DNA from: Aureimonas sp. SA4125
Lineage (GTDB): Bacteria; Pseudomonadota; Alphaproteobacteria; Rhizobiales; Rhizobiaceae
Length of the DNA: 64,000 nt
Direction: 5' to 3'
NCBI RefSeq assembly: GCF_019973775.1
Contig: NZ_AP025032.1
Location: 3,741,001 to 3,805,000 of the forward strand
Shown here piece by piece: positions 1 through 64,000 of the stretch. Position 1 is the first letter of the stretch; each line of letters starts with the position of its first letter. Under the pieces are notes generated by a model that searched no databases, was not told the DNA's origin, and saw nothing but the letters and a program-made list of their open reading frames with translations. A program made the translations under genes and the position numbers.

Positions 1-872
1 CGGCGACGGCCTTGCTCGACATGCTGGCGGAACGTACCGGCCGGTCGATCCGAATCGGCATGACGGGGGTTCCGGGCGTCGGCAAGTCGACGCTCATCGA
101 CGGTTTCGGCACGATGCTGACGGCGCTTGGACACCGCGTCGCGGTGCTGGCCGTCGACCCGACATCGGTGCGCAGCGGCGGCGCCATCCTCGGCGACAAG
201 ACGCGGATGGCGCGGCTGGCGACGGACCCCGCCGCCTTCGTGCGGCCCTCGCCCTCCTCCGGCACGCTCGGCGGCGTCGCGGCGAAGACACGCGAGACCA
301 TGCTCCTCTGCGAGGCCGCCGGCTTCGACGTGGTGATCGTCGAGACCGTCGGCGTCGGCCAGTCGGAGATCACCGTCGCCGACATGGTCGACCTCTTCGT
401 TCTCCTGATGCTGCCGGGCGCGGGCGACGAATTGCAGGGCATCAAGAAGGGAATCGTCGAGGTCGCCGACATCATCGCGGTCAACAAGGCGGACGGCGAG
501 AATGCCCGCCGGGCGCGATTGGCGGCGGCGGAACTTCGCGCCGCGCTGAACATCCTCGGTCCGCGCGACCCGCTCTGGTCGCCGCCGGTCCTGACCTTGT
601 CGGGCCAGACCGGCGAGGGCCTTGCCGAACTGTGGTCGGCCATCTCGCGTTTTTGCGGTGTCGCCGAAGGTGCCGGGACCTTTGCCGGTCGCCGCGCCGG
701 CCAGAATGTCCGCTGGATGTGGACCATGCTGGATGAGGCCCTGCGCAGAGCCCTGCTCGACCATGACGGCGTCGCCGCGGCCATCGCCGAGGGCGAGGCC
801 GACATCGTCCGCGGCATACGGGCGCCGACGGCGGTCGCTCAGGCGATTCTGCAGCTCTTTACCGCCCGCTAA
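1..872 (+). CDS. meaB: MeaB/ArgK-type GTPase, methylmalonyl-CoA mutase chaperone (5' end outside window)
   Basis: Cytoplasmic G3E-class GTPase that, by family knowledge, assists cobalamin loading and protection of methylmalonyl-CoA mutase. The frame is open to the window edge, so the true start lies upstream; about 289 codons are visible against a usual 320-330. Seen directly: Walker A GVPGVGKST, the ILGDKTRM segment, the switch/Walker B stretch ETVGVGQSE and the guanine-specificity NKAD. The C-terminal helices that normally form the dimer arm are present. The mutase gene itself is not visible; it may be upstream. Confident on family; the symbol follows MeaB rather than the misnomer ArgK. Confidence 0.93.
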   Translation, partial: ATALLDMLAERTGRSIRIGMTGVPGVGKSTLIDGFGTMLTALGHRVAVLAVDPTSVRSGGAILGDKTRMARLATDPAAFVRPSPSSGTLGGVAAKTRETMLLCEAAGFDVVIVETVGVGQSEITVADMVDLFVLLMLPGAGDELQGIKKGIVEVADIIAVNKADGENARRARLAAAELRAALNILGPRDPLWSPPVLTLSGQTGEGLAELWSAISRFCGVAEGAGTFAGRRAGQNVRWMWTMLDEALRRALLDHDGVAAAIAEGEADIVRGIRAPTAVAQAILQLFTAR

Positions 873-956
873 CCAGTCCGGGCGATTTTGCCCGGGGAGC
901 CACGGCGGCGCCGAGGGCGACACCCTGCCTTAAGCAGGGGATGCGACGCTTCGGCC

Positions 957-2348
957 ATGTCGCAAAGCGCCTCGTTCTCCTCCCGTCGCCTTTTTCTCGC
1001 CGGCGCGCTCGGCGTGGCGGGCATCGCCATGGCATCGCCCCTCCGGGCGGAGATGCGCAAGTCCGGCACCGGGCTCGGCAGCTCGGGCCTGCGCGGCGCG
1101 CTCGACGCCACGTCGCGAGGCCTGACGCCGTCCGCCGGCGGCGACCAGACACGGCTCCTCCAGAAACTCCTCGACGAGGCGGCGCTGTCGGGCGAGACCC
1201 TGTTCCTGCCCCCCGGCGACTATTTCGCCGACAGCCTCGCCCTGCCGCGCGTCACGCGGCTTGCCGGCGTACCGGGTGCCTCGCGCCTGTTCGGGCCGGG
1301 GCTCGCCCTGACATCGGCCGGCGCCGAGCGCATCATCCTCGACGGTCTCTCGATCGACGGATTGGCGGTGCCAGCAGGCGGGACCGGCCGGCCGCTCCTC
1401 GACATCGCCGACTGCCCCAATCTCACCGTGACGGAGTGCGAGATCGGCAACGCCGCCGGCAACGCGCTGGATCTCACCCGAAGCGGCGGCCGAATCGAGA
1501 ACTGCGTCATCGTTCGTGCCGGACTGGCGGCGATCCAGTCACGCGATTCCTCGGGCCTGGCGATCGATGGCAACCGGATCGAGGACTGCGGCAATGGCGG
1601 CATTCTGGTCCACCGCAATTCCCCCGGCCTCGACGCCTCCATCGTCACCGGCAACCGCCTTGCCCGGATTCGCGCCGATGCCGGCGGCACGGGCCAGAAC
1701 GGCAACGGCATCAACCTGTTTCGCGCCCACGGCGTCACCGTCTCGAACAACCAGCTCGACGACTGCGCCTTTTCGGCCATCCGCGCCAATGGCGGTTCGA
1801 ACGCGATCATTGCCGGCAACCAGTGCCGCAACTCCGGCGAGACCGCGCTCTATGCCGAATTTCAGTTCGAGGGCGCCGTGATTTCCGGCAACCTCGTCGA
1901 CGGCGCCGCCATCGGCATCTCCATCGCCAACTTCAACGAGGGCGGCCGGCTTGCCGTGTGCACCGGCAACCTCGTTCGCAATCTCAGGACAAAGGGCCCC
2001 TACCCTGCCGACGCGCCGGGCTTTGGCATGGGCATCTCCGTCGAGGCCGACACGGTGGTGTCGAACAACGTCGTCGAGAACGCACCGCTCTACGGCCTGA
2101 AGCTCGGCTGGGGACCCTATCTGCGCAACGTCTCGGCAACCGGCAACGTCTTCCGCCTCTGTCCGGTCGGCATTGCCGTCACGGTCGTCGAGGGCGCGGG
2201 AACGGCCGTCCTCTCCGGCAACGTCATATCCGGGGCCGACCGCGGCGCCATCCTCGGTTATCGCTGGAGCGAGGCGGTGACGGGCGACCTCGCGGCAGAA
2301 GGAGCGCGGCCGCCGGACCATCTCACCATCGCCGGCAATGCCGGATAA
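957..2348 (+). CDS. Twin-arginine-exported right-handed beta-helix repeat protein (TIGR03808-like)
   Basis: 463 aa from the ATG at 957; this start places the Tat-type signal SSRRLFLAGALGVAGIA at residues 8-24, ending near ASPLRA. The rest is a series of imperfect 20-25 residue repeats rich in GN, xxISGN and IxxCxI elements, the pattern of a parallel beta-helix such as pectate-lyase-like folds. It resembles the Rhizobiales family annotated as twin-arginine-translocated repeat protein (TIGR03808). No catalytic residues of a known polysaccharide lyase could be assigned. Export by Tat suggests folding before transport. Substrate unknown; a periplasmic or surface glycan role is only a guess. Confidence 0.82.
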   Translation: MSQSASFSSRRLFLAGALGVAGIAMASPLRAEMRKSGTGLGSSGLRGALDATSRGLTPSAGGDQTRLLQKLLDEAALSGETLFLPPGDYFADSLALPRVTRLAGVPGASRLFGPGLALTSAGAERIILDGLSIDGLAVPAGGTGRPLLDIADCPNLTVTECEIGNAAGNALDLTRSGGRIENCVIVRAGLAAIQSRDSSGLAIDGNRIEDCGNGGILVHRNSPGLDASIVTGNRLARIRADAGGTGQNGNGINLFRAHGVTVSNNQLDDCAFSAIRANGGSNAIIAGNQCRNSGETALYAEFQFEGAVISGNLVDGAAIGISIANFNEGGRLAVCTGNLVRNLRTKGPYPADAPGFGMGISVEADTVVSNNVVENAPLYGLKLGWGPYLRNVSATGNVFRLCPVGIAVTVVEGAGTAVLSGNVISGADRGAILGYRWSEAVTGDLAAEGARPPDHLTIAGNAG

Positions 2349-2447
2349 GAGCGACTTTTCTGCCGTTCAAAGCGGCGGCGACAAGAAACCCCTGTCGGAA
2401 AACCTCCACCGGCGCTATGTCCGAAGGAAATTTCCAGGGGCAAGACC

Positions 2448-3635
2448 ATGAACGACACCCGATCCGCGCGCCTTGCGGTGCTCATCGACGCCGACAACGC
2501 GTCCGCCAAGATTGCCGACGGCCTGTTCGAGGAGATCGCCAAGATCGGCGAGGCGAGCGTGAGGCGCATCTATGGCGACTTCTCGACCCAGCGCATGAAG
2601 GGCTGGACCGACATCCTCGCCCGCCACGCCATCATCCCGCACCAGCAGTTCGCCTACACCACTGGCAAGAACGCCTCCGACATCACGCTCGTCATCGACG
2701 CGATGGACCTTTTGCATTCCGGCCGTTTCGACGGCTTCTGCCTCGTCTCATCCGACAGCGACTTCACCCGCCTTGCCTCGCGCATCCGCGAGCAGGGCGT
2801 CAACGTCTTCGGCTTCGGCGAACAGAAGACGCCGGAGAGTTTCCGCCAGGCCTGCCGTCGCTTCATCTACACCGAGAACCTCCTGCCGCAGCGCGCGTCG
2901 CAGAGCCGCGACGCAGCAGGAGCCGGACCGATCCAGGCGCCGCTGCGCGAGAAGGCCGACGCCCTGCCGATGCTGTCGCGCGTCATCGACCAGATGGAGA
3001 GCGAAGACGGCTGGGTGAATCTGGGCACTTTCGGCAAGCAGCTGCAGAACCTCTACACCGACTTCGACCCGCGCACCTACGGCGAGCGCAAGCTTTCCGA
3101 CCTCGTGCGCCGGACCAACGCCTTTGAGATCAACCACCCGGAAGGCGGCAGCATGCTGATCCGCCTGAAGCAGCATGCCACGCCAAAGCCGGCCGGTCTG
3201 CCCGCGGCACCGGTCGCCGACAAGGCGCCGGAGATCACGGCTGAACCGATCGAGGCGCCGAAGCCGGCCGGTCGTCGCCCCGCCGCCAAGACCGCTTCCG
3301 GCAAGCCGGCGACGTCCCGGCGGAGTTCGGCGGCGAAGTCCGCCGCAGCGAAGCCAGCCGCCGACAAGGCTGATACGGTCGCGGCGCCCGCGCCGGTCGC
3401 GGCGGCCGAACCTTCCCCAGCGCCAAAGACGGCCGCTGCAGCTCCCGCAGCGAAGGCTCCCCTCTCGGCACCGGAAGCGACGCCCGCTCGCGCTGCAGCG
3501 ATCTCCGCACCGCTGACGCCCAAACCCGTACCGATCTTCGCCGCCCCCAGCGATGCCGCGGGCATCGAGGCGGCCGATGCCGTGCCGAAGCCGCGGCCGC
3601 GCACGCGCCGGCCGCTCGGAACGCCCCGCGGCTGA
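2448..3635 (+). CDS. NYN-domain (LabA/DUF88) protein with OST-HTH/LOTUS domain and low-complexity tail
   Basis: 395 aa. Residues 1-150 form a NYN domain of the PIN-like nuclease class: LIDADNAS near the start, TLVIDAMDLLHSGRFDGF and SSDSDFTRLASRIREQG carry the acidic residues expected of a metal-dependent RNase. Residues about 165-240 look like an OST-HTH/LOTUS RNA-binding domain (LVRRTNAFEI at its end). Residues 240-395 are Ala/Pro/Lys-rich and probably disordered. A ribosome-binding site AGGGG lies 8 bases before the ATG. By family knowledge a putative RNA-processing enzyme; no target can be inferred from the neighbours. Confidence 0.86.
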   Translation: MNDTRSARLAVLIDADNASAKIADGLFEEIAKIGEASVRRIYGDFSTQRMKGWTDILARHAIIPHQQFAYTTGKNASDITLVIDAMDLLHSGRFDGFCLVSSDSDFTRLASRIREQGVNVFGFGEQKTPESFRQACRRFIYTENLLPQRASQSRDAAGAGPIQAPLREKADALPMLSRVIDQMESEDGWVNLGTFGKQLQNLYTDFDPRTYGERKLSDLVRRTNAFEINHPEGGSMLIRLKQHATPKPAGLPAAPVADKAPEITAEPIEAPKPAGRRPAAKTASGKPATSRRSSAAKSAAAKPAADKADTVAAPAPVAAAEPSPAPKTAAAAPAAKAPLSAPEATPARAAAISAPLTPKPVPIFAAPSDAAGIEAADAVPKPRPRTRRPLGTPRG

Positions 3636-3671
3636 GGCGTCGCCGGGCCCCGTCTTCCGAGCCCGGCATCC

Positions 3672-4670
3672 CTATTGGGCGGCGCGCAGCTCGCCGACGA
3701 CGATGCCGTTCCAGTTCTTCAGCGTTTTACGCGCCAGTGCGTCATAGGCTCCGGCCACATCCGGATCGCGGTCGCGAAAGATGTGTGCCAGGGTTGCGGC
3801 GGTGGCGATCTCCGCCGCCCGTCCGGCGCCATCGTCGATCTTCAGCGCGAAGCCGAGACCGAGCTCCGGAACAGCGCCGCAGAATACGCCTTCGGCACCG
3901 GTCTTGACGAACACACGGCCCGGCGCCGCTTCGATCAGCGCGACGCAGGCGCGGTTCGTCCCCGCCATGTACCAGGGCTCGGCCATGCAGGCGGCGATCA
4001 GGCGCTGGCCAGCTCTTGCCCGTTCCGCCGAAACGCCCTGGCCCGAAACGAGCTTGGCAAAGCCATGCGCGAAGGATTGCAGCGGCGCGGCATAGGTCGG
4101 GATCGAGCAACCGTCGGTGCCGGAATCCTCTTCGCCGAGCGCGGTGCCGGTCAGATCCTCGATCGCCGCCTTCGCCCGGACCTGCACGGGGTGGTCCGCG
4201 CCGATATAGCCTGCCGTCGGCTCGCCCATGGCGACGGCCGTACACAGGAAGCCGGAATGCTTGCCCGAACAGTTGTTGTGGAGCGCGCCCGGCGACCGGC
4301 CCTGGCGCGCCAGAACGCGCGCGACGCCGGAATCGGACGGCCAGTGGCAGCCGCATTCGAGCGCTCGTTCGTCGAGGCCGGCGCGGCGCAGGAGATCGGC
4401 CGCGAGCGCCACATGCCCCTCCTCGCCGGAATGCGAAGCGCAGGCGAGCGACAACTCCTTGTCGCCAAAGCCAAAACGATCGGCCGCCCCGGACTCGATT
4501 AGCGGCAGGGCCTGCATCACCTTGATCGCCGAGCGGGGAAACACCAAAGCGGCGATATCGCCGAGCGCATGAACCGATTCGCCCTCGCCGTCGACGACCG
4601 CAACGGAGCCGCGGTGGCAGCTTTCGACCCGGCTGCCCCGCGTCACTTCGACCAGGATGGGATTGCTCAT
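3672..4670 (-). CDS. Asparaginase, thermolabile Rhizobium etli type (Asparaginase_II family)
   Basis: 332 aa, hydrolyses L-asparagine to aspartate and ammonia. The start MSNPILVEV at 4670 is preceded by GAGGA at good spacing, so 11 upstream in-frame codons are excluded. Motifs of the R. etli ReAV class are visible: S47-x-x-K50 in FPRSAIK, the NCSGKHSG segment with the paired Cys and Lys, DGCSIPTY, and VFCGAVPE. These match the serine/lysine/cysteine active site described for this family, which is unrelated to E. coli AnsA/AnsB. Convergent with the NYN gene. Confident on family; cellular role presumed asparagine catabolism. Confidence 0.9.
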   Translation of the reverse strand: MSNPILVEVTRGSRVESCHRGSVAVVDGEGESVHALGDIAALVFPRSAIKVMQALPLIESGAADRFGFGDKELSLACASHSGEEGHVALAADLLRRAGLDERALECGCHWPSDSGVARVLARQGRSPGALHNNCSGKHSGFLCTAVAMGEPTAGYIGADHPVQVRAKAAIEDLTGTALGEEDSGTDGCSIPTYAAPLQSFAHGFAKLVSGQGVSAERARAGQRLIAACMAEPWYMAGTNRACVALIEAAPGRVFVKTGAEGVFCGAVPELGLGFALKIDDGAGRAAEIATAATLAHIFRDRDPDVAGAYDALARKTLKNWNGIVVGELRAAQ

Positions 4671-4782
4671 ACGGAAGTCCTCATTTTCGCCGCTCTGCAT
4701 CATGAGCGTGCTCTAGCAGCGCAGCGTGTGCTTCGCCATATCCTGGGATGTGGCGCGCGTGACGCCATCTCCCGGGAACCCG

Positions 4783-5535
4783 ATGCGATTGTTCAAAATT
4801 CTGCTTCTCACCCTCGGCGTCGTCTACGTCGCGCCGGCCCTCCTTGCCGCAACTCTGTTCTGGTTCGGCGATCATCCCGCGTCATGGGGTAGTGCCGACT
4901 GGAGCAGTGCGAAAATGCTGCCGGATCCGGCTGCGTCGTCGGAGGCTGCCGTCTATGTCATGTCGGCGCGGACCGGCGGGCTGAAGGGCGCGATATCAAG
5001 CCACTCCTGGATCGTCGTGAAGGAGAAGGGCGCGCGACGCTACGAGCGCTGGGACAAGGTCGGGTGGGGCGCACCGATCCGGCACAATGCCTATGCCGCT
5101 GACGGGCGTTGGTACTCCAACGCTCCCGAGATCGTCGTCGGCCGGCACGGTGCGGAAGCTGAAGGGCTGATCCCGAAGATTCGCGCGGCGGTCGCCGCCT
5201 ACCCCTTCGCCGAACGCGGCGGTTACCACATCTTCCCCGGCCCGAACTCCAACACCTTCGTCGCCTTCGTTCTCGCCGAGACGGCAGGTCTTGCGGCGGC
5301 CTTGCCCCCTGTCGCCGTCGGCCGCGACTATCCCGTCGGGCGCGATCTCGTCACCCTGGACCGGGAGCGCGGCGAACTCCGCCTGTCGCTTTTCGGCTAT
5401 GCCGGTATCACGATCGGCCGGATGTCGGGATTCGAGGTCAATCTTCTGGGCCTCGTCGCCGGCATCGATCCGGAACGGCTAGCGGTGAAGATTCCGGCCT
5501 TCGGCACGTTCGCGTTGCGGCCCGCCACGGTCTGA
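4783..5535 (+). CDS. DUF3750 family membrane-anchored protein
   Basis: 250 aa. An N-terminal hydrophobic segment (residues 1-24, MRLFKILLLTLGVVYVAPAL) is an uncleaved anchor or signal, followed by a soluble domain containing SHSWIVVKEKG, ERWDKVGWG, a RWYSNAPEIVVGRHG stretch and GGYHIFPGPNSNTFVAFVL. These are hallmarks of the DUF3750 family found in alphaproteobacteria. The H..W and N-T-F-V pattern recalls DUF4105/NlpC-like folds but no catalytic triad was assigned. The ATG at 4783 is chosen because it begins the hydrophobic segment; an earlier in-frame ATG at 4726 would add 19 hydrophilic residues. Function unknown. Confidence 0.82.
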   Translation: MRLFKILLLTLGVVYVAPALLAATLFWFGDHPASWGSADWSSAKMLPDPAASSEAAVYVMSARTGGLKGAISSHSWIVVKEKGARRYERWDKVGWGAPIRHNAYAADGRWYSNAPEIVVGRHGAEAEGLIPKIRAAVAAYPFAERGGYHIFPGPNSNTFVAFVLAETAGLAAALPPVAVGRDYPVGRDLVTLDRERGELRLSLFGYAGITIGRMSGFEVNLLGLVAGIDPERLAVKIPAFGTFALRPATV

Positions 5536-5631
5536 GGCGCCCCCACACCGCGAACGGTTCCAGCCGGCGCAGATTCCTGCTAGCGCGAAGCCGTTGAAGC
5601 GGCGCGGGGCGCCGTCGCGAGGGGAAGTCTG

Positions 5632-6579
5632 ATGTTTCTCAGCTGTGGCGATGCGCTGTTCGATGTTTTTGCCGAGCCGGATGCCGACGTGTCGCGAATC
5701 GGGCTGAGGGCCGTCGTCGGCGGCTCGCCCCTGAACGTGGCGCTGGGCCTTGCCCGGCTCGGCCATCCCGCCGGCTTCTTCACCAAGGTGTCGAGCGACC
5801 TGTTCGGACGGCGCCTTCGCGACTTCATGCAGGCCGAAGCCATCGACCAGCGCTTCCTGATCCCAACCGAGCGCAACACGACGCTCGCCATTGTCTCCCT
5901 GTCGGCCAGCGGCTCGGCCGAGTATTCCTTCTACATCGACGGAACCGCCGACCGCTCCGTCGAGCCGAGCGAGGTTCCCGCCGATCTGCCGCCCGGGCTC
6001 GAAGCGATCCATGTCGCGTCCTATTCGACCGTGACCGAGCCGACCGCCTCCGCCCTCGTCAGGCTGATCGACCAGGAAAAACACCGGCGCTTCATCTCCT
6101 ACGATCCGAACATCCGCGCCTCGATCGAACCCGACCTCGACGTCTGGCGCGCCAAGGTTGCCGAGATCGTTCCCTCCGCGGCGCTCGTCAAGGCGAGCGA
6201 CGAGGATCTGGCTCAACTCTATCCCGGGCGATCGCTGGAGAACGTCCTGGCGGACTGGGTTTCGGCCGGCGCGAGTCTTGCCATCGTGACGCGCGGCGAA
6301 AAGGGCGCGATCGCGCTGTCGTCGAGCGGCGTCGGCGCGGCGATGGACGGGATCGAGGTCGAGGTGGTCGACACGGTCGGCGCCGGCGACACGTTTCAGG
6401 CAGCCACGCTCGCCAGGCTGAAGGAGACGGGCGTGATGAGCCGCGAGGGGCTGAAAGCGCTCGACGACGCCGGACTGCAGGCACTCCTCGACTTCGCCAT
6501 TCGGGCCGCCGCGGTCACCTGCGGACGCCGGGGTGCCGACCTGCCGCGCCGCGGAGACCTGGGGTTGCCGCCGCTCTGA
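5632..6579 (+). CDS. PfkB-family carbohydrate kinase (fructokinase-like)
   Basis: 315 aa ribokinase-fold sugar kinase. The N-terminal CGDALFDVF and GGSPLNVALGLARLG match PfkB signature 1, and DTVGAGDTFQAATL near residue 253 is signature 2 with the catalytic Asp and the anion-hole Gly-Ala-Gly. Length is typical. Neighbours give no sugar transporter, so the substrate (fructose or another ketose/nucleoside sugar) cannot be fixed. The start at 5632 is preceded by a GAGGGGAAG ribosome-binding site. A strong hairpin follows the stop codon (6621-6647). Confidence 0.9.
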   Translation: MFLSCGDALFDVFAEPDADVSRIGLRAVVGGSPLNVALGLARLGHPAGFFTKVSSDLFGRRLRDFMQAEAIDQRFLIPTERNTTLAIVSLSASGSAEYSFYIDGTADRSVEPSEVPADLPPGLEAIHVASYSTVTEPTASALVRLIDQEKHRRFISYDPNIRASIEPDLDVWRAKVAEIVPSAALVKASDEDLAQLYPGRSLENVLADWVSAGASLAIVTRGEKGAIALSSSGVGAAMDGIEVEVVDTVGAGDTFQAATLARLKETGVMSREGLKALDDAGLQALLDFAIRAAAVTCGRRGADLPRRGDLGLPPL

Positions 6580-6620
6580 GGGCTGCCCCGCGGCGTGCCG
6601 ACGATGGTCCAAACGGAAAA

Positions 6621-6647
6621 GGCCCGCCGGAGATCATCCGGCGGGCC
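6621..6647. terminator. Bidirectional hairpin terminator between pfkB-like gene and omp gene
   Basis: A perfect 10-bp G+C-rich stem (6621-6630 with 6638-6647) closes a 7-base loop. It is flanked by AAAA on the left and CTT on the right, and sits between two convergent genes, so it can serve both. Confidence 0.8.
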
Positions 6648-6697
6648 CTTCACTGTCTTGCCGTTGCCGGCGGCTTTCGCCGCCGGCGCTGGTCCAC

Positions 6698-7483
6698 TTA
6701 GTTAAAGCGGTACGAAGCCTTGGCCATCACCGAGTGATAGGTCAGGTCGTTGTTCGAGTCGGTCGAGAAGCTGGCGCCACCGAGGCCACCGGCAACAGGC
6801 GTGTAGTCGACATCGACCGAGCTTTCGCCGAGGTCGGTGTAGAGGTACTCGAGGCCGAACGAAACGTTCTGGGTCGCGAGCACGTCGAAGCCACCGCCGA
6901 CGGCGTAGCCGATGTCGTCGTTGTCCGTGCGGGCCGAGACGTCATAGGCATTGCCCAGACCATCGGTGTAGGTGCCGCCGCCGTTGTAGCTGTTCTCGAT
7001 GTCGGCATAGGCGAGACCGCCCGTCGCATAGACCATGAAACGGTCCATGGCGTAGCCGGCCTTGGCGCGGACGGTGCCGACGTAGTTGATTTCCTGGTCG
7101 GCGCCAAAGGTCTGCGTGCCCGTCGCGGTGGGCAGCGTGTAGCTCGTGTTCGCCTCGGCGTCGATGTAGTTCAGGTCGGCAACGGCGCCGATCACGAAGT
7201 TGCCCATCTGGTAGTCATAGCCAATGTGACCGCCGCCGATGAAGCCGGAATTGCTGTCGTCGTTGCCGCCGCTGAAGCCAGTGGTGTCGGACGAGAAGGC
7301 GCCCGAGTCGCGGTTGAAGGCGACGCCAGCCTGGCCACCGACGTAGAGGCCGGACCAATTGTACTGGGGAGCGGCTTCGACCATCGGCGCCGGTGCTGGC
7401 GGCTCGTCATAGATGACGTCGGCGGCGAGAGCGGGCGAGACGAAGGCGGTGGCCGAAGCCAGGAGAAGAGCGAAACGTTTCAT
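6698..7483 (-). CDS. Omp25/Omp31-family outer-membrane beta-barrel protein (copy A)
   Basis: 261 aa. The start at 7483 (MKRFALLLASATAF) has GGAG nine bases upstream. A signal peptide runs to about residue 21 (ALA-ADVIYDEPP), followed by a beta-barrel with alternating aromatic residues, glycine-rich turns (YVGGQAGVAFN, GGHIGYDYQ) and the terminal SYRFN with the C-terminal Phe-Asn typical of this family. Related to Brucella Omp25/Omp31 and rhizobial RopB. It acts as a structural outer-membrane protein; porin activity is uncertain. A paralogue lies just beyond it on the same strand. Confidence 0.9.
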   Translation of the reverse strand: MKRFALLLASATAFVSPALAADVIYDEPPAPAPMVEAAPQYNWSGLYVGGQAGVAFNRDSGAFSSDTTGFSGGNDDSNSGFIGGGHIGYDYQMGNFVIGAVADLNYIDAEANTSYTLPTATGTQTFGADQEINYVGTVRAKAGYAMDRFMVYATGGLAYADIENSYNGGGTYTDGLGNAYDVSARTDNDDIGYAVGGGFDVLATQNVSFGLEYLYTDLGESSVDVDYTPVAGGLGGASFSTDSNNDLTYHSVMAKASYRFN

Positions 7484-7732
7484 GTAGGTGTACTCCAACT
7501 TTATGTCGCCAGCAGCGACGTTTGATCGATCGACATTTCCCTCGTAAGGCCGACCGAAACTTTACCGGGGCTGTCTGGGCCCGTCTTGTGTTCAAATGTC
7601 GGCCGCAAGAAAGCGTTGCAGTGGCAGGCTGACTTCCAGGCGACCCTGTTGCCGAAGCGCCACATCGGCCGAAACCGGGCATGGCGTTGGTTAAGAGTGA
7701 CTAAGGGGAGACCGTTGATTTTGAATTAAAAA

Positions 7733-7758
7733 ACCCGCGGAGCCGAAGCCCCGCGGGT
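7733..7758 (-). terminator. Rho-independent terminator downstream of omp copy B
   Basis: On the minus strand an 8-bp stem ACCCGCGG/CCGCGGGT with a 10-base loop containing TTCGG is followed immediately by TTTTTTAATT. It lies 42 bases past the stop of the gene ending at 7800 and separates it from the second omp gene. Confidence 0.92.
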
Positions 7759-7799
7759 CACGAAACGGTGTTGGAACCGGGCAGCGCCCGGCGTCGCCT

Positions 7800-8627
7800 T
7801 TAGTTGAAGCGGTAGGACAGCTTGGCCGTGACCGTGTGGAAGTCGAAGTCGCCGCCGCTGGTGAAGTCGGTCGAGTTGCCGGCGATGACGGCTGTGCCGC
7901 TGCCGTCGAACGGACCGCCGCTCAGCCGCGTGAAGGAGTCGCCACCGCCCAGATTGGTGTAGAGGTATTCGGCGCCGAACGAGATGTTGTCGGTGACGAG
8001 GACTTCCATGCCGGCACCGACCGTGTAGCCGAAGTCGTCCTCGTCCTGATTGACGATGGCGGCAGGATTGACGCCGGTGACGGCGGGCGAGTCGGTCGAG
8101 AACCCATAGTCGACCTCGCCATAGGCGACGCCGCCGGTGACATAGGCGAGCGCGCTCGGCGTCACCAGGTAGCCGGCGCGAAGACGGGCGGTCGCCAGAT
8201 AGTCGAGGCCGCGCTCGGCGGTGTAGAAGGCGGGGGTATTGGAGAAGGCGCTTGCGGTCTGCGTCACGTCGAGAGCGTTGATGTCGAGAATCGCGCCGAG
8301 GACGACGCTGCCCATCTGGTAGTCGTAGCCGATGTGCGCGCCACCGATGAAACTGGAATCAAAGCTCGAATCGAAATTGTTGCCGAAGGCATCGACGCCG
8401 CCGCCGATGATCGGGCCGGCGAAGCCGTTAGTGCGCAGCCCGAGATCGTCCGGGCTCTCCGGATTGAAAGCGCCGCCACCCTGGATGCCGATATAGACGC
8501 CTGTCCATCCGGCGGCCGGCGCGACGACGGCCATCGGCGCCGGCGGCTCGTCATAGATCACGTCGGCAGCCAGAGCCGGAGCGGCGCTCAATGCGGTGGC
8601 GGCGAGAATGAGTGGTATGCGGTTCAT
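7800..8627 (-). CDS. Omp25/Omp31-family outer-membrane beta-barrel protein (copy B)
   Basis: 275 aa from the ATG at 8627, which has AGGGG seven bases upstream. Signal peptide MNRIPLILAATALSAAPALA, then ADVIYDEPPAP, nearly the same mature N terminus as the neighbouring copy A, and a shared barrel plan ending KLSYRFN. The middle differs clearly, so this is an old tandem duplication rather than a recent copy. The two genes have separate terminators and separate ribosome-binding sites, so they are probably transcribed independently. Likely a structural or porin-like outer-membrane protein. Confidence 0.9.
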   Translation of the reverse strand: MNRIPLILAATALSAAPALAADVIYDEPPAPMAVVAPAAGWTGVYIGIQGGGAFNPESPDDLGLRTNGFAGPIIGGGVDAFGNNFDSSFDSSFIGGAHIGYDYQMGSVVLGAILDINALDVTQTASAFSNTPAFYTAERGLDYLATARLRAGYLVTPSALAYVTGGVAYGEVDYGFSTDSPAVTGVNPAAIVNQDEDDFGYTVGAGMEVLVTDNISFGAEYLYTNLGGGDSFTRLSGGPFDGSGTAVIAGNSTDFTSGGDFDFHTVTAKLSYRFN

Positions 8628-9028
8628 GGTCTGACCCCTGCTTGGACATGTCGGACGGTGCGGCGTGTCATTCACCGCCGCTACTGCTGCTCGTCTGCAG
8701 GCAGAATGCTCGATCTTTCTCCCTGAACAAGGCCGCTTGAAAGAGCGGGACCAATAGAGTTGCAGAATAAGCACAAAGACCCTTACTATTTTGGCGCGAC
8801 GAAAAAGCCGGTAACGCGGCAATGGTATGGGTCCTCTGGAAAATACTGCGATGAGCTGCAATCCGCGTGATCGAAGATCCCGGACTTCTCACGCGCACTT
8901 GATCGCCCGGTGACCATCTCCGGAGAAGGCTTGGTCGGCCCGGAGCGCACAAAACGTCGCATCGATTGCAAAGCGTTCAGGCTGTTGCATATATCCTCGC
9001 CAGGGGCATCAAGCTTCATGGAGGAAAC
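8628..9028. other. 401-bp divergent intergenic region
   Basis: Lies between omp copy B (minus) and a cytochrome c gene (plus). It is visibly more A+T-rich than its surroundings, as expected of a divergent promoter region. No convincing coding frame was seen. The cytochrome-side promoter candidate is listed separately. Confidence 0.6.
8966..8995 (+). promoter_or_regulatory. Candidate sigma-70-type promoter for the cytochrome c gene
   Basis: TTGCAA at 8966-8971, an 18-base spacer and TATATC at 8990-8995 resemble -35/-10 hexamers. The start codon is 34 bases further on, behind a GGAGGA ribosome-binding site. Pattern match only. Confidence 0.35.
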
Positions 9029-9445
9029 ATGCGGTTCTCATCGACTCTTCTTGCCGGCGCTCTTGTCGCCGCGGCATTCGCCACCCCGGCTCTCGCCCAG
9101 TCCGCAGGCGATCCGGTGGCGGGCAAAAAGGTATTCAACAAGTGCATGGCCTGTCACGCGGTCGGTCCCAACGCGAAGAACAAGGTCGGACCGGAGTTGA
9201 ACGGCATCATCGGCGAAGCCGTCGCCTCCGTCGAAGGCTACAATTTCTCCCCGGCACTGAAGGAATACGCCGCGACAAATCCCACTTGGGACGAGGCGAA
9301 CATGACTGCCTGGCTTGCCAATCCGAAGGCTGTCGTGCCGAAAACCAAGATGGCCTTCCCCGGCCTGAAGAAGCCTGAGGAAATCGCCAACGTGATTGCC
9401 TATCTCAAGAGCTTCGACGAGACGGGTGCAGCGGCCGCGAACTGA
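9029..9445 (+). CDS. Class I c-type cytochrome (cytochrome c2/c550-like), periplasmic
   Basis: 138 aa. Signal peptide residues 1-24 (ending ALAQ), then one covalent heme site C39-M-A-C42-H43 and a distal methionine ligand in KTKMAFPGL. The arrangement, with the VGPELNGIIG loop after the heme site and the C-terminal EIANVIAYLKSF helix, is that of a mitochondrial-type cytochrome c carrying electrons from the bc1 complex to oxidases. The ATG at 9029 is favoured by the GGAGGA just upstream and by the signal peptide. Monocistronic; the next gene is convergent. Confidence 0.92.
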   Translation: MRFSSTLLAGALVAAAFATPALAQSAGDPVAGKKVFNKCMACHAVGPNAKNKVGPELNGIIGEAVASVEGYNFSPALKEYAATNPTWDEANMTAWLANPKAVVPKTKMAFPGLKKPEEIANVIAYLKSFDETGAAAAN

Positions 9446-9486
9446 ACCAAAGCAGATCGGTGGGCGGGCGCAATGCCCGCCTTTCC

Positions 9487-9900
9487 TCAGCGCACGGGCG
9501 CTCCCGCTGCCGGCGGCAGACGGTCGATCAGGGCCTGCAACTCCCCGTAAAAATAGCGACGGCCGGGATAACCGACGAGCCGCCCGATCTCGCTTCCGCC
9601 ATCGACGAGCACGAAGGTCGGGGTGAAGACGGCGGGATCGAGCCCCGGGACGTCGCCCGTGCGGCTTTCATAGATGTCGACCCGGCGCAAAGGCGCCAAA
9701 GCGCCGGCGGCGCTGCGCGGATAGTCCGGCGCGATCTCTTCGATGAACCGCGCGCAGAACGGACAGGCTCTCTGCTCGAACATCAGGAGTTCTGCGCCTT
9801 TCGCCGGGGCGGCAGGCATTTGCACAAGAAGCGCCAGCGAGAGAACGGCTGCAGCTGCCGGCGACCATGCCTTCCGACCTCGTTCGAGACTACCCGTCAT
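9487..9900 (-). CDS. Thioredoxin-like protein with CPFC motif (SoxS/SoxW-like), exported
   Basis: 137 aa. A hydrophobic N-terminal segment (residues 15-34) suggests a signal peptide. The redox motif C46-P-F-C49 sits in LMFEQRACPFCARFIEEI, followed by TPTFVLVDGG with the cis-Pro of thioredoxin folds and a GYPGRRYFYGELQALI helix. The short form and CPFC centre are close to the SoxS proteins that keep sulfur-oxidation factors reduced, but no sulfur-oxidation genes are nearby, so a general periplasmic disulfide role is equally possible. Confidence 0.78.
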   Translation of the reverse strand: MTGSLERGRKAWSPAAAAVLSLALLVQMPAAPAKGAELLMFEQRACPFCARFIEEIAPDYPRSAAGALAPLRRVDIYESRTGDVPGLDPAVFTPTFVLVDGGSEIGRLVGYPGRRYFYGELQALIDRLPPAAGAPVR

Positions 9901-10017
9901 CCCCCCAGCCTATCTCCTAGCCGGCACCCATCGTTACACGATGGCGACATTCGGACGTGGGTCCCTGGTCTGGGGCACGCTCACGCCCGACTCCGCGCCA
10001 GGGGGATGGAAGACCGA

Positions 10018-10932
10018 TCAGGCGTAGATGTCCATCGCCTGTTTCAGAAGATGCAGCGCCTCTTCCTTCGGACGCTGGAAGGAGTTGCGCCCGATGATCG
10101 AGCCGTTGCCGCCACCGTCGCGGATGGCCCGAACCTCGTCGAGAAGTTCCTCGGGCGTCTTGGCGGCACCACCGGAGAACACCACCAGTCGTTTGCCGGC
10201 AAACGAAGCCTGCATGATGTGGCGGACCCGGTCGGCTGCGTCTTCCGTCTTGATCGCATGCTTTTCATAGAAGGGCCTGGCGGCGTCGAGGTCGATGTCC
10301 GACGTGGGCAGCTTCACCTTGATAATGGTTGCCCCCATCAGCGCCGCCATGTGGGCGGCGTAGGCGATGATGTCGACAGCGGTCTCGCCCTCCTTGGTCA
10401 CCTTGCCGCCGCGCGGATAGGACCAGACGACGGTCATCAGGCCGCGCGACTTTGCCTTGACGCTGATTTCGCGCAGTTCCTCCAGCATGTCGTAGGCGCT
10501 GTCGGATCCGGGATAGATGGTGAAGCCGACGCCGACGCAGCCGAGCCGCATCGCATCTTCGACCGTGGCGGTCAGCGCCTGGTCGTTGGATCCCGAAGCG
10601 AGCGAATTGCCGCTGTTCAGCTTCAGGATCAGCGGCACCTCGCCCGCGAATGTATCGGCGCCCTGCTCGAGCAGGCCGAGCGGCGCCGCATAGCCCGAGA
10701 CGCCAGCCTCGATCGCCAGTTCGTACAGATAATGCGGATCGTAGGCCGCGGGATTCGGCGCAAAGCTGCGGGCCGGACCGTGCTCGAAGCCCTGGTCGAC
10801 CGGCAGGATCACGAGGCGCCCGGTGCCGGCCAGACGGCCATGCATCAGCAGCCGCGAGAGATTGCTTTTCAGTCCTGGGGTCTCGCCTTCATACCAGGAC
10901 AGGATCTTGCGGACGGTTTCGCTTCTGAGCAT
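10018..10932 (-). CDS. Class I fructose-bisphosphate aldolase (FbaB/DhnA type)
   Basis: 304 aa TIM-barrel aldolase. Visible are the N-terminal LVILPVDQGFEHGPARSF, typical of the archaeal/FbaB type, the putative Schiff-base lysine in TIIKVKLPT, and the phosphate-binding loops VVFSGGAA and GSIIGRNSFQRP. It should cleave fructose 1,6-bisphosphate into dihydroxyacetone phosphate and glyceraldehyde 3-phosphate without a metal. The length is slightly below E. coli FbaB and agrees with alphaproteobacterial members. Monocistronic as far as visible. Confidence 0.9.
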   Translation of the reverse strand: MLRSETVRKILSWYEGETPGLKSNLSRLLMHGRLAGTGRLVILPVDQGFEHGPARSFAPNPAAYDPHYLYELAIEAGVSGYAAPLGLLEQGADTFAGEVPLILKLNSGNSLASGSNDQALTATVEDAMRLGCVGVGFTIYPGSDSAYDMLEELREISVKAKSRGLMTVVWSYPRGGKVTKEGETAVDIIAYAAHMAALMGATIIKVKLPTSDIDLDAARPFYEKHAIKTEDAADRVRHIMQASFAGKRLVVFSGGAAKTPEELLDEVRAIRDGGGNGSIIGRNSFQRPKEEALHLLKQAMDIYA

Positions 10933-11229
10933 CGGGTCTCTTTCATTTGCTGCGACTTGAGCACGGTGGTTTTATCCTGCCGGCATTGTTGTCGCTGTCT
11001 TTGGAACACTGTGACGGATAGGTAAAGAGACCGGACAAGCCTTCCCAATATTATAATCGTTTGAATTCGCTCGGGTGGATAGTACGGCGGCAGGGTCCTC
11101 GAGGAGGGCTGCCGGAGACCGTCCGCGCCTCCAGCGTCCATCGGGCGGGTAGAGGTGACGAACGGATGAACAAATGGCTCGTGGCCGCGTTAACCCTTTA
11201 TTGGCAGATGGCACTGCGGGAGAAGAGCA

Positions 11230-11508
11230 ATGTTGACGGACTTCCCTCGGGGTTTCGGTTTTGATCCGACCGTCATGGGCGAACGTGCAGCGGGTTACGT
11301 CGCCGGACGCAGGTCAAGGCTTGCTCCTGGAATGACGATGACCCCGGTCCTGCCGGTCGTCCTCGTCGACGACGAGTTGCTCCCCGTCAATCCCCAGGAC
11401 GAATCGGACAATGCACCCGCCGAGCGGACCTCACAGAGCCCCGTGGTTACGGCGGCTCTGGTCGGTGTCCTCCTGGCCGGCGCGGGATACTTTGTCGGCT
11501 TCCACTAG
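11230..11508 (+). CDS. Small hypothetical protein with a C-terminal membrane segment
   Basis: 92 aa. GGGAGAAG stands at suitable distance before the ATG at 11230. The C terminus VVTAALVGVLLAGAGYFVGF is a single hydrophobic helix; the rest is soluble and low in complexity. No family is recognised. It could be a tail-anchored membrane protein or a spurious frame; the ribosome-binding site and membrane helix favour a real gene. The upstream 300 bases (10933-11229) hold no other convincing gene. Confidence 0.45.
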   Translation: MLTDFPRGFGFDPTVMGERAAGYVAGRRSRLAPGMTMTPVLPVVLVDDELLPVNPQDESDNAPAERTSQSPVVTAALVGVLLAGAGYFVGFH

Positions 11509-11573
11509 AAGGCGGTCCGCGCCGACGGACCATTCGTGCAGACGCCGGCCGAGCATCCTTGCTGACATTGCGC

Positions 11574-11634
11574 AGAGCGTACAGCCGCTGCGTACAGCGT
11601 ACAGCCGCTGCGTACAGCGTACAGCCGCTGCGTA
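11574..11634. repeat. 20-bp tandem repeat, about 2.7-3 copies
   Basis: The unit ACAGCCGCTGCGTACAGCGT occurs perfectly at 11581-11600 and 11601-11620 and again partially from 11621 to 11634, with a degenerate start at 11574. The unit has an internal GCGTACAGCGTACAG near-repeat of 9-11 bases. It ends immediately before the IS256 target duplication. Confidence 0.9.
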
Positions 11635-11637
11635 GAG

Positions 11638-11645
11638 AGAGTTGC
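11638..11645. repeat. Target-site duplication, left of IS copy 1
   Basis: AGAGTTGC, repeated exactly at 13021-13028 on the other side of the element. Eight bases is the usual duplication for the IS256 family. Confidence 0.95.
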
Positions 11646-13020
11646 GGTCGTGTCCGTCAACGTGGTGGAAATTGAGTGTAGCTGAAGCGGCTCCGTTTCA
11701 GGCGACTTCGGTGGAAATCTGTTCGGGTTTTGCAGTGTTGCCCATGGCCATGAGGTCGGCCATGGGTTCGGTCTGCATGTAGCGGTTCTGGATCTGCCAT
11801 TCGTCGTTGGCCTCGAGAAGGACGGCGCCGATGAGCCGGATGATGGATCCCTCGTTCGGGAAGATTCCGACGACGTCGGCACGCCGCTTCACCTCCTTGT
11901 TCAGGCGCTCCAGGGAATTCGTCGAATGGATCCGGGTCCGGTGCTGACTGGGAAAATCCATGTGCGCCAGCACGTCGGTCTCGCTGTTGTCGATGAAGGC
12001 CCCGAGCTTTGGACACTTTCCCCGAAGCTGGTCGGCGACGTGGCGCAGCGCCTGGCTGGCGCTAGCACGATCGGGCTGGGCGAAGGCTTGGCGCAGCGCG
12101 GCCGCCGCCATGCTCTGCTGCGCCTTCGGGACATACGACAGGGCGTTGCGCATCCAATGCACCCGGCAGCGCTGCCAGGAGGCGCTGAACACCCGGCGAA
12201 TGGCGGCTTTCAGCCCTTCGTGAGCATCCGAGATCACGAGCTTCACGCCGGACAGGCCGCGGCGCACGAGGCTCTTGAGGAAGCTCGACCAAAACGTCTC
12301 CGCTTCCGAGGGGCCGATGTGAAGGCCGACGATCTCGCGCTTGCCGTCCGTGTTCACGGCCACGGCGATTATGGCGGCGACCGAAACGATGCGTCCACCC
12401 TCGCGCTGCTTCAGGTAGGTCGCATCCAGCCAGAGGTAGGGCCAGTCGCCAGTGAGAGGACGGTCGAGGAAGCCGCCGACGCGTTCGTCGATGTCTTTGC
12501 ACAGCTTCGATACGGTGCTCTTGCCGATCCCCGACAGCCCCATGGCCTGTACCAGATCGTCGACCCGCCGGGTGGAAACGCCGCTGATCCAAGCTTCCTG
12601 AATGACGGCAACCAAGGCCTTCTCCGAGAGCTTTCTCGGCTCCAGGAACGGCGGGAAGTAGCTGCCCTGCCGAAGCTTGGGTATCCGAAGCTGCAACGAG
12701 CCGAGCCGCGTGTCGAGCGAGCGGTCGCGGTAGCCATTGCGATAAGTCGCCCGTTCCTGCGTCCGTTCGTGGCGCCCGGCGCCGATCATGCCTTCAACGT
12801 CGACCTCCATAAGGAGCTGCATCACGCTCTCGGCTATCGTTCTCAGGAAATCGCCGTCCCCGGCTTTCGCAAAAAGCTCGGCAAGCGGTAGTCTGTCCTC
12901 GGTCATCGGGTTCTCCGGTCAGGTTGAAGTCTCGCAACTCCACCTTAGCCGCCCTATCCGGTGACCGCCTCAGCCACACCTTTCAATGTCGGAATTTCCA
13001 CCACGAGCGCGGACACTACC
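11646..13020 (-). mobile_element. IS256-family insertion sequence, copy 1 (1375 bp)
   Basis: The element is bounded by 28-bp imperfect inverted repeats at 11646-11673 and 12993-13020 (23 of 28 matching; shared core GTGTCCG and GTGGTGGAAATT). An 8-bp direct duplication flanks it. It carries one transposase gene. A second element at 56386-57760 is the same length, without indels, at an offset of 44,740 bases, and appears identical wherever compared. Boundaries were set by where the two copies stop matching and by the target duplications, so they are reliable to the base. Confidence 0.96.
11698..12906 (-). CDS. IS256-family (Mutator-type) DDE transposase, copy 1
   Basis: 402 aa, full length for the family and without frameshifts. 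The first catalytic Asp is in WLDATYLKQREGGR, the second in KLVISDAHEGLKAAI, and the Glu in STNSLERLNKEVKRR; the C/H-containing CRVHWMRNALSYV block between them is also typical. The N-terminal part has the helix-turn-helix segment ALVAVIQEAWISGVSTRRVDD. Intact motifs and an identical second copy suggest the element is, or recently was, active. Confidence 0.96.
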   Translation of the reverse strand: MTEDRLPLAELFAKAGDGDFLRTIAESVMQLLMEVDVEGMIGAGRHERTQERATYRNGYRDRSLDTRLGSLQLRIPKLRQGSYFPPFLEPRKLSEKALVAVIQEAWISGVSTRRVDDLVQAMGLSGIGKSTVSKLCKDIDERVGGFLDRPLTGDWPYLWLDATYLKQREGGRIVSVAAIIAVAVNTDGKREIVGLHIGPSEAETFWSSFLKSLVRRGLSGVKLVISDAHEGLKAAIRRVFSASWQRCRVHWMRNALSYVPKAQQSMAAAALRQAFAQPDRASASQALRHVADQLRGKCPKLGAFIDNSETDVLAHMDFPSQHRTRIHSTNSLERLNKEVKRRADVVGIFPNEGSIIRLIGAVLLEANDEWQIQNRYMQTEPMADLMAMGNTAKPEQISTEVA

Positions 13021-13028
13021 AGAGTTGC
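13021..13028. repeat. Target-site duplication, right of IS copy 1
   Basis: AGAGTTGC, exact copy of 11638-11645. Confidence 0.95.
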
Positions 13029-13132
13029 CCGAGAGTCCGGCACAATGCATCCCGAAGGCAAAACTCGAAGACGTCGACTGCGAACAGGGGATGCGCCTCA
13101 GTAACGGCTAACAAATACAGCCTCGCCGGCAA

Positions 13133-13149
13133 TATAGAACAGCTCTAAA
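13133..13149. promoter_or_regulatory. Irr/ICE-like iron control element upstream of the imelysin operon
   Basis: TATAGAACAGCTCTAAA matches the rhizobial ICE consensus TTTAGAA-N3-TTCTAAA at 12 of 14 defined positions and is centred about 126 bases before the start at 13267. In alphaproteobacteria such sites bind Irr, the haem-responsive iron regulator. Its place before a periplasmic iron operon supports function. Binding is inferred from the motif only. Confidence 0.6.
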
Positions 13150-13162
13150 CAAGCATTTTATG

Positions 13163-13191
13163 TTGACAGGCTCATTCAACAAACCTAGCCA
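13163..13191 (+). promoter_or_regulatory. Candidate promoter of the imelysin operon
   Basis: A perfect -35-like TTGACA at 13163-13168 is followed after 17 bases by TAGCCA, a weak -10. It lies 14 bases downstream of the ICE-like box, so a bound regulator would sit just upstream of RNA polymerase. Confidence 0.4.
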
Positions 13192-13266
13192 TCGGGCAGT
13201 GCACTGGTCGCCGACAGGCTGCCTGATGCCCTCGGCCGCTCCCGACCGATGGCCCATGGAGGTTGA

Positions 13267-14565
13267 ATGTTTCGTTCGTTCCGCAGCCGCCCGCGTCTTC
13301 CTGCCTGGATCGCCGTCCTCGGCGTCACCGCTCTTCACAGCCCCTCCTACGCCGACGAGACGTCGGCGCCGGAATTGACCGCCATCCTCGGCAATTATTC
13401 CGACATCGCCCTGGCCGGCTATTCTGACGCGCTCACCACCGCGAAGGTGCTCGGCACGGCCGTCGACGCGCTCATCGCCACGCCGACCGACGCGACCCTG
13501 GAAGCTGCACGCGATGCCTGGCGCGCAGCGCGTCCATCCTATCAGCAGACCGAAGCCTTCCGCTTTGGCAATCCCATCGTCGACGAGTGGGAAGGCCGGG
13601 TCAACGCATGGCCCCTCGACGAGGGCCTCATCGACTACGTCGCGCCGCAATACGGTTCCGAATCCGATTCCAACCCGCTCTACGTCGCCAATGTCGTCGC
13701 GAACACGGCGCTGAGCCTGGGCGGCGAGACGGTCGACGCCACGGTGATCGATGCCGCGCTCCTCAAGGACAAGCTGCAGGAGGCGGGCGGCGTCGAGGCG
13801 AACGTCGCGACCGGCTACCATTCGGTCGAGTTTCTCCTTTGGGGTCAGGATCTCAACGGCACCGGACCGGGCGCCGGCCAGCGCCCGGCGACCGACTTCT
13901 CCAATGACAACTGCACCAACGGCCATTGCGATCGCCGCGCCGCCTTCCTGAAGGCCGCGACCGACCTCCTCGTCACCGACCTGACGGAAATGGTGGGCAA
14001 CTGGCAGAAGGATGGCGCGGCGCGCGCGCATCTTCTGGCCGATCCGGCCGCCGGCGTCTCGGCGGTGCTCACCGGCATGGGCTCGCTGTCCTATGGCGAA
14101 CTCGCCGGCGAACGCATGAAGCTCGGCCTCCTCCTGCATGATCCGGAAGAGGAGCACGACTGCTTCTCCGACAACACCCATGCCTCCCACCTCTACGACG
14201 CCATCGGCATTCGCAACGTCTACACCGGCCGCTACACCCGCAGCGACGGCAGCATATTGGAAGGGCCCTCCGTCTCGGCCCTTGTCGCGTCGAAGGACAA
14301 GGCGATCGACGACGAACTGCGCGCCAAGCTCGATGCCAGCGTCCTGGCCCTCGAGGAAATCGCCAAGGCGGCCGAAAATGGCGAGGCCTACGACCAGCAG
14401 ATCGGCGAGGGCAACGCGGCGGGCAATGCGCGCGTCCAGGCCGGCATCGACGCGCTGATCGCCCAGACACGGACGATCGAGCGGGCCGTCGCGGCGCTCG
14501 ACCTCAAGAACGTGACCATCGAGGGCTCGGACAGCCTCGACAACGCCGACGCGGTATTCCAGTAG
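13267..14565 (+). CDS. irpA: Imelysin-family iron-regulated periplasmic protein IrpA (M75 superfamily)
   Basis: 432 aa. Signal peptide about residues 1-29 (ending SYADE), then an imelysin domain with the HxxE motif H185-S-V-E188 in GYHSVEFLLWGQD and the AWRAARPSYQQTEAFRFG helix. COG3487 members are periplasmic or membrane-associated proteins linked to iron acquisition and repressed by iron; the peptidase label is doubtful. It is the first gene of a four-gene operon with a di-heme oxidoreductase, a second imelysin and a DUF1513 protein. Regulation by iron through the ICE-like box at 13133-13149 is likely. Confidence 0.9.
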   Translation: MFRSFRSRPRLPAWIAVLGVTALHSPSYADETSAPELTAILGNYSDIALAGYSDALTTAKVLGTAVDALIATPTDATLEAARDAWRAARPSYQQTEAFRFGNPIVDEWEGRVNAWPLDEGLIDYVAPQYGSESDSNPLYVANVVANTALSLGGETVDATVIDAALLKDKLQEAGGVEANVATGYHSVEFLLWGQDLNGTGPGAGQRPATDFSNDNCTNGHCDRRAAFLKAATDLLVTDLTEMVGNWQKDGAARAHLLADPAAGVSAVLTGMGSLSYGELAGERMKLGLLLHDPEEEHDCFSDNTHASHLYDAIGIRNVYTGRYTRSDGSILEGPSVSALVASKDKAIDDELRAKLDASVLALEEIAKAAENGEAYDQQIGEGNAAGNARVQAGIDALIAQTRTIERAVAALDLKNVTIEGSDSLDNADAVFQ

Positions 14566-14634
14566 GCTCCATCCTGCAGTGTCGGACGCGCCGAATGGTG
14601 CGTCCGCGGCCGCTTTCGGCCACGCGACCAGAGT

Positions 14635-16170
14635 ATGCCGGCCATGACCATCCCCCGCTTCGCCATCCTCGCCGCCCTTCTCGGCGGCGCAGCGCTTTTG
14701 CCGGTGGTGGCAGCGCGCGGCGTGACGCCTGAATTGCGCACGGACCTGTCGGCAAAGGATCTCGCCCGCGTCACGGCGGTGACCCGCCCGACCACGGACT
14801 TCACCACGCCCGAGAAATTCGAGCTGATGCAGGGCGGTGCCGGGACGCTGCAGAACATCGTCAACCGCGACAGCTTCAGCAAGATCGCCGCCAACCAGTC
14901 TTTCGCGGCGCGCGAGAGCTTCAACATCGGCAATGGGCTCTTCACGAAGTTCTGGGTCTCCTCGCCCTCTTCGACCGAGGCCTCGGACGGTCTCGGCCCC
15001 CTTTTCAACGCGAGGTCCTGCCAGAGCTGCCATCTGAAGGACGGTCGTGGTCGTCCGCCCGCGGAGGGCGAGCCGGGGGTCTCCATGTTCCTGCGCTTGT
15101 CGGTGCCGCCGAAGACGGACGAGGAGCGCCAAGCGCTTGCCGACCGCAGCATGCAGCGCATTCCCGAGCCGACCTATGGCGGCCAGCTGCAGAATTTCGG
15201 CGTGCCGGGCATCCTGCCGGAAGGGCAGATGCGCATCGACTATACCGAGGTGCCGGTCGAGCTCGGCGACGGAACCCTCGTCCAGCTCCGCCATCCCCGC
15301 TATTCCGTCACCGATCTCAACTACGGCCCGATGGCGCCGGATGCGATCCTGTCGCCGCGCGTCGCCCCCCCGATGATCGGCCTCGGCCTCGTCGAGGAGA
15401 TCCCGGCCGCCGACATCCTCGCTCATGCCGATCCCGAGGATACCGACGGCGATGGCATTTCCGGCAAGGCAAGCATGGTGCGCGATCCCGAGACGGGGGG
15501 CATGACACTCGGCCGCTTCGGCTGGAAGGCGAGCGCAAGTTCCATCAAGGTCCAGGCGGCGGAAGCCTTTGCCGGCGATATCGGCATATCGACGCCGCTC
15601 GTGACCGATTCCTTCGGGGAATGCTCGATCGCCCAGGCACTCTGCCGTGACGCGCCGAACGGTGTCCAGCCGCGGCTCGGCGAGGTCGAGGCGCCCGACC
15701 CGGTGCTCGATCTCGTCACCTTCTACTCGCGCAACCTCGCCGTCCCCGCCCGCCGCGATGTCGGCGCGCCCGACGTGCTGAAGGGCAAGAGCCTGTTCTA
15801 TTCCAGCGGCTGCGCGTCGTGCCACGTACCGAAATACGTCACCAGCCGCGATGCCGCCGACGCGCCGCAGGCCTTTCAGCTGATCTGGCCCTATTCCGAC
15901 TTCCTCCTGCACGACATGGGCGAGGGTCTTGCCGACGGCTCCACCAACGGCGATGCCACCGGAACGGAGTGGCGCACACCGCCGCTCTGGGGCATCGGCC
16001 TGACCCAGACCGTCAACGGCCACACGCTGTTTCTCCATGACGGGCGGGCGCGCAACCTGACCGAAGCGATCCTCTGGCACGGCGGGGAAGCTGAAGGATC
16101 GCGCAACAGCTTCAAGGCTCTCGGCAAGTCCGACAGGGACGCCCTCCTCGTCTTTCTGGAGTCGCTATGA
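14635..16170 (+). CDS. Di-heme oxidoreductase (DHOR/thiol oxidoreductase-like, COG3488)
   Basis: 511 aa exported protein with a signal peptide (MTIPRFAILAALLGGAALLPVVAA) and two c-type heme sites: C129-QS-C132-H in ARSCQSCHL and a second near residue 398 in SGCASCHVPKY. The fold resembles MauG/cytochrome c peroxidases (PF06537). It follows irpA by 69 bases and its stop codon overlaps the next start. In this operon it is a plausible periplasmic redox partner for iron oxidation or reduction; the reaction is not established. An alternative start is the ATG at 14644, three codons later. Confidence 0.9.
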   Translation: MPAMTIPRFAILAALLGGAALLPVVAARGVTPELRTDLSAKDLARVTAVTRPTTDFTTPEKFELMQGGAGTLQNIVNRDSFSKIAANQSFAARESFNIGNGLFTKFWVSSPSSTEASDGLGPLFNARSCQSCHLKDGRGRPPAEGEPGVSMFLRLSVPPKTDEERQALADRSMQRIPEPTYGGQLQNFGVPGILPEGQMRIDYTEVPVELGDGTLVQLRHPRYSVTDLNYGPMAPDAILSPRVAPPMIGLGLVEEIPAADILAHADPEDTDGDGISGKASMVRDPETGGMTLGRFGWKASASSIKVQAAEAFAGDIGISTPLVTDSFGECSIAQALCRDAPNGVQPRLGEVEAPDPVLDLVTFYSRNLAVPARRDVGAPDVLKGKSLFYSSGCASCHVPKYVTSRDAADAPQAFQLIWPYSDFLLHDMGEGLADGSTNGDATGTEWRTPPLWGIGLTQTVNGHTLFLHDGRARNLTEAILWHGGEAEGSRNSFKALGKSDRDALLVFLESL

Positions 16171-17243
16171 CCTTCGCAAGATCCTGCCTCGCCGCCGCGC
16201 TGCTGGCATTCACCACGAGCGCTGCGGCTGCCATCACGCCGGCCGATGTCGTGCGGCAGGCCGTCGACGGCTACATCCGCCCCGGCTACCAGCGGTTCGA
16301 CAAGGCCGCGGAGGGCATGGCGGAAGCACAGAAGGCGCTCTGCGCCTCGCCGTCGGAGGCAAATCTTGCCGCCGCACGCAGAAGCTTCGCCGATGTCGTG
16401 ATGACATTTTCCCAGGTCGAGTTCGTGCGCTTCGGCCCCGCGATGGCCGACAACCGTGTCGACCGCATCCTCTTCTGGCCCGATCCGCGCGGAATCGCGC
16501 TGCGCCAGGTGCAGGGGCTTCTGGCCGGCAAGGACGAAACTGCCACTGATCCTGTGGCGCTGCATGGCAAGAGCGTCGCCGTCCAGGGACTGACGGCTCT
16601 GGAGTTCGTTCTCTACGGCACGGACGCCCAATCCCTTGCCGGTGCGGAAGGCGATTATCGCTGTCGCTACGGTGCGGCGATCGCAGCCAACGTCCTCGGC
16701 ATGGCGGACGCCATCGTGAAAGGCTGGCAAGAGGGCAAGATCGGCTTTGCGGAGGACATGCTGACCCCGAAGCCGACGAACCCGGCCTATCGCAGCATCA
16801 CCGATTCGCTGCAGCAGATCACCGGCGTCTTCATTCAGGGATTCGAGTTGATGCGCGACCTCCGCCTGCGTCCGGCCTTCGGACGGTTGCCGGGGGATGC
16901 CAAGCCGAAGGCGTTGCTGTTCTGGCGCTCGGGTCTCACCGCCACGAGCCTCAGCGGCAATTTTTCCGGACTCTCGGAGCTGTTCGAGTCCTCGGATCTC
17001 GACGAGCTGTTGCCGCCGGCGGCCGCGGCATCAGCCGTTTCGGTGCGCTCGACGCTGAATGATGCGGCAGCGACCCTTGCGACCATGAAGATGCCGATCG
17101 ACAAGGCGCTGGTCGACCCGGTGGAGCGAACCGAAGTCGGCCGGCTTCTGGTGGCGACGCAGACACTGCAGCCGATCTTCGTCAACGAGATCGCCCCGGC
17201 GCTCGGCCTCAGCACCGGCTTCTCCTCGCTCGACGGCGACTGA
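16167..17243 (+). CDS. Second imelysin-family periplasmic protein (COG3489-like)
   Basis: 358 aa. Signal peptide about residues 1-21 (ending TSAAAA), then an imelysin fold with SQVEFVRFGPAMADNRVDRIL and GLTALEFVLYG. At the HxxE position of irpA this protein has T-A-L-E, so one metal-ligand-like residue is missing, as is common in the COG3489 branch. Its ATG overlaps the stop of the oxidoreductase (ATGA), strong evidence of translational coupling. Probably works with IrpA and the di-heme protein at the periplasmic face. Confidence 0.87.
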   Translation: MTFARSCLAAALLAFTTSAAAAITPADVVRQAVDGYIRPGYQRFDKAAEGMAEAQKALCASPSEANLAAARRSFADVVMTFSQVEFVRFGPAMADNRVDRILFWPDPRGIALRQVQGLLAGKDETATDPVALHGKSVAVQGLTALEFVLYGTDAQSLAGAEGDYRCRYGAAIAANVLGMADAIVKGWQEGKIGFAEDMLTPKPTNPAYRSITDSLQQITGVFIQGFELMRDLRLRPAFGRLPGDAKPKALLFWRSGLTATSLSGNFSGLSELFESSDLDELLPPAAAASAVSVRSTLNDAAATLATMKMPIDKALVDPVERTEVGRLLVATQTLQPIFVNEIAPALGLSTGFSSLDGD

Positions 17244-17244
17244 G

Positions 17245-18333
17245 ATGATCGACCGCCGCCACTTTCTGGCCAGCGCGGGTGCCGCCTTCCTTTCGGGCCT
17301 TGCCCCCGCCGCGGCCGAGGCCTTCGACCGGACCGCCGCCGTCTTCGGCGCCGCCTGCCAGAAGGCCGACGGCAGTTTCGGCTGCGCGATCTTCTCCGAA
17401 CGCGGCGAGATCCTGTCGATGATCGATCTCCCCGACCGCGGGCACGACGTCACCTTCGACGTCGCCACCCGTCGGGCCGTGGCCTTCGCCCGGCGCCCCC
17501 GGACCTTCGCGGTCGTCTTCGATCCCCGGAGCGGCACCACGCTGCGGACCATCGCCTCCGTCGAAGGCCGCCACTTCTTCGGCCACGGCTTCTTCTCGCC
17601 GGACGGCAAGCTTCTCTACGCCACCGAAAACGAGATCGACACCGCCGCCGGCCTCATCGGCGTCTACGATGCGACGGCGGACTTCAGGCGCGTCGGCGAG
17701 TTCGCCACCCATGGCATGGACCCGCACGAGGCGCTGCTGATGCCGGACGGCGAGACCATCGTCGTCGCCAATGGCGGCATCGAGACCTATCCCGACTACG
17801 GACGCCAAAAGCTGAACATCGCGACGATGGAGCCCTCTTTGGTGTTCATCGACCGGCGTTCGGGCGACCTGATCGAGAAGCACGTCCTGACCCAAGACCT
17901 CCACCAGCTGTCGATCCGGCATCTGGCCATCGACGCCGGTCACCGCGTCTGGTTCGGTTGCCAGTACGAAGGCAATCCGAGCGACCTGCCGCCGCTGGCC
18001 GGTTTCGTCCGGCCGGGCGAAGCGCTCTCGCTAGTGACGCTCGCGCCGGAACGGCTCGCCGCTCTGTCGAACTATGTCGGCTCGGTCGCGACCAATGGCG
18101 ACGGCAGCCTCGTCGCCTTCGCCTCGCCCAAGGGCAACACCATCCTGACGCTCGACGCCGCGACCGGGAAGGCCGCCGCCAGCTACACGCTCGCCGACGG
18201 CTGCGGCCTCGCGCCCATGCCCGAGGGGCTCCTCGCCACCAGCGGCCGCGGCGACGTCATCGCCCTCCCCGGCGGCACGGATCGCCAGCCCTCGCAGAAG
18301 GTGCTGTGGGACAATCATATCCTGGCGATTTGA
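17245..18333 (+). CDS. DUF1513 Tat-exported beta-propeller-like protein (COG3490)
   Basis: 362 aa. A Tat-type signal DRRHFLASAGAAFLSGLAP is at residues 3-21. The body has repeated blade-like strands (DRGHDVTFDVATRRAVAFA, HFFGHGFFSPDGKLLYATE, THGMDPHEALLMPDGETIV) consistent with a seven-bladed propeller of the DUF1513 family. It starts one base after the stop of the preceding imelysin gene, closing the operon. Family members occur with irpA and COG3488/COG3489 in many proteobacteria. Molecular function is unknown. Confidence 0.86.
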   Translation: MIDRRHFLASAGAAFLSGLAPAAAEAFDRTAAVFGAACQKADGSFGCAIFSERGEILSMIDLPDRGHDVTFDVATRRAVAFARRPRTFAVVFDPRSGTTLRTIASVEGRHFFGHGFFSPDGKLLYATENEIDTAAGLIGVYDATADFRRVGEFATHGMDPHEALLMPDGETIVVANGGIETYPDYGRQKLNIATMEPSLVFIDRRSGDLIEKHVLTQDLHQLSIRHLAIDAGHRVWFGCQYEGNPSDLPPLAGFVRPGEALSLVTLAPERLAALSNYVGSVATNGDGSLVAFASPKGNTILTLDAATGKAAASYTLADGCGLAPMPEGLLATSGRGDVIALPGGTDRQPSQKVLWDNHILAI

Positions 18334-18399
18334 GGCAGGAGCCAAACGGTGTCGACGAGTTCCAGACGAAAGGAACCGCCGATGTGCTGAATACCGCCG

Positions 18400-18696
18400 T
18401 CAGGAAACGGACACCGCCTCAGCGCGCAGTTGCAGACCCAGTGAGCGCACCACTCCGAGCAGGGTCGACAATTTGGGGTCGCCTTCGGCACTCAGCGCCT
18501 TGTAAAGCGCCTCCCGCGTAATGCCGGCCTCTCTGGCCACCTGCGTCATGCCCCGCGCCCGGGCGATGACACCCAGCGCTGCAGCAATGTACGCGGTCTC
18601 CCCGGATTGGAAAGCATCCTCCAGCAGTGAAACCTGCGCCGACGAGTCTCCGAGATAGTTTGAGGCGTCGAAGGGAAGAGTGTCGATGGGCATCAT
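18400..18696 (-). CDS. HigA-like antitoxin (HI1420 family, XRE-type helix-turn-helix)
   Basis: 98 aa. The helix-turn-helix ARGMTQVAREAGITREALYK and the following ALSAEGDPKLSTLLGVVRSLG are the signature of the probable addiction-module antidote family. It follows the toxin gene directly: its ATG begins right after the toxin stop codon, so the two are co-translated in toxin-antitoxin order, as in HigBA modules. A second ATG lies at 18693. It should neutralise the toxin and repress the shared promoter. Confidence 0.88.
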   Translation of the reverse strand: MMPIDTLPFDASNYLGDSSAQVSLLEDAFQSGETAYIAAALGVIARARGMTQVAREAGITREALYKALSAEGDPKLSTLLGVVRSLGLQLRAEAVSVS

Positions 18697-18990
18697 TCAA
18701 ATCTCCAGTTCGTCCGCCAAAGCCCGGGCCGTTCGGATATCCTGGGCCTGCGTGCTCTTGTCGCCGCCGCAGAGCAGGACGACGAGGATAGGTCCGCGTC
18801 TGGCGAAGTAGACGCGATATCCCGGTCCATGGTCGATGCGCAGTTCTCCAATGCCATCGAAGAATTTTGCATCACCGAAAAGACCGACCTGCAATCGGAC
18901 GAGTCGCTGAGCGATGCGCTCCTGGGCTCGCCTGTCCCGCAATGCCTCAAGCCAGTCGCGGAAAACGCGGGTTTGGCGAATTTCAAGCAT
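18697..18990 (-). CDS. HigB/RelE-superfamily toxin (HI1419 family)
   Basis: 97 aa. Begins LEIRQTRVFRDWLEALRDRRAQERIAQR and contains GDAKFFDGIGELRIDHGPGYRVYF, the characteristic block of the upstream partner in HI1419/HI1420 modules. RelE-fold toxins of this type cleave mRNA on the ribosome. First gene of the pair; a palindrome immediately before its start is a likely autoregulatory operator. Intact, with no sign of decay. Confidence 0.88.
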   Translation of the reverse strand: MLEIRQTRVFRDWLEALRDRRAQERIAQRLVRLQVGLFGDAKFFDGIGELRIDHGPGYRVYFARRGPILVVLLCGGDKSTQAQDIRTARALADELEI

Positions 18991-18992
18991 AT

Positions 18993-19008
18993 GTAATATT
19001 TAGATTAC
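18993..19008. promoter_or_regulatory. Putative HigA operator palindrome
   Basis: GTAAT at 18993-18997 and ATTAC at 19004-19008 form a perfect 5-bp inverted repeat with a 6-base spacer in an unusually A+T-rich stretch two bases upstream of the toxin start codon (minus strand). Its position suits autorepression by the antitoxin. Confidence 0.45.
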
Positions 19009-19213
19009 GGCTTACCGACCGTCAATCCGCGGCTGTGACGCGACGAAGGAGCCAAGCTTTGCCCCTCATTGGGTGCGCGCGTCTTCAGAGGATCTCGCAA
19101 AGGCGATCTCATGGGAATTGACAGGTGCCGGCTTCGCTGGAAAGCGGGACGGCGGTTCGAAGAAAAGCCATCCCGCCTTATCCGCGATACGTCGCCTCCG
19201 CCCCTTCGACTTT

Positions 19214-19795
19214 TCACACAGCCGGAAACTGCGCCGCCTCGGTCAAAAGGCCCCAGACATAGTCGGCAAAGGAGCGAACGCAGAAGAGCTCGAACTCGCT
19301 CTCGCCGCGCCGCCAGATCACCATGTCGGCCTTGGCGAACACGCTGCGGCTGACGGCGCCGACGGGAAAGCTCTGGAGGCGCAGGTCCTGCGGACAGCTC
19401 GACGACAGCACGGCCTCGGCGGCCGGGCCCTCGATACGGATGCCGACATAGCGGTCGGTGACGTCGACGGCCGAATGGAGCACTGTTCCCGAGCCCTCGA
19501 TGGCCGCGATCATCTGCGACGCCGGCGTCCCGCCGACCAGCAGCCAGTCTTCCGGGCCGAGCCAGAGCGCCGACACGCCCTCGGCGACGACACTCGTCTT
19601 CGGTTTTCCGGGCAGACTGAGGCCCAGCGCCCCGCCCACGGCCGAAACCGCATCGGGATGCGCCCGAAGGCTCACATGCGCGCGGGCCGCGAGGGGCACC
19701 AGCGAGACGCCGGGGCCGGCGGCGTAATGGCCGGCGAGCGCCTCGAGCGTCCGCGGCATGGTGCCGGCCGAGGCCGTCGTGATCGGATCAGCCAT
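19214..19795 (-). CDS. soxG: Sarcosine oxidase gamma subunit
   Basis: 193 aa. Matches SoxG in size and in segments such as ALWLGPEDWLLVGG, DVTDRYVGIRIEGP and SSSCPQDLRLQSFPVGAVSRSVFAKADMVI written here only in part. It is the last gene of soxBDAG and overlaps the end of soxA by 8 bases. The heterotetramer oxidises sarcosine (N-methylglycine) to glycine, H2O2 and 5,10-methylene-tetrahydrofolate. SoxG has no cofactor of its own. Confidence 0.92.
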   Translation of the reverse strand: MADPITTASAGTMPRTLEALAGHYAAGPGVSLVPLAARAHVSLRAHPDAVSAVGGALGLSLPGKPKTSVVAEGVSALWLGPEDWLLVGGTPASQMIAAIEGSGTVLHSAVDVTDRYVGIRIEGPAAEAVLSSSCPQDLRLQSFPVGAVSRSVFAKADMVIWRRGESEFELFCVRSFADYVWGLLTEAAQFPAV

Positions 19796-22787
19796 TGAGC
19801 CGCTCCCCTTCCGGATCGAAGAATATCGGCTTGGTGACCTCGACGGCGATGGTCTCGTCCGGCATCGGCACGTGCAGCGTCTGGCCCGTCAGGGCAGCGC
19901 CGTCGCGCACCAGTGCCAGCGCGATCGAGCGGCCGAGCGTTTCCGACCAGTAGCTCGACGTGACGTGCCCGATCATCGTCATCGGGACGGGCTGGTTCGG
20001 ATCAGCGACGATCTGCGCACCCTCTTCCAGCACGGTCAGCGGGTTGCGGGTCAGGAGCCCGACCAGTTGCTTGCGACCGGGGGCCATGAGGTCCGGCCGC
20101 GTCATGCCGCGCTTGCCGACGAAATCGGCCTTCTTCTTCGACACAGCCCAGCCGAGCGCGGCGTCGGCGGCGGTGACGGTGCCGTCCGTCTCCTGGCCGA
20201 CGATGATATAGCCCTTCTCGGCCCTGAGCACGTGCATCGCCTCGGTGCCGTAGGGCGCAAGGCCATGAGGACGGCCGATCTCGCGCAGAGCGTCCCAGAC
20301 GGCACGGCCGCGGTTCGACGGCACGTTGATCTCGAAACCCGTCTCACCGGTAAAGGAGACGCGGAAGAAGCGCGTGGGAACACCCATGAACGTGCCCTCG
20401 GCCACCGACATGTGCTTGAAGACGTCCGGCGAGATGTCGATCCCGCCGACGAGCGGCGTCACGATCTCGCGCGCTTTCGGGCCCTGGATGGCGATGGTCG
20501 CCCACTGCTCGGTCACCGAGGTCAGCCAGACGTTGAGGTGCGGGAACTCGGTCTGGAGATAGTCCTCCATGTGGTTCAAGACGCGCGGCGCGCCGCCGGT
20601 CGTCGTCGTGATGTGGTAGCGGCTCTCACCGATGCGGGCGACGATGCCGTCGTCCATGACGTAGCCGGCCTCGCTCAGCATGATCGCATAGCGGCACTTG
20701 CCGACGGCGAGACTGGCGATCGGCGTCGCGTAGATCAGGTCGAGGAATTCGGCCGCATCCGGGCCGCAGACCTCTATCTTGCCGAGCGTCGAGGCGTCGA
20801 ACATACCGGCGGCGTCACGCACCGCGCGGCACTCGCGCTTGACCGCATCGTGCATCGAGGCGCCTTGCGGAAAATACCAGGCGCGCTTCCAGTTGCCGAC
20901 ATCCTCATACGCGGCGCCCTCGGCCTCGGCGCTGTCGTGGATCGGCGTCTTGCGGACGGGATCGAAGAGCTCGCCGCGCGAGGTGCCGGCGATGGTGCCG
21001 AAGGTCACGGGCGTGAACGGCGCGCGGAACGTCGTCAGGCCGACCTGCGGCATGGTCCGCCCGAGCGCCTCGCCGGCGACGCCGATGCCGTTGATGTTCG
21101 ACGTCTTGCCCTGATCCGTGGCCATGCCGTTGGTGGTGAAGCGCTTGATGTGCTCGACCGAGCGAAAGCCCTCACGGGCGGCGAGGCGGATGTCCTTGGC
21201 GGTGACGTCGTTCTGGAAGTCCACGAAAGCCTTCACGAAACGACCCGGACCCGCCGAGGGCGCTGCCCCGGCCATGCCGCCAGCAGTGCCAGCAGCACCG
21301 CTGATACGCACTGCGCCGGACACGACCATCCCGCCGGAATCATTGTCGGCGCCGGACGCCGCCGACAGGCCTGCCGCGCGGCCCGTGGAGACGGCCGAGG
21401 CCAGATCGAAGTCGCCGGCGCAGGCGCCGACCGAGACGCAGTCCTGCGCCGATTCGCCGGGAATATAGGCCTGCAGTTCCGGCGCGAAGGCGAGCTTGCC
21501 GCGCGACTGGGAGAAGAGGTGCACCGAGGGCGTGAAACCGCCGGACATCAGCAGCGCATCGCAGTCGAAGCCGCGGCGATCGAGGCCCGACTTGGTCTCG
21601 ACGACGGTGATGCCGCGGATGCGCTTGACGCCGCGCACCTTGGCGACGTCGTAGCCGGCCAGGACCTCGATGCCGAGTTCGCGTGCCTCGCGCGTCAGGT
21701 CGCCGTTTGGATCCTCGCGCAGGTCGACGATCGCCGGTACTTCGACGCCCGCCCGCTTCAGGTCGAAGGCGGCGGCGTAGGCGCTGTCGTGGCAGGTGAA
21801 GACGGCGACACGCTTGCCGACCTTGACGCCGTAATGGTTCAGATAGGTCCGGCCGGCGCTGGCGAGCATGATGCCCGGCCGATCGTTGTCCGGAAACACC
21901 AGCGGCCGCTCGATGGCGCCGATGGCGAGCACGACCTTCTTCGCCCTCACCTGCCAAAGCCGTTCGCGCGGCGCGGCGGGGTCGGGGGCGGCGAGATGGT
22001 CTGCGCGTTCTTCGACGAGGCCGATGAAGTTCTGGACGTAGTATCCGAAGGCCGTCGTCCGCGGCATCACGCGGACGTTCGCCATGCCCTTCAAACGGGC
22101 CACCGCGTCGGCGACGAAGTCGGCAGCCGTGACGCCGTCGATCGTCACTTGGCTCTCGGCCTTCAGCCAGCCGCCGAAGGCGTCGCCCTCGTCGCAGAGG
22201 ATGACGCTCGCCCCGCTCTCGCCCGCGGCGAGCGCGGCCGAGAGGCCGGCCGGTCCGCCGCCGACGACGACGACGTCGACATGCTCGAAGCGGTTGGCAT
22301 AGCGGTCCGGATCGGGCTTGCCGGGCACCTTGCCAAGGCCCGCAGCCGAGCGGATGTTCGGCTCATAGACCCTGTGCCAGAAGGATTTCGGCCACATGAA
22401 GGTCTTGTAGTAGAAGCCTGCGGAAAGGAACCGCGCGAACAGGCCGTTGACCGCGCCGACGTCGAAGTCGAGCGTCGGAAAGCGGTTCTGGCTCTCCGCC
22501 GTCAACCCCTGGTAGAGCGGCTGCATGGTGGCGCGGATGTTCGGCTGACGCCGGGCCGCGTCACGCGAAATGTCGACGAGCGCGTTCGGCTCCTCCGAGC
22601 CGTGGCCGAGAATGCCGCGTGGGCGGTGATACTTGAACGAGCGGCCGGTGAGGTGGACGCCGTTGGCGAGAAGCGCCGAGGCGAGCGTGTCGCCCTCGAG
22701 GCCCTCGTAGCGGCGACCGTCGAAGCTGAAGCCGAGGCGACGGGCGCCCTTGAGGCGGCCCTGTCCGGGAAGGCGATGGGACGTCAC
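19788..22787 (-). CDS. soxA: Sarcosine oxidase alpha subunit
   Basis: 999 aa with a GTG start at 22787 that overlaps the soxD stop (GTGA). The N-terminal region has FSFDGRRYEGLEGDTLASAL, the Fer2_4-like fold; residues about 170-200 carry the NAD-binding VVVVGGGPAGLSAALAAGESG, and the C-terminal third is an aminomethyltransferase (GcvT-like) folate domain with FVGKRGMTRPDL. An Ala/Gly/Ser-rich linker around residues 480-515 is longer than I would expect. Binds NAD+ and tetrahydrofolate in the heterotetramer. Confidence 0.95.
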   Translation of the reverse strand: MTSHRLPGQGRLKGARRLGFSFDGRRYEGLEGDTLASALLANGVHLTGRSFKYHRPRGILGHGSEEPNALVDISRDAARRQPNIRATMQPLYQGLTAESQNRFPTLDFDVGAVNGLFARFLSAGFYYKTFMWPKSFWHRVYEPNIRSAAGLGKVPGKPDPDRYANRFEHVDVVVVGGGPAGLSAALAAGESGASVILCDEGDAFGGWLKAESQVTIDGVTAADFVADAVARLKGMANVRVMPRTTAFGYYVQNFIGLVEERADHLAAPDPAAPRERLWQVRAKKVVLAIGAIERPLVFPDNDRPGIMLASAGRTYLNHYGVKVGKRVAVFTCHDSAYAAAFDLKRAGVEVPAIVDLREDPNGDLTREARELGIEVLAGYDVAKVRGVKRIRGITVVETKSGLDRRGFDCDALLMSGGFTPSVHLFSQSRGKLAFAPELQAYIPGESAQDCVSVGACAGDFDLASAVSTGRAAGLSAASGADNDSGGMVVSGAVRISGAAGTAGGMAGAAPSAGPGRFVKAFVDFQNDVTAKDIRLAAREGFRSVEHIKRFTTNGMATDQGKTSNINGIGVAGEALGRTMPQVGLTTFRAPFTPVTFGTIAGTSRGELFDPVRKTPIHDSAEAEGAAYEDVGNWKRAWYFPQGASMHDAVKRECRAVRDAAGMFDASTLGKIEVCGPDAAEFLDLIYATPIASLAVGKCRYAIMLSEAGYVMDDGIVARIGESRYHITTTTGGAPRVLNHMEDYLQTEFPHLNVWLTSVTEQWATIAIQGPKAREIVTPLVGGIDISPDVFKHMSVAEGTFMGVPTRFFRVSFTGETGFEINVPSNRGRAVWDALREIGRPHGLAPYGTEAMHVLRAEKGYIIVGQETDGTVTAADAALGWAVSKKKADFVGKRGMTRPDLMAPGRKQLVGLLTRNPLTVLEEGAQIVADPNQPVPMTMIGHVTSSYWSETLGRSIALALVRDGAALTGQTLHVPMPDETIAVEVTKPIFFDPEGERLNG

Positions 22788-23167
22788 TGCTGGGCCTCCG
22801 TGCGGGCGACTTGCGTGTGCGCGGCATCCCCCATGTGGTCGGGGTCGACATGGGCGTCGCGCGATGCGGCTGCGAGTTGCCCGTTGTCGTCGATATCCGG
22901 CTTCGGCTCACCGGCCTTGTAGGTGATCACGAACTTGTCCGTGACGGCATGGCGCGCCGCATTGAAGAAGCGGCCGCAGCCATGGATGTGGCGCCAGCGC
23001 TCGAAGATCACGCCGCGGCCGTTGGAGCGGAAGTAAAGAAGTTCGGCCGTCGCCTGGTCGGTGAGACCCGCGGCGCCGTCGGGACGCTTCAGGTGGGCTT
23101 CGCCGGCGTGGCGAAATTCGGTCTCTGGCCGTTCCTCGGCGCAGTAGGGGCAGTGGATGAGCAGCAT
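22784..23167 (-). CDS. soxD: Sarcosine oxidase delta subunit, C-terminally extended
   Basis: 127 aa; most SoxD are 90-100 aa, so about 25-30 extra residues (ending HMGDAAHTQVARTEAQQ) follow the conserved core. The zinc-binding residues are visible: C6-P-Y-C9 and the HIHGCGRFFNAARH block. The start at 23167 (MLLIHCPYC) lies 11 bases after the soxB stop. SoxD is the small structural zinc subunit of the oxidase. Confidence 0.92.
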   Translation of the reverse strand: MLLIHCPYCAEERPETEFRHAGEAHLKRPDGAAGLTDQATAELLYFRSNGRGVIFERWRHIHGCGRFFNAARHAVTDKFVITYKAGEPKPDIDDNGQLAAASRDAHVDPDHMGDAAHTQVARTEAQQ

Positions 23168-23178
23168 GTCGGCCCCCT

Positions 23179-24432
23179 CTAGTGCGCGACGGCGGCGGCG
23201 GCCGCCTCGTCGATGAACCGGCCGGTGACGAAACGGTCGAGGTTGAAGGCCGCATTGATCTTGTGCGGCTCGTCGCGGGCGATGGTGTGGGCGAAGACAT
23301 GGCCCGAGCCCGGCGTCGCCTTGAACCCGCCGGTGCCCCAGCCGCAGTTGACGTAGAGACCCTTGACCGGGGTCTTCGACAGGATCGGCGAGCGGTCCGG
23401 CGTGACGTCGACGATGCCGCCCCAGGTGCGCAGCATCTTCAGCCGCCGGAAGATCGGGAACATGTCGGTGATGGCGTCGAGCGTGTGGTTGAGGATGTGC
23501 AGGCTGCCGGCCTGGGAATAGGACGGGTACTGGTCGGTGCCGGCGCCGATCACGAGTTCGCCCTTGTCGGACTGCGAGACGTAGGCGTGGACGGTGTTCG
23601 ACATCACGACGCAAGGCATGCAGGGCTTGATCGGCTCGGACACCAGCGCCTGAAGCGGAAAGCTCTCGAGCGGCATGCGCACGCCCGCCATCTCCATGAC
23701 CGTCGAGGTCGAACCGGCGGCGACGACGCCGACCTTCTTCGATCCGATGAAGCCCCGCGCGGTCTCGACGCCCTTGACCGAGCCGTCGGCGCCGCGACGG
23801 ATGCCGGTGACGGCGCAGTTCTGGATGATATGGACGCCGAGCGCCGAGGCAGCGCGCGCATAGCCCCAGGCGACCGCGTCATGCCGCGCCGTGCCGCCGC
23901 GCCGCTGCAGCGCGCCGCCGACGATCGGGTAGCGTGCGTCGGACGAAATGTTCAGCGGCGGGCAGAAAGCCTTCGCCTCTTCGGCGTCAAGCCACTCGTT
24001 GTCGACGCCGTTCAGCCGGTTGGAATGAATGTGGCGTTTGGCGACCTGCACGTCGTGGACGTTGTGGGCGAGCATCAGGACGCCGCGCGGCGAGAACATG
24101 ACGTTGTAGTTCAGCTCCTGGCTGAGTCCCTCCCAGAGGTTCAGCGCGTGGTTATAGAGCGCCGCCGACTCGTCGTAGAGATAGTTGGAGCGGATGATCG
24201 TGGTGTTGCGGCCGGTATTGCCACCGCCGAGCCAGCCCTTCTCGATGACGGCGACATCGGTGATCCCGTGCACTTTGGCAAGGTAGTAGGCCGTGGCGAG
24301 ACCGTGCCCGCCGGCGCCGACGATGATCACGTCATAGTGCTTTCGCGGCTCGGGCGAAGCCCATTGCTCGCCCCAGCCCGTATGGTTCCGCAAGGCCTCC
24401 CGGGCCAGCGCAAAGGCTGAGAAACGACGCAT
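23179..24432 (-). CDS. soxB: Sarcosine oxidase beta subunit (flavoprotein)
   Basis: 417 aa, the standard SoxB length when started at 24432 (MRRFSAFALAREAL), with AAGGGA upstream. FAD-binding DVIIVGAGGHGLATAYYLAK is near residue 36. QRRGGTARHDAVAWGYARA contains the histidine that carries covalent FMN in this family, and the C terminus has NCGWGTGGFKATPGSG. First gene of the operon soxBDAG. No folate-recycling genes (glyA, purU, folD) follow, unlike some other sox operons. Confidence 0.95.
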   Translation of the reverse strand: MRRFSAFALAREALRNHTGWGEQWASPEPRKHYDVIIVGAGGHGLATAYYLAKVHGITDVAVIEKGWLGGGNTGRNTTIIRSNYLYDESAALYNHALNLWEGLSQELNYNVMFSPRGVLMLAHNVHDVQVAKRHIHSNRLNGVDNEWLDAEEAKAFCPPLNISSDARYPIVGGALQRRGGTARHDAVAWGYARAASALGVHIIQNCAVTGIRRGADGSVKGVETARGFIGSKKVGVVAAGSTSTVMEMAGVRMPLESFPLQALVSEPIKPCMPCVVMSNTVHAYVSQSDKGELVIGAGTDQYPSYSQAGSLHILNHTLDAITDMFPIFRRLKMLRTWGGIVDVTPDRSPILSKTPVKGLYVNCGWGTGGFKATPGSGHVFAHTIARDEPHKINAAFNLDRFVTGRFIDEAAAAAVAH

Positions 24433-24594
24433 TCGGGCATCCCTTAGATCTGGTGTCGACGCGGCGACGTCCCGCAGTCTCCGGGGTGTATCGCACATGC
24501 CGGGGCACGCTAGCCCTTTCAGCCTCAGATCATGCTCATTTTGCGACGGGTCGTGACGCTTTGTCCCGATGTCTCCGGCAAAGCACGCGGCCTT

Positions 24595-24628
24595 AAAAAA
24601 ATGGCGGGGCGCCGAAGCACCCCGCCAT
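24595..24628 (-). terminator. Rho-independent terminator of the membrane-protein gene
   Basis: On the minus strand a 9-bp stem (24620-24628 with 24601-24609) around a TTCGG-containing loop is followed by a run of T (complement of 24595-24600). It lies 25 bases beyond the stop at 24654. Confidence 0.92.
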
Positions 24629-24653
24629 CGTCAGTCGTTCGAAGGGTTCACAA

Positions 24654-25583
24654 TCAGACGGCGACGGCACGTGCCCGGTAATGCGGGCGACCGACCATGC
24701 CGCCGATGGCGGCGACGATCAGGCCGAGAAGGAGAGCGATGAAGCCGGCGAAGGAAGCGGTCGAAACCGTCTCGGCGGCTGCATCGGCTGCCACCTTGGC
24801 CTCTTCGACGGCCCGGTCGTAGGTCGCCTGGAAGTCGTTGAGACGCTGCTCGGCTTCCTGTGGCGAGATTCCGGCCTGCTGCGAGATGACGGTTATGGCA
24901 GCCTGGCGCTGCTCCGGGGTCGCGCCTTCGCCAAGACCGGCGACGATTTCGGGAATTGCCTCGCCGAGATCGGCTTCGCCCGTTGTCTGGCGTGCCGTGT
25001 CGGCGGCCTGCTGACCTTGCTGGACGGCCGCGTTCGCGGCCTGGTCGACCTGCTGCTCGCGGCGCTGCAGAAGCTGACGCGCCTGGCCTTCGATGCCGTC
25101 CGGCAGCGCCGAAAGCGAATTCGGGCCGAGATTGCCGGCAGCACTCGTGAGGGCGCTGATCGAGCCGCCGAGGGCGCCGAACGTACCACCGATCAGGGCC
25201 GAGGCGCCCGATGTCAGGAGGTAGACGGCGACGAGGGTCGACGTCGCCCAGGTCACGAGACCGTGCAGGACGCCGTCGGCCTTCTCAGGCGAACCGGCAA
25301 GGCGCGCGGCGGCCCAGGCGCCGAAAAAGGTTGCGATGAGGACTGTTCCGAGCGTCCAGAGTCCACTGGCCGAACCGATGGCGGAAAGGTCCGGCGAGCC
25401 GTTGCTGGCCGGATCGATCGTCGCCATACCGATGCCGAGGCCCAGAAGGCCCAGCATGACCTGGACGACGAGCGTCAAAATGGCCCCGGCAAAGATGGCG
25501 CCCCAGGAAATGCGGCGAAGCGGGCCCTGCTGGACCACCGGCGTCGCAAGGACGGTGGATCGATCGATGATCGTATCGGACAT
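24654..25583 (-). CDS. Multi-pass inner-membrane protein with Ala/Gln-rich central region
   Basis: 309 aa. CCAGGAGAATACCCC just before the ATG at 25583 fixes the start. Four hydrophobic segments can be seen: WGAIFAGAILTLVVQVMLGL (about 28-55), LWTLGTVLIATFFGAWAAA (about 75-95), STLVAVYLLTSGASALIGG (about 115-140) and the C-terminal FAGFIALLLGLIVAAIGGMVG. Between them is a long hydrophilic helix rich in Gln and Ala (QLLQRREQQVDQAANAAVQQ). Rhizobial relatives are labelled PhnA-like membrane proteins, a name without functional support. Monocistronic. Role unknown. Confidence 0.82.
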   Translation of the reverse strand: MSDTIIDRSTVLATPVVQQGPLRRISWGAIFAGAILTLVVQVMLGLLGLGIGMATIDPASNGSPDLSAIGSASGLWTLGTVLIATFFGAWAAARLAGSPEKADGVLHGLVTWATSTLVAVYLLTSGASALIGGTFGALGGSISALTSAAGNLGPNSLSALPDGIEGQARQLLQRREQQVDQAANAAVQQGQQAADTARQTTGEADLGEAIPEIVAGLGEGATPEQRQAAITVISQQAGISPQEAEQRLNDFQATYDRAVEEAKVAADAAAETVSTASFAGFIALLLGLIVAAIGGMVGRPHYRARAVAV

Positions 25584-26220
25584 GGGGTATTCTCCTGGGC
25601 AAAGGGGCCGGCGCCGCTGTACCGCCGCCGCCAGTCTCGCACCGCCGTGCGTTGCGCGTTGGCTGTGTCTAGCGGCTGAACCCCCGCAAAGGCGGCTCGT
25701 TCCGGGGTCCAGGTAAATATGTGCGAGAATTAGCTGCATGCGACCGAAGGTTCTGCTGACCGCAGCAGCGACCGCCTCGATGTCCTGCCGCACATCATCG
25801 ACCGCGCCGCGCATGGCGGCGGCCGTCTCGGCATGGAGCGTCCCGTCGATTCAGGCAAGGAAGCCGTCGAGCCGCCTTGCCGCATACAGGCTGCACGCGA
25901 CCTCGACATTCCCGGATCCGTCTGACAGCGGGCCACGCCGTCGACAGCTGTTGATCCAAAAGTCTCCATCTGACAAAACACCAATATCGGCAAGGCAATG
26001 CCCGGTGAACGTTCATCCCTCGCTGCCGTGCCTCCGCTCCAGCCCTGCGCCGGATTCCAACGATAGCCTGGCATCGATGGCGGAACGGCGTGATGGGCGG
26101 GACGTTGACGAGTGGCTGTGCCATGTGCAGCGACAGCGGCCGCGCGGCATGGCATAAAGTCGGGCACGACACCGCCGGGACAGCACGACCAAGACGGCAC
26201 GACGAACAAGGACTGATGGC
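25584..26220. other. 637-bp region without a confident gene
   Basis: Open frames on both strands have poor composition for real protein. On the minus strand, about 25735-25850, one short frame reads like ordinary helical protein (DVRQDIEAVAAAVSRTFGRM), which could be a very small gene or the remnant of one. The final 60 bases should contain the promoter for the TPR lipoprotein gene. No repeat or RNA was recognised. Confidence 0.4.
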
Positions 26221-27090
26221 TTGAGACCTGAATTGAATGGCGCTTCCGGCGCGATCCGTTTCCGCCCCTCCTGGGACCGGGTGGTCGTGCAGACGCTCGC
26301 GGGCCTCAGCCTCGTCGCTGTCCTTTCCGCCTGTCAGACCGGCATGCCCGCCGCCAATGCCATTCGTCTCGACCAGGCCTCGGGCTCGTCGGAAAACATT
26401 TCCTCGCTGACCGCGACGGTGAACGCCAATCCGCGCGATCCGGAAGCCTACAATGTCCGCGGCACGGCCTACGGCCGCGCCGGGCGCAACAGCGAAGCGG
26501 TGCAGGACTTCACCACCGCCCTGCAGCTCGACCCGAATTTCTACCAGGCCTATGCCAACCGCGCCCTCGTTTATCGCCAGATGAACGACAACGCCAAGGC
26601 GGTCGCCGACTATAACGCCGCGCTGCAGATCAACCCGCGCTACGACAGTGCCTTTATCGGCCGCGGCAACATCTATCGCATGGCCGGCCGCAATCGTGAG
26701 GCGCTGGGCGACTTCCAGAAGGCGATCGACCTCAACACCACCGATCCGCGCGCCTACCACAACCGTGGGCTGCTCTACCAGATCGACGGGCAGCACAAGC
26801 AGGCGATCGAGGATTTCTCGACCGCGATCTCGCTACAGGCGGACGCGCCCGAGCCCTATTCCGGCCGCGGCGTCTCCTATCTCGCCCTCGGCGACGAGGA
26901 AAACGCCTTCACCGACTTCAACACGGCATTGAAGCTGGACGACAAGAACGCGGAATACTGGACAAACCAGGCGATCATCTACGAGCGCCGCAACGAAAAG
27001 GCGCGCGCCTTCAAGTCCTACGCCCGCGCTGCCCAGCTCGACCCCGCCTACCAGCCGGCCAAGGACGGCATGGGCCGCACACGCGCTTAG
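26221..27090 (+). CDS. TPR-repeat lipoprotein (NlpI-like)
   Basis: 289 aa, starting with TTG at 26221. The signal VVVQTLAGLSLVAVLSAC has a lipobox cysteine near residue 38, giving a long but acceptable leader. At least five tetratricopeptide repeats follow (for example DPEAYNVRGTAYGRAGRN and DPRAYHNRGLLYQIDGQH). Such lipoproteins act as protein-binding scaffolds in the envelope, NlpI with peptidoglycan hydrolases being the best known. Partner unknown here. A G+C-rich hairpin with T-run follows. Confidence 0.87.
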   Translation: MRPELNGASGAIRFRPSWDRVVVQTLAGLSLVAVLSACQTGMPAANAIRLDQASGSSENISSLTATVNANPRDPEAYNVRGTAYGRAGRNSEAVQDFTTALQLDPNFYQAYANRALVYRQMNDNAKAVADYNAALQINPRYDSAFIGRGNIYRMAGRNREALGDFQKAIDLNTTDPRAYHNRGLLYQIDGQHKQAIEDFSTAISLQADAPEPYSGRGVSYLALGDEENAFTDFNTALKLDDKNAEYWTNQAIIYERRNEKARAFKSYARAAQLDPAYQPAKDGMGRTRA

Positions 27091-27107
27091 GCTGCAATGA
27101 CTGGAAG

Positions 27108-27139
27108 GGCGGGCGGCTTTATCCGGCCGCCCGCCTTTT
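27108..27139 (+). terminator. Rho-independent terminator after the TPR lipoprotein gene
   Basis: 10-bp perfect stem GGCGGGCGGC/GCCGCCCGCC (27108-27117, 27126-27135) with 8-base loop, followed by TTTT. Confidence 0.9.
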
Positions 27140-27237
27140 CGCAGTACCGGCCGCGTGTATCACGCGTGACGATCGGAACCTTGCCGTCTCCAACGCCTTC
27201 CTGACGCGAAGAGACACTGCAACAGGAACCGACCTCC

Positions 27238-27822
27238 ATGAAAATCCTCCTCGCCACCGCTGCCTTCGCCTCGCTGCTCGCCGCACCGATGGCAGCCCAT
27301 GCCGAAACCGCGCTTGGCATCCTCACCTGCAAGAGCGAAGGCTCGGTCGGATACATCATCGGCTCTTCGGAGAACGTGATCTGCGATTTCGCGCCGGCCA
27401 ATGCGGCGCAGCCCGTGGAAGTCTATTCGGGCACGCTGGACAATGTCGGCCTCGACATCGGCGTCACCGGTGAGACCATCATGTCCTGGAATGTGCTCGC
27501 CGATACAGACGGCTATCAGCCCTCGCAGCTGGCCGGCACCTATGTCGGCGCGAGCGCGGACGCTTCCTTTGCAGCCGGCGGCGGCGTGAAGCTTCTGACC
27601 GGTGGCCCGAACGGCGGCTTCAGCCTGCAGCCGCTCAGTGTCCAGGCTCAGGAAGGCGTGAATGCCGCCCTCGGCGTCACCAAATTCACGCTGGTCTCGG
27701 CCGTACCGGCCGGCGCCGTCGCCGCCCCCACGGGTGCCGTGGTCGTTCCCGAGGGCTCTGTCGTTGTGCCCGAGGGTTCGGTCGTCCTTCCCGAGGGCAC
27801 AGTGGTCGTTCCGGCGAACTGA
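27238..27822 (+). CDS. DUF992 exported protein with C-terminal VVPEG(S/T) repeats
   Basis: 194 aa. Signal peptide residues 1-22 (ending AHAE), then the DUF992 domain with ALGILTCKSEGSVGYIIGSS, VICDFAPA and VEVYSGTLDNVGLDIGVT. After the domain the protein ends in four tandem VV-PEG-type hexapeptide repeats (VVPEGSVVVPEGSVVLPEG), unusual for the family. Two conserved cysteines (in LTCKS and VICDF) may form a disulfide. Periplasmic or secreted; function unknown. A bidirectional hairpin at 27934-27960 separates it from pntB. Confidence 0.85.
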   Translation: MKILLATAAFASLLAAPMAAHAETALGILTCKSEGSVGYIIGSSENVICDFAPANAAQPVEVYSGTLDNVGLDIGVTGETIMSWNVLADTDGYQPSQLAGTYVGASADASFAAGGGVKLLTGGPNGGFSLQPLSVQAQEGVNAALGVTKFTLVSAVPAGAVAAPTGAVVVPEGSVVVPEGSVVLPEGTVVVPAN

Positions 27823-27933
27823 TCGCCGACGCAATCGGCGTTCTGCCGACGGCAAAGCCTGTCTTCCGGCAGACGCCGCCGGGGATCGCCTGTCGCTGGT
27901 CCCCGCCGCACAGTCGGTGGCGATCATAAAAAA

Positions 27934-27960
27934 GGCCCGCATGCTGGTTGCATGCGGGCC
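27934..27960. terminator. Bidirectional terminator between DUF992 gene and pntB
   Basis: Perfect 11-bp stem GGCCCGCATGC/GCATGCGGGCC with 5-base loop, TTTT on the right and AAAAAA on the left, between convergent genes. Confidence 0.93.
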
Positions 27961-27986
27961 TTTTCGTTTGTCCGGCTGGGCCAGGA

Positions 27987-29387
27987 TCAGTGGGCCATCG
28001 CCTTCACGATGTTCTCGACCATCTTCTTGGCGTCGGCGAACAGCATCATCGTGTTGTCCTTGTAGAACAAGGTGTTGTCGATGCCGGCATAGCCCGATGC
28101 CATGGAGCGCTTGACGAAGAGGCAGGTCTGGGCCTGATCGACGTTGAGGATCGGCATGCCGTAGATCGGCGAGGTCTTGTCGTCCCGCGCCGCGGGATTC
28201 GTGACGTCGTTGGCGCCGATGACGAAGACGACGTCGGTCTGGGCGAACTCCGAGTTGATGTCCTCGAGCTCGAAGACCTCATCATAGGGAACGTTCGCCT
28301 CGGCCAGAAGCACGTTCATATGCCCAGGCATGCGGCCGGCGACGGGGTGGATGGCGTATTTCACCTCGACGCCATGGTTCTTCAGCGTGTCGGCCATCTC
28401 ACGCAGCGCGTGCTGCGCCTGCGCGACCGCCATGCCGTAGCCCGGCACGATGATCACCTTGGAGGCGTTCATCATGAGATAGGCGGCGTCGTCGGCCGAT
28501 CCCTGCTTGACCGGACGCTCCTCGCCGCCGGCCGAAGCCGAGGGACCGCTCTCGCCGCCAAAGCCGCCGAGGATGACCGAGATGAAGGAGCGGTTCATGC
28601 CCTTGCACATGATGTAGGACAGGATCGCACCGGAGGAGCCGACGAGCGCGCCGGTGATGATCAGCGCAAGGTTCTGCAGCGTGAAGCCGATGCCGGCCGC
28701 CGCCCAGCCCGAATACGAGTTCAGCATCGAGACGACGACCGGCATGTCGGCGCCGCCGATCGGCACGATCAGAAGAACGCCCAGCGCCAGGGAAAACAGC
28801 ACCACCAGCCAGAAGGCGATGTGGCTCTCCGTCACCGCGAAGATGATGAGGCAAAGGACGAGGCCGGCGGCCAGCGCGATGTTGATCAGGTGGCGCGAGG
28901 GCAACATGATCGGCTTGCCGCCCATGCGTCCGTCGAGCTTCAGGAAGGCGATGATCGAGCCGGTGAAGGTGATCGCGCCGATGGCGACGCCGATCGCCAT
29001 TTCGACGAGCGCCTGGGTATGGATGTTGCCGACGGTGCCGATGTTGATGGCCTCGGGCGCATAGAGCGCGGCAGCGGCGACACAGACCGCGGCAAGGCCG
29101 ACCAGGCTGTGGAATCCGGCGACGAGCTGCGGCATGGCCGTCATCGGAATGCGCTTTGCCACGACGGCGCCGATCCCGCCGCCGGCGGCGATGCCGACGA
29201 GGATGAGGAGCAGCGCACCGGCGGAGGGGTTGGCGAGGAGCAGCGTCGTCACGACGGCGATGCCCATGCCGACCATGCCGAAGATGTTGCCCTGGCGGCT
29301 TGAGGTCGGGTGCGACAGGCCGCGCAGTGCCAGGATGAACAGCACCCCGGAGACCAGATAGAGGAAGGCGGCGAAGTTCTCGGACAT
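27987..29387 (-). CDS. pntB: Proton-translocating NAD(P) transhydrogenase beta subunit
   Basis: 466 aa from MSENFAAFLYLVSG at 29387 (a preceding ATG at 29390 is equally possible). The N-terminal half has 8-9 membrane helices; the C-terminal NADP-binding domain III shows VIIVPGYGMAVAQAQHALRE and HPVAGRMPGHMNVLLAEANV. It couples proton import to hydride transfer from NADH to NADP+. Last gene of the coxIV-pntAA-pntAB-pntB cluster, 7 bases from pntAB. Confidence 0.96.
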   Translation of the reverse strand: MSENFAAFLYLVSGVLFILALRGLSHPTSSRQGNIFGMVGMGIAVVTTLLLANPSAGALLLILVGIAAGGGIGAVVAKRIPMTAMPQLVAGFHSLVGLAAVCVAAAALYAPEAINIGTVGNIHTQALVEMAIGVAIGAITFTGSIIAFLKLDGRMGGKPIMLPSRHLINIALAAGLVLCLIIFAVTESHIAFWLVVLFSLALGVLLIVPIGGADMPVVVSMLNSYSGWAAAGIGFTLQNLALIITGALVGSSGAILSYIMCKGMNRSFISVILGGFGGESGPSASAGGEERPVKQGSADDAAYLMMNASKVIIVPGYGMAVAQAQHALREMADTLKNHGVEVKYAIHPVAGRMPGHMNVLLAEANVPYDEVFELEDINSEFAQTDVVFVIGANDVTNPAARDDKTSPIYGMPILNVDQAQTCLFVKRSMASGYAGIDNTLFYKDNTMMLFADAKKMVENIVKAMAH

Positions 29388-29394
29388 CATCGCC

Positions 29395-29805
29395 TCACTT
29401 CTCCTTTTTCTTGTACATCGCCAGCATGCGCTGCGTGACGAGGAAGCCGCCGAAGATGTTGACGCTTGCCAGCACCAGGGCGACGAAGCCAAAACCCGTC
29501 GCGATGCCGGAGGCCGAGATGCCAACGGCAAGGATCGCCCCGACGATGATCACCGAGGAGATCGCGTTGGTGACAGCCATCAGCGGCGTGTGCAGCGCCG
29601 GCGTCACCGACCAGACGACGTAGTAGCCGACGAAGATCGCCAGGACGAAGATGGCGAGGTGGAAGACGAAGGGATTGGCCGAAGCGACATGGTCGGCGAC
29701 CGGCGACGTCATCATCTGCTCGACGCCGATGCGCGCATCGCGGATGGCGGCGCCCGCCTCGTTGAGGCGTTGCAGGGTCGCACGCGCAAGCTCGTTTTCC
29801 ATCAT
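29395..29805 (-). CDS. pntAB: Transhydrogenase alpha subunit part 2 (membrane domain)
   Basis: 136 aa with three to four membrane helices (VFHLAIFVLAIFVGYYVVWS, VTNAISSVIIVGAILAVGIS, ALVLASVNIFGGFLVTQRML) and a charged KKKEK end. This is the separate membrane piece of a split PntA, the arrangement usual in Rhizobiales and Rhodospirillum. The start overlaps the pntAA stop (ATGA). Confidence 0.94.
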   Translation of the reverse strand: MMENELARATLQRLNEAGAAIRDARIGVEQMMTSPVADHVASANPFVFHLAIFVLAIFVGYYVVWSVTPALHTPLMAVTNAISSVIIVGAILAVGISASGIATGFGFVALVLASVNIFGGFLVTQRMLAMYKKKEK

Positions 29806-31013
29806 GCCTCTCCCGTCTGTGCAGCAGGCGCGTCACCGGCCGTTCCCGGGTCGGCAGCGACCATGGTGGGCGCCGCCGGCGCGGGGGCGGCCTTGGCGAA
29901 GTTCGGATGCACCACCGCGCCGTCGCGCGTCAGGAGCGTCGCCTTGACCAGGTCGTCGGCGAAATCGATCTTCAGCGCCTTCGCCTCCTTGTCGATCATC
30001 GTCTCGAGGAACGAGGCGACGTTCTTGGCGTAGAGCAGCGAGGCGGTGGCGGCGATGCGGCCGGCGACGTTGAGGTGACCGACGATCCGGGCCGGCCCGG
30101 CGTCCACGATCTTGCCGGCTTCGGCACCCTCGACATTGCCGCCGCGCTCGACCGCAAGATCGACCAGCACGGAGCCGGGCTTCATCGTCTCGATCATGGC
30201 CCGCGTGACGAGGCGCGGGGCCGGCCGCCCGGGGATCAGCGCCGTGGTGATGACGATGTCCTGCTTGGCGATATGGGCGGCCACCAGTTCGGCCTGCTTG
30301 GCCTGATAGCCCGCCGACATCTCCTTGGCGTATCCGCCCGAGGTTTCGGCCGCCTTGAACTCGTCGTCCTCCACGGCAATGAACTTCGCCCCGAGGGATT
30401 CGACCTGTTCCTTGGTGGCGGGCCGCACGTCGGTCGCCGTGACGACGGCGCCGAGGCGGCGGGCGGTGGCGATGGCCTGCAGGCCGGCGACGCCGACGCC
30501 CATGACGAAGACGCGCGCGGCCGGCACGGTGCCGGCGGCGGTCATCATCATCGGAAAGGCCCGGTCATACTCGGAAGCAGCGTCGAGGACGGCCTGGTAG
30601 CCGGCAAGATTGGCCTGGCTCGACAGGACGTCCATCACCTGTGCGCGCGTGATGCGCGGCATGAATTCCATGGCGAAGGCGAGAATGCCGGCATCGGCCA
30701 TAGCCGCGACATCGTCGTCACGCCCGTAGGGATCCATGATCGCAATGACGGCGGCGCCACGGCGATAGCCGGACAGTTCCTCGCGCTCGGGCCGTCGTAC
30801 CTTCAGCACGACATCCGCGCCTGCTGCGTCGGCGGAACTGCCGATCGTGGCGCCGACGGCAGCAAAGGCCTCGTCGGGAATGCGCGATCTGAGGCCGGCC
30901 CCGGCCTCGACCGTGACGTCGACACCAAAACTCTTCAGCTTCTTCACGGTGTCGGGAGACGCCGCGACACGCGGCTCGCCCTCGTCCCGCTCCCTTGGCA
31001 CGAAAACCTTCAT
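29802..31013 (-). CDS. pntAA: Transhydrogenase alpha subunit part 1 (NAD-binding)
   Basis: 403 aa. N-terminal MKVFVPRERDEGEPRVAASP and the NAD-binding ARVFVMGVGVAGLQAIATAR near residue 170 identify the alanine dehydrogenase/PNT domain I. The C terminus is Ala/Pro-rich (about residues 375-403), a linker toward the membrane part. The start at 31013 is chosen because it begins this conserved block. Cytoplasmic; it binds NAD(H). Confidence 0.95.
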   Translation of the reverse strand: MKVFVPRERDEGEPRVAASPDTVKKLKSFGVDVTVEAGAGLRSRIPDEAFAAVGATIGSSADAAGADVVLKVRRPEREELSGYRRGAAVIAIMDPYGRDDDVAAMADAGILAFAMEFMPRITRAQVMDVLSSQANLAGYQAVLDAASEYDRAFPMMMTAAGTVPAARVFVMGVGVAGLQAIATARRLGAVVTATDVRPATKEQVESLGAKFIAVEDDEFKAAETSGGYAKEMSAGYQAKQAELVAAHIAKQDIVITTALIPGRPAPRLVTRAMIETMKPGSVLVDLAVERGGNVEGAEAGKIVDAGPARIVGHLNVAGRIAATASLLYAKNVASFLETMIDKEAKALKIDFADDLVKATLLTRDGAVVHPNFAKAAPAPAAPTMVAADPGTAGDAPAAQTGEA

Positions 31014-31089
31014 ACGGATCTCCTCCCCCGCGACCGGGCCTCTGTGGCCAATCCGGTCGATATCTCCCCTCCCCACGCGGGCGGGGCGG

Positions 31090-31314
31090 TCACTTCATGA
31101 AATAGCTGACCACGGCGCCGAAGATCAGGAAGGCTAGAATGCCGGCCAGGAAACCGGCAGAGGAGACAAGCGCCACCGCCATGCCGACGACGACCGCAAA
31201 GACCCAGATCGAGCCGAACTTCACCAGAAGCAGGAACCGCTCATAGGTGCGCTCGTGCTCGCTGTAGTCCATCTTGTCGGCGTAGGTGATGGTATGGCCG
31301 TGATCTTCAGTCAT
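31090..31314 (-). CDS. aa3-type cytochrome c oxidase subunit IV (bacterial CoxIV, PF07835-like)
   Basis: 74 aa. A hydrophilic N terminus with MDYSEHERTYERFLLLVKFG leads into membrane segments IWVFAVVVGMAVALVSS and FLAGILAFLIFGAVVSYFM. This is the small non-catalytic subunit of the alphaproteobacterial aa3 oxidase. GGGAG precedes the ATG at 31314. It sits 76 bases upstream of pntAA in the same direction and is probably in the same transcript; coxIV next to pnt genes is a common order in this group. Confidence 0.9.
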   Translation of the reverse strand: MTEDHGHTITYADKMDYSEHERTYERFLLLVKFGSIWVFAVVVGMAVALVSSAGFLAGILAFLIFGAVVSYFMK

Positions 31315-31463
31315 GTCATTCTCCCGAACGCGCCTCCGTCCGGCAGGGGGACGAAGCTGGATGCCGTGTTGCTGATGCCGGCCAGCGGCAAGCATGGTCG
31401 CTCCCCGCCGACAAGACAATCTGCTCTGGCACATACACGCTATCTCCCCGAACAGGCAATGCC

Positions 31464-31519
31464 GCCGGAGATAGCAGAAGGCCGGACCCTTTCGGACCCG
31501 GCCTTCTGTTATCTCCGGC
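31464..31519 (-). terminator. Large hairpin (22-bp stem) downstream of the PfpI gene
   Basis: 31464-31485 pairs with 31498-31519 over 22 bases with one G-T pair and a 12-base loop. No long T-run follows on the minus strand, so it may act as an RNA stabiliser or a weak terminator. It lies between the PfpI stop (31535) and the coxIV start (31314). Confidence 0.7.
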
Positions 31520-31534
31520 ATGAAAGCGGTCGTA

Positions 31535-32101
31535 TCAGGCGACCTGGCGGCGATCCTCGTGACGGCCTTCCTCGACCTCCTCGATGATCTTGGCGACGAA
31601 GGCCGGGATATCGCCGGGATTGCGCGAAGTGATCATCGCCTGGTCGACGACCACTTCCTTGTCCATCCAGTTCGCGCCGGCATTCTTCAGGTCCGTCTTG
31701 ATCGAGCCGTAGGAGGTGACGTCCTTTCCGCGGACGAGATCGGCCTCGATCAGCAGCCAGGGTGCGTGGCAGATCGCGGCCAGCGGTTTCCCGGTATTGT
31801 AGAAGTCGCGGATGAAGGCGACGGCCTTTTCATCGGCGCGCAGCACGTCCGGGTTGATCTGCCCACCCGGCAGAACGAGCGCGTCGTAATCCGCCGCCTT
31901 CACGGCCGAGAGCTCGCGGTCGACCGGAACGCTCTCGCCCCAATTGTCCTTGTCCCAGCCCTTGATCGAGCCGGCCTTCAGCGAGACGACGTGCACCTCG
32001 GCACCCGCTTCGCGCAGCATCTTCAGCGGCTGGGTGAGTTCGGCCTGCTCGAAGCCGTCCGTGGCGAGGATGGCGATCTTGGCTTTGCGAATATCGGTCA
32101 T
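31535..32101 (-). CDS. DJ-1/PfpI-family protein (YhbO/PfpI-like)
   Basis: 188 aa, typical length. The nucleophile elbow is in GKPLAAICHAPWLLIEADLV (Cys followed by His) with the acidic partner in ILATDGFEQAEL. PfpI/YhbO proteins are linked to stress protection and have been reported as proteases, glyoxalases or deglycases; which activity applies cannot be read from sequence. The start at 32101 gives the conserved N-terminal KAKIAILATDGFE. Confidence 0.92.
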   Translation of the reverse strand: MTDIRKAKIAILATDGFEQAELTQPLKMLREAGAEVHVVSLKAGSIKGWDKDNWGESVPVDRELSAVKAADYDALVLPGGQINPDVLRADEKAVAFIRDFYNTGKPLAAICHAPWLLIEADLVRGKDVTSYGSIKTDLKNAGANWMDKEVVVDQAMITSRNPGDIPAFVAKIIEEVEEGRHEDRRQVA

Positions 32102-32235
32102 GGCATGTTCCTTCAAAAGCAAGTCGCTGCGCCGCCTGAGGCGCCGCGTGTACCGTGCTATGTTTCGGATAGATAAGGAAAATGCAGCCCATGGCCGATC
32201 GTTCCGGCAGACGGGCAGGATGCCGCACCCTGCCC

Positions 32236-32805
32236 TCAAACCTCGTCGGGAGAATCGGCAGCACCGTCAGCATCGATGGCGGCGCGGGCATCGCCATAGC
32301 CAAAGCCCGCGCGCATCATTGCCGCCATGTCGCGCTCCCGCCGCTCCGCCCGGTCGCGCAGGCGATGCGGGCCAAGGCGACGTCGCCGGGCGTAGGCGAA
32401 GGCCGCCTCGTGATCGGTGCTCTCGTCGCCCTGCAGCGTCACCGCGATCGTGTCGCGGTCGACGCCCTTTTCGGAAAGCTTCGCCTCGATCTTGCGAAGC
32501 GACGCGCCCCCGCGCCGGAGGCTCGACAGCTTCGCCGCGGCGAAAGCGCGGTCATCGAGGAGTTTCAGATCGTGGAAACGGGCGAGCGTCGCATCGATCA
32601 TCGCCCGGCAGTCTGCGGAACTGGGCGCACCGCCCTCCTCCGCCTCGGCGACACGCCGCGCCACCTTGCGCTCGAGCACCCGCCGCAGGTTTTCCGCCGT
32701 GCTGGCGTAGCGGCCGAGATAGTGCGCGGCGGCGCGGAACAGCCATTCCGGCGTGACGGGCCGGGGACGACGTTGCGGAGGGGCGGGCGGGGGCGGGCGG
32801 CTCAT
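32236..32805 (-). CDS. recX: Regulatory protein RecX
   Basis: 189 aa from ATG 32805 (an in-frame upstream start at 32841 would add 12 residues). Three-helix RecX repeats are visible: AHYLGRYASTAENLRRVLER, LDDRAFAAAKLSSLRRGGAS and the C-terminal AERRERDMAAMMRAGFGYGDAR. RecX modulates RecA filaments. recA is not adjacent, which is usual in alphaproteobacteria. Confidence 0.86.
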   Translation of the reverse strand: MSRPPPPAPPQRRPRPVTPEWLFRAAAHYLGRYASTAENLRRVLERKVARRVAEAEEGGAPSSADCRAMIDATLARFHDLKLLDDRAFAAAKLSSLRRGGASLRKIEAKLSEKGVDRDTIAVTLQGDESTDHEAAFAYARRRRLGPHRLRDRAERRERDMAAMMRAGFGYGDARAAIDADGAADSPDEV

Positions 32806-32844
32806 CGCGACGATATAGAGTGCCTTGACCTCGGGCGACAAGCG

Positions 32845-32879
32845 AAAGGCCCCGATCCGGTCTGCGGATCGGGGCCTTT
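32845..32879 (-). terminator. Terminator hairpin of the ParA-like gene
   Basis: Perfect 15-bp stem (32845-32859 with 32865-32879) ending in AAA/TTT, 5-base loop, 50 bases after the stop at 32929. Confidence 0.88.
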
Positions 32880-32928
32880 CCAGACCGTTGGCCCTGCCCT
32901 GTCGTCCGCCGGAAATCCGGCGCCTCGA

Positions 32929-33633
32929 TCAGGCGGCGCGGGCGAAATCCTGCGTGGCTTCGGCCGGTGCACGCGATGCGACATTGCCGAGAATGCCGCA
33001 CTCATAGGCGATGGTCGCGGCCTCGGCACGGGCGCGGTCGAGGCCCGGCGCGATCTCGTCGGCAAGGCTGAAGAGCGTGCCGCCGTGCAGGAAGGGCGCC
33101 TCGTAGGCGGCGCGCAGGACCATGCCACAGTTGATCTTCGTTGCCGGGCTCTGCTGGATGACGGTCTCGACGACGCGGGCGATCCGGCTCGGGATCGCCG
33201 TGATGGCGCTGGCGATGAAGGCCCAGTCGCGGCCACGGCGACCCTTGCCGGCTTCCGAGGACAGGAGGCACTCGGTGGCGATCGCGGCATAGGCCGAGAG
33301 CGGCGAGAAGCGGACCGGGATGAGCGTGCGGTCCGACAGGCGGGCGGCGGCGCGGATCGTTTCGGCGGTGTCGCCGGCGTCGATGATGGCGAGATCGCCG
33401 CGGCGGCGGGCAGCACGCACCAGACGCTCCATCGCAGCTTCGTCCTCGGCGGCCTCCACGGTGATGCGGGTGTTGTGCTGGCCCTTGCCGGCCCAGGCGA
33501 CGAGATCCTTGTCGCGCGCCGCGTCGATCAGCACGACAGGGATGTCGGCAGCCGCGGCGACGCTGGCGAGCGTCAGCGCGAGCGTGGTGGTGCCGGAGGT
33601 CTTCAGGGAGCCGACGGAGAGAACGGGAATCAT
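32929..33633 (-). CDS. ParA/MinD-like P-loop protein with degenerate Walker A
   Basis: 234 aa. The overall plan of a ParA-type ATPase is clear: N-terminal VLSVGSLKTSGTTTLALTLA, then IPVVLIDAARDKDLVAWAG (Walker A' position) and DLAIIDAGDTAETIRAAAR (switch II). Where active members read KGGxGKTT this protein reads K-T-S-G-T-T-T: the signature lysine is kept but the phosphate-contacting lysine after the second glycine is threonine. ATP binding is therefore doubtful. GAAAGG precedes the ATG. It stands alone, without parB, and its partner is unknown. Confidence 0.82.
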   Translation of the reverse strand: MIPVLSVGSLKTSGTTTLALTLASVAAAADIPVVLIDAARDKDLVAWAGKGQHNTRITVEAAEDEAAMERLVRAARRRGDLAIIDAGDTAETIRAAARLSDRTLIPVRFSPLSAYAAIATECLLSSEAGKGRRGRDWAFIASAITAIPSRIARVVETVIQQSPATKINCGMVLRAAYEAPFLHGGTLFSLADEIAPGLDRARAEAATIAYECGILGNVASRAPAEATQDFARAA

Positions 33634-33913
33634 GACGGAGCGCCTTTCGGAAGGGGTGCGGGGAATGCGCCTCCAGCGGCGTCGTTCCGCGAAAGGCCAG
33701 TTGACTGAACAGTTCGGCTCCCTGTGTGGGACCCGAAGATTTCGTGAAACTGGAAAGCACGGCGTACCGATATCTTTCTGCAGGCTGAGGATGTGACCGA
33801 TGTCGGTGCGGCACGGGCTTGCATTTGGGCCATGCCTGCGATGACACATTGACCTCGCGCCCATTTCCGTGATGGTCGCAGAAATCCCGCCGTTTTCGCG
33901 AAAGTTCTCCCGC

Positions 33914-34681
33914 ATGCCTGCGCACTCGATCCTCGTCGCCGTCCCCGCCGACATCCGCACCATCGGCAATCACCGCTGGCACGCCGCGCCCGAGACCTAT
34001 CTGAAGGCGGTCATCCGCGTCGCCGGCGCCATTCCGGTGATCGTGCCGGCCCTCGCGGCGGAGATCGACATCGGCGAGATCCTGTCGCGGGTCGACGGCG
34101 TGCTCGTCACCGGATCGGTCACCAACGTCCACCCCAGCCGCTATGGCACCGAGCCCAGCGCCGCGCACGAGCCCTACGATCCGGATCGCGACGCGCTGAC
34201 GGAGGCGATGATCAAGGGTGCGATCGAGCGCGACGTGCCGCTGCTCGCGATCTGCCGCGGCCTGCAGGAATTGAACGTCGCGCTCGGCGGCTCGCTGGCG
34301 ACGGAGATCCAGGACATCGAAGGCCGGATGGACCACCGCGCCGCCGATGATCCCGAACAGGGCGTTCGCTACGCCATCCGTCAGAAGGTCACGGCCGAGA
34401 GCGGCAGCAAGTTGAACCGGATCCTCGGCAAGAGCGAATTCCAGGTCAACTCGCTGCACCGCCAGGCGATCGATCGTCTGGCGGAGGGACTGACGGTCGA
34501 GGCGACGGCACCGGACGGGACGATCGAGGCGGTGTCGGTCGACGCGGCCCGCGGCTTCGCCCTCGGCGTGCAGTGGCATCCGGAATACTGGGCCGAAAGC
34601 GACGCCGATTCCGCCGCCATCTTCAGTGCCTTCGGCGAAGCCTGCCGGGCTTTTCGAAAGAGCCGCGCCACGGCCCGCTGA
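33914..34681 (+). CDS. Gamma-glutamyl-GABA hydrolase family (PuuD-like, peptidase C26)
   Basis: 255 aa class I glutamine-amidotransferase fold. The nucleophile is in LLAICRGLQELNVALGGSL and the His-x-Glu dyad partner in LGVQWHPEYWAE; DGVLVTGSVTNVHPSRYG matches the oxyanion region. By family it hydrolyses gamma-glutamyl-amines such as gamma-glutamyl-GABA from putrescine breakdown. The rest of the puu pathway is absent here. The stop codon abuts the stop of the convergent NicO gene with no spacer. Confidence 0.9.
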   Translation: MPAHSILVAVPADIRTIGNHRWHAAPETYLKAVIRVAGAIPVIVPALAAEIDIGEILSRVDGVLVTGSVTNVHPSRYGTEPSAAHEPYDPDRDALTEAMIKGAIERDVPLLAICRGLQELNVALGGSLATEIQDIEGRMDHRAADDPEQGVRYAIRQKVTAESGSKLNRILGKSEFQVNSLHRQAIDRLAEGLTVEATAPDGTIEAVSVDAARGFALGVQWHPEYWAESDADSAAIFSAFGEACRAFRKSRATAR

Positions 34682-35836
34682 TCAGGCCAGCGCCCCGCCG
34701 AGCAGCGCGACGCCGAGGGCGATGACGAGAAGGGCGCCGATCACTTCGACGCTATCGAGCACGGCGGCGCGGCGCCCCCCCGCCGCACCGAAGCGCAGGG
34801 CGACGTCCTTGGCGAAGACAGCGAGCGCCGCAATGGCCGAGACGGTGATCGCCGTCCCGAGCGCCATCGCGAGGACGGAGAGCACGCCGCCGAGATAGAG
34901 CCCGTTCAGAAGGGCGAAGGTCAGGACCACGATCGCCCCGGTGCAGGGCCTGAGACCCACGGCGAACACCGCCGAGGCCGCCGAGCCGAGCGAGAGCCGC
35001 GTCGCGCCGAGCGCGCGGGGATCGGGCATGTGGGCGCGGCCGCAGTCGCAGTCCTCGGCGTCGTCCACACAGACCTCGCTGGAAAATCCGCCCGACGCCG
35101 GGCGCATGATCGGTCCGCCGGGCGCCACCACCGGCATCTCGGCGCCGCGCAGGCGCGTGGGGCCAGGCCTCGCCGCCGCCGGCACTCCCCCGGCAAAGGC
35201 AAGGCCGGTGGCAGACGTCCCCATCCCGAATGACGACGCGACCGGGTTCGGCGACGGCAGGGCGGGACGCCGGGACCGCTCGACCAGCCGCAGGATCTTG
35301 CGCAGCAGCAGCCAGCAGCCGAAGGCGATGATGAGGACGAAGGAGGCGATTTCGAGCCCGTTGGTGGCGTCGGTCATCGACACGCCAGTCCCGCGCAGGA
35401 CGAACCATCCGGCGCCCACGACGACCAGCGCGGTCACCGCCTGCAGCAGCGCCGACACGAAGGACAAAGCGATCCCGCGGCGCAACTGCACCTCGTTGGC
35501 CAGCACGTAGGACGAGATGACCGCCTTGCCATGGCCGGGCCCCGCGGCGTGAAAGACGCCGTAGGCGAAGGAGAGTCCGATGAGGAAGAACACGCCGCCC
35601 GAGCCGTTCTTCATCCCCACCAGCGCCGCCCGCAGCGCGGCAAAGAACTCCCGCTGATAGGCGTTGATCTCGATGAACAGGCCGGAGAAGAGCCCGCTCG
35701 GCTGCGACACGGTCTCGGCCGTGCCGATGCCGAGCGAGGACTTTGCCAGGCCGGGATCGACGGCCGCCATCAGCACGAGGCCCGCCAGAAGCGCCAGCAC
35801 TGCCAGACGGCCGAGCGGCGGGTGTGTCAGCTGCAT
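34682..35836 (-). CDS. NicO-family nickel/cobalt-type transporter
   Basis: 384 aa. An N-terminal signal-like helix is followed by about six membrane helices, including FLIGLSFAYGVFHAAGPGHGK with the His-containing motif of NicO/RcnA proteins, and VGLRPCTGAIVVLTFALLNG. The loop before the last helices holds a CVDDAEDCDCGRAHMPD cluster of Cys, Asp and His residues that could bind metal. It overlaps the upstream DUF1007 gene by 10 bases, so the two are made together. Metal and direction of transport are not known. Confidence 0.86.
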   Translation of the reverse strand: MQLTHPPLGRLAVLALLAGLVLMAAVDPGLAKSSLGIGTAETVSQPSGLFSGLFIEINAYQREFFAALRAALVGMKNGSGGVFFLIGLSFAYGVFHAAGPGHGKAVISSYVLANEVQLRRGIALSFVSALLQAVTALVVVGAGWFVLRGTGVSMTDATNGLEIASFVLIIAFGCWLLLRKILRLVERSRRPALPSPNPVASSFGMGTSATGLAFAGGVPAAARPGPTRLRGAEMPVVAPGGPIMRPASGGFSSEVCVDDAEDCDCGRAHMPDPRALGATRLSLGSAASAVFAVGLRPCTGAIVVLTFALLNGLYLGGVLSVLAMALGTAITVSAIAALAVFAKDVALRFGAAGGRRAAVLDSVEVIGALLVIALGVALLGGALA

Positions 35837-36489
35837 GTGATTTCCAGCCGCGTCGCCAGAACCTTGGCATAGTCGACGCCGTCGGCCGGCACGGTCTCGT
35901 CGGCGCCGAGCCCGGCGATCGAGGCCATCCACTGCTGCGCCGCCTCGTCCTCGTCGGGCACCACGATCTCCTTGCGGCAGGTCGCCGGCATGTCGACCAG
36001 CTGGAAGCTGGCATCGTCCTCGAAGGTGAAGGCGACGAAGAAGGTCTCGTCGAAATTCGACAGCGTCACCTTCTGCGCCTTGAAGTCGATAGGCTCGCCC
36101 GCCTTCATCTCGAAGAACAGCAGCAACTGCCCATCCTGGTTCAGCGCCCTGATGCTCTCCGGCGGCAGCATCTTCACGGTCTTATCGCCGATGGCGACGA
36201 AGGTGTAGAAGCTCCATTCGGCGATCGACTCCCGCACGGTATCGCCGATTTCCTGCAGTTCGTTGTCATCCAGAATGCCGTTGGCGTTCTTGTCGAAGTC
36301 CACCACGACGCTGGAGGAGAAGAGCTCGTCCATCCGCCAGATGTTGCGCACGGAAACGAATTTGCCGGCCGCGTCGCCGACGACCTCCATCCGCGCATCG
36401 GCGTAGACATGCGGATGCGCCTGCACCTCAGCGGTCGGATAGAGGCTCGCGAACAGTGCCAGGGCCGCCCAGCGGGTGATCGACGTCAT
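35827..36489 (-). CDS. DUF1007 periplasmic protein, partner of NicO transporter
   Basis: 220 aa. Signal peptide residues 1-24 ends at VQAHPHVYADA; the HPHVYAD start of the mature chain is the DUF1007 hallmark and may bind metal. DFDKNANGILDDNE (about residues 70-83) is an EF-hand-like calcium loop. The protein is encoded immediately upstream of the NicO transporter and probably delivers or senses its metal in the periplasm. No riboswitch or Zur-like site was recognised upstream. Confidence 0.85.
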   Translation of the reverse strand: MTSITRWAALALFASLYPTAEVQAHPHVYADARMEVVGDAAGKFVSVRNIWRMDELFSSSVVVDFDKNANGILDDNELQEIGDTVRESIAEWSFYTFVAIGDKTVKMLPPESIRALNQDGQLLLFFEMKAGEPIDFKAQKVTLSNFDETFFVAFTFEDDASFQLVDMPATCRKEIVVPDEDEAAQQWMASIAGLGADETVPADGVDYAKVLATRLEITCS

Positions 36490-36680
36490 GGCCTCTCCTT
36501 CTCGGTATCGTCCGTCCAGACCTGACAAGCATGGCCGAAGTTTGGAGGACTTCGGCGGGCGTCGCCGTTTCATGCGCCGACACAGGAACGGCCGCAAGAT
36601 GCCGTGCGCCCTTGGCCTGGGGGATCGCCGACACCACATGTCTGACATCGCCACGTCTGGCCGATCCCCGGAGATATCGC

Positions 36681-36968
36681 ATGAAGACGACACAAGCCGA
36701 ACTGGAAGACCAGATCACCAGCCTGCGGGCCGAACTGGCATCGCTGACGAAGTCACTGTCCCGGCGTGGCAGCGCGGCGTTCGAGGATATCGAAGACCGG
36801 GCGTCCGACCTTTACGGCTACGTCCAGGATCGTGGACCTGACATGGCCCGCGAAGTGCGCAAGCAGGCCCGTCAGCTCGAGCGGACGGCGCGCGACAACC
36901 CCGTTGCTTCGGTCGCGCTCGCTGCCGTGGTGCTGCTCGTCATCGGCGCCCTGCTCCGCCGCGACTGA
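36681..36968 (+). CDS. DUF883/ElaB-like membrane-anchored protein
   Basis: 95 aa. A helical N terminus (AELEDQITSLRAELASLTKS) and ARQLERTARDNPVASVALAAV lead into a single C-terminal membrane helix followed by LLRRD, the DUF883/ElaB layout. ElaB-type proteins are tail-anchored and associate with ribosomes or stress in E. coli. GGAG stands before the ATG at 36681. Confidence 0.82.
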   Translation: MKTTQAELEDQITSLRAELASLTKSLSRRGSAAFEDIEDRASDLYGYVQDRGPDMAREVRKQARQLERTARDNPVASVALAAVVLLVIGALLRRD

Positions 36969-37024
36969 GCGCGCGACGGGTTTGTCCCTGCTGGGGGGAT
37001 GCGGAGTTGCCGCGTCCCTGCCCG

Positions 37025-37552
37025 CTACTTCAACACGATCACCTGCGCGCCGACATGGACCCGCTCGAACAGATCGGCGACGTCCGCATTGCGCATGCGA
37101 AAGCATCCCGACGACGCCGCGCTGCCGATCGAGCGCGGCGCGTTCGTGCCATGGATGCGATACGTTCCCCAGCCCAGATTCAGCGCCCTGACGCCGAGCG
37201 GATTGGATGGTCCCGGACCGACCGAGTCCGGCAGCGACGGGTTCTTTTCACGCATCGAGGGCGTCGGGACCCAGGTCGGATTGAAGCGCTTGCGTGTCAC
37301 GAAGCTCTCGCCGAACCACTGCTCGCTCGGTCGCCCGACGGCGATCTCGTAGCGCAGAGCCGTCGTCGCCCCGGTGATCAGGTATAGCTTGCGCTCGCTG
37401 GTCTTGATGACGATCGTCCCGGGATCATAGCCGCTGGCAAAGTTCTCCTCCGCCCATTTCGGCTTGGGGTCGCTGGCCGCCGTGGCGGTGCCGGGCACCC
37501 CCGCAATCGACAGAGCGAGAAGGGCGGCGGAAAGGAGAGGACGCATCGGCAC
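37025..37552 (-). CDS. L,D-transpeptidase (YkuD/ErfK family)
   Basis: 175 aa from 37552 (ATG 37546 is an alternative). Signal peptide to about residue 25, then the YkuD domain with TIVIKTSERKLYLITGATTA and the active site HGTNAPRSIGSAASSGCFRM, whose cysteine is the nucleophile. It makes 3-3 cross-links in peptidoglycan or attaches proteins to it. Short and without a separate peptidoglycan-binding domain, as for many rhizobial paralogues. Confidence 0.93.
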   Translation of the reverse strand: MPMRPLLSAALLALSIAGVPGTATAASDPKPKWAEENFASGYDPGTIVIKTSERKLYLITGATTALRYEIAVGRPSEQWFGESFVTRKRFNPTWVPTPSMREKNPSLPDSVGPGPSNPLGVRALNLGWGTYRIHGTNAPRSIGSAASSGCFRMRNADVADLFERVHVGAQVIVLK

Positions 37553-37662
37553 TCCGTCGAACTGTCACGGTCGCCCCGGTCGATGAGGGCCGACGACAGT
37601 ATGCGAGGCAATCGTTTCCAGAGCGTGAGCGTGCCCCTCAGTACGCGACTGCCTCGCACCGT

Positions 37663-37732
37663 GAGCATGCTGTCAGCGCGCGTCCGCTTCGGACCCCGAG
37701 CGTGCCGTCAGCGCGCGTCCGCTTCGGACATT
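37663..37732. repeat. 35-bp tandem duplication at the 3' end of the lysR gene
   Basis: 37663-37697 and 37698-37732 are two adjacent 35-base units sharing a perfect 23-base core (37672-37694 and 37707-37729) with a few substitutions elsewhere. The right unit covers the last codons and stop of the LysR gene. Confidence 0.85.
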
Positions 37733-38655
37733 GTGACGAGTTCCGGCGCCGCGCGCTCTCCATCGCACTTGCGGAACCAGACCGCCAGAAAATCGACGAA
37801 GAGGCGCACCCGCAGCGGCAGGTGCCGGCGATGCGGGAAGACGGCATAGATTCCGGCCTCCTGCGGCATGAAGGTTTCCAGAACGGTGACAAGGCGCCCC
37901 GCCGCGATATCGGCCCGCACGACGAATTCCGGGATCATCGCAAAGCCGAGCCCCGCCCGCACCGCGGCTCTGACGGTGACGGGGCTGTTGGCGGTGAACT
38001 GGCCGGAGACAGGAACCGGAAACGGCTCGCCCGTTTCGGGATCGCGGAACGACCAGCTGGAGAACATGCGCGAATTGGAATCGATCACGGCGGGAAAGTT
38101 CGCCAGCTCCGACGGATGGGTCGGCCGCCCGAGCCGCTCGATCAGCGCGGGGCTGGCGCAGAGCGCAAGGTCGAGCGAAGCGAGCCGCCGGGCGATCATC
38201 GCCGAGTCGGACAGCCGCGTCATCCGGATGGCGACGTCGAAGCCATCCTCGACGAGGTCGACGAAATTGTCGTCGAGGTGGATGTCCAGCGAGATGTCGG
38301 GATGGGCGACGGCGAAATCGACGAGCGAATGCCCGAGCTCCGCATCGCCGAACGTGCGGGCCGCCGAGACCCTGATCCGCCCCTTCGCTTCGCCAGTGGC
38401 CTCGCGCGCCTCCTCGTTCAGGCTTTCGAGGTCTGAGAGGATGGCCGAGGCCCTCGCCAGATAGACCTCCCCGGCGCCGGTCAGCGCGATCTGGCGTGTC
38501 GTCCGGTTGATCAGGAGGACGCCCAGTTCATCCTCGAGCTCGCGCACATATTTCGACAGCAGCGCCTTCGAGCGCCCGGTCTTGCGGGCAGCGGCGGAAA
38601 ACCCCTCGTTCTCTATGACGGCGATGAAGGCGCGCATCCGTGTCAGGGTGTCCAT
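37708..38655 (-). CDS. LysR-family transcriptional regulator
   Basis: 315 aa. The N-terminal winged helix-turn-helix (RMRAFIAVIENEGFSAAARK, then LLSKYVRELEDELGVLL) is typical, followed by a periplasmic-binding-like effector domain. The closest pattern is the DsdC/CrgA-like group that represses or activates a divergent target. It is divergent from the decarboxylase gene across 513 bases, so that gene is a candidate target. The C-terminal codons lie in a 35-bp tandem duplication. Confidence 0.92.
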   Translation of the reverse strand: MDTLTRMRAFIAVIENEGFSAAARKTGRSKALLSKYVRELEDELGVLLINRTTRQIALTGAGEVYLARASAILSDLESLNEEAREATGEAKGRIRVSAARTFGDAELGHSLVDFAVAHPDISLDIHLDDNFVDLVEDGFDVAIRMTRLSDSAMIARRLASLDLALCASPALIERLGRPTHPSELANFPAVIDSNSRMFSSWSFRDPETGEPFPVPVSGQFTANSPVTVRAAVRAGLGFAMIPEFVVRADIAAGRLVTVLETFMPQEAGIYAVFPHRRHLPLRVRLFVDFLAVWFRKCDGERAAPELVTMSEADAR

Positions 38656-39168
38656 CGGCTCTCCAGGCTTGCGCGGAACTGGTGCAATGTTGCACGATTC
38701 CGACACTCGCACCCTTCGTCGGTCCAACGCCTGTAAAAATCAACCGCCACAAGATTTTGCAGTTGTGTATGACGCGAGTCATCCATATATCCCGCCTTGC
38801 CCAAAGTCGCACGAGCCTGTGGGCGTCCCCCGATCCTCATATGCGAGGCCATCGGGACGGTCCTGGAGTAATACCCTCCAGTCGTCTTCGCGCCAAGCGA
38901 AGTCGAGGACGCCTTAAAGCAACGACGGTGCGGGCTTTTTTGGTCTCCCCTGGTCTCCACAGCCGGGAAAACTGAAGAGGCACACCCTCATTGCCCCATG
39001 TGCGGCGGGTTCAAGCCCTCCATGCCAAGGCAGACATCGACCGATGCCGAAGCACGCCGCTTCGTCGTCGGACTACGTCGCGAACGTATTCGAGCTTGCG
39101 AGCGCCTGTCCGGCGATCGCGGGACCGTCTTCGTCCGCTCATCTCCTTCGGTTCATGGGAAAACCCAG
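38656..39168 (+). promoter_or_regulatory. 513-bp divergent region with structured leader upstream of the decarboxylase gene
   Basis: No coding frame is convincing. Small hairpins are visible: CTGGAG/CTCCAG near 38863-38881 and CTTCGC/GCGAAG near 38886-38902, and a T-run of six at 38936-38941 follows a G+C-rich stretch. A structured leader that controls the decarboxylase by polyamine or ornithine is possible; alphaproteobacterial ornithine decarboxylases are known to have an RNA motif (speF) in this place. I could not confirm that motif by eye. Confidence 0.35.
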
Positions 39169-40302
39169 ATGGCAACGCAGCGCATCCTCGACTTCCTCGC
39201 CACCCGACGTCCGGCCGGCCCCTGCCTCGTCGTCGACCTCGATGTCGTCGAGTCCAATTTCGGCGCCTTCCGCAAGGCGCTCCCGAATTCGGCGATCTAC
39301 TACGCCGTTAAGGCCAATCCGGCGCCGGAGGTTCTGCGCCTCCTGTCCGCGCTCGGCTCGAGCTTTGACTGCGCTTCCGTTGCCGAGATCGAGATGGCGA
39401 TGGATGCCGGCGCGACCGCCGACCGCATTTCCTACGGCAACACGATCAAGAAGGAGCGCGACATCGCGCGCGCCTTCGACCTCGGCGTCAACCTCTATGC
39501 CGTGGACTGCGTCGAGGAAGTCGAGAAGGTCGCCCGCGCCGCCCCCGGCGCGAAGGTGTTCTGCCGCGTTCTGACGAATGGCGAAGGCGCGGAATGGCCG
39601 CTGTCGCGCAAGTTCGGCTGCGTCCCGGCCATGGCGATCGACGTTCTGGTTCACGCCGAGAGCCTCGGACTCGTCGCCACCGGCGTCTCCTTTCATGTCG
39701 GCTCGCAGCAGACCGACACCGAGGCCTGGGACGCGGCGATCGCCGATGCCAGCCATGTCTTCCGCGCGCTTGCCGAGAAGGGCATCGTCCTGACCCTCGT
39801 CAACATGGGCGGCGGCTTTCCGACGCGCTACCTCAAGGACGTGCCGTCGGCCGAGGCCTATGGCCGCTCGATCTTCGGCGCACTCAGCCGCCACTTCGGC
39901 AACCGCATCCCGGACACCATCATCGAGCCGGGCCGCGGCATGGTCGGCGACGCCGGCGTGATCAAGGCGGAAGTGGTTCTCGTCTCGCGCAAGTCCGCGA
40001 CCGACGAGAACCGCTGGGTCTTCCTCGACATCGGCAAGTTCGGCGGTCTCGCCGAGACGATGGACGAGGCGATCCGCTACCCGATCACCACGCCGCGTGA
40101 CGGCGACCGCATGGAAGCCTGCGTCATCGCCGGCCCGACCTGCGATTCTGCGGACGTTCTCTACGAAAAGAACCCCTACCCGCTGCCGATCACGCTGACC
40201 GTCGGCGACGAGATCCTCATCGAGGGCACCGGGGCCTACACGACGACCTATTCGGCCGTCGCCTTCAACGGCTTCGAACCGTTGCGATCCTACGTGATCT
40301 GA
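39169..40302 (+). CDS. Ornithine/lysine decarboxylase, PLP fold type III
   Basis: 377 aa. The start at 39169 gives the usual short N terminus. PLP lysine K48 is in YYAVKANPAPEVL; the family motifs SRKFGC, GVSFHVGSQQ, NMGGGFPTRY, EPGRGMVGD and the active-site cysteine in GPTCDSADVLYEK are all present. Single-domain alphaproteobacterial enzymes of this type decarboxylate ornithine to putrescine and often lysine to cadaverine. A rho-independent terminator follows. Confidence 0.93.
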   Translation: MATQRILDFLATRRPAGPCLVVDLDVVESNFGAFRKALPNSAIYYAVKANPAPEVLRLLSALGSSFDCASVAEIEMAMDAGATADRISYGNTIKKERDIARAFDLGVNLYAVDCVEEVEKVARAAPGAKVFCRVLTNGEGAEWPLSRKFGCVPAMAIDVLVHAESLGLVATGVSFHVGSQQTDTEAWDAAIADASHVFRALAEKGIVLTLVNMGGGFPTRYLKDVPSAEAYGRSIFGALSRHFGNRIPDTIIEPGRGMVGDAGVIKAEVVLVSRKSATDENRWVFLDIGKFGGLAETMDEAIRYPITTPRDGDRMEACVIAGPTCDSADVLYEKNPYPLPITLTVGDEILIEGTGAYTTTYSAVAFNGFEPLRSYVI

Positions 40303-40303
40303 T

Positions 40304-40329
40304 CCCGGCGCATCCCGCGCCGGGCTTTT
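40304..40329 (+). terminator. Rho-independent terminator after the decarboxylase gene
   Basis: 8-bp stem CCCGGCGC/GCGCCGGG (40304-40311, 40317-40324), 5-base loop, then CTTTTC. Confidence 0.9.
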
Positions 40330-40400
40330 CGCCCGCGCGCTGGATGCCCCGACGGTCCAGCGCGTCCTTTCTCGGCCTCTTCTGTCTCGAGGTTGATCGC

Positions 40401-41024
40401 ATGATCGCATCTGCCCCCCTTTCGGCTGCCACCGCGGCAATGCCCGTCGTCGCGCCCGTCGTCCACATCGGTGCGGAGACGCCGGACGACGCCGCATCGC
40501 GCGAGGCATTGCTCGACCGCGCCATGGGTCCCGGCCGGCGTCGCAAGGCGTCGGAAGCCATCCGCCGCGGCCGGCTGCCGGCCGACGGACTGGCGCTCGT
40601 CGCACGGTCCGACGACGGCGTCGTTGTCGGCAGCGTCCGGCTTTGGCATGTCGCGGCAGGCGATGCGGGTACGCCGGCGCTTCTTCTCGGACCGCTGGCC
40701 GTTGCCCCCGAGCTTTCCGGCTGCGGCATCGGCTCGGCGCTGATGCGGCGCGCGGTGGCGGAGGCCCACTTTCGCGGCCACGCCGCGATCCTCTTGGTCG
40801 GCGACCCCGATTATTACGCACGCTTCGGCTTCACCGCCCGACCGGCGGCCGACCTTGCCATGCCCGGACCCTTCGAGCGGCATCGCCTGCTTGGCCTCGA
40901 ACTTGCCCCTCGGGCGCTTGCCGGAACAAGCGGACTGATCCGGCCGGCAGGCCGCAAGGCCGGCGCCGGCAGCAGACCGGTCGCACCGGCGCCCGTCCCG
41001 CTGCGGCTGTCGCGAGCCGGCTGA
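40401..41024 (+). CDS. GNAT-family N-acetyltransferase (YhbS-like)
   Basis: 207 aa from ATG 40401, preceded by GAGG. The acetyl-CoA loop is in LLGPLAVAPELSGCGIGSAL (Q/RxxGxG variant with SGCGIG), followed by HAAILLVGDPDYYARFGF, a typical YhbS-type pattern. The C-terminal 40 residues are Pro/Ala/Arg-rich. Substrate unknown. It lies downstream of the decarboxylase gene but behind a terminator. Confidence 0.85.
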   Translation: MIASAPLSAATAAMPVVAPVVHIGAETPDDAASREALLDRAMGPGRRRKASEAIRRGRLPADGLALVARSDDGVVVGSVRLWHVAAGDAGTPALLLGPLAVAPELSGCGIGSALMRRAVAEAHFRGHAAILLVGDPDYYARFGFTARPAADLAMPGPFERHRLLGLELAPRALAGTSGLIRPAGRKAGAGSRPVAPAPVPLRLSRAG

Positions 41025-41047
41025 GGGCCCTTCGACGGGGGAGTCCC

Positions 41048-41082
41048 GGGGGTGACGCTGACCGCCAGGCAGCGTCACCCCC
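41048..41082. terminator. Hairpin between convergent GNAT and WD40 genes
   Basis: Perfect 12-bp stem (41048-41059 with 41071-41082) and 11-base loop. No clear T-run, so its strength as a terminator is uncertain. Confidence 0.55.
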
Positions 41083-41187
41083 GCTCTTGATGCCAAACTC
41101 GGCAGATGCAGCCCGGCACGATGCCCTGTCCGTCGAAGAGGGCCGGATCGCGCGTGCGTTCGGCGCCTCCCCTGGCGGCGCTGGCCT

Positions 41188-42165
41188 TCAGCCGGCGATG
41201 TCGATCACGCCGGCCTCGCCTGACTCCGTCCCGAAGGCCAGGCGCGCGCCCTTGGCGTCCCAACCCATGGTCCGCACCGGGCTCGCACCGGGGCGCCGCA
41301 ACACCGCCTCGCGGCTGTCGGCGAGGCGCACGGCGAGGATCATGCCGTCCTGATAGCCGATCGCCAGCATCTCCTCGACCGGGTGGCACGCAACGGATGT
41401 CACCATCGAATCGCCGCGGGTGCCCAGTTCCAGCGGCGCCTTGCCCATCGGACCGTCCTTGCCGGAAAAGGGCCAGAGGATCGCCGCCGGCGCTCCGGAG
41501 GTCGCGAGATACTTGCCCTTCACCGACCAGGACCAGCTCTTCACCTTGGCGGGATAGCCGGTCATCTTCATGTGCTTGCCGTCCTCGACCCGCCAGCCGT
41601 GGAGAGCATTCTCTTGCATGCGGGTGACGAGGAAGCGCCCGTCCGGCGAGAAGGCGATGCCAATATGCGCGCCCTTCCATTCGAGCGAGGCGGGGGCACT
41701 CTCGGTCGCGGCGAAGTAGAGCGACGCCCCGTCATAGCGCGCCGTCGCCAGGCGCATGCCCTTCGGCGCGAAGGCAATGTCCTCGACCGAGCGCGTATGG
41801 GGAAAATCCTTCACCTGGCCGTCGGCAAAGCGGACGCTCGCCGTGCGGCCGACGGCAAAGCCGACGCTGTCGTTCGGCCCGCCCGCCACGGCGTCGATCC
41901 ACTTGCGCTCGATACGGACGAGCTCGGCATGGCTTCCGTCCGCCTTGATCGCGACGACGCGCCCATCCTCGCCGCCGGTCAGGAGGCGGTGGGCGAAATG
42001 GTCGTAGCGGGCGGTGGTCAGCCCGCCCTGGTGCGCGGCGACGACGCGCTCGCCGCCGGCGGGAAAACGGACCGTCCCGTCGACAAGAGCGAAGACCGGT
42101 TCGCCCCCCAGAAACAATGCCGTCTCGACGAAAGCCTCGAAATCATACGGGGCAATCGAGGGCAT
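41188..42165 (-). CDS. WD40-like beta-propeller protein paired with CobW GTPase
   Basis: 325 aa, cytoplasmic (no signal). Repeated blades can be traced (TARYDHFAHRLLTGGEDGRV, VEDIAFAPKGMRLATARYDG, HIGIAFSPDGRFLVTRMQEN, MVTSVACHPVEEMLAIGYQD). The start codon overlaps the CobW stop (ATGA), so both proteins are made from one message. In Rhizobiales this WD40 protein accompanies a zinc-related COG0523 GTPase. It probably forms a complex with it; the exact role is unknown. Confidence 0.87.
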   Translation of the reverse strand: MPSIAPYDFEAFVETALFLGGEPVFALVDGTVRFPAGGERVVAAHQGGLTTARYDHFAHRLLTGGEDGRVVAIKADGSHAELVRIERKWIDAVAGGPNDSVGFAVGRTASVRFADGQVKDFPHTRSVEDIAFAPKGMRLATARYDGASLYFAATESAPASLEWKGAHIGIAFSPDGRFLVTRMQENALHGWRVEDGKHMKMTGYPAKVKSWSWSVKGKYLATSGAPAAILWPFSGKDGPMGKAPLELGTRGDSMVTSVACHPVEEMLAIGYQDGMILAVRLADSREAVLRRPGASPVRTMGWDAKGARLAFGTESGEAGVIDIAG

Positions 42166-43298
42166 CAGGCATGAGCTTTCTGCTGGACGCGAGCGGAACA
42201 GGCGTCGAATTCGGCCGAGAGCGCCTCGCGGTCGAGGTTGCGACCGATGAAGACCAGTCGGCTCTCGCGCGCCTCGTTGTCACGCCAGGGACGCTGGTGA
42301 TCGCCCTCGACGATCATGTGCACGCCCTGCACGACGTAACGGTCGGGATCACCTGCGAAGGCGATGATGCCCTTCAGGCGCAGGATGTTCGGCCCCTGCT
42401 CCTGCGTCAGTGCCTGGATCCAGGGGAAGAACTTCTTCTGGTCGAGTTCGCCACCGCGCAGCGAGACGGAGGTGACCGTGATGTCGTGGATCGGCGAGGC
42501 GTGGCCGTGATGATCGTGGCCGGCGTGATCGTGGCCGGCATGATCGTGGTGGTCGTGCCCGTGGCCGTGATGGTCGTGGTGATGATGCTCGTGGTCGCAG
42601 TCGGGACCGCAGGCGTGCTCGTCGTGGCTCTGCTCGGCGGCCTCGATGAATTCGGGATCGGCATCGAGGACGCGGGAGAGATCGAAAGCACCCTGATCGA
42701 GCACGCGAGAGAGGTCGATGCCGGCGCGCTCGGTCTTGTGGATCACCGCATGCGGATTGATGGCCCGCACCGTCGCCTCGATCTTCGCCAGTTCCTGGGG
42801 GGTGACGAGATCGGTCTTGTTGAGGAGGATAACGTCGGCAAAGGCGATCTGGTCCTCGGCCTCGCGGCTGTCCTTCAGGCGGAGCGGCAGATGCTTCGCA
42901 TCGACCAGCGCGACGACGGCGTCGAGCCGGGTCTTGGCGCGCACGTCCTCGTCCATGAAGAAGGTCTGCGCCACCGGCACGGGATCGGCGAGGCCCGTCG
43001 TCTCGACGATGATGCCGTCGAAGCGGCCCTTGCGCTTGGTCAGGCTCTCGACGACCCGCACGAGATCGCCGCGCACGGTGCAGCAGACGCAGCCATTGTT
43101 CATCTCGTAGATCTCCTCGTCGGATTCGACGATGAGGTCGTTGTCGATGCCGATCTCGCCGAACTCGTTGACGATGACGGCATAGCGCTTGCCGTGGTCG
43201 CCCGAGAGGATGCGGTTGAGAAGCGTCGTCTTGCCGGCACCGAGATAGCCGGTGAGGACGGTGACGGGAATCTGATCGGTCGATGCGGTGTCGGACAT
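42165..43298 (-). CDS. CobW/COG0523-family GTPase, probable zinc metallochaperone
   Basis: 377 aa. Walker [16 protein letters not shown], the metal-binding CxCC motif in [13 protein letters not shown], and LLNKTDLV for guanine specificity. A His-rich stretch (about residues 230-270, 20 or more His interleaved with Asp and Gly) lies between the GTPase and C-terminal CobW domains and should bind Zn or Co. GGAGGCAGAG precedes the ATG. Coupled to a WD40 partner. With no cobalamin genes near, a zinc role is more likely than cobalt insertion. No Zur box was recognised. Confidence 0.92.
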
Positions 43299-43387
43299 CT
43301 CTGCCTCCTTGATGATCGGCCGGATATAGGCCCGTCACGGAAGGATTGCACGGGGGTGCTGGCGGAAACGACCGGAAGAGAGGTGGA

Positions 43388-44182
43388 CTATGCCAGCCGG
43401 CCGAGGTCGAAGCCTGCGACGTCGCGGAGCAGCTCGGCAAAGCCCTCGGCCTGATGCGCCGCGATGGCGCGGCCGATCTCGGCCGTGGCGAGCCTGGTAT
43501 CGCCGACGACCCCGGCCGGGTTGAGGTCCCCCGCCATCCAGCCGAAGCCGAGGCGGCCATGGGCGCGAAGGCGCGTCGACGTCCGCTCCAGCTCGGCCTG
43601 CAACGACGGGAACGCCGCCAGCCCGTCGCTGCGGACGAGGTCGGGGCGGAAATGCAGCATCAAGGCGGTCTCGGCAGCGCCGCCGTGAATGCCGTGCGCC
43701 AGCTCGTCGTCGGGAAGAAGCCCCGAGGGAAAGCCAAAGCGCATCCAGTTGCAAGTGGCGACCAATAATCCGTGCGCACGGCGCAGTTCGAGTGCCGCCG
43801 TCTCCATCGCCGGCGTGTTGCCGCCATGCGCACTGACCACCACGAGACGGCGGAACCCGGCGGCAGCCAGCCCCTCGCCGACGGCGACCAGACCCTCGAC
43901 CGCCTGCCGCCAGCCCTGGTCGAGCGTGCCGGCAAAGCCGCCATGTTCGGCCGAGGCCCCGATCCGCCCGACTGGCAGGAAGGTCACGGCGAGATCATCC
44001 GGGAGAATGCCGAGGACGGTTTCGATCATGTGGTCGGCGATCAACGCGTCGGTCCCGAGCGGCAGGTGCGGGCCGTGCTGCTCGATCGCGGCGATGGGCA
44101 CGACGGCGATTGCGGCTGCCATATCCGTCTCGGCAGCGAGTTCGGTCGACGTCATTTCTTCGTAGCGGCGGCGCATCGGCAT
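43388..44182 (-). CDS. Creatininase-family amidohydrolase
   Basis: 264 aa from ATG 44182 (44176 and 44275 are other in-frame starts; none has a strong ribosome-binding site). Metal ligands of the family are visible in PIAAIEQHGPHLPLGTDAL, VSAHGGNTPAME and HGIHGGAAETALML. Members include creatinine amidohydrolase, formamide-forming riboflavin-pathway ArfB and MftE. The substrate here is open; the context offers no clear clue. Confidence 0.88.
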   Translation of the reverse strand: MPMRRRYEEMTSTELAAETDMAAAIAVVPIAAIEQHGPHLPLGTDALIADHMIETVLGILPDDLAVTFLPVGRIGASAEHGGFAGTLDQGWRQAVEGLVAVGEGLAAAGFRRLVVVSAHGGNTPAMETAALELRRAHGLLVATCNWMRFGFPSGLLPDDELAHGIHGGAAETALMLHFRPDLVRSDGLAAFPSLQAELERTSTRLRAHGRLGFGWMAGDLNPAGVVGDTRLATAEIGRAIAAHQAEGFAELLRDVAGFDLGRLA

Positions 44183-44310
44183 CCCGTCGTCGGCAAGGTC
44201 CAGTGTGGTCTCTATCGCGGCGGCTTCCCGAGGGATAGGCGGCAGCCTTACTCTGGTGGACTTTCGCCGACCCATCCGCCATCTTCACCCCGTAACGGCT
44301 TGGGGTGGCG

Positions 44311-44769
44311 ATGCAGGTCAAGAAGAAGAAGCGATCGACGATGACGCAGCTTGTCCTGTCGGCGCGCGCCAGTCGCACGGCACTGTCGGCGCGTCTCGCG
44401 GCGATTGATCTCTATCCCGGCCAGGACGCGGTGCTCCTGGCTCTTGGCGCCGAGGATGGCCTTTCGCTGCGCGATCTGGCCGAGCGCCTGTCTGTCCGCC
44501 CGCCGACAGTAACGAAGACCGTCGCTCGGCTGACCGTTCAGAACCTCATTGAAAAGCGCTCCTCCGACAGCGATGCGCGCCAGAGCCACGCCTTTCTTAC
44601 CGAAAAGGGTCTGGCGCTGGTCGCGGAAGTCCGGTCGGCGCAGAAGACGGTCGAGCGCAACGCGCTGCGCGGCCTGTCGGAGAAGGAGCGCAAGACGCTG
44701 CGCAAGCTGCTGCAGCGGATCGAGCGCAATCTCGGACTTCAGCCCGGTTCGGAAGACGGCGCCGAGTGA
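44311..44769 (+). CDS. MarR-family transcriptional regulator
   Basis: 152 aa from ATG 44311 (a GTG at 44305 adds two residues). Winged helix with GLSLRDLAERLSVRPPTVTK and the wing KRSSDSDARQSHAFLTEKG. Such proteins sense small aromatic ligands or oxidants and usually repress a neighbour. It is divergent from the creatininase-family gene, a possible target. Confidence 0.88.
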   Translation: MQVKKKKRSTMTQLVLSARASRTALSARLAAIDLYPGQDAVLLALGAEDGLSLRDLAERLSVRPPTVTKTVARLTVQNLIEKRSSDSDARQSHAFLTEKGLALVAEVRSAQKTVERNALRGLSEKERKTLRKLLQRIERNLGLQPGSEDGAE

Positions 44770-44885
44770 TCGCGCCCGCTTGGTGCGGCGACGGCTGTGC
44801 AGCGTCGCATTGCAGGCTTCCCGTTCGCGTCGGTCTTTGTCATAGCTCAGGGATGACGAACACGACGGAACCGGATCGGGCATAG

Positions 44886-45935
44886 GTGGCGCAGAAGGTC
44901 AAACTGTCGACGATAGCCGATGCTCTCGGGCTGTCCACGGCCACGGTGTCGCTCGCGCTGCGCGACAGTCCGCTGGTCGCCGAGGTGACGCGCGAGCGCA
45001 TCAAGGAGGAGGCGCGCACGTCCGGCTATATCTACAACCGTCGCGCCGCCAGCCTGCGCACGTCGAAGTCCGGGATCGTCGGCGTCTGCGTGCATGACAT
45101 CATGAACCCGTTCTTCGGCGAGATCCTGCAGTCGATCGAGAACGAGCTCGACCGGCACCGCCAGACCTTCATCCTGTGCAACCACTATGACGAGCTGTCC
45201 AAGCAACGCGCCTTCGTCGACACCATGCTGCAACTGGGCGCCGACGGGCTGATCATGTCGCCGGCCATCGGCACGCCGGCCGACGACATCCGGCTCGCCG
45301 AGGACAACGACCTGCCCTGCGTCCTCATCGCGCGAACGGTCGAGGGCGCCGGCGTCACGAGTTTTCGCGGCGACGACAGCTATGGCATGAGCCTTGCTGT
45401 GGAGCACCTCATCGCCCGCGGCCATCGCCGCATCGCGATGGTCGGCGGCACCGAGCTGACATCGACCGGGCGCGACCGCGAAAAGGGCTATCTGAATGCC
45501 CTTGCCGCCGCCGGCATCGCCTATCGTCCGGAATGGCGCATCGTCGGTCCGCGCAGCCGCCATTCCGGTTTCGACATCACGCCGGCCTTCATGGCCATCC
45601 CCGACCGGCCGACGGCGGCGTGCTGCTTTTCCGACCTCGTCGCCCTCGGCTTCATGTACGGGCTATCGCGTGCGGGGCTCCGGCCCGGCGTCGACATCGC
45701 GGTCACCGGCTATGACGACATCGACGAGGCGGCGATCGCCATGCCGCCGCTGACGACCGTCGCCAACGGACAGCGGGAGGTCGGACGCCGCGCTGCCGCC
45801 GCCCTTCTCGCCCGCCTGCAGGGGGCGCCCGCTCTCGACCAGGTGGAACTCATCACACCGGAACTGAAGATCCGGCAGTCCTGCGATTTTCTTTGGCCTA
45901 CGGGCCGACACCCAACCGCAACGGAGCTTCCATGA
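44886..45935 (+). CDS. LacI-family transcriptional regulator
   Basis: 349 aa, GTG start at 44886. N-terminal helix-turn-helix STIADALGLSTATVSLALRD and hinge, then a sugar-binding-like domain with GIVGVCVHDIMNPFFGEILQ and ITGYDD-like VTGYDDIDEAAIAMPPLTTV. Its stop codon overlaps the start of the next gene (ATGA), which points to co-expression and to control of a sugar-acid or hydroxyacid route. Confidence 0.92.
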   Translation: MAQKVKLSTIADALGLSTATVSLALRDSPLVAEVTRERIKEEARTSGYIYNRRAASLRTSKSGIVGVCVHDIMNPFFGEILQSIENELDRHRQTFILCNHYDELSKQRAFVDTMLQLGADGLIMSPAIGTPADDIRLAEDNDLPCVLIARTVEGAGVTSFRGDDSYGMSLAVEHLIARGHRRIAMVGGTELTSTGRDREKGYLNALAAAGIAYRPEWRIVGPRSRHSGFDITPAFMAIPDRPTAACCFSDLVALGFMYGLSRAGLRPGVDIAVTGYDDIDEAAIAMPPLTTVANGQREVGRRAAAALLARLQGAPALDQVELITPELKIRQSCDFLWPTGRHPTATELP

Positions 45936-46912
45936 CCGACACCAAGACCATTCCCGTCCTGATCCCGGGCCGGATGCATGCCGGAACGCTCGAGGCGCTG
46001 CAGGGACTGTTCGATGTCCGGCAGGCGCAGGGCCAGCCGATCGAATCGCTGAGCGAGAGCGAGCGGGCGGGCATCCGGGGCGTCGCGCTGATGGGCGTGT
46101 TCACCGCCGAGATGATGAAGCTCTTGCCGAACCTCGAGATCATCGCGCATTTCGGCGTCGGCTATGACGGCGTCGACGCGGGCTATGCCGCGGCCAATGG
46201 CATCATGGTCACGAACACCCCCGACGTGCTGACGGACGAGGTGGCCGACACGACCATAGGCCTGCTCCTGAACACGGTGCGTGAGCTGTCACGGGCCGAG
46301 GCCTATCTGCGCGCCGGCAACTGGGAGAAGAACGGCAACTATCCCCTGACGAAGACCACGCTGCGTGGCCGCAGTGTCGGCATCATGGGCCTTGGCCGCA
46401 TCGGTCTTGCCATTGCCCGGCGGCTGGAAGGGTTCGGCGTCCCGATCGCCTACTACAATCGGTCGGAACGCGACGATGTCGCCTATGCCTATCACCCGGA
46501 CCTGAAGTCTCTTGCCGCGGCCGTCGATACCTTGATCGTCGCCGCCCCCGGCGGCGCCGGCACCGACAAGGCGGTCGACGCGGCGGTCCTCGCCGCGCTC
46601 GGGCCGGACGGCGTCCTCATCAATATCGGCCGCGGCACCGTCGTCGACGAAGACGCGCTGATCGCGGCGCTGCAGAACGGCACGATCCGCGCCGCCGGTC
46701 TCGATGTCTTCGCGCGCGAACCGCATGTGCCGCAGGCGCTGATCGATCTCGACAATGCCGTCCTGCTGCCACATGTCGCGTCGGCCTCGGAGCATACGCG
46801 GCAGCAGATGGGCAATCTCGTCATCCAGAACCTGGAGGCCTGGTTCTCGGGACGACCACCGGCGACGCCGGTGCCGGAAGCCGTCAAGGCAGGGCTCGAA
46901 CGCCGCGGCTGA
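45932..46912 (+). CDS. D-2-hydroxyacid dehydrogenase (GhrB/glyoxylate-hydroxypyruvate reductase-like)
   Basis: 326 aa. NAD(P)-binding GIMGLGRIGLAIARRLEGFG near residue 150; catalytic Arg in NIGRGTVVDEDALIAAL, Glu in FAREPHVP and His in LLPHVASASEH. NRSER in the second strand suggests NADPH preference (Arg after the Asn). It may reduce glyoxylate or hydroxypyruvate, or act on a sugar acid under the overlapping LacI regulator. The substrate cannot be fixed. Confidence 0.9.
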   Translation: MTDTKTIPVLIPGRMHAGTLEALQGLFDVRQAQGQPIESLSESERAGIRGVALMGVFTAEMMKLLPNLEIIAHFGVGYDGVDAGYAAANGIMVTNTPDVLTDEVADTTIGLLLNTVRELSRAEAYLRAGNWEKNGNYPLTKTTLRGRSVGIMGLGRIGLAIARRLEGFGVPIAYYNRSERDDVAYAYHPDLKSLAAAVDTLIVAAPGGAGTDKAVDAAVLAALGPDGVLINIGRGTVVDEDALIAALQNGTIRAAGLDVFAREPHVPQALIDLDNAVLLPHVASASEHTRQQMGNLVIQNLEAWFSGRPPATPVPEAVKAGLERRG

Positions 46913-47138
46913 CCGTCAGACCGAAATGGTAGCCGGCAAAATACTTTCGCCGCCGGAGAAAGGCCTGCGGTTGCAGGCAGATGCGGGTTATCGGGCGGCG
47001 AAGACGACACGGAAATCTTTACTGAATCGAGCGCCGGTGCGAACGTCGTGAAGGATGCGTTCAGGAGGCAAGCCTCACTTAACCTTTTGTTCATATCCTT
47101 GGAGCGATAGTGCAGTTTATCCCGCAAGGAGCTCCCCC

Positions 47139-47588
47139 ATGAGATTTGCCACGATCGCGATGGCCGTCGGATTGGTCGGTGCCTTTCTCGCGTCAAACCT
47201 TCAGGCTCCTTTGACGGCATCGACCGATGACCTGGCGTTCACGACGGTGGTCGACGGGACGATTACGACCGGCTCCATTGCAGCGGTTGCTTCGGCGGAG
47301 GCGCCCGGCGCCATGCGCCTGATCGACCTGAAGACAGGCGCGACCTGCAAGGTGGCCAAGCCCGATCCGGACGCGCGCGATTTCCACCCGGTGCCTTTCG
47401 GTCCAGACTGCATCCGTTCGCCGGGTCTTTCGAGAGTATCGCTCTGGCGTTCGACCGACGAAGGCGCCCTGATCATGGCCGACAGCGGCGGCGGCACCAT
47501 CCTCGAATTCGCTCCCGGCGACGGAGTCCTCTACGAGAGCATCTACCCCGCCAACCAGCTGATCACGATCGTTCCCGCCAAAAGCTGA
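47139..47588 (+). CDS. AprI/Inh-like exported protein (putative metalloprotease inhibitor fold)
   Basis: 149 aa. AAGGAG before the ATG at 47139. Signal peptide to about residue 24. The mature part has MRLIDLKTGATCKVAKPD, a second cysteine in FGPDCIRSPG and VSLWRSTDEGALIMADSGG, in line with the AprI/Inh lipocalin-like family with its single disulfide. No alkaline protease is adjacent. Family call is moderate; function in this organism unknown. Confidence 0.68.
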   Translation: MRFATIAMAVGLVGAFLASNLQAPLTASTDDLAFTTVVDGTITTGSIAAVASAEAPGAMRLIDLKTGATCKVAKPDPDARDFHPVPFGPDCIRSPGLSRVSLWRSTDEGALIMADSGGGTILEFAPGDGVLYESIYPANQLITIVPAKS

Positions 47589-47660
47589 GTCGCCTGTGCC
47601 GGGCGACGCCGGCGTCACGCACCGACGGGCGCCGAACCGTGGCGACCGGGGAAAGAACGG

Positions 47661-48335
47661 TCAGCCGCGAAACTCGGAAAGCGGACGGATCTGCCGGCCC
47701 GATCCGTCGAAATTCGCCGGATCGAGCCAGCGACTGAAGGCATGGCGCAGCGCGGGCCATTCGGTGTCGACGATCGACCACCAGGAGGTATCGCGGTTGC
47801 GTCCCTTGACGATCATGTGCTGGCGAAAGAGGCCCTCCTCGACGAAGCCGAGGCGCGCCGCCGCATTCTTCGACGGAGCATTGCCGTTGTCGCATTTCCA
47901 TTCGAAGCGCCGGTAGCCGAGCGCGTCGAAGACATAGGCCATGAGCAGCGCGAAAGCCTCGGTCGCCGCCACCGTCCGCTGCAGCGAGGGCGCGAGGCAG
48001 ACGTGCCCGACCTCGGTAACGCCCATCACCGTATCCGTGCGCATCAGCGCCGCCACGCCCTCGGCGCGGTCGCTCGCCTGGGGGATGATGGCATAGAAGC
48101 AGGGTTCGCCGCCGATATAGGTTCGCCTGGCGAAATCCATGAAGTTGGAGCGGCTCTCGAAGGGGCCGTAGGGGAGCCAGGCGTACAGTGTGCCCTCGGC
48201 GTCGGCGGAGAAGGCGTCGTACAACTCGCCAAAACGGCGATCGTCGACGATCCGCTCGATCCGGACGGTGCGCCCGGTTGCTGACAGCCCGTCGGGGCGC
48301 TGCCGCGGCGACCAGGATTTCAGATCGTCCGTCAT
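47661..48335 (-). CDS. GNAT acetyltransferase, RimJ/RimL-like
   Basis: 224 aa. Segments LYAWLPYGPFESRSNFMDFA, EVGHVCLAPSLQRTVAATEA and RFEWKCDNGNAPSKNAAARLGF match the RimJ/RimL subfamily, which acetylates protein N termini or small molecules. Its start overlaps the stop of the hydrolase gene by 4 bases (ATGA), so the two are coupled. Confidence 0.9.
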   Translation of the reverse strand: MTDDLKSWSPRQRPDGLSATGRTVRIERIVDDRRFGELYDAFSADAEGTLYAWLPYGPFESRSNFMDFARRTYIGGEPCFYAIIPQASDRAEGVAALMRTDTVMGVTEVGHVCLAPSLQRTVAATEAFALLMAYVFDALGYRRFEWKCDNGNAPSKNAAARLGFVEEGLFRQHMIVKGRNRDTSWWSIVDTEWPALRHAFSRWLDPANFDGSGRQIRPLSEFRG

Positions 48336-49204
48336 TTCAGTTCCTCGATGAAGGCGATGACCTTTGGACGAATCGCCCTGTCGCCGATCGGCAGCGCCGT
48401 CGCCATCGCGCTGACAGCTTCGATATGATCCACACCGGGCCGAATGTCGACGATCGCCTTGCCGCCCGCGGCGCGGACCTTGTCGCCGAGCGAGCGGCTG
48501 TTGGCGGGGTCGACGGTGGTGTCGGCGTCGCCGGCGATAAGGAGCATCGGGGGCGCCGCAGCCGTCACGAAGTTCACCGGCTGGCTGGCCTGTCGACGAT
48601 TTGGCGGAAACACCCGCTTGTAGCGCTCCTCCGTCAACGGCAGGAAGTCGTAAGGCCCGGCAAGGCCGACGAAGCCAGCGAGACGCATCGACGCCAGCCC
48701 GGCATCGGCGAGGTAATGCCGGTCGAGCGCAAGAAGCCCGGCAATCTCGGCGCCCGCCGAATGCCCCATCAGGAACAGCGGATGGGACCCGGCCGGCACC
48801 CCCATCTCTCCCTCGCGTGCCGCGGTCACGACCGCGGCGACCGCCTTGGCGCCATCCTCGACGAAGGCGGGAAACTGCACTTCGGGATAGATCCGGTAGT
48901 CCGGGATCGCGACGATGATGCCGGCGCTCGCCAGAGACTGGCCGAGAAAGGGATAGATATCCTTCGATCCGGAATCCCAGCCGCCGCCGTAGAAGAAGAC
49001 GACCACCGGCGTCTGCCCGTCGGCATCGTCCGGCACGTAGAGGTCGTAGGTGCCGCGATCTCCGGCGCCGTAGCGGATGTCGTTCGTGACGCTGTAGCCG
49101 GCGCTGCTCGTGACGGCATTCAGCAAGGCCGGGCCTGAACAGCCGGACACTGCAAGGGCGAGGACGGACAAGCACGAGATGAGAAGCGGCAAGCGAAACG
49201 GCAT
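48332..49204 (-). CDS. Alpha/beta hydrolase lipoprotein (esterase/lipase-like)
   Basis: 290 aa. Signal LLISCLSVLALAVSGCSGP has a lipobox cysteine near residue 22. Oxyanion GGGW in FFYGGGWDSGSKDIYPF, nucleophile Ser in LMGHSAGAEIAGLLALD, Asp in LIAGDADTTVDP and His in RPGVDHIEAVSA complete the triad. It is a membrane-anchored esterase-like enzyme. Substrate unknown; the coupled GNAT gene might modify the same class of molecule. Confidence 0.88.
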   Translation of the reverse strand: MPFRLPLLISCLSVLALAVSGCSGPALLNAVTSSAGYSVTNDIRYGAGDRGTYDLYVPDDADGQTPVVVFFYGGGWDSGSKDIYPFLGQSLASAGIIVAIPDYRIYPEVQFPAFVEDGAKAVAAVVTAAREGEMGVPAGSHPLFLMGHSAGAEIAGLLALDRHYLADAGLASMRLAGFVGLAGPYDFLPLTEERYKRVFPPNRRQASQPVNFVTAAAPPMLLIAGDADTTVDPANSRSLGDKVRAAGGKAIVDIRPGVDHIEAVSAMATALPIGDRAIRPKVIAFIEELK

Positions 49205-49302
49205 GACGACCTGCAGAGGAGGGATTGACCCGCGGTAGCTGGACAGATCCCCTGCCGCTTCAAGGTCGCCGATGTCGCTGCCGTCACCATGGCGTGCTCG
49301 GC

Positions 49303-49944
49303 TCAGGCCGCGACAAGCGCCGCGGCTTCTGCGGCCAGGCGGGTGATCTCGGTGAAATCGCCGGCGGCGACCACGTCCTTCGGTGCGACCCAGGACCCGC
49401 CGACGCAGACGACATTCGGCAGCGCCAGGTAGTCGCGAACGTTCTTCATCGAGACGCCGCCGGTCGGGCAGAAGCGGATCTGCGGAAAGACCGGCGCCAG
49501 CGCCTTGAGGAAGGCGATGCCGCCCGACTGTTCGGCTGGAAAGAACTTCAGGACCTCGTAGCCCTCTTCCAGCATCGCCATCAGTTCGCTCGGCGTCGCA
49601 GCGCCAGGCAGCAGCGGCACAGACGCGTTCCGGGCGGCATCGAGGAGTTCGATCGTGGTGCCGGGCGAGACGATGAACTTTGCGCCGGCCTTGCAGGCCG
49701 CATCGAACTGCCGCGGGCCGAGGATCGTCCCGGCGCCGCAGATCGATTCCGGCACCTCGTCCGCGACCGCCCTGATCGCATCCATCGCCGCCGGCGTGCG
49801 CAGCGTGATCTCGATCGCCTTCAGCCCGCCCTTGGCCAGCGCCCGTGCCAGATTGACCGCCTCGCGCGCGCTGTCGACGGCGACGACCGGCATCACCGGT
49901 TGTGCGCTCAGCACCGCCATCAGCGCCTGCTTGTTCTGTGCCAT
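49303..49944 (-). CDS. eda: 2-dehydro-3-deoxy-phosphogluconate aldolase
   Basis: 213 aa, normal for KDPG/KHG aldolase. The Schiff-base lysine is in GYEVLKFFPAEQSGG; the catalytic Glu in AIEITLRTPAAMDAI; phosphate site in RFCPTGGVSMKNV. It splits KDPG to pyruvate and glyceraldehyde 3-phosphate in the Entner-Doudoroff pathway. edd and zwf are not nearby. GGAG precedes the ATG. It follows otsA by about 94 bases. Confidence 0.95.
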   Translation of the reverse strand: MAQNKQALMAVLSAQPVMPVVAVDSAREAVNLARALAKGGLKAIEITLRTPAAMDAIRAVADEVPESICGAGTILGPRQFDAACKAGAKFIVSPGTTIELLDAARNASVPLLPGAATPSELMAMLEEGYEVLKFFPAEQSGGIAFLKALAPVFPQIRFCPTGGVSMKNVRDYLALPNVVCVGGSWVAPKDVVAAGDFTEITRLAAEAAALVAA

Positions 49945-50038
49945 GTCGGGAGGCTCCGCTTCTTCGTAATGGGGATGAGCTGTCGCGGCACGTTCTAGCG
50001 CATCTGCCGCGGGATCGGAATCGATCCTCCGGCGAAAT

Positions 50039-51481
50039 TTAGGCCGGTGCGAGCGGATCCGCCGCCGCAAGGTCCTCGGACCATCCCGCATCGATCTCGG
50101 CCGATTCCAGCGCGGCGATGAAACTCTCGCACCAGTGCGCCGCCGTGCCGCCGAAGACCTTGGCACGCATCTTCTCGTGCCGTCGCTGCCGTTCGTCCAG
50201 CGGCATGGTCAGCGCCCGCTGCAGCGCCCGGGCCATCTCGTCGGTGGCGTAGGGATTGACGATCAGCGCATCCTGCAACTCGGCCCGCGCGCCGGCAAAG
50301 CGCGACAGGATGAGAACGCCGGGATCGTCGGGATCCTGCGCCGCGACGAACTCCTTGGCGACGAGATTCATCCCGTCGCGCAGCGGCGTGACCATGCAGA
50401 CCCGCGCCGCCCGGTAGATGCCGGCAAGCGCGCGGCGGGTAAAGCCCGTGGTCATGATCTGGATCGGCGTCCAGTCGAGCGTGGCGAAGCGGCCGTTGAG
50501 ACGGCCCGCCAGTCCCTCGAGCTCGGCCCGCAGGTCGATGTAGGCGTCGAGTTCCGAGCGCGACAAGGGCGCGATCTGGAGGAAATTCACCGCACCGCGG
50601 TTTTCCGGATAGTCCTCCAGCAGCCGCTCGAAGCCAAGCAGACGCTCGACGAGGCCCTTGGAATAGTCGAGCCGGTCGACGCCGACGATCTGCAGCCGGC
50701 CCCGGGCAAGGTCACGCAGCATCTCCTCGTGTTCGCCGGCCTCCGGCGAGACGGCAAAGCGCGAAAAGCCCTCGGCGTCGATGCCGATCGGGAACACCGC
50801 CGCCTGGACGACGCGCCCGCCCACCCGGATCCGGTCGCCCGGCAGCTTTTCGCCGCCGAGTTCGTGCACGCAGAAATTCGCGAAGTTGCGCCGGTCCTGC
50901 GCGGTCTGGAAGCCGATCAGATCGTAGGCCAGCATCGAACGGACGAGATCGCGCGCCGCCGGCAGGGCCGACAGGATCTCCGGCGGGGCAAAGGGGATGT
51001 GCAGGAAGAAGCCGAGCCGCCCCTTGAAGCCGGACTGACGCAGTTCCGAGCCCATGTAGAAGAAGTGGTAGTCGTGCACCCAGACGAGGTCGTGCTCGTT
51101 GACGAGCGGCGCCAGCCGCGCTGCAAAGCGCTGGTTCACCGAGCGGTAGATCCGGTCGGATTGGCGGTCGAACTGCACGAGGTCGAGCCGGTAGTGCAGG
51201 AGTGGCCAGAGCGAGCGGTTGGCGTAGCCATGGTAGAACCCGTCGAGTTCCTCCGCCGTCATGTCGATGGTCGTCAGCGCGGTGCCGCCGAAGACTTCCG
51301 TCTTCTCCGGACTGTGGGTCCCCTCGGGCGACGTCTCGCCGCTCCAGCCGAACCACAGTCCACCCCGGCGCTTCAAGGCGTCGGCAAGACCCACGGCGAG
51401 ACCGCCGGCCTTGCCTTCGTCCGTCAGCGGGCCGACGCGGTTGGAGACGACGACGAGACGACCCTTTTCTGGGTTGGTCAT
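50039..51481 (-). CDS. otsA: Alpha,alpha-trehalose-phosphate synthase (UDP-forming)
   Basis: 480 aa GT20 glycosyltransferase. Conserved [56 protein letters not shown] and [18 protein letters not shown] are present. It makes trehalose 6-phosphate from UDP-glucose and glucose 6-phosphate for osmotic and desiccation tolerance. otsB lies 31 bases upstream on the same strand. Confidence 0.97.
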
Positions 51482-51512
51482 GGCAGATCTCCCTTGGCGC
51501 ACCCCAGCGCCA

Positions 51513-52241
51513 TCAGTTCGTGACTCCGAGCCAACGATGCAGGGCCGTGACATCCTTCAAGCGAAATTCCGCCGTGCTGTGCGCCGCACCGATCTTCACC
51601 GAAATGCCGCCAGCGCCGCGGACATAGTCGAGGGCGAACTCGTCGGTGACGTCGTCGCCGACATAGACAGGAATGCGCCCCGCGAACGGTTTCGCCCCCA
51701 TGAGGTCGGCGACCGCCCTCCCCTTGTCCATGCCCGCGGGATGCACCTCGACGATCCCCTCGCCCTGCATCAGCACGAGATCGTCGCTGCCGGCGATCGC
51801 TGCCTGCATCATCGCCTTGGCGTGGCCGGCGAGCTCCGGCGCTGTCCGGTAATGGATGACGAGGGCCGTCCCCTTGTCCTCGAGATGCAGCGCCGGCGAT
51901 GCCGCCAGCGGTTCGGAAAGCCCTGCGCGAAGGGTGTCGAGCGCTTCGGAACCCGCCAGCATCGTAATGCCGCCGCCGGGCACAAGACGCCGCTCCAGCC
52001 CGTGAACGCCGGCGGCGACGAAGGCGAGGGGCGCCAAAAATCGATCGAGATCCGCGATTCGCCGGCCACTGACAATGGCAAGCGCGCCGTCATGGCTGCG
52101 CTGCAAGGCCTCGAGGCAAGCCAGCGCCGAAGGCTTGATGGCGACATTGCCGGGATCGTCGTCGAATTCGACCAACGTTCCATCAAAGTCGAGAAAGACA
52201 GCGTGCGCCTCGGCACGAAGGGCGGGGGGCGGGCTCATCAT
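51513..52241 (-). CDS. otsB: Trehalose-6-phosphate phosphatase
   Basis: 242 aa HAD-type phosphatase. Motif I AVFLDFDGTLVEFDDDPGN with the nucleophile Asp, motif II Ser in LAIVSGRRIADLD, and GDDVTDEFALDYV as motif IV. It removes the phosphate from trehalose 6-phosphate. Gene order otsB-otsA-eda suggests one transcript. Confidence 0.95.
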   Translation of the reverse strand: MMSPPPALRAEAHAVFLDFDGTLVEFDDDPGNVAIKPSALACLEALQRSHDGALAIVSGRRIADLDRFLAPLAFVAAGVHGLERRLVPGGGITMLAGSEALDTLRAGLSEPLAASPALHLEDKGTALVIHYRTAPELAGHAKAMMQAAIAGSDDLVLMQGEGIVEVHPAGMDKGRAVADLMGAKPFAGRIPVYVGDDVTDEFALDYVRGAGGISVKIGAAHSTAEFRLKDVTALHRWLGVTN

Positions 52242-52455
52242 GCGGGTGTAGATAGCACAGCATCTCGGATTCGCCACCCTTTGGACACGATCCACGCCGC
52301 CCGCCGCCGCCTCTGTCCTGCAAGAAAGGGATGAAGCGCCGCCGAGCCGAGAAGCCCGATACCGGTTCCTCGGCGGGGCGCGCCCGCGAAGATCATGGAA
52401 ACGGTGGCCTGCGCCCGGCGGCCATGACCTCGGACGGCCGTGGTTCTCCTGGAGA

Positions 52456-53061
52456 TCAGTCCGCTCGCTCCAGGCGCCGCCGGGCAATGGCATAGGCCGC
52501 CTTGATCTTGCGATCATAGCCGTTGCGGCGGTAGGCGGGCCCGTTGTAGCGCCGGGCGAATGCCGCGAAGTCCAGCGCCGGCAACAGCGCCTCGAGGCAT
52601 TCCTCTTTCAGGAAGCGCGCCATGATCGCGAACTGCCCCTCGGCGGACTGGCGCGCCTCGGCCGCCATGGCCTGCGGAGACCCATAGCCGAGCCGCCGCC
52701 AATGCGCTCCCATGACCTGGCCAAGCCCCCAGGAAGTCGCGGCAAAGGCCGCGGCCGGATCGATGGCCGCGGCGCGATCGAGAATCCGCCAGCGGGCTGC
52801 CTGTGCCAGTGGATTGCGGACCGCACCGGCCCTGGGATCGGCGAGACCCGCCGCGCGCGCGCCTTCGCGCTGCCGACCCTCCAGCAGGCGATCGAAATAG
52901 TGACCTTCGAAACGGATCAGCGGCTCGCGCCGTCCGTCGAAGGCGGCATAGGCAACACCGTTCGTCTCGACCGTCGCGATCGCGAGAAGCACCGCCGCCG
53001 TTACGCCCGTCGACGTCTCGGTCTTCCTCGCTGCCAGGATTACCTCCGCATTCAACGCCAT
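52456..53061 (-). CDS. N-acetylmuramidase-like (DUF3380/PF11860-type) protein without signal peptide
   Basis: 201 aa from ATG 53061 (GAGGGAGG upstream). LLAIATVETNGVAYAAFDGR holds the catalytic-type Glu, and RFEGHYF and AATSWGLGQVMGAHWRRLGY match the domain found in phage endolysins and some tail-associated muramidases. There is no signal peptide, as for endolysins that exit with a holin, but no other phage or gene-transfer-agent genes surround it. Stand-alone paralogues are common in alphaproteobacteria; role unknown. Confidence 0.8.
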   Translation of the reverse strand: MALNAEVILAARKTETSTGVTAAVLLAIATVETNGVAYAAFDGRREPLIRFEGHYFDRLLEGRQREGARAAGLADPRAGAVRNPLAQAARWRILDRAAAIDPAAAFAATSWGLGQVMGAHWRRLGYGSPQAMAAEARQSAEGQFAIMARFLKEECLEALLPALDFAAFARRYNGPAYRRNGYDRKIKAAYAIARRRLERAD

Positions 53062-53105
53062 GCCACCCTCCCTCGATCCGACCCAGGCGATTGTCGCAGA
53101 CATGG

Positions 53106-53133
53106 AAAGGCCGGGGATTTCTCCCCGGCCTTT
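53106..53133 (-). terminator. Terminator downstream of dadA
   Basis: Perfect 12-bp stem ending AAA/TTT (53106-53117 with 53122-53133) with a 4-base loop, 36 bases past the dadA stop. Confidence 0.9.
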
Positions 53134-53168
53134 GTCGGCGCGACAGTCTTTGCTGGGATCCGCGAGGC

Positions 53169-54449
53169 TCAGGCGCTGTGCACCAGCTCGCGGGCGGCGA
53201 CGGGAGCCGCCGGGGCCGGCTGGAACGTCTTGCGCATCGCCGCGTCGAGCGTGGCAGAGACCGTCTCGGCCGTGATGGCGCAGAGCGTCCAGCCGAGATG
53301 GCCGTGGCCGGTATTGTAGAAGACGCCGGCCTTCGAACCCGCACCGACGCGCGGCAGCATGTCCGGCATCATCGGCCGAAGGCCGGCCCAGGGCACGACG
53401 GACGCGGTAGAGACGCCGGGAAAGCGCTTGCGCACCCAGGCCGTCATCGGGTCGATGCGCGCCATGCGGATGTCGCGGTTCTCGCCCGTAAACTCGGCCG
53501 TACCGGCAACCCGCAAGCGGCTGGCGCCGAAGCGGCTGGTGACGAGCTTGGCCTTGTCGTCGAGGATGCTGACCCAGGGCGCCGCCTCCTGGCTCGCGGC
53601 GTCAGTGAGGTTGACCGTCACCGAATAGCCCTTGACCGGATAGATGTTCACGCGGTCGCCGAGCATGGCGGCGAAGCGACGGCTCTGCGTTCCCGCGCAG
53701 ATGACGATGGCATCGACATGGGCCGTTTCCACCGAGCTACCCTGGCGGAAGGCGATGTCGACGCCCTGCCCGGTGTGCCGGAGCTTCGAGACGTCGGCAT
53801 GATAGCGGAATTTCACGCCCTTGCGGACGCAGGCGGCGGCAAGTCCCTGCGTGTACTTGTGGATGTCGCCGGTGAAATCGCTCTCGGTGAAGAAGCCGCC
53901 ATGAAACGTTCCCTTGATGGCCGGCTCGAGAGCGCGGATCTCCTCGGGCGTCACGGCACGGCGATCGACGCCGCCCTCGGCCATCATCTTGTTGACGGTG
54001 AGACCGTGCTCGAACTCAGCCGGCGTCTCGTAGACATGGAGAATGCCGCGCTTTTCGAGATCGAAGTCGATCCCCTCGTCGCTCGCCATCTGGATCAGAT
54101 GCGCGCGGGCGGCCACCGCCATGCGGACGGTCTTCACCGTGTTGTCGTGGTAGTTGCGGGCGGCGGCGACGAACTCCGCCATCCAGGAAATCTTGTGCCA
54201 GGACGGGGCGGGATGGACGAGCAGCGGCGCGTCCTTCTTCAGCATCCACTTCAGACCCTTCAGGAAGGTCGAGGGATGGTTCCAGACCTCGGCATTGCTG
54301 GCCGAGAGCTGGCCGCCATTGGCAAACGAGGTTTCCATGCCGGCATGACCCTGCCGGTCGAAGACCGTCACGTCGTAGCCGAGGGCGTTGAGTTTATAGG
54401 CAGTGGTGACGCCGGTGATGCCGGCGCCGATAACGGCGATAGAGGTCAC
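53169..54449 (-). CDS. dadA: D-amino acid dehydrogenase-like flavoprotein under glycine riboswitch control
   Basis: 426 aa with a GTG start at 54449 behind AAAGGA. FAD-binding MTSIAVIGAGITGVTTAYKL at the N terminus (written to 20 residues), GYDVTVFDRQ, and DadA-like FANGGQLSASNAEVWNHPS; C-terminal GHGHLGWTLCAITAETVSA. DadA oxidatively deaminates small D-amino acids and passes electrons to the respiratory chain. The glycine-sensing leader suggests that glycine, or an amino acid that yields it, may be a physiological substrate or signal. Alternatives are glycine oxidase-like or N-methyl amino acid oxidation. Confidence 0.9.
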   Translation of the reverse strand: MTSIAVIGAGITGVTTAYKLNALGYDVTVFDRQGHAGMETSFANGGQLSASNAEVWNHPSTFLKGLKWMLKKDAPLLVHPAPSWHKISWMAEFVAAARNYHDNTVKTVRMAVAARAHLIQMASDEGIDFDLEKRGILHVYETPAEFEHGLTVNKMMAEGGVDRRAVTPEEIRALEPAIKGTFHGGFFTESDFTGDIHKYTQGLAAACVRKGVKFRYHADVSKLRHTGQGVDIAFRQGSSVETAHVDAIVICAGTQSRRFAAMLGDRVNIYPVKGYSVTVNLTDAASQEAAPWVSILDDKAKLVTSRFGASRLRVAGTAEFTGENRDIRMARIDPMTAWVRKRFPGVSTASVVPWAGLRPMMPDMLPRVGAGSKAGVFYNTGHGHLGWTLCAITAETVSATLDAAMRKTFQPAPAAPVAARELVHSA

Positions 54450-54511
54450 AATCGATCCTTTCGACGCGAGGGCATTTCCCCCCGAGTCTGTCGTTGTGCC
54501 CCTCCGTTCTT

Positions 54512-54680
54512 GGCCTGAAAGTTTCACGCCGCAAGGGTTATCCCGGCCGGCGCTTGCTCCTTCGGCGGACGGGTGTGCCCGTCACTCTCCGGATATGTTG
54601 TCGGCCGCGCGGTCCCTGGTACCTGAGAGTTTCCGGGGCGGTTGCTCCTTCGGTGCCGGCTCTTCACCGGTCTCTCCCGC
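54512..54680 (-). promoter_or_regulatory. Tandem glycine riboswitch (gcvT element, two aptamers)
   Basis: Read on the minus strand, aptamer 1 (54680 to about 54618) has GGGAGAGACCGG, the core CGAAGGAGCAA at 54652-54642 and AAACTCTCAGGTACC; aptamer 2 (54592 to about 54512) has CCGGAGAGTGACGG, CGAAGGAGCAA at 54564-54554 and AAACTTTCAGGCC. This is the two-aptamer architecture of the glycine riboswitch. It ends about 62 bases before the dadA GTG. No T-run terminator is visible between the aptamers and the gene, so control of translation initiation is more likely. Confidence 0.93.
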
Positions 54681-54754
54681 TGCGGCAGGAGCCTTTTCAA
54701 TACGCCCTGCCCCTCTTGTGAGCAAGTGCGAAAAGGCGGCAGCGTTAGCGAAGC

Positions 54755-56269
54755 CTATTCGCCGCGCGGAAAGCGCTTCGCCTCTTCCAGAACGTTCAGA
54801 TCCATGTGGTTGCGCATGTAGCGCTCGGATGCCCGCTGCAGCGGCTGGTAGTCCCAGGGGTAATAGGCGCCGTTGCGCAGGGCCTCGTAGGTGACATGGC
54901 GCTGCGCCTGGCTCTCGCGCACCTCCCGATCGAATCGCGCCATGTCCCAGCGCGCCGACAGGAGCGCTTGGAAGCGCCTTACCTCGTCCCCATAGGCCGA
55001 ATCACCGGCAAGGTTCGTCAGCTCGAACGGGTCGGCGGAAAGATCGAAGAGCTGCGGCGGATCGAGCTCGCAGTGGTTGAATTTCAGGTCGCCCTCGCGC
55101 AGCGAGACCATCGGCGCCTGGCTGCCCTCGGCCGCATATTCCATCGGCACGGCCTCACGCCGCTCGCCCCGCGCCAGCGTGTCGATCAGCGACACGCCGT
55201 CGGTCCAGGGTTCGATCTCGCCGAGGTCGATTCCGGCGATGTCGCCAAGCGTCGCCACGACATCCAGCGTCGAGACCGGCGTCTCGACGCGGCGCGGCGC
55301 GAGGCCTGGCGCCGCCAGCATCAGCGGAACGCGCGCGGAACCTTCGAAGAAGTTCATCTTGAACCAGAGACCGCGCTCCCCGAGCATGTCGCCATGGTCG
55401 GAGAGAAAGACGACGACCGTGTTCTCGGCCAGGCGGCAGCGTTCGAGGATCCCGAGCAGCTCGCCGATCTTGTCGTCGATGTAGGAGATGTTGGCGAAAT
55501 AGCCGCGCCGCGCCCGGGCGATCTCTTCGGCCGAAATGTCGTAGGCCTCGTCCTTGCACGCGCTCATCAGGCGCTGGGAGTGGACGTCCTGGTCCTCATA
55601 CGCGATTTTCGCGATCTCGGGCTGCAGGAACGCGCAATCCTCGTAGAGGTCCCAGTACTGCCGGCGCGCGACATAGGGGTCGTGCGGATGGGTGAAGGAG
55701 ACCGTCAGGCAGAAGGGTCGCGTCTCGTGCCCGCGCGACAGGTCGTAGAGCTTCTGCCCGGCGAGATGGGCAACCTCGTCGTCATACTCGTACTGGTTCG
55801 TGATCTCGGCGACCCCGGCCCCGGAGACCGAGCCGAGATTGTGATACCACCAGTCGATGCGCTCGCCGGGCTTGCGGTAATCCGGCGTCCAGCCGAAGTC
55901 GGCGGGATAGACGTCCGTGGTCAGCCGCTCCTCGAGGCCGTGCAGCTGGTCCGGACCGACGAAATGCATCTTGCCCGACAGCGCGGTGTAGTAGCCGGCG
56001 CGCCGGAGATGATGGGCGTAGGTCGGGATCGAGGACGCAAATTCCGCGGCATTGTCATAGACCCGCGTCCGCGACGGCAGCTGCCCGGCCATGAAGGCGG
56101 CCCGCGCCGGCGCGCAGAGCGGGCTCGGCGTATAAGCATTGGCAAAGCGCACGGAGCGGGCAGCGAGAGCCTTCAGGTTCGGCGCATGCAGGAAATCCGC
56201 GGGACCGTCGGGAAAGAACGTGCCGTTCAGCTGGTCGACCATCAGGATGAGGAAGTTCGGACGATTCAT
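54755..56269 (-). CDS. betC: Choline sulfatase
   Basis: 504 aa. Type I sulfatase with the formylglycine site C52-A-P-A-R56 in SPLCAPARAAFMAGQ, metal ligands at the N terminus (NFLILMVDQLNG) and in FLSDHGDMLGERGLWFKM, and the C-terminal ERYMRNHMDLNVLEEAKRFPR block of choline sulfatases, cut short here. It converts choline-O-sulfate to choline, which feeds betaine synthesis. Unlike rhizobial betICBA operons it stands alone; an IS256 element begins 117 bases upstream of the ATG. GGGA before the ATG is a weak ribosome-binding site. Confidence 0.92.
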   Translation of the reverse strand: MNRPNFLILMVDQLNGTFFPDGPADFLHAPNLKALAARSVRFANAYTPSPLCAPARAAFMAGQLPSRTRVYDNAAEFASSIPTYAHHLRRAGYYTALSGKMHFVGPDQLHGLEERLTTDVYPADFGWTPDYRKPGERIDWWYHNLGSVSGAGVAEITNQYEYDDEVAHLAGQKLYDLSRGHETRPFCLTVSFTHPHDPYVARRQYWDLYEDCAFLQPEIAKIAYEDQDVHSQRLMSACKDEAYDISAEEIARARRGYFANISYIDDKIGELLGILERCRLAENTVVVFLSDHGDMLGERGLWFKMNFFEGSARVPLMLAAPGLAPRRVETPVSTLDVVATLGDIAGIDLGEIEPWTDGVSLIDTLARGERREAVPMEYAAEGSQAPMVSLREGDLKFNHCELDPPQLFDLSADPFELTNLAGDSAYGDEVRRFQALLSARWDMARFDREVRESQAQRHVTYEALRNGAYYPWDYQPLQRASERYMRNHMDLNVLEEAKRFPRGE

Positions 56270-56377
56270 GGGTATCCCGGGAAACTGGAGAAGAATCGAA
56301 GATGCCGGCGGCCCGGCAGGGCCACCGGCGGGTTTTCCCAAAGCAGCGAGAAGGCAGACTATTCGCATTTCCGCGCC

Positions 56378-56385
56378 CCGCCCGT
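56378..56385. repeat. Target-site duplication, left of IS copy 2
   Basis: CCGCCCGT, repeated exactly at 57761-57768. Confidence 0.95.
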
Positions 56386-57760
56386 GGTCGTGTCCGTCAA
56401 CGTGGTGGAAATTGAGTGTAGCTGAAGCGGCTCCGTTTCAGGCGACTTCGGTGGAAATCTGTTCGGGTTTTGCAGTGTTGCCCATGGCCATGAGGTCGGC
56501 CATGGGTTCGGTCTGCATGTAGCGGTTCTGGATCTGCCATTCGTCGTTGGCCTCGAGAAGGACGGCGCCGATGAGCCGGATGATGGATCCCTCGTTCGGG
56601 AAGATTCCGACGACGTCGGCACGCCGCTTCACCTCCTTGTTCAGGCGCTCCAGGGAATTCGTCGAATGGATCCGGGTCCGGTGCTGACTGGGAAAATCCA
56701 TGTGCGCCAGCACGTCGGTCTCGCTGTTGTCGATGAAGGCCCCGAGCTTTGGACACTTTCCCCGAAGCTGGTCGGCGACGTGGCGCAGCGCCTGGCTGGC
56801 GCTAGCACGATCGGGCTGGGCGAAGGCTTGGCGCAGCGCGGCCGCCGCCATGCTCTGCTGCGCCTTCGGGACATACGACAGGGCGTTGCGCATCCAATGC
56901 ACCCGGCAGCGCTGCCAGGAGGCGCTGAACACCCGGCGAATGGCGGCTTTCAGCCCTTCGTGAGCATCCGAGATCACGAGCTTCACGCCGGACAGGCCGC
57001 GGCGCACGAGGCTCTTGAGGAAGCTCGACCAAAACGTCTCCGCTTCCGAGGGGCCGATGTGAAGGCCGACGATCTCGCGCTTGCCGTCCGTGTTCACGGC
57101 CACGGCGATTATGGCGGCGACCGAAACGATGCGTCCACCCTCGCGCTGCTTCAGGTAGGTCGCATCCAGCCAGAGGTAGGGCCAGTCGCCAGTGAGAGGA
57201 CGGTCGAGGAAGCCGCCGACGCGTTCGTCGATGTCTTTGCACAGCTTCGATACGGTGCTCTTGCCGATCCCCGACAGCCCCATGGCCTGTACCAGATCGT
57301 CGACCCGCCGGGTGGAAACGCCGCTGATCCAAGCTTCCTGAATGACGGCAACCAAGGCCTTCTCCGAGAGCTTTCTCGGCTCCAGGAACGGCGGGAAGTA
57401 GCTGCCCTGCCGAAGCTTGGGTATCCGAAGCTGCAACGAGCCGAGCCGCGTGTCGAGCGAGCGGTCGCGGTAGCCATTGCGATAAGTCGCCCGTTCCTGC
57501 GTCCGTTCGTGGCGCCCGGCGCCGATCATGCCTTCAACGTCGACCTCCATAAGGAGCTGCATCACGCTCTCGGCTATCGTTCTCAGGAAATCGCCGTCCC
57601 CGGCTTTCGCAAAAAGCTCGGCAAGCGGTAGTCTGTCCTCGGTCATCGGGTTCTCCGGTCAGGTTGAAGTCTCGCAACTCCACCTTAGCCGCCCTATCCG
57701 GTGACCGCCTCAGCCACACCTTTCAATGTCGGAATTTCCACCACGAGCGCGGACACTACC
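56386..57760 (-). mobile_element. IS256-family insertion sequence, copy 2 (1375 bp)
   Basis: Same element as at 11646-13020, same length and orientation. Inverted repeats are 56386-56413 and 57733-57760. Its own 8-bp target duplication (CCGCCCGT) differs from that of copy 1, so it arrived by an independent transposition. Inserted between betC and the small P-loop gene without breaking either frame. Confidence 0.96.
56438..57646 (-). CDS. IS256-family (Mutator-type) DDE transposase, copy 2
   Basis: 402 aa, the same protein as the transposase at 11698-12906, including the D (WLDATYL), D (VISDAHEG) and E (NSLERLNKE) catalytic residues. Intact. Confidence 0.96.
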   Translation of the reverse strand: MTEDRLPLAELFAKAGDGDFLRTIAESVMQLLMEVDVEGMIGAGRHERTQERATYRNGYRDRSLDTRLGSLQLRIPKLRQGSYFPPFLEPRKLSEKALVAVIQEAWISGVSTRRVDDLVQAMGLSGIGKSTVSKLCKDIDERVGGFLDRPLTGDWPYLWLDATYLKQREGGRIVSVAAIIAVAVNTDGKREIVGLHIGPSEAETFWSSFLKSLVRRGLSGVKLVISDAHEGLKAAIRRVFSASWQRCRVHWMRNALSYVPKAQQSMAAAALRQAFAQPDRASASQALRHVADQLRGKCPKLGAFIDNSETDVLAHMDFPSQHRTRIHSTNSLERLNKEVKRRADVVGIFPNEGSIIRLIGAVLLEANDEWQIQNRYMQTEPMADLMAMGNTAKPEQISTEVA

Positions 57761-57768
57761 CCGCCCGT
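57761..57768. repeat. Target-site duplication, right of IS copy 2
   Basis: CCGCCCGT, exact copy of 56378-56385. Confidence 0.95.
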
Positions 57769-58014
57769 CCAGTCGCGGCGCCCGAGGCCGCAATGGGGAT
57801 AGCCCGCCGGCAGGACCAACAACGGCCCGGGATCGGCCGTTCCGGCAGATGGAGACCGGCCTGGGGCAGGAATTCACGCCTGCCACGACCACCTCGGCGG
57901 CGGCCGCAGTCAAGTGCCCATCGACCCATGCCGGCATTGGGTAGCAAAAGCCACCAAAACTCGGCCGGTTGCGGCCCGTTGCAGAGGCTGAGCAGCCGTT
58001 GCTAGAACTGGCAG

Positions 58015-58548
58015 ATGTCGCGCGAAGTCTTGGTCATATTGCTCAATGGTTCCTTAGGGGTGGGCAAGTCCACCCTGGGGGAGGTGATCGGCGAAGCCAT
58101 CGAGGGCTCGGTCATTCTCGACGGTGACTGGTTGGTGGCATGCAATCCACCGCCGGCTGACGAGACCGCGTATTTCCACGAAACACTGGCGCTCCTCGTC
58201 AGACGCCATCTGGCGAACGGATATAGCCGCTTCATCATCAACCACTACTGGTCCGCACCGGCCGAAATCGCAGACCTTCGGAACCGGCTGGCGCGACTGA
58301 CTCGCGACCTTCGCTTTCACTGCTTCCTCCTTACGCTGCCAATGGAGGAGAATGTCCGGCGTATAGGGGTGCGCCGAGCCGCGCGCGCCATCGATGAAGC
58401 AGAATTCGAGAATGGTCGTTTCTTGGAAGAGGCCGCGGTGCTCTCCCGCGCCAAAGGTGCCGAACTCGGCGTCCCATTCGACGTCTCCGACCCACCCAAT
58501 CTGCTCTGCCGAAGGCTCCTTGCGATGCTCGAGCGCCCGGAGAGCTAG
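58015..58548 (+). CDS. Small P-loop protein (AAA/kinase-like)
   Basis: 177 aa. Walker A G-S-L-G-V-G-K-S-T at residues 12-20 followed by LGEVIGEAIEGSVILDGDWL, which resembles small nucleoside or antibiotic kinases such as the shikimate-kinase-like or chloramphenicol phosphotransferase groups. VRRIGVRRAARAIDEAEFE holds Arg residues suited to a lid. No closer family recognised. It lies just downstream of IS copy 2 and may be transcribed alone. Confidence 0.72.
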   Translation: MSREVLVILLNGSLGVGKSTLGEVIGEAIEGSVILDGDWLVACNPPPADETAYFHETLALLVRRHLANGYSRFIINHYWSAPAEIADLRNRLARLTRDLRFHCFLLTLPMEENVRRIGVRRAARAIDEAEFENGRFLEEAAVLSRAKGAELGVPFDVSDPPNLLCRRLLAMLERPES

Positions 58549-58828
58549 CCGCACCCTGGGCTCGCGACCGAGCCTGGTCATTGTTTTTCGCACTGCGACT
58601 TCGCGCCAATGTCCGAATACGATGGCTGGACTCAGCCAATCCCTTCTCCGCCAGTCGAAAAGCGCGCATCGGCCGCCAGACAGCAAACCAGCCAGATCCC
58701 TGCCGTCCCGGTGGCCTGCCTTCGCCCGATGCCTTGCTTCCCGCCCGGCCGCCAGAAGCAACGGAGCCGCGTGACGTGACGTCCGCGATTTCCTATCACT
58801 GTCGAAAGAACAGTCTGGGAGGACGGAC

Positions 58829-60460
58829 ATGGGCATCTACGACGAGAACCTCGACCGCAACGCGGCCAATCATCAGCCGCTGACGCCGCTGACTTTTCTG
58901 TCGCGCGCCGCCCACACCTTTCCAGACACGGTGGCGATCATCCACGGCCGCCTGCGCCGCACCTATCGCGATTTCTACAGCCGCTCGCGGCAACTCGCTT
59001 CGGCACTCGAACGGCGTGGCATCCGGCCCGGCGAAACGGTGGCGGCGATGCTGTCCAACACGCCGGCGATGCTCGAGGCCCATCACGGCGTGCCCATGGC
59101 CAGGGCCGTGCTTCTCTCGATCAACACCCGCCTCGACCCCGCAACCATCGCTTTCCAGCTCGACCATGCCGAGGCCCGACTTGTGATCGTCGACCGGGAG
59201 TTTTCCGCGGTGATGGCAAAGGCCCTCGCTTTGGCAACGGTTCGGCCGATGGTCGTCGATTACGACGATCCCGACTTCCCAAGCGACGCGCCGGTCGCGA
59301 AGGGCGCCGCCATCGGGGAGACCGAGTATGAGGCGCTGCTGGCGGAGGGCGATCCGGATTACGGCTGGCAGCTGCCCCGTGACGAATGGGATGCGATCTC
59401 GCTCAACTATACGTCGGGAACGACCGGCAACCCGAAAGGCGTCGTCTACCACCATCGCGGCGCGGCCCTGATGGGCTATGCCAATGTCGTGGCCGCAAAT
59501 CTCGGCAAGCGGCCCGTCTATCTCTGGACCCTGCCGATGTTCCATTGCAACGGCTGGTGCTTTCCCTGGACCTTGGCGGTTCAGGCCGGGACGAATGTAT
59601 GCCTGCGCTGGGTCCGGGCGAAGGCGATGTACGACGCGATCGCCGATCACGGCGTCACGCATCTCTGCGGCGCGCCGATCGTCATGTCGCTGCTCATCAA
59701 CGCGGCGGAGGCGGACAAGCGGCATTTCGGCCAGACGGTGACCTTCAATACCGCGGCCGCCCCGCCGCCGCAGTCCGTGCTCGCGGGGATGAAGCTTGCG
59801 GGCTTTGCCGTGACCCATCTCTACGGACTGACCGAGACCTACGGCCCCGCCGTCGTCAACGAATGGCAACCGGCTTGGGACTTGCTGCCGGACGCGGCGC
59901 AGGCGGCCCTGAAGGCGCGGCAGGGCGTTCGCTATACCGCCCTCGAGGACCTGACCGTCATGGATCCGGAGACGATGGCGCCGGTGCCTGTCGATGGCGA
60001 GACCATCGGCGAGGTCATGTTCCGCGGCAACATCGTCATGCGCGGCTATTTGAAGAACCCCGCCGCCAGCGCCGAAGCGTTCCGCGGCGGCTGGTTCCAC
60101 TCCGGCGACCTCGGCGTCTTGCACGAGGACGGCTATATCGAATTGAAGGATCGCGCCAAGGACATCATCATCTCCGGCGGCGAGAACATCTCCTCGATCG
60201 AGGTCGAGAATGCGCTCTATCAGCACCCCGCGGTCCAGACGGCCGCCGTCGTCGCGCGCGCTGACGAGAAATGGGGCGAGACGCCCGTCGCCTTCATCGA
60301 ACTGAAGCCCGGCTGCAGCGCCTCGAGCGACGAGCTTATCGCCCATTGCCGCGAGCATCTCGCGCGCTTCAAATGTCCCCACGCCATCATCTTTGCCGAG
60401 GTGCCCAAGACGTCGACCGGCAAGATCCAGAAATACGTGCTGCGGCAGATGACCGGCTGA
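58829..60460 (+). CDS. AMP-forming acyl-CoA synthetase (medium/short-chain fatty acid or DmdB-like)
   Basis: 543 aa ANL-superfamily enzyme. P-loop-like SLNYTSGTTGNPKGVVYHHR at about residue 189; A5 motif HLYGLTETYGPAVVNEWQP, A7 GGWFHSGDLGVLHEDGYIEL, A8 DIIISGGENISSIEVENAL and the C-terminal catalytic lysine in KTSTGKIQKYVLRQM. It activates a carboxylic acid to the CoA thioester. The subgroup includes 3-methylmercaptopropionyl-CoA ligase (DmdB) and medium-chain enzymes. No DMSP genes nearby, so the substrate is open. Confidence 0.92.
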   Translation: MGIYDENLDRNAANHQPLTPLTFLSRAAHTFPDTVAIIHGRLRRTYRDFYSRSRQLASALERRGIRPGETVAAMLSNTPAMLEAHHGVPMARAVLLSINTRLDPATIAFQLDHAEARLVIVDREFSAVMAKALALATVRPMVVDYDDPDFPSDAPVAKGAAIGETEYEALLAEGDPDYGWQLPRDEWDAISLNYTSGTTGNPKGVVYHHRGAALMGYANVVAANLGKRPVYLWTLPMFHCNGWCFPWTLAVQAGTNVCLRWVRAKAMYDAIADHGVTHLCGAPIVMSLLINAAEADKRHFGQTVTFNTAAAPPPQSVLAGMKLAGFAVTHLYGLTETYGPAVVNEWQPAWDLLPDAAQAALKARQGVRYTALEDLTVMDPETMAPVPVDGETIGEVMFRGNIVMRGYLKNPAASAEAFRGGWFHSGDLGVLHEDGYIELKDRAKDIIISGGENISSIEVENALYQHPAVQTAAVVARADEKWGETPVAFIELKPGCSASSDELIAHCREHLARFKCPHAIIFAEVPKTSTGKIQKYVLRQMTG

Positions 60461-60912
60461 ACGCCCCGTCCGTCGCGCCGGCGGTCGAGGCATCGGGGGT
60501 GCCGCCGTTGCGGTCGCACGATGCGACGCAAGCAGATCGGGCAGACAGACCCGGACAGAACAGGGTCCGGACAGAACAGGGTGGAAGCCATCGCGCCAAC
60601 CAATTCGCCAGGAGAGGTCGTTCTTATCGATCAGAACCGCGGCCGAACGGCAGTCCCGGGACGGGCTTCGACCCTGAGACCGCTTCCCCGCCAGGCCAGC
60701 GGCGCGGCGTGACGAAACCGCGTCAAACGGCCGCGTCGGATATCGAAGGCGAATATCAGAAGGAAAACCAACAATCAGAAGGATAACCAACGCGCTCGCG
60801 TCGCCCTTCGGAAGCGTTGTGTCTCCGTCACCGCGCCAAGGCGCGGCAGCCATTCCCCGTCATGCAGCGATTGTCACCAGGCGCTTACGGCGTTGACTAT
60901 GTGTTGGGAACG
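60461..60912. other. Region between acyl-CoA synthetase gene and rRNA operon end
   Basis: About 450 bases without a convincing gene. A perfect 16-base tandem duplication (CCGGACAGAACAGGGT at 60551-60566 and 60567-60582) is present. I looked for an initiator tRNA, which often follows 5S rRNA, and did not see one. Confidence 0.6.
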
Positions 60913-60946
60913 CAAACAGCCCCGTCGCGGGTGCGACGGGGCTGTT
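60913..60946. terminator. Strong hairpin at the end of the rRNA operon
   Basis: Perfect 15-bp stem (60913-60927 with 60932-60946) with 4-base loop, 46 bases past the 5S 3' end. The T-rich side (GGTTTGTGTTTTG) is on the plus strand, so it can stop plus-strand transcription; for the rRNA direction it is a hairpin without a clean T-run. Confidence 0.7.
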
Positions 60947-60992
60947 TGGTTTGTGTTTTGTTGGGTATGTGATGAGATTTCTTGTCATTTGC

Positions 60993-61111
60993 AGACCTGG
61001 CGGCGACCGACTTTCCCGCGTCTTGAGACGAAGTATCATGGGCGCTGGAGCGTTTCACGGCCGAGTTCGGAATGGGATCGGGTGCAGCCGCTCCGCTAGA
61101 ACCACCAGGTC
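60993..61111 (-). rRNA. rrf: 5S ribosomal RNA
   Basis: About 119 nt. Read on the minus strand it begins near GACCTGGTGGTTCTAGCGGA, contains the conserved ATCCCATTCCGAACTCGG and CGCCCATGATACTTCGTC blocks, and ends in GCCGCCAGGTC, complementary to its 5' end. Ends are accurate to a few bases. Confidence 0.95.
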
Positions 61112-61478
61112 AGCGAATGGCAAGATGAAGCTGGAGTTTGTTTCAGGGGGCTCACGCCAGCCGGGTAAAGACCCGGCCGTCTCCGCTGGGGCGGGCCAGT
61201 TGGCCCGACGCCCGGTCGGGCTACCAAGGGGCGCCCCTTTCGGGAAAGCCGCGGTAGTAGCTGAGTTCTGGAAGGCCTCTGCAGGGAGGCCGTTTGGATT
61301 GGAATGAGAACCGTCTCTTTTCAGCGGCAACAGGCTGGCCGCCCGTAGGACGACCGTCCGTCGGATTGCCATGGCAATCCGCGCCAGCGCAGACGACTTG
61401 TCCGTGACAAGTCGGCGTGAGCGCCTCGAGACAAACCAATGTTCACACCCCTTTGGGGGTGAACATTGGCGAATGGGA
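61112..61478 (-). other. 23S-5S internal transcribed spacer
   Basis: About 367 nt, no tRNA. A near-perfect hairpin at 61436-61469 (15-16 bp, one bulge, 3-base loop) directly follows the 23S 3' end on the transcript and may be an RNase III or processing site. Further G+C-rich stems are present. Confidence 0.75.

Positions 61479-64000
<2,522 letters not shown>

Follow-up and report, generated by a model that had tools for sequence, protein, structure and literature searches.

Why would a glycine riboswitch stand before a gene annotated as a D-amino acid dehydrogenase? The question is raised by a locus of Aureimonas sp. SA4125, which lies in a stretch of 64,000 nucleotides analysed here as a whole (the window). 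I consider it rather probable that this locus encodes a riboswitch-controlled glycine dehydrogenase able to replace the glycine cleavage system (GCV). Excess glycine would be sensed by the tandem riboswitch, so that ribosomes could start on the mRNA of the flavoprotein gene (dadA), and the flavoprotein would oxidise glycine to 2-iminoacetate/glyoxylate and ammonia. The resulting glyoxylate would be taken up by malate synthase. The electron acceptor is presumably a membrane quinone, as for DadA. The riboswitch-dadA unit would thus stand in for the GCV missing from this genome.

The tandem aptamers and the flavoprotein gene

As listed in Table 1, two glycine aptamers lie in tandem before one expression platform, and 44 bases separate the end of aptamer 2 from the GTG of dadA. 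A cmscan of the window gave aptamer 1 only, while a whole-genome RF00504 search gave both. The two matches share 3 bases, and cmscan reports only the higher-scoring of overlapping matches of the same clan. A single-aptamer reading was rejected since the genome-wide search gives both aptamers where the window scans give one. The 5.1 Mb genome (98.8% complete) yielded no further RF00504 match among the 150 of 783 first-look candidates that were scored. The sequence-only reading had claimed two complete glycine aptamers in the leader and had proposed a check with the Rfam model; both aptamers indeed lie above its gathering score of 32 (model length, 94 positions). Its tandem pair stands, but its end at 54680 trims 10 bases of aptamer 1.

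Table 1. Features of the riboswitch-dadA locus and other features mentioned in the text
Feature	Position	Strand	Basis or remark
Glycine riboswitch aptamer 1	54690-54600	-	RF00504, 55.6 bits, E 1.8e-10 (genome); model 1-94, complete
Glycine riboswitch aptamer 2	54602-54494	-	RF00504, 52.2 bits, E 1.4e-9; model 1-94, complete
Proposed anti-start strand AGGGGCACAACGA	54503-54491	-	Continues the 3' strand of P1 of aptamer 2
Small hairpin between anti-start strand and ribosome site	54484-54467	-	Predicted fold
Likely ribosome binding site AAAGGA	54461-54456	-	Read from the sequence
Start codon region UCG-A-UUGUG-A-CCUCU, partner of the anti-start strand	54455-54441	-	Fold and covariation
dadA, FAD-dependent "D-amino acid dehydrogenase", proposed glycine dehydrogenase (DadA6-type)	54449-53169	-	NF009074/PRK12409; 426 aa, GTG start
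Choline sulfatase	56368-54755	-	TIGR03417, 848.9 bits; 64 bases from aptamer 1
IS256-family transposase	57646-56438	-	NF033543, 348.6 bits; just upstream of the choline sulfatase gene
sRNA ar45, then speF leader	38799-39098	+	RF02347, 116 bits; RF00518, 60.5 bits, 7 bases on
GcvPA-like protein of G092	G092:C1:1749137-1750348 (L149:2138-3349)		Just below the cut-off

The start of dadA was placed at 54449 because conservation sets in at MTSIAVIG in an alignment of orthologues. A longer ORF from 54527 was rejected, as its start would fall within aptamer 2. The product reaches 675 bits against NF009074 (curated cut-off, 494) and also matches PF01266, confirming that the downstream gene is a D-amino acid dehydrogenase homologue. 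Against the ThiO glycine oxidase model (TIGR02352) it scores 131.5 bits, under the cut-off of 250.8. Its structure model has a mean pLDDT of 84.1, and the nearest solved fold is glycine oxidase. A PDB search with the single sequence gave no match at 1e-10, and weak glycine oxidase matches first appeared at 0.01; with a profile, glycine oxidases ranked at the top. The fold and the profile are also compatible with proline dehydrogenase, sarcosine oxidase and D-arginine dehydrogenase. The modelled fold matches do not separate these substrates, and leave room for families absent from the PDB.

Is the enzyme a true D-amino acid dehydrogenase, acting on D-alanine or others and induced because an excess of glycine brings with it D-amino acids or cell-wall stress? 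The NCBIfam family name says so, and the product scores 337.9 bits against the classical DadA subfamily (NF001933/PRK00711), although this is under the cut-off of 383. I regard this as unlikely. A pattern search found no aptamer core at six distant DadA paralogues in two Cupriavidus genomes, the C. necator gene dadA6 is reported as a glycine oxidase in the available text of PMC11879842, and the enrichment of dadA in genomes without GCV, described below, would be left unexplained.

A glycine dehydrogenase able to replace GCV fits the gene content of this genome. GcvP (PF02347) gave no match in a search that was positive in 10 of 14 control genomes, GcvH (PF01597) gave no match either, and no gcv gene was found downstream of dadA or under the riboswitch. 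The sequence-only statement that this is not a glycine cleavage operon thus holds more strongly than it was made. Malate synthase G is present. Each of the five near-complete genomes of the genus carries a single aptamer pair and lacks a GcvP match; for GcvH the only match among them is a short stretch of 23.3 bits in G003. In a sixth genome (65% complete), neither an aptamer nor GcvH was found, and the only GcvP match is weak (E 1.3e-5). Riboswitch-dadA seems to replace the glycine cleavage system in this bacterium.

Elsewhere in the window, the sRNA ar45 is succeeded by a speF leader. The latter lies at the beginning of an ORF (38998-40302) whose product looks by eye like an ornithine/lysine decarboxylase, and one transcript may carry both RNAs.

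Distribution of riboswitch-dadA and of glycine cleavage

Is the pairing common in other Pseudomonadota? I compared 80 named relatives from alpha-, beta- and gammaproteobacteria, which are the best 80 of 590 confirmed loci in GTDB contigs and were picked by protein similarity alone. RF00504 lies above the cut-off directly upstream of dadA in 77 of them (by batch 20/20, 20/20, 20/20 and 17/20; the misses are L073, L075 and L078). In a draw of 397 genomes from the phylum, each at least 90% complete, 29 have dadA at E <= 1e-100 and the riboswitch is found at 28 of the 29 loci (the miss is L198); three of these loci (G000, G025 and G113) also belong to the order set. Among the 120 relatives of that set there are 26 dadA genes in 25 genomes, and 24 of the genes follow an aptamer by position. 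The exceptions, both without the riboswitch, are the only copy of G017 (L141) and a second copy of G027 (L137). The pairing of glycine riboswitch and dadA is a family trait, near-universal in these samples of Pseudomonadota. L137 lies on a long branch of the DadA tree.

An operon partner that would account for the linkage was rejected. The commonest neighbour gene of dadA occurs at no more than 16 of the 80 loci, all of them Aurantimonadaceae, and no neighbour is common to different clades; thus the riboswitch is what travels with dadA. Two other RNAs were observed 3' of dadA at a few loci, namely a C4 antisense RNA (RF01695; L047:4531-4623 and L050:4502-4594 in Cupriavidus, and L172:1136-1228) and an nhaA-I RNA (RF03057; L031:5581-5644 and L043:5511-5574 in Comamonas, and L173:184-247).

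Choline breakdown can end in glycine, and therefore the order of the choline sulfatase gene and dadA may be meaningful. Within L003 to L017 the choline sulfatase gene lies upstream of dadA at L003, L012, L015 and L016 (L005 has only 490 bases upstream). If the enzyme acted on sarcosine or another N-substituted glycine of the choline-betaine route, glycine would be the sensed product; the choline sulfatase gene just upstream on the same strand and the sarcosine oxidases among the close folds are in keeping with this. I nevertheless find it improbable, since the sulfatase is present at only 4 of 15 named Aurantimonadaceae loci, no neighbour is shared across clades, and a switch that senses the product should rather shut the gene down.

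If the enzyme is instead a glycine dehydrogenase that can replace GCV, does its presence follow the absence of GCV? In the order table, which has 107 of the 120 genomes (13 were left out as less than 90% complete or more than 5% contaminated), riboswitch-dadA is found in 14 of 18 GCV-less genomes, whereas dadA is found in 10 of 89 genomes with GCV (Fisher p 3e-8). With one count per genus the figures are 10/14 and 10/89 (p 5e-6). Here GCV-less means neither a strong GcvP nor a strong GcvH, and GcvP was called among the matches listed. Both dadA and the riboswitch are missing from the four GCV-less non-carriers (G010, G049, G072 and G074), three of which have genomes no larger than 2 Mb. Each of the 14 GCV-less carriers has two aptamers in total under stricter filters, some second aptamers being known from the per-genome count only. 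Malate synthase G is above its cut-off in all 14, and therefore a route for glyoxylate is present.

The scoring of GCV has some borderline cases. G092, scored as GCV-less, has a GcvPA-like protein at 363.4 against a cut-off of 364 and no strong GcvH; rescoring it as GCV-positive gives p 2e-7, or 3e-5 by genus. Second-tier GcvP relatives with scores similar to that of G092 were seen in G020, G071, G107, G108 and G115, and may belong to another system. Short weak GcvP matches in G053 and G055 (E about 5e-4) were not scored as GCV, nor were GcvH stretches of about 21-27 bits (G003, G027, G053, G072 and G092), several of which formally exceed the low Pfam cut-off of 22.2.

Carriers also lack GcvP more often in the phylum draw (10 of 29, against 42 of 368 other genomes; p 0.0018). 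GCV state was scored there by GcvP alone, and five of the ten GcvP-less carriers were scored by absence from the list of matching genomes. This enrichment is modest and weaker than that of the order, in the same direction. As dadA also occurs beside GCV (in 10 of 89 genomes with GCV in the order and in 19 of the 29 carriers of the phylum draw), substitution for GCV cannot be its whole role. On a quick DadA tree, GCV state (for the phylum rows, GcvP alone) needs 10-11 changes, at least 7 of them forced by starred branches. Thus the pattern is not one event, and transfer and loss are not told apart. Taken as a whole, the PRK12409 family may be a misnamed, riboswitch-borne glycine dehydrogenase, a portable unit of sensor and oxidiser that repeatedly took the place of GCV in Pseudomonadota, each lineage having rebuilt its own expression platform around the same aptamers; I lean slightly towards this wider view.

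The expression platform

How would the riboswitch control dadA? A terminator-type platform was rejected, as the stretch from aptamer 2 to dadA contains no terminator-like site, and therefore translational control is likely. No sigma-70-like promoter was found in 53000-55000. In the minimum-energy fold, the partner of AGGGGCACAACGA is the start codon together with codons 2-3, the whole leader folding only slightly better than shuffles (z -1.4). By eye, AAGGA stands at the position of the ribosome site in 13 of 16 aligned leaders, and hairpins of differing sequence occupy the same leader position as the small hairpin in several relatives.

The pairing was compared within and across species by duplex energy. 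Seven rows with no riboswitch or a doubtful start had been named beforehand for exclusion, of which six were present; L078, which has no RF00504 match, was kept. In Aurantimonadaceae the anti-start pairing has a mean of -14.21 kcal/mol within species and -11.91 kcal/mol across species, 1 of 10000 permutations being as strong (kinship ignored), and all 12 distinct leaders beat their own cross mean. A column count of 22 leaders, two without an anchor being dropped, agrees more weakly: 72 of 96 cells are paired against 23-41 in slid versions, 54 of 5000 shuffles are as high, and 5 of 16 distinct rows misfit at the first base of the start codon. Leaders of other lineages keep a different pairing, between the ribosome site and the 3' strand of aptamer 2 (-11.51 vs -9.48); no permutation of 10000 was as strong (kinship ignored), and 39 of 55 leaders beat the cross mean while 16 do not. 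Each pairing was not seen in the other group, 6423 of 10000 permutations being as strong for the start-codon pairing in other lineages and 6750 of 10000 for the ribosome-site pairing in Aurantimonadaceae. Both pairings tie the state of aptamer 2 to access to the start site, and their covariation suggests a translational switch.

Without glycine, the extension of the 3' strand of aptamer 2 would mask the start codon and codons 2-3 by pairing, so that translation is blocked; once bound, glycine would stabilise aptamer 2 and free the start. I infer this ON direction from the pairings, from the role of degradation genes and from the substitution for GCV, because the anti-start strand and P1 of aptamer 2 overlap by one base only, which leaves room for an OFF switch. 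The two helices could stack, and glycine would then repress dadA, for example to spare glycine. I think this very unlikely. The ribosome-site pairing of other lineages agrees with a start site released by the bound ligand, a substitute for GCV would be expected to be induced, and PMC6944388, in its available text, holds that glycine raises the expression of degradation genes under glycine riboswitches.

DadA6 of Cupriavidus necator and known glycine riboswitches

A probable counterpart of the window gene comes from C. necator, where dadA6 was deleted and named a glycine oxidase in a 2025 paper (PMC11879842). Counting against the glycine reading, deletion of dadA6 did not further improve the growth rate or the yield of the engineered strain, according to its available text. 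The published reverse check primer (dadA6-rev) has a site with 1 mismatch in L047 (C. necator UYPR2.512), some 1.2 kb 5' of the riboswitch-borne gene, while shuffled primers never fell below 4 mismatches in 300 trials. Of 40 Cupriavidus genomes, 6 have a match with 1 mismatch, the L047 genome included, and none has a match to a control pattern; all 6 sites adjoin a riboswitch-borne gene with two aptamer cores. The forward primer was not found in any Cupriavidus locus tested, and therefore the match rests on one of the two published primers, in records other than strain H16. The published dadA6 is probably the riboswitch-borne gene of C. necator, as placed by one primer. The sequence-only reading had suggested that the enzyme acts on glycine, giving glyoxylate, or deals with amino acids that accumulate together with glycine. 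The first of these is well supported by comparison (riboswitch linkage and enrichment without GCV) and further by malate synthase G and this primer match.

In the available parts of three papers, glycine riboswitches, their tandem form and targets other than gcv are already known (PMC3766115, PMC6944388 and PMC2211319). Twelve orthologue groups of glycine metabolism are placed under the glycine riboswitch in PMC3766115, and dadA may be among them. DadA6 is in print as a glycine oxidase, and in the open-access literature searched no paper was found that joins dadA to a glycine riboswitch. The proposal offers a function that can be tested for a widespread family so far called just "D-amino acid dehydrogenase", and would extend the glycine riboswitch regulon by an oxidative sink for glycine. 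It would explain how Aureimonas-type bacteria may cope with glycine without GCV. For the engineering of formate assimilation in C. necator, the side reaction of dadA6 would be tied to a glycine sensor, and its expression would become predictable.

How does the unit compare with known systems? It resembles the riboswitch before gcvTHP in its tandem aptamers, its 5' leader and its proposed glycine-degrading target, whereas the target here is one flavoprotein gene in a host without detected GcvP or GcvH. In SAR11, a glycine riboswitch precedes the malate synthase gene glcB (PMC2211319, available text); both have a target other than gcv on the glycine/glyoxylate route, but the SAR11 target uses glyoxylate while the target in the window is proposed to make it. 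The window protein resembles ThiO glycine oxidase in its fold, PF01266 and the arginine of WAGLRP, but it falls below the ThiO cut-off and no thiamine gene was seen adjoining. C. necator DadA6 is alike in its family and, as placed by one primer, in the riboswitch-gene unit, and the UYPR2.512 protein is 62% identical to the window protein; the available text of the DadA6 report (PMC11879842) does not mention a glycine riboswitch.
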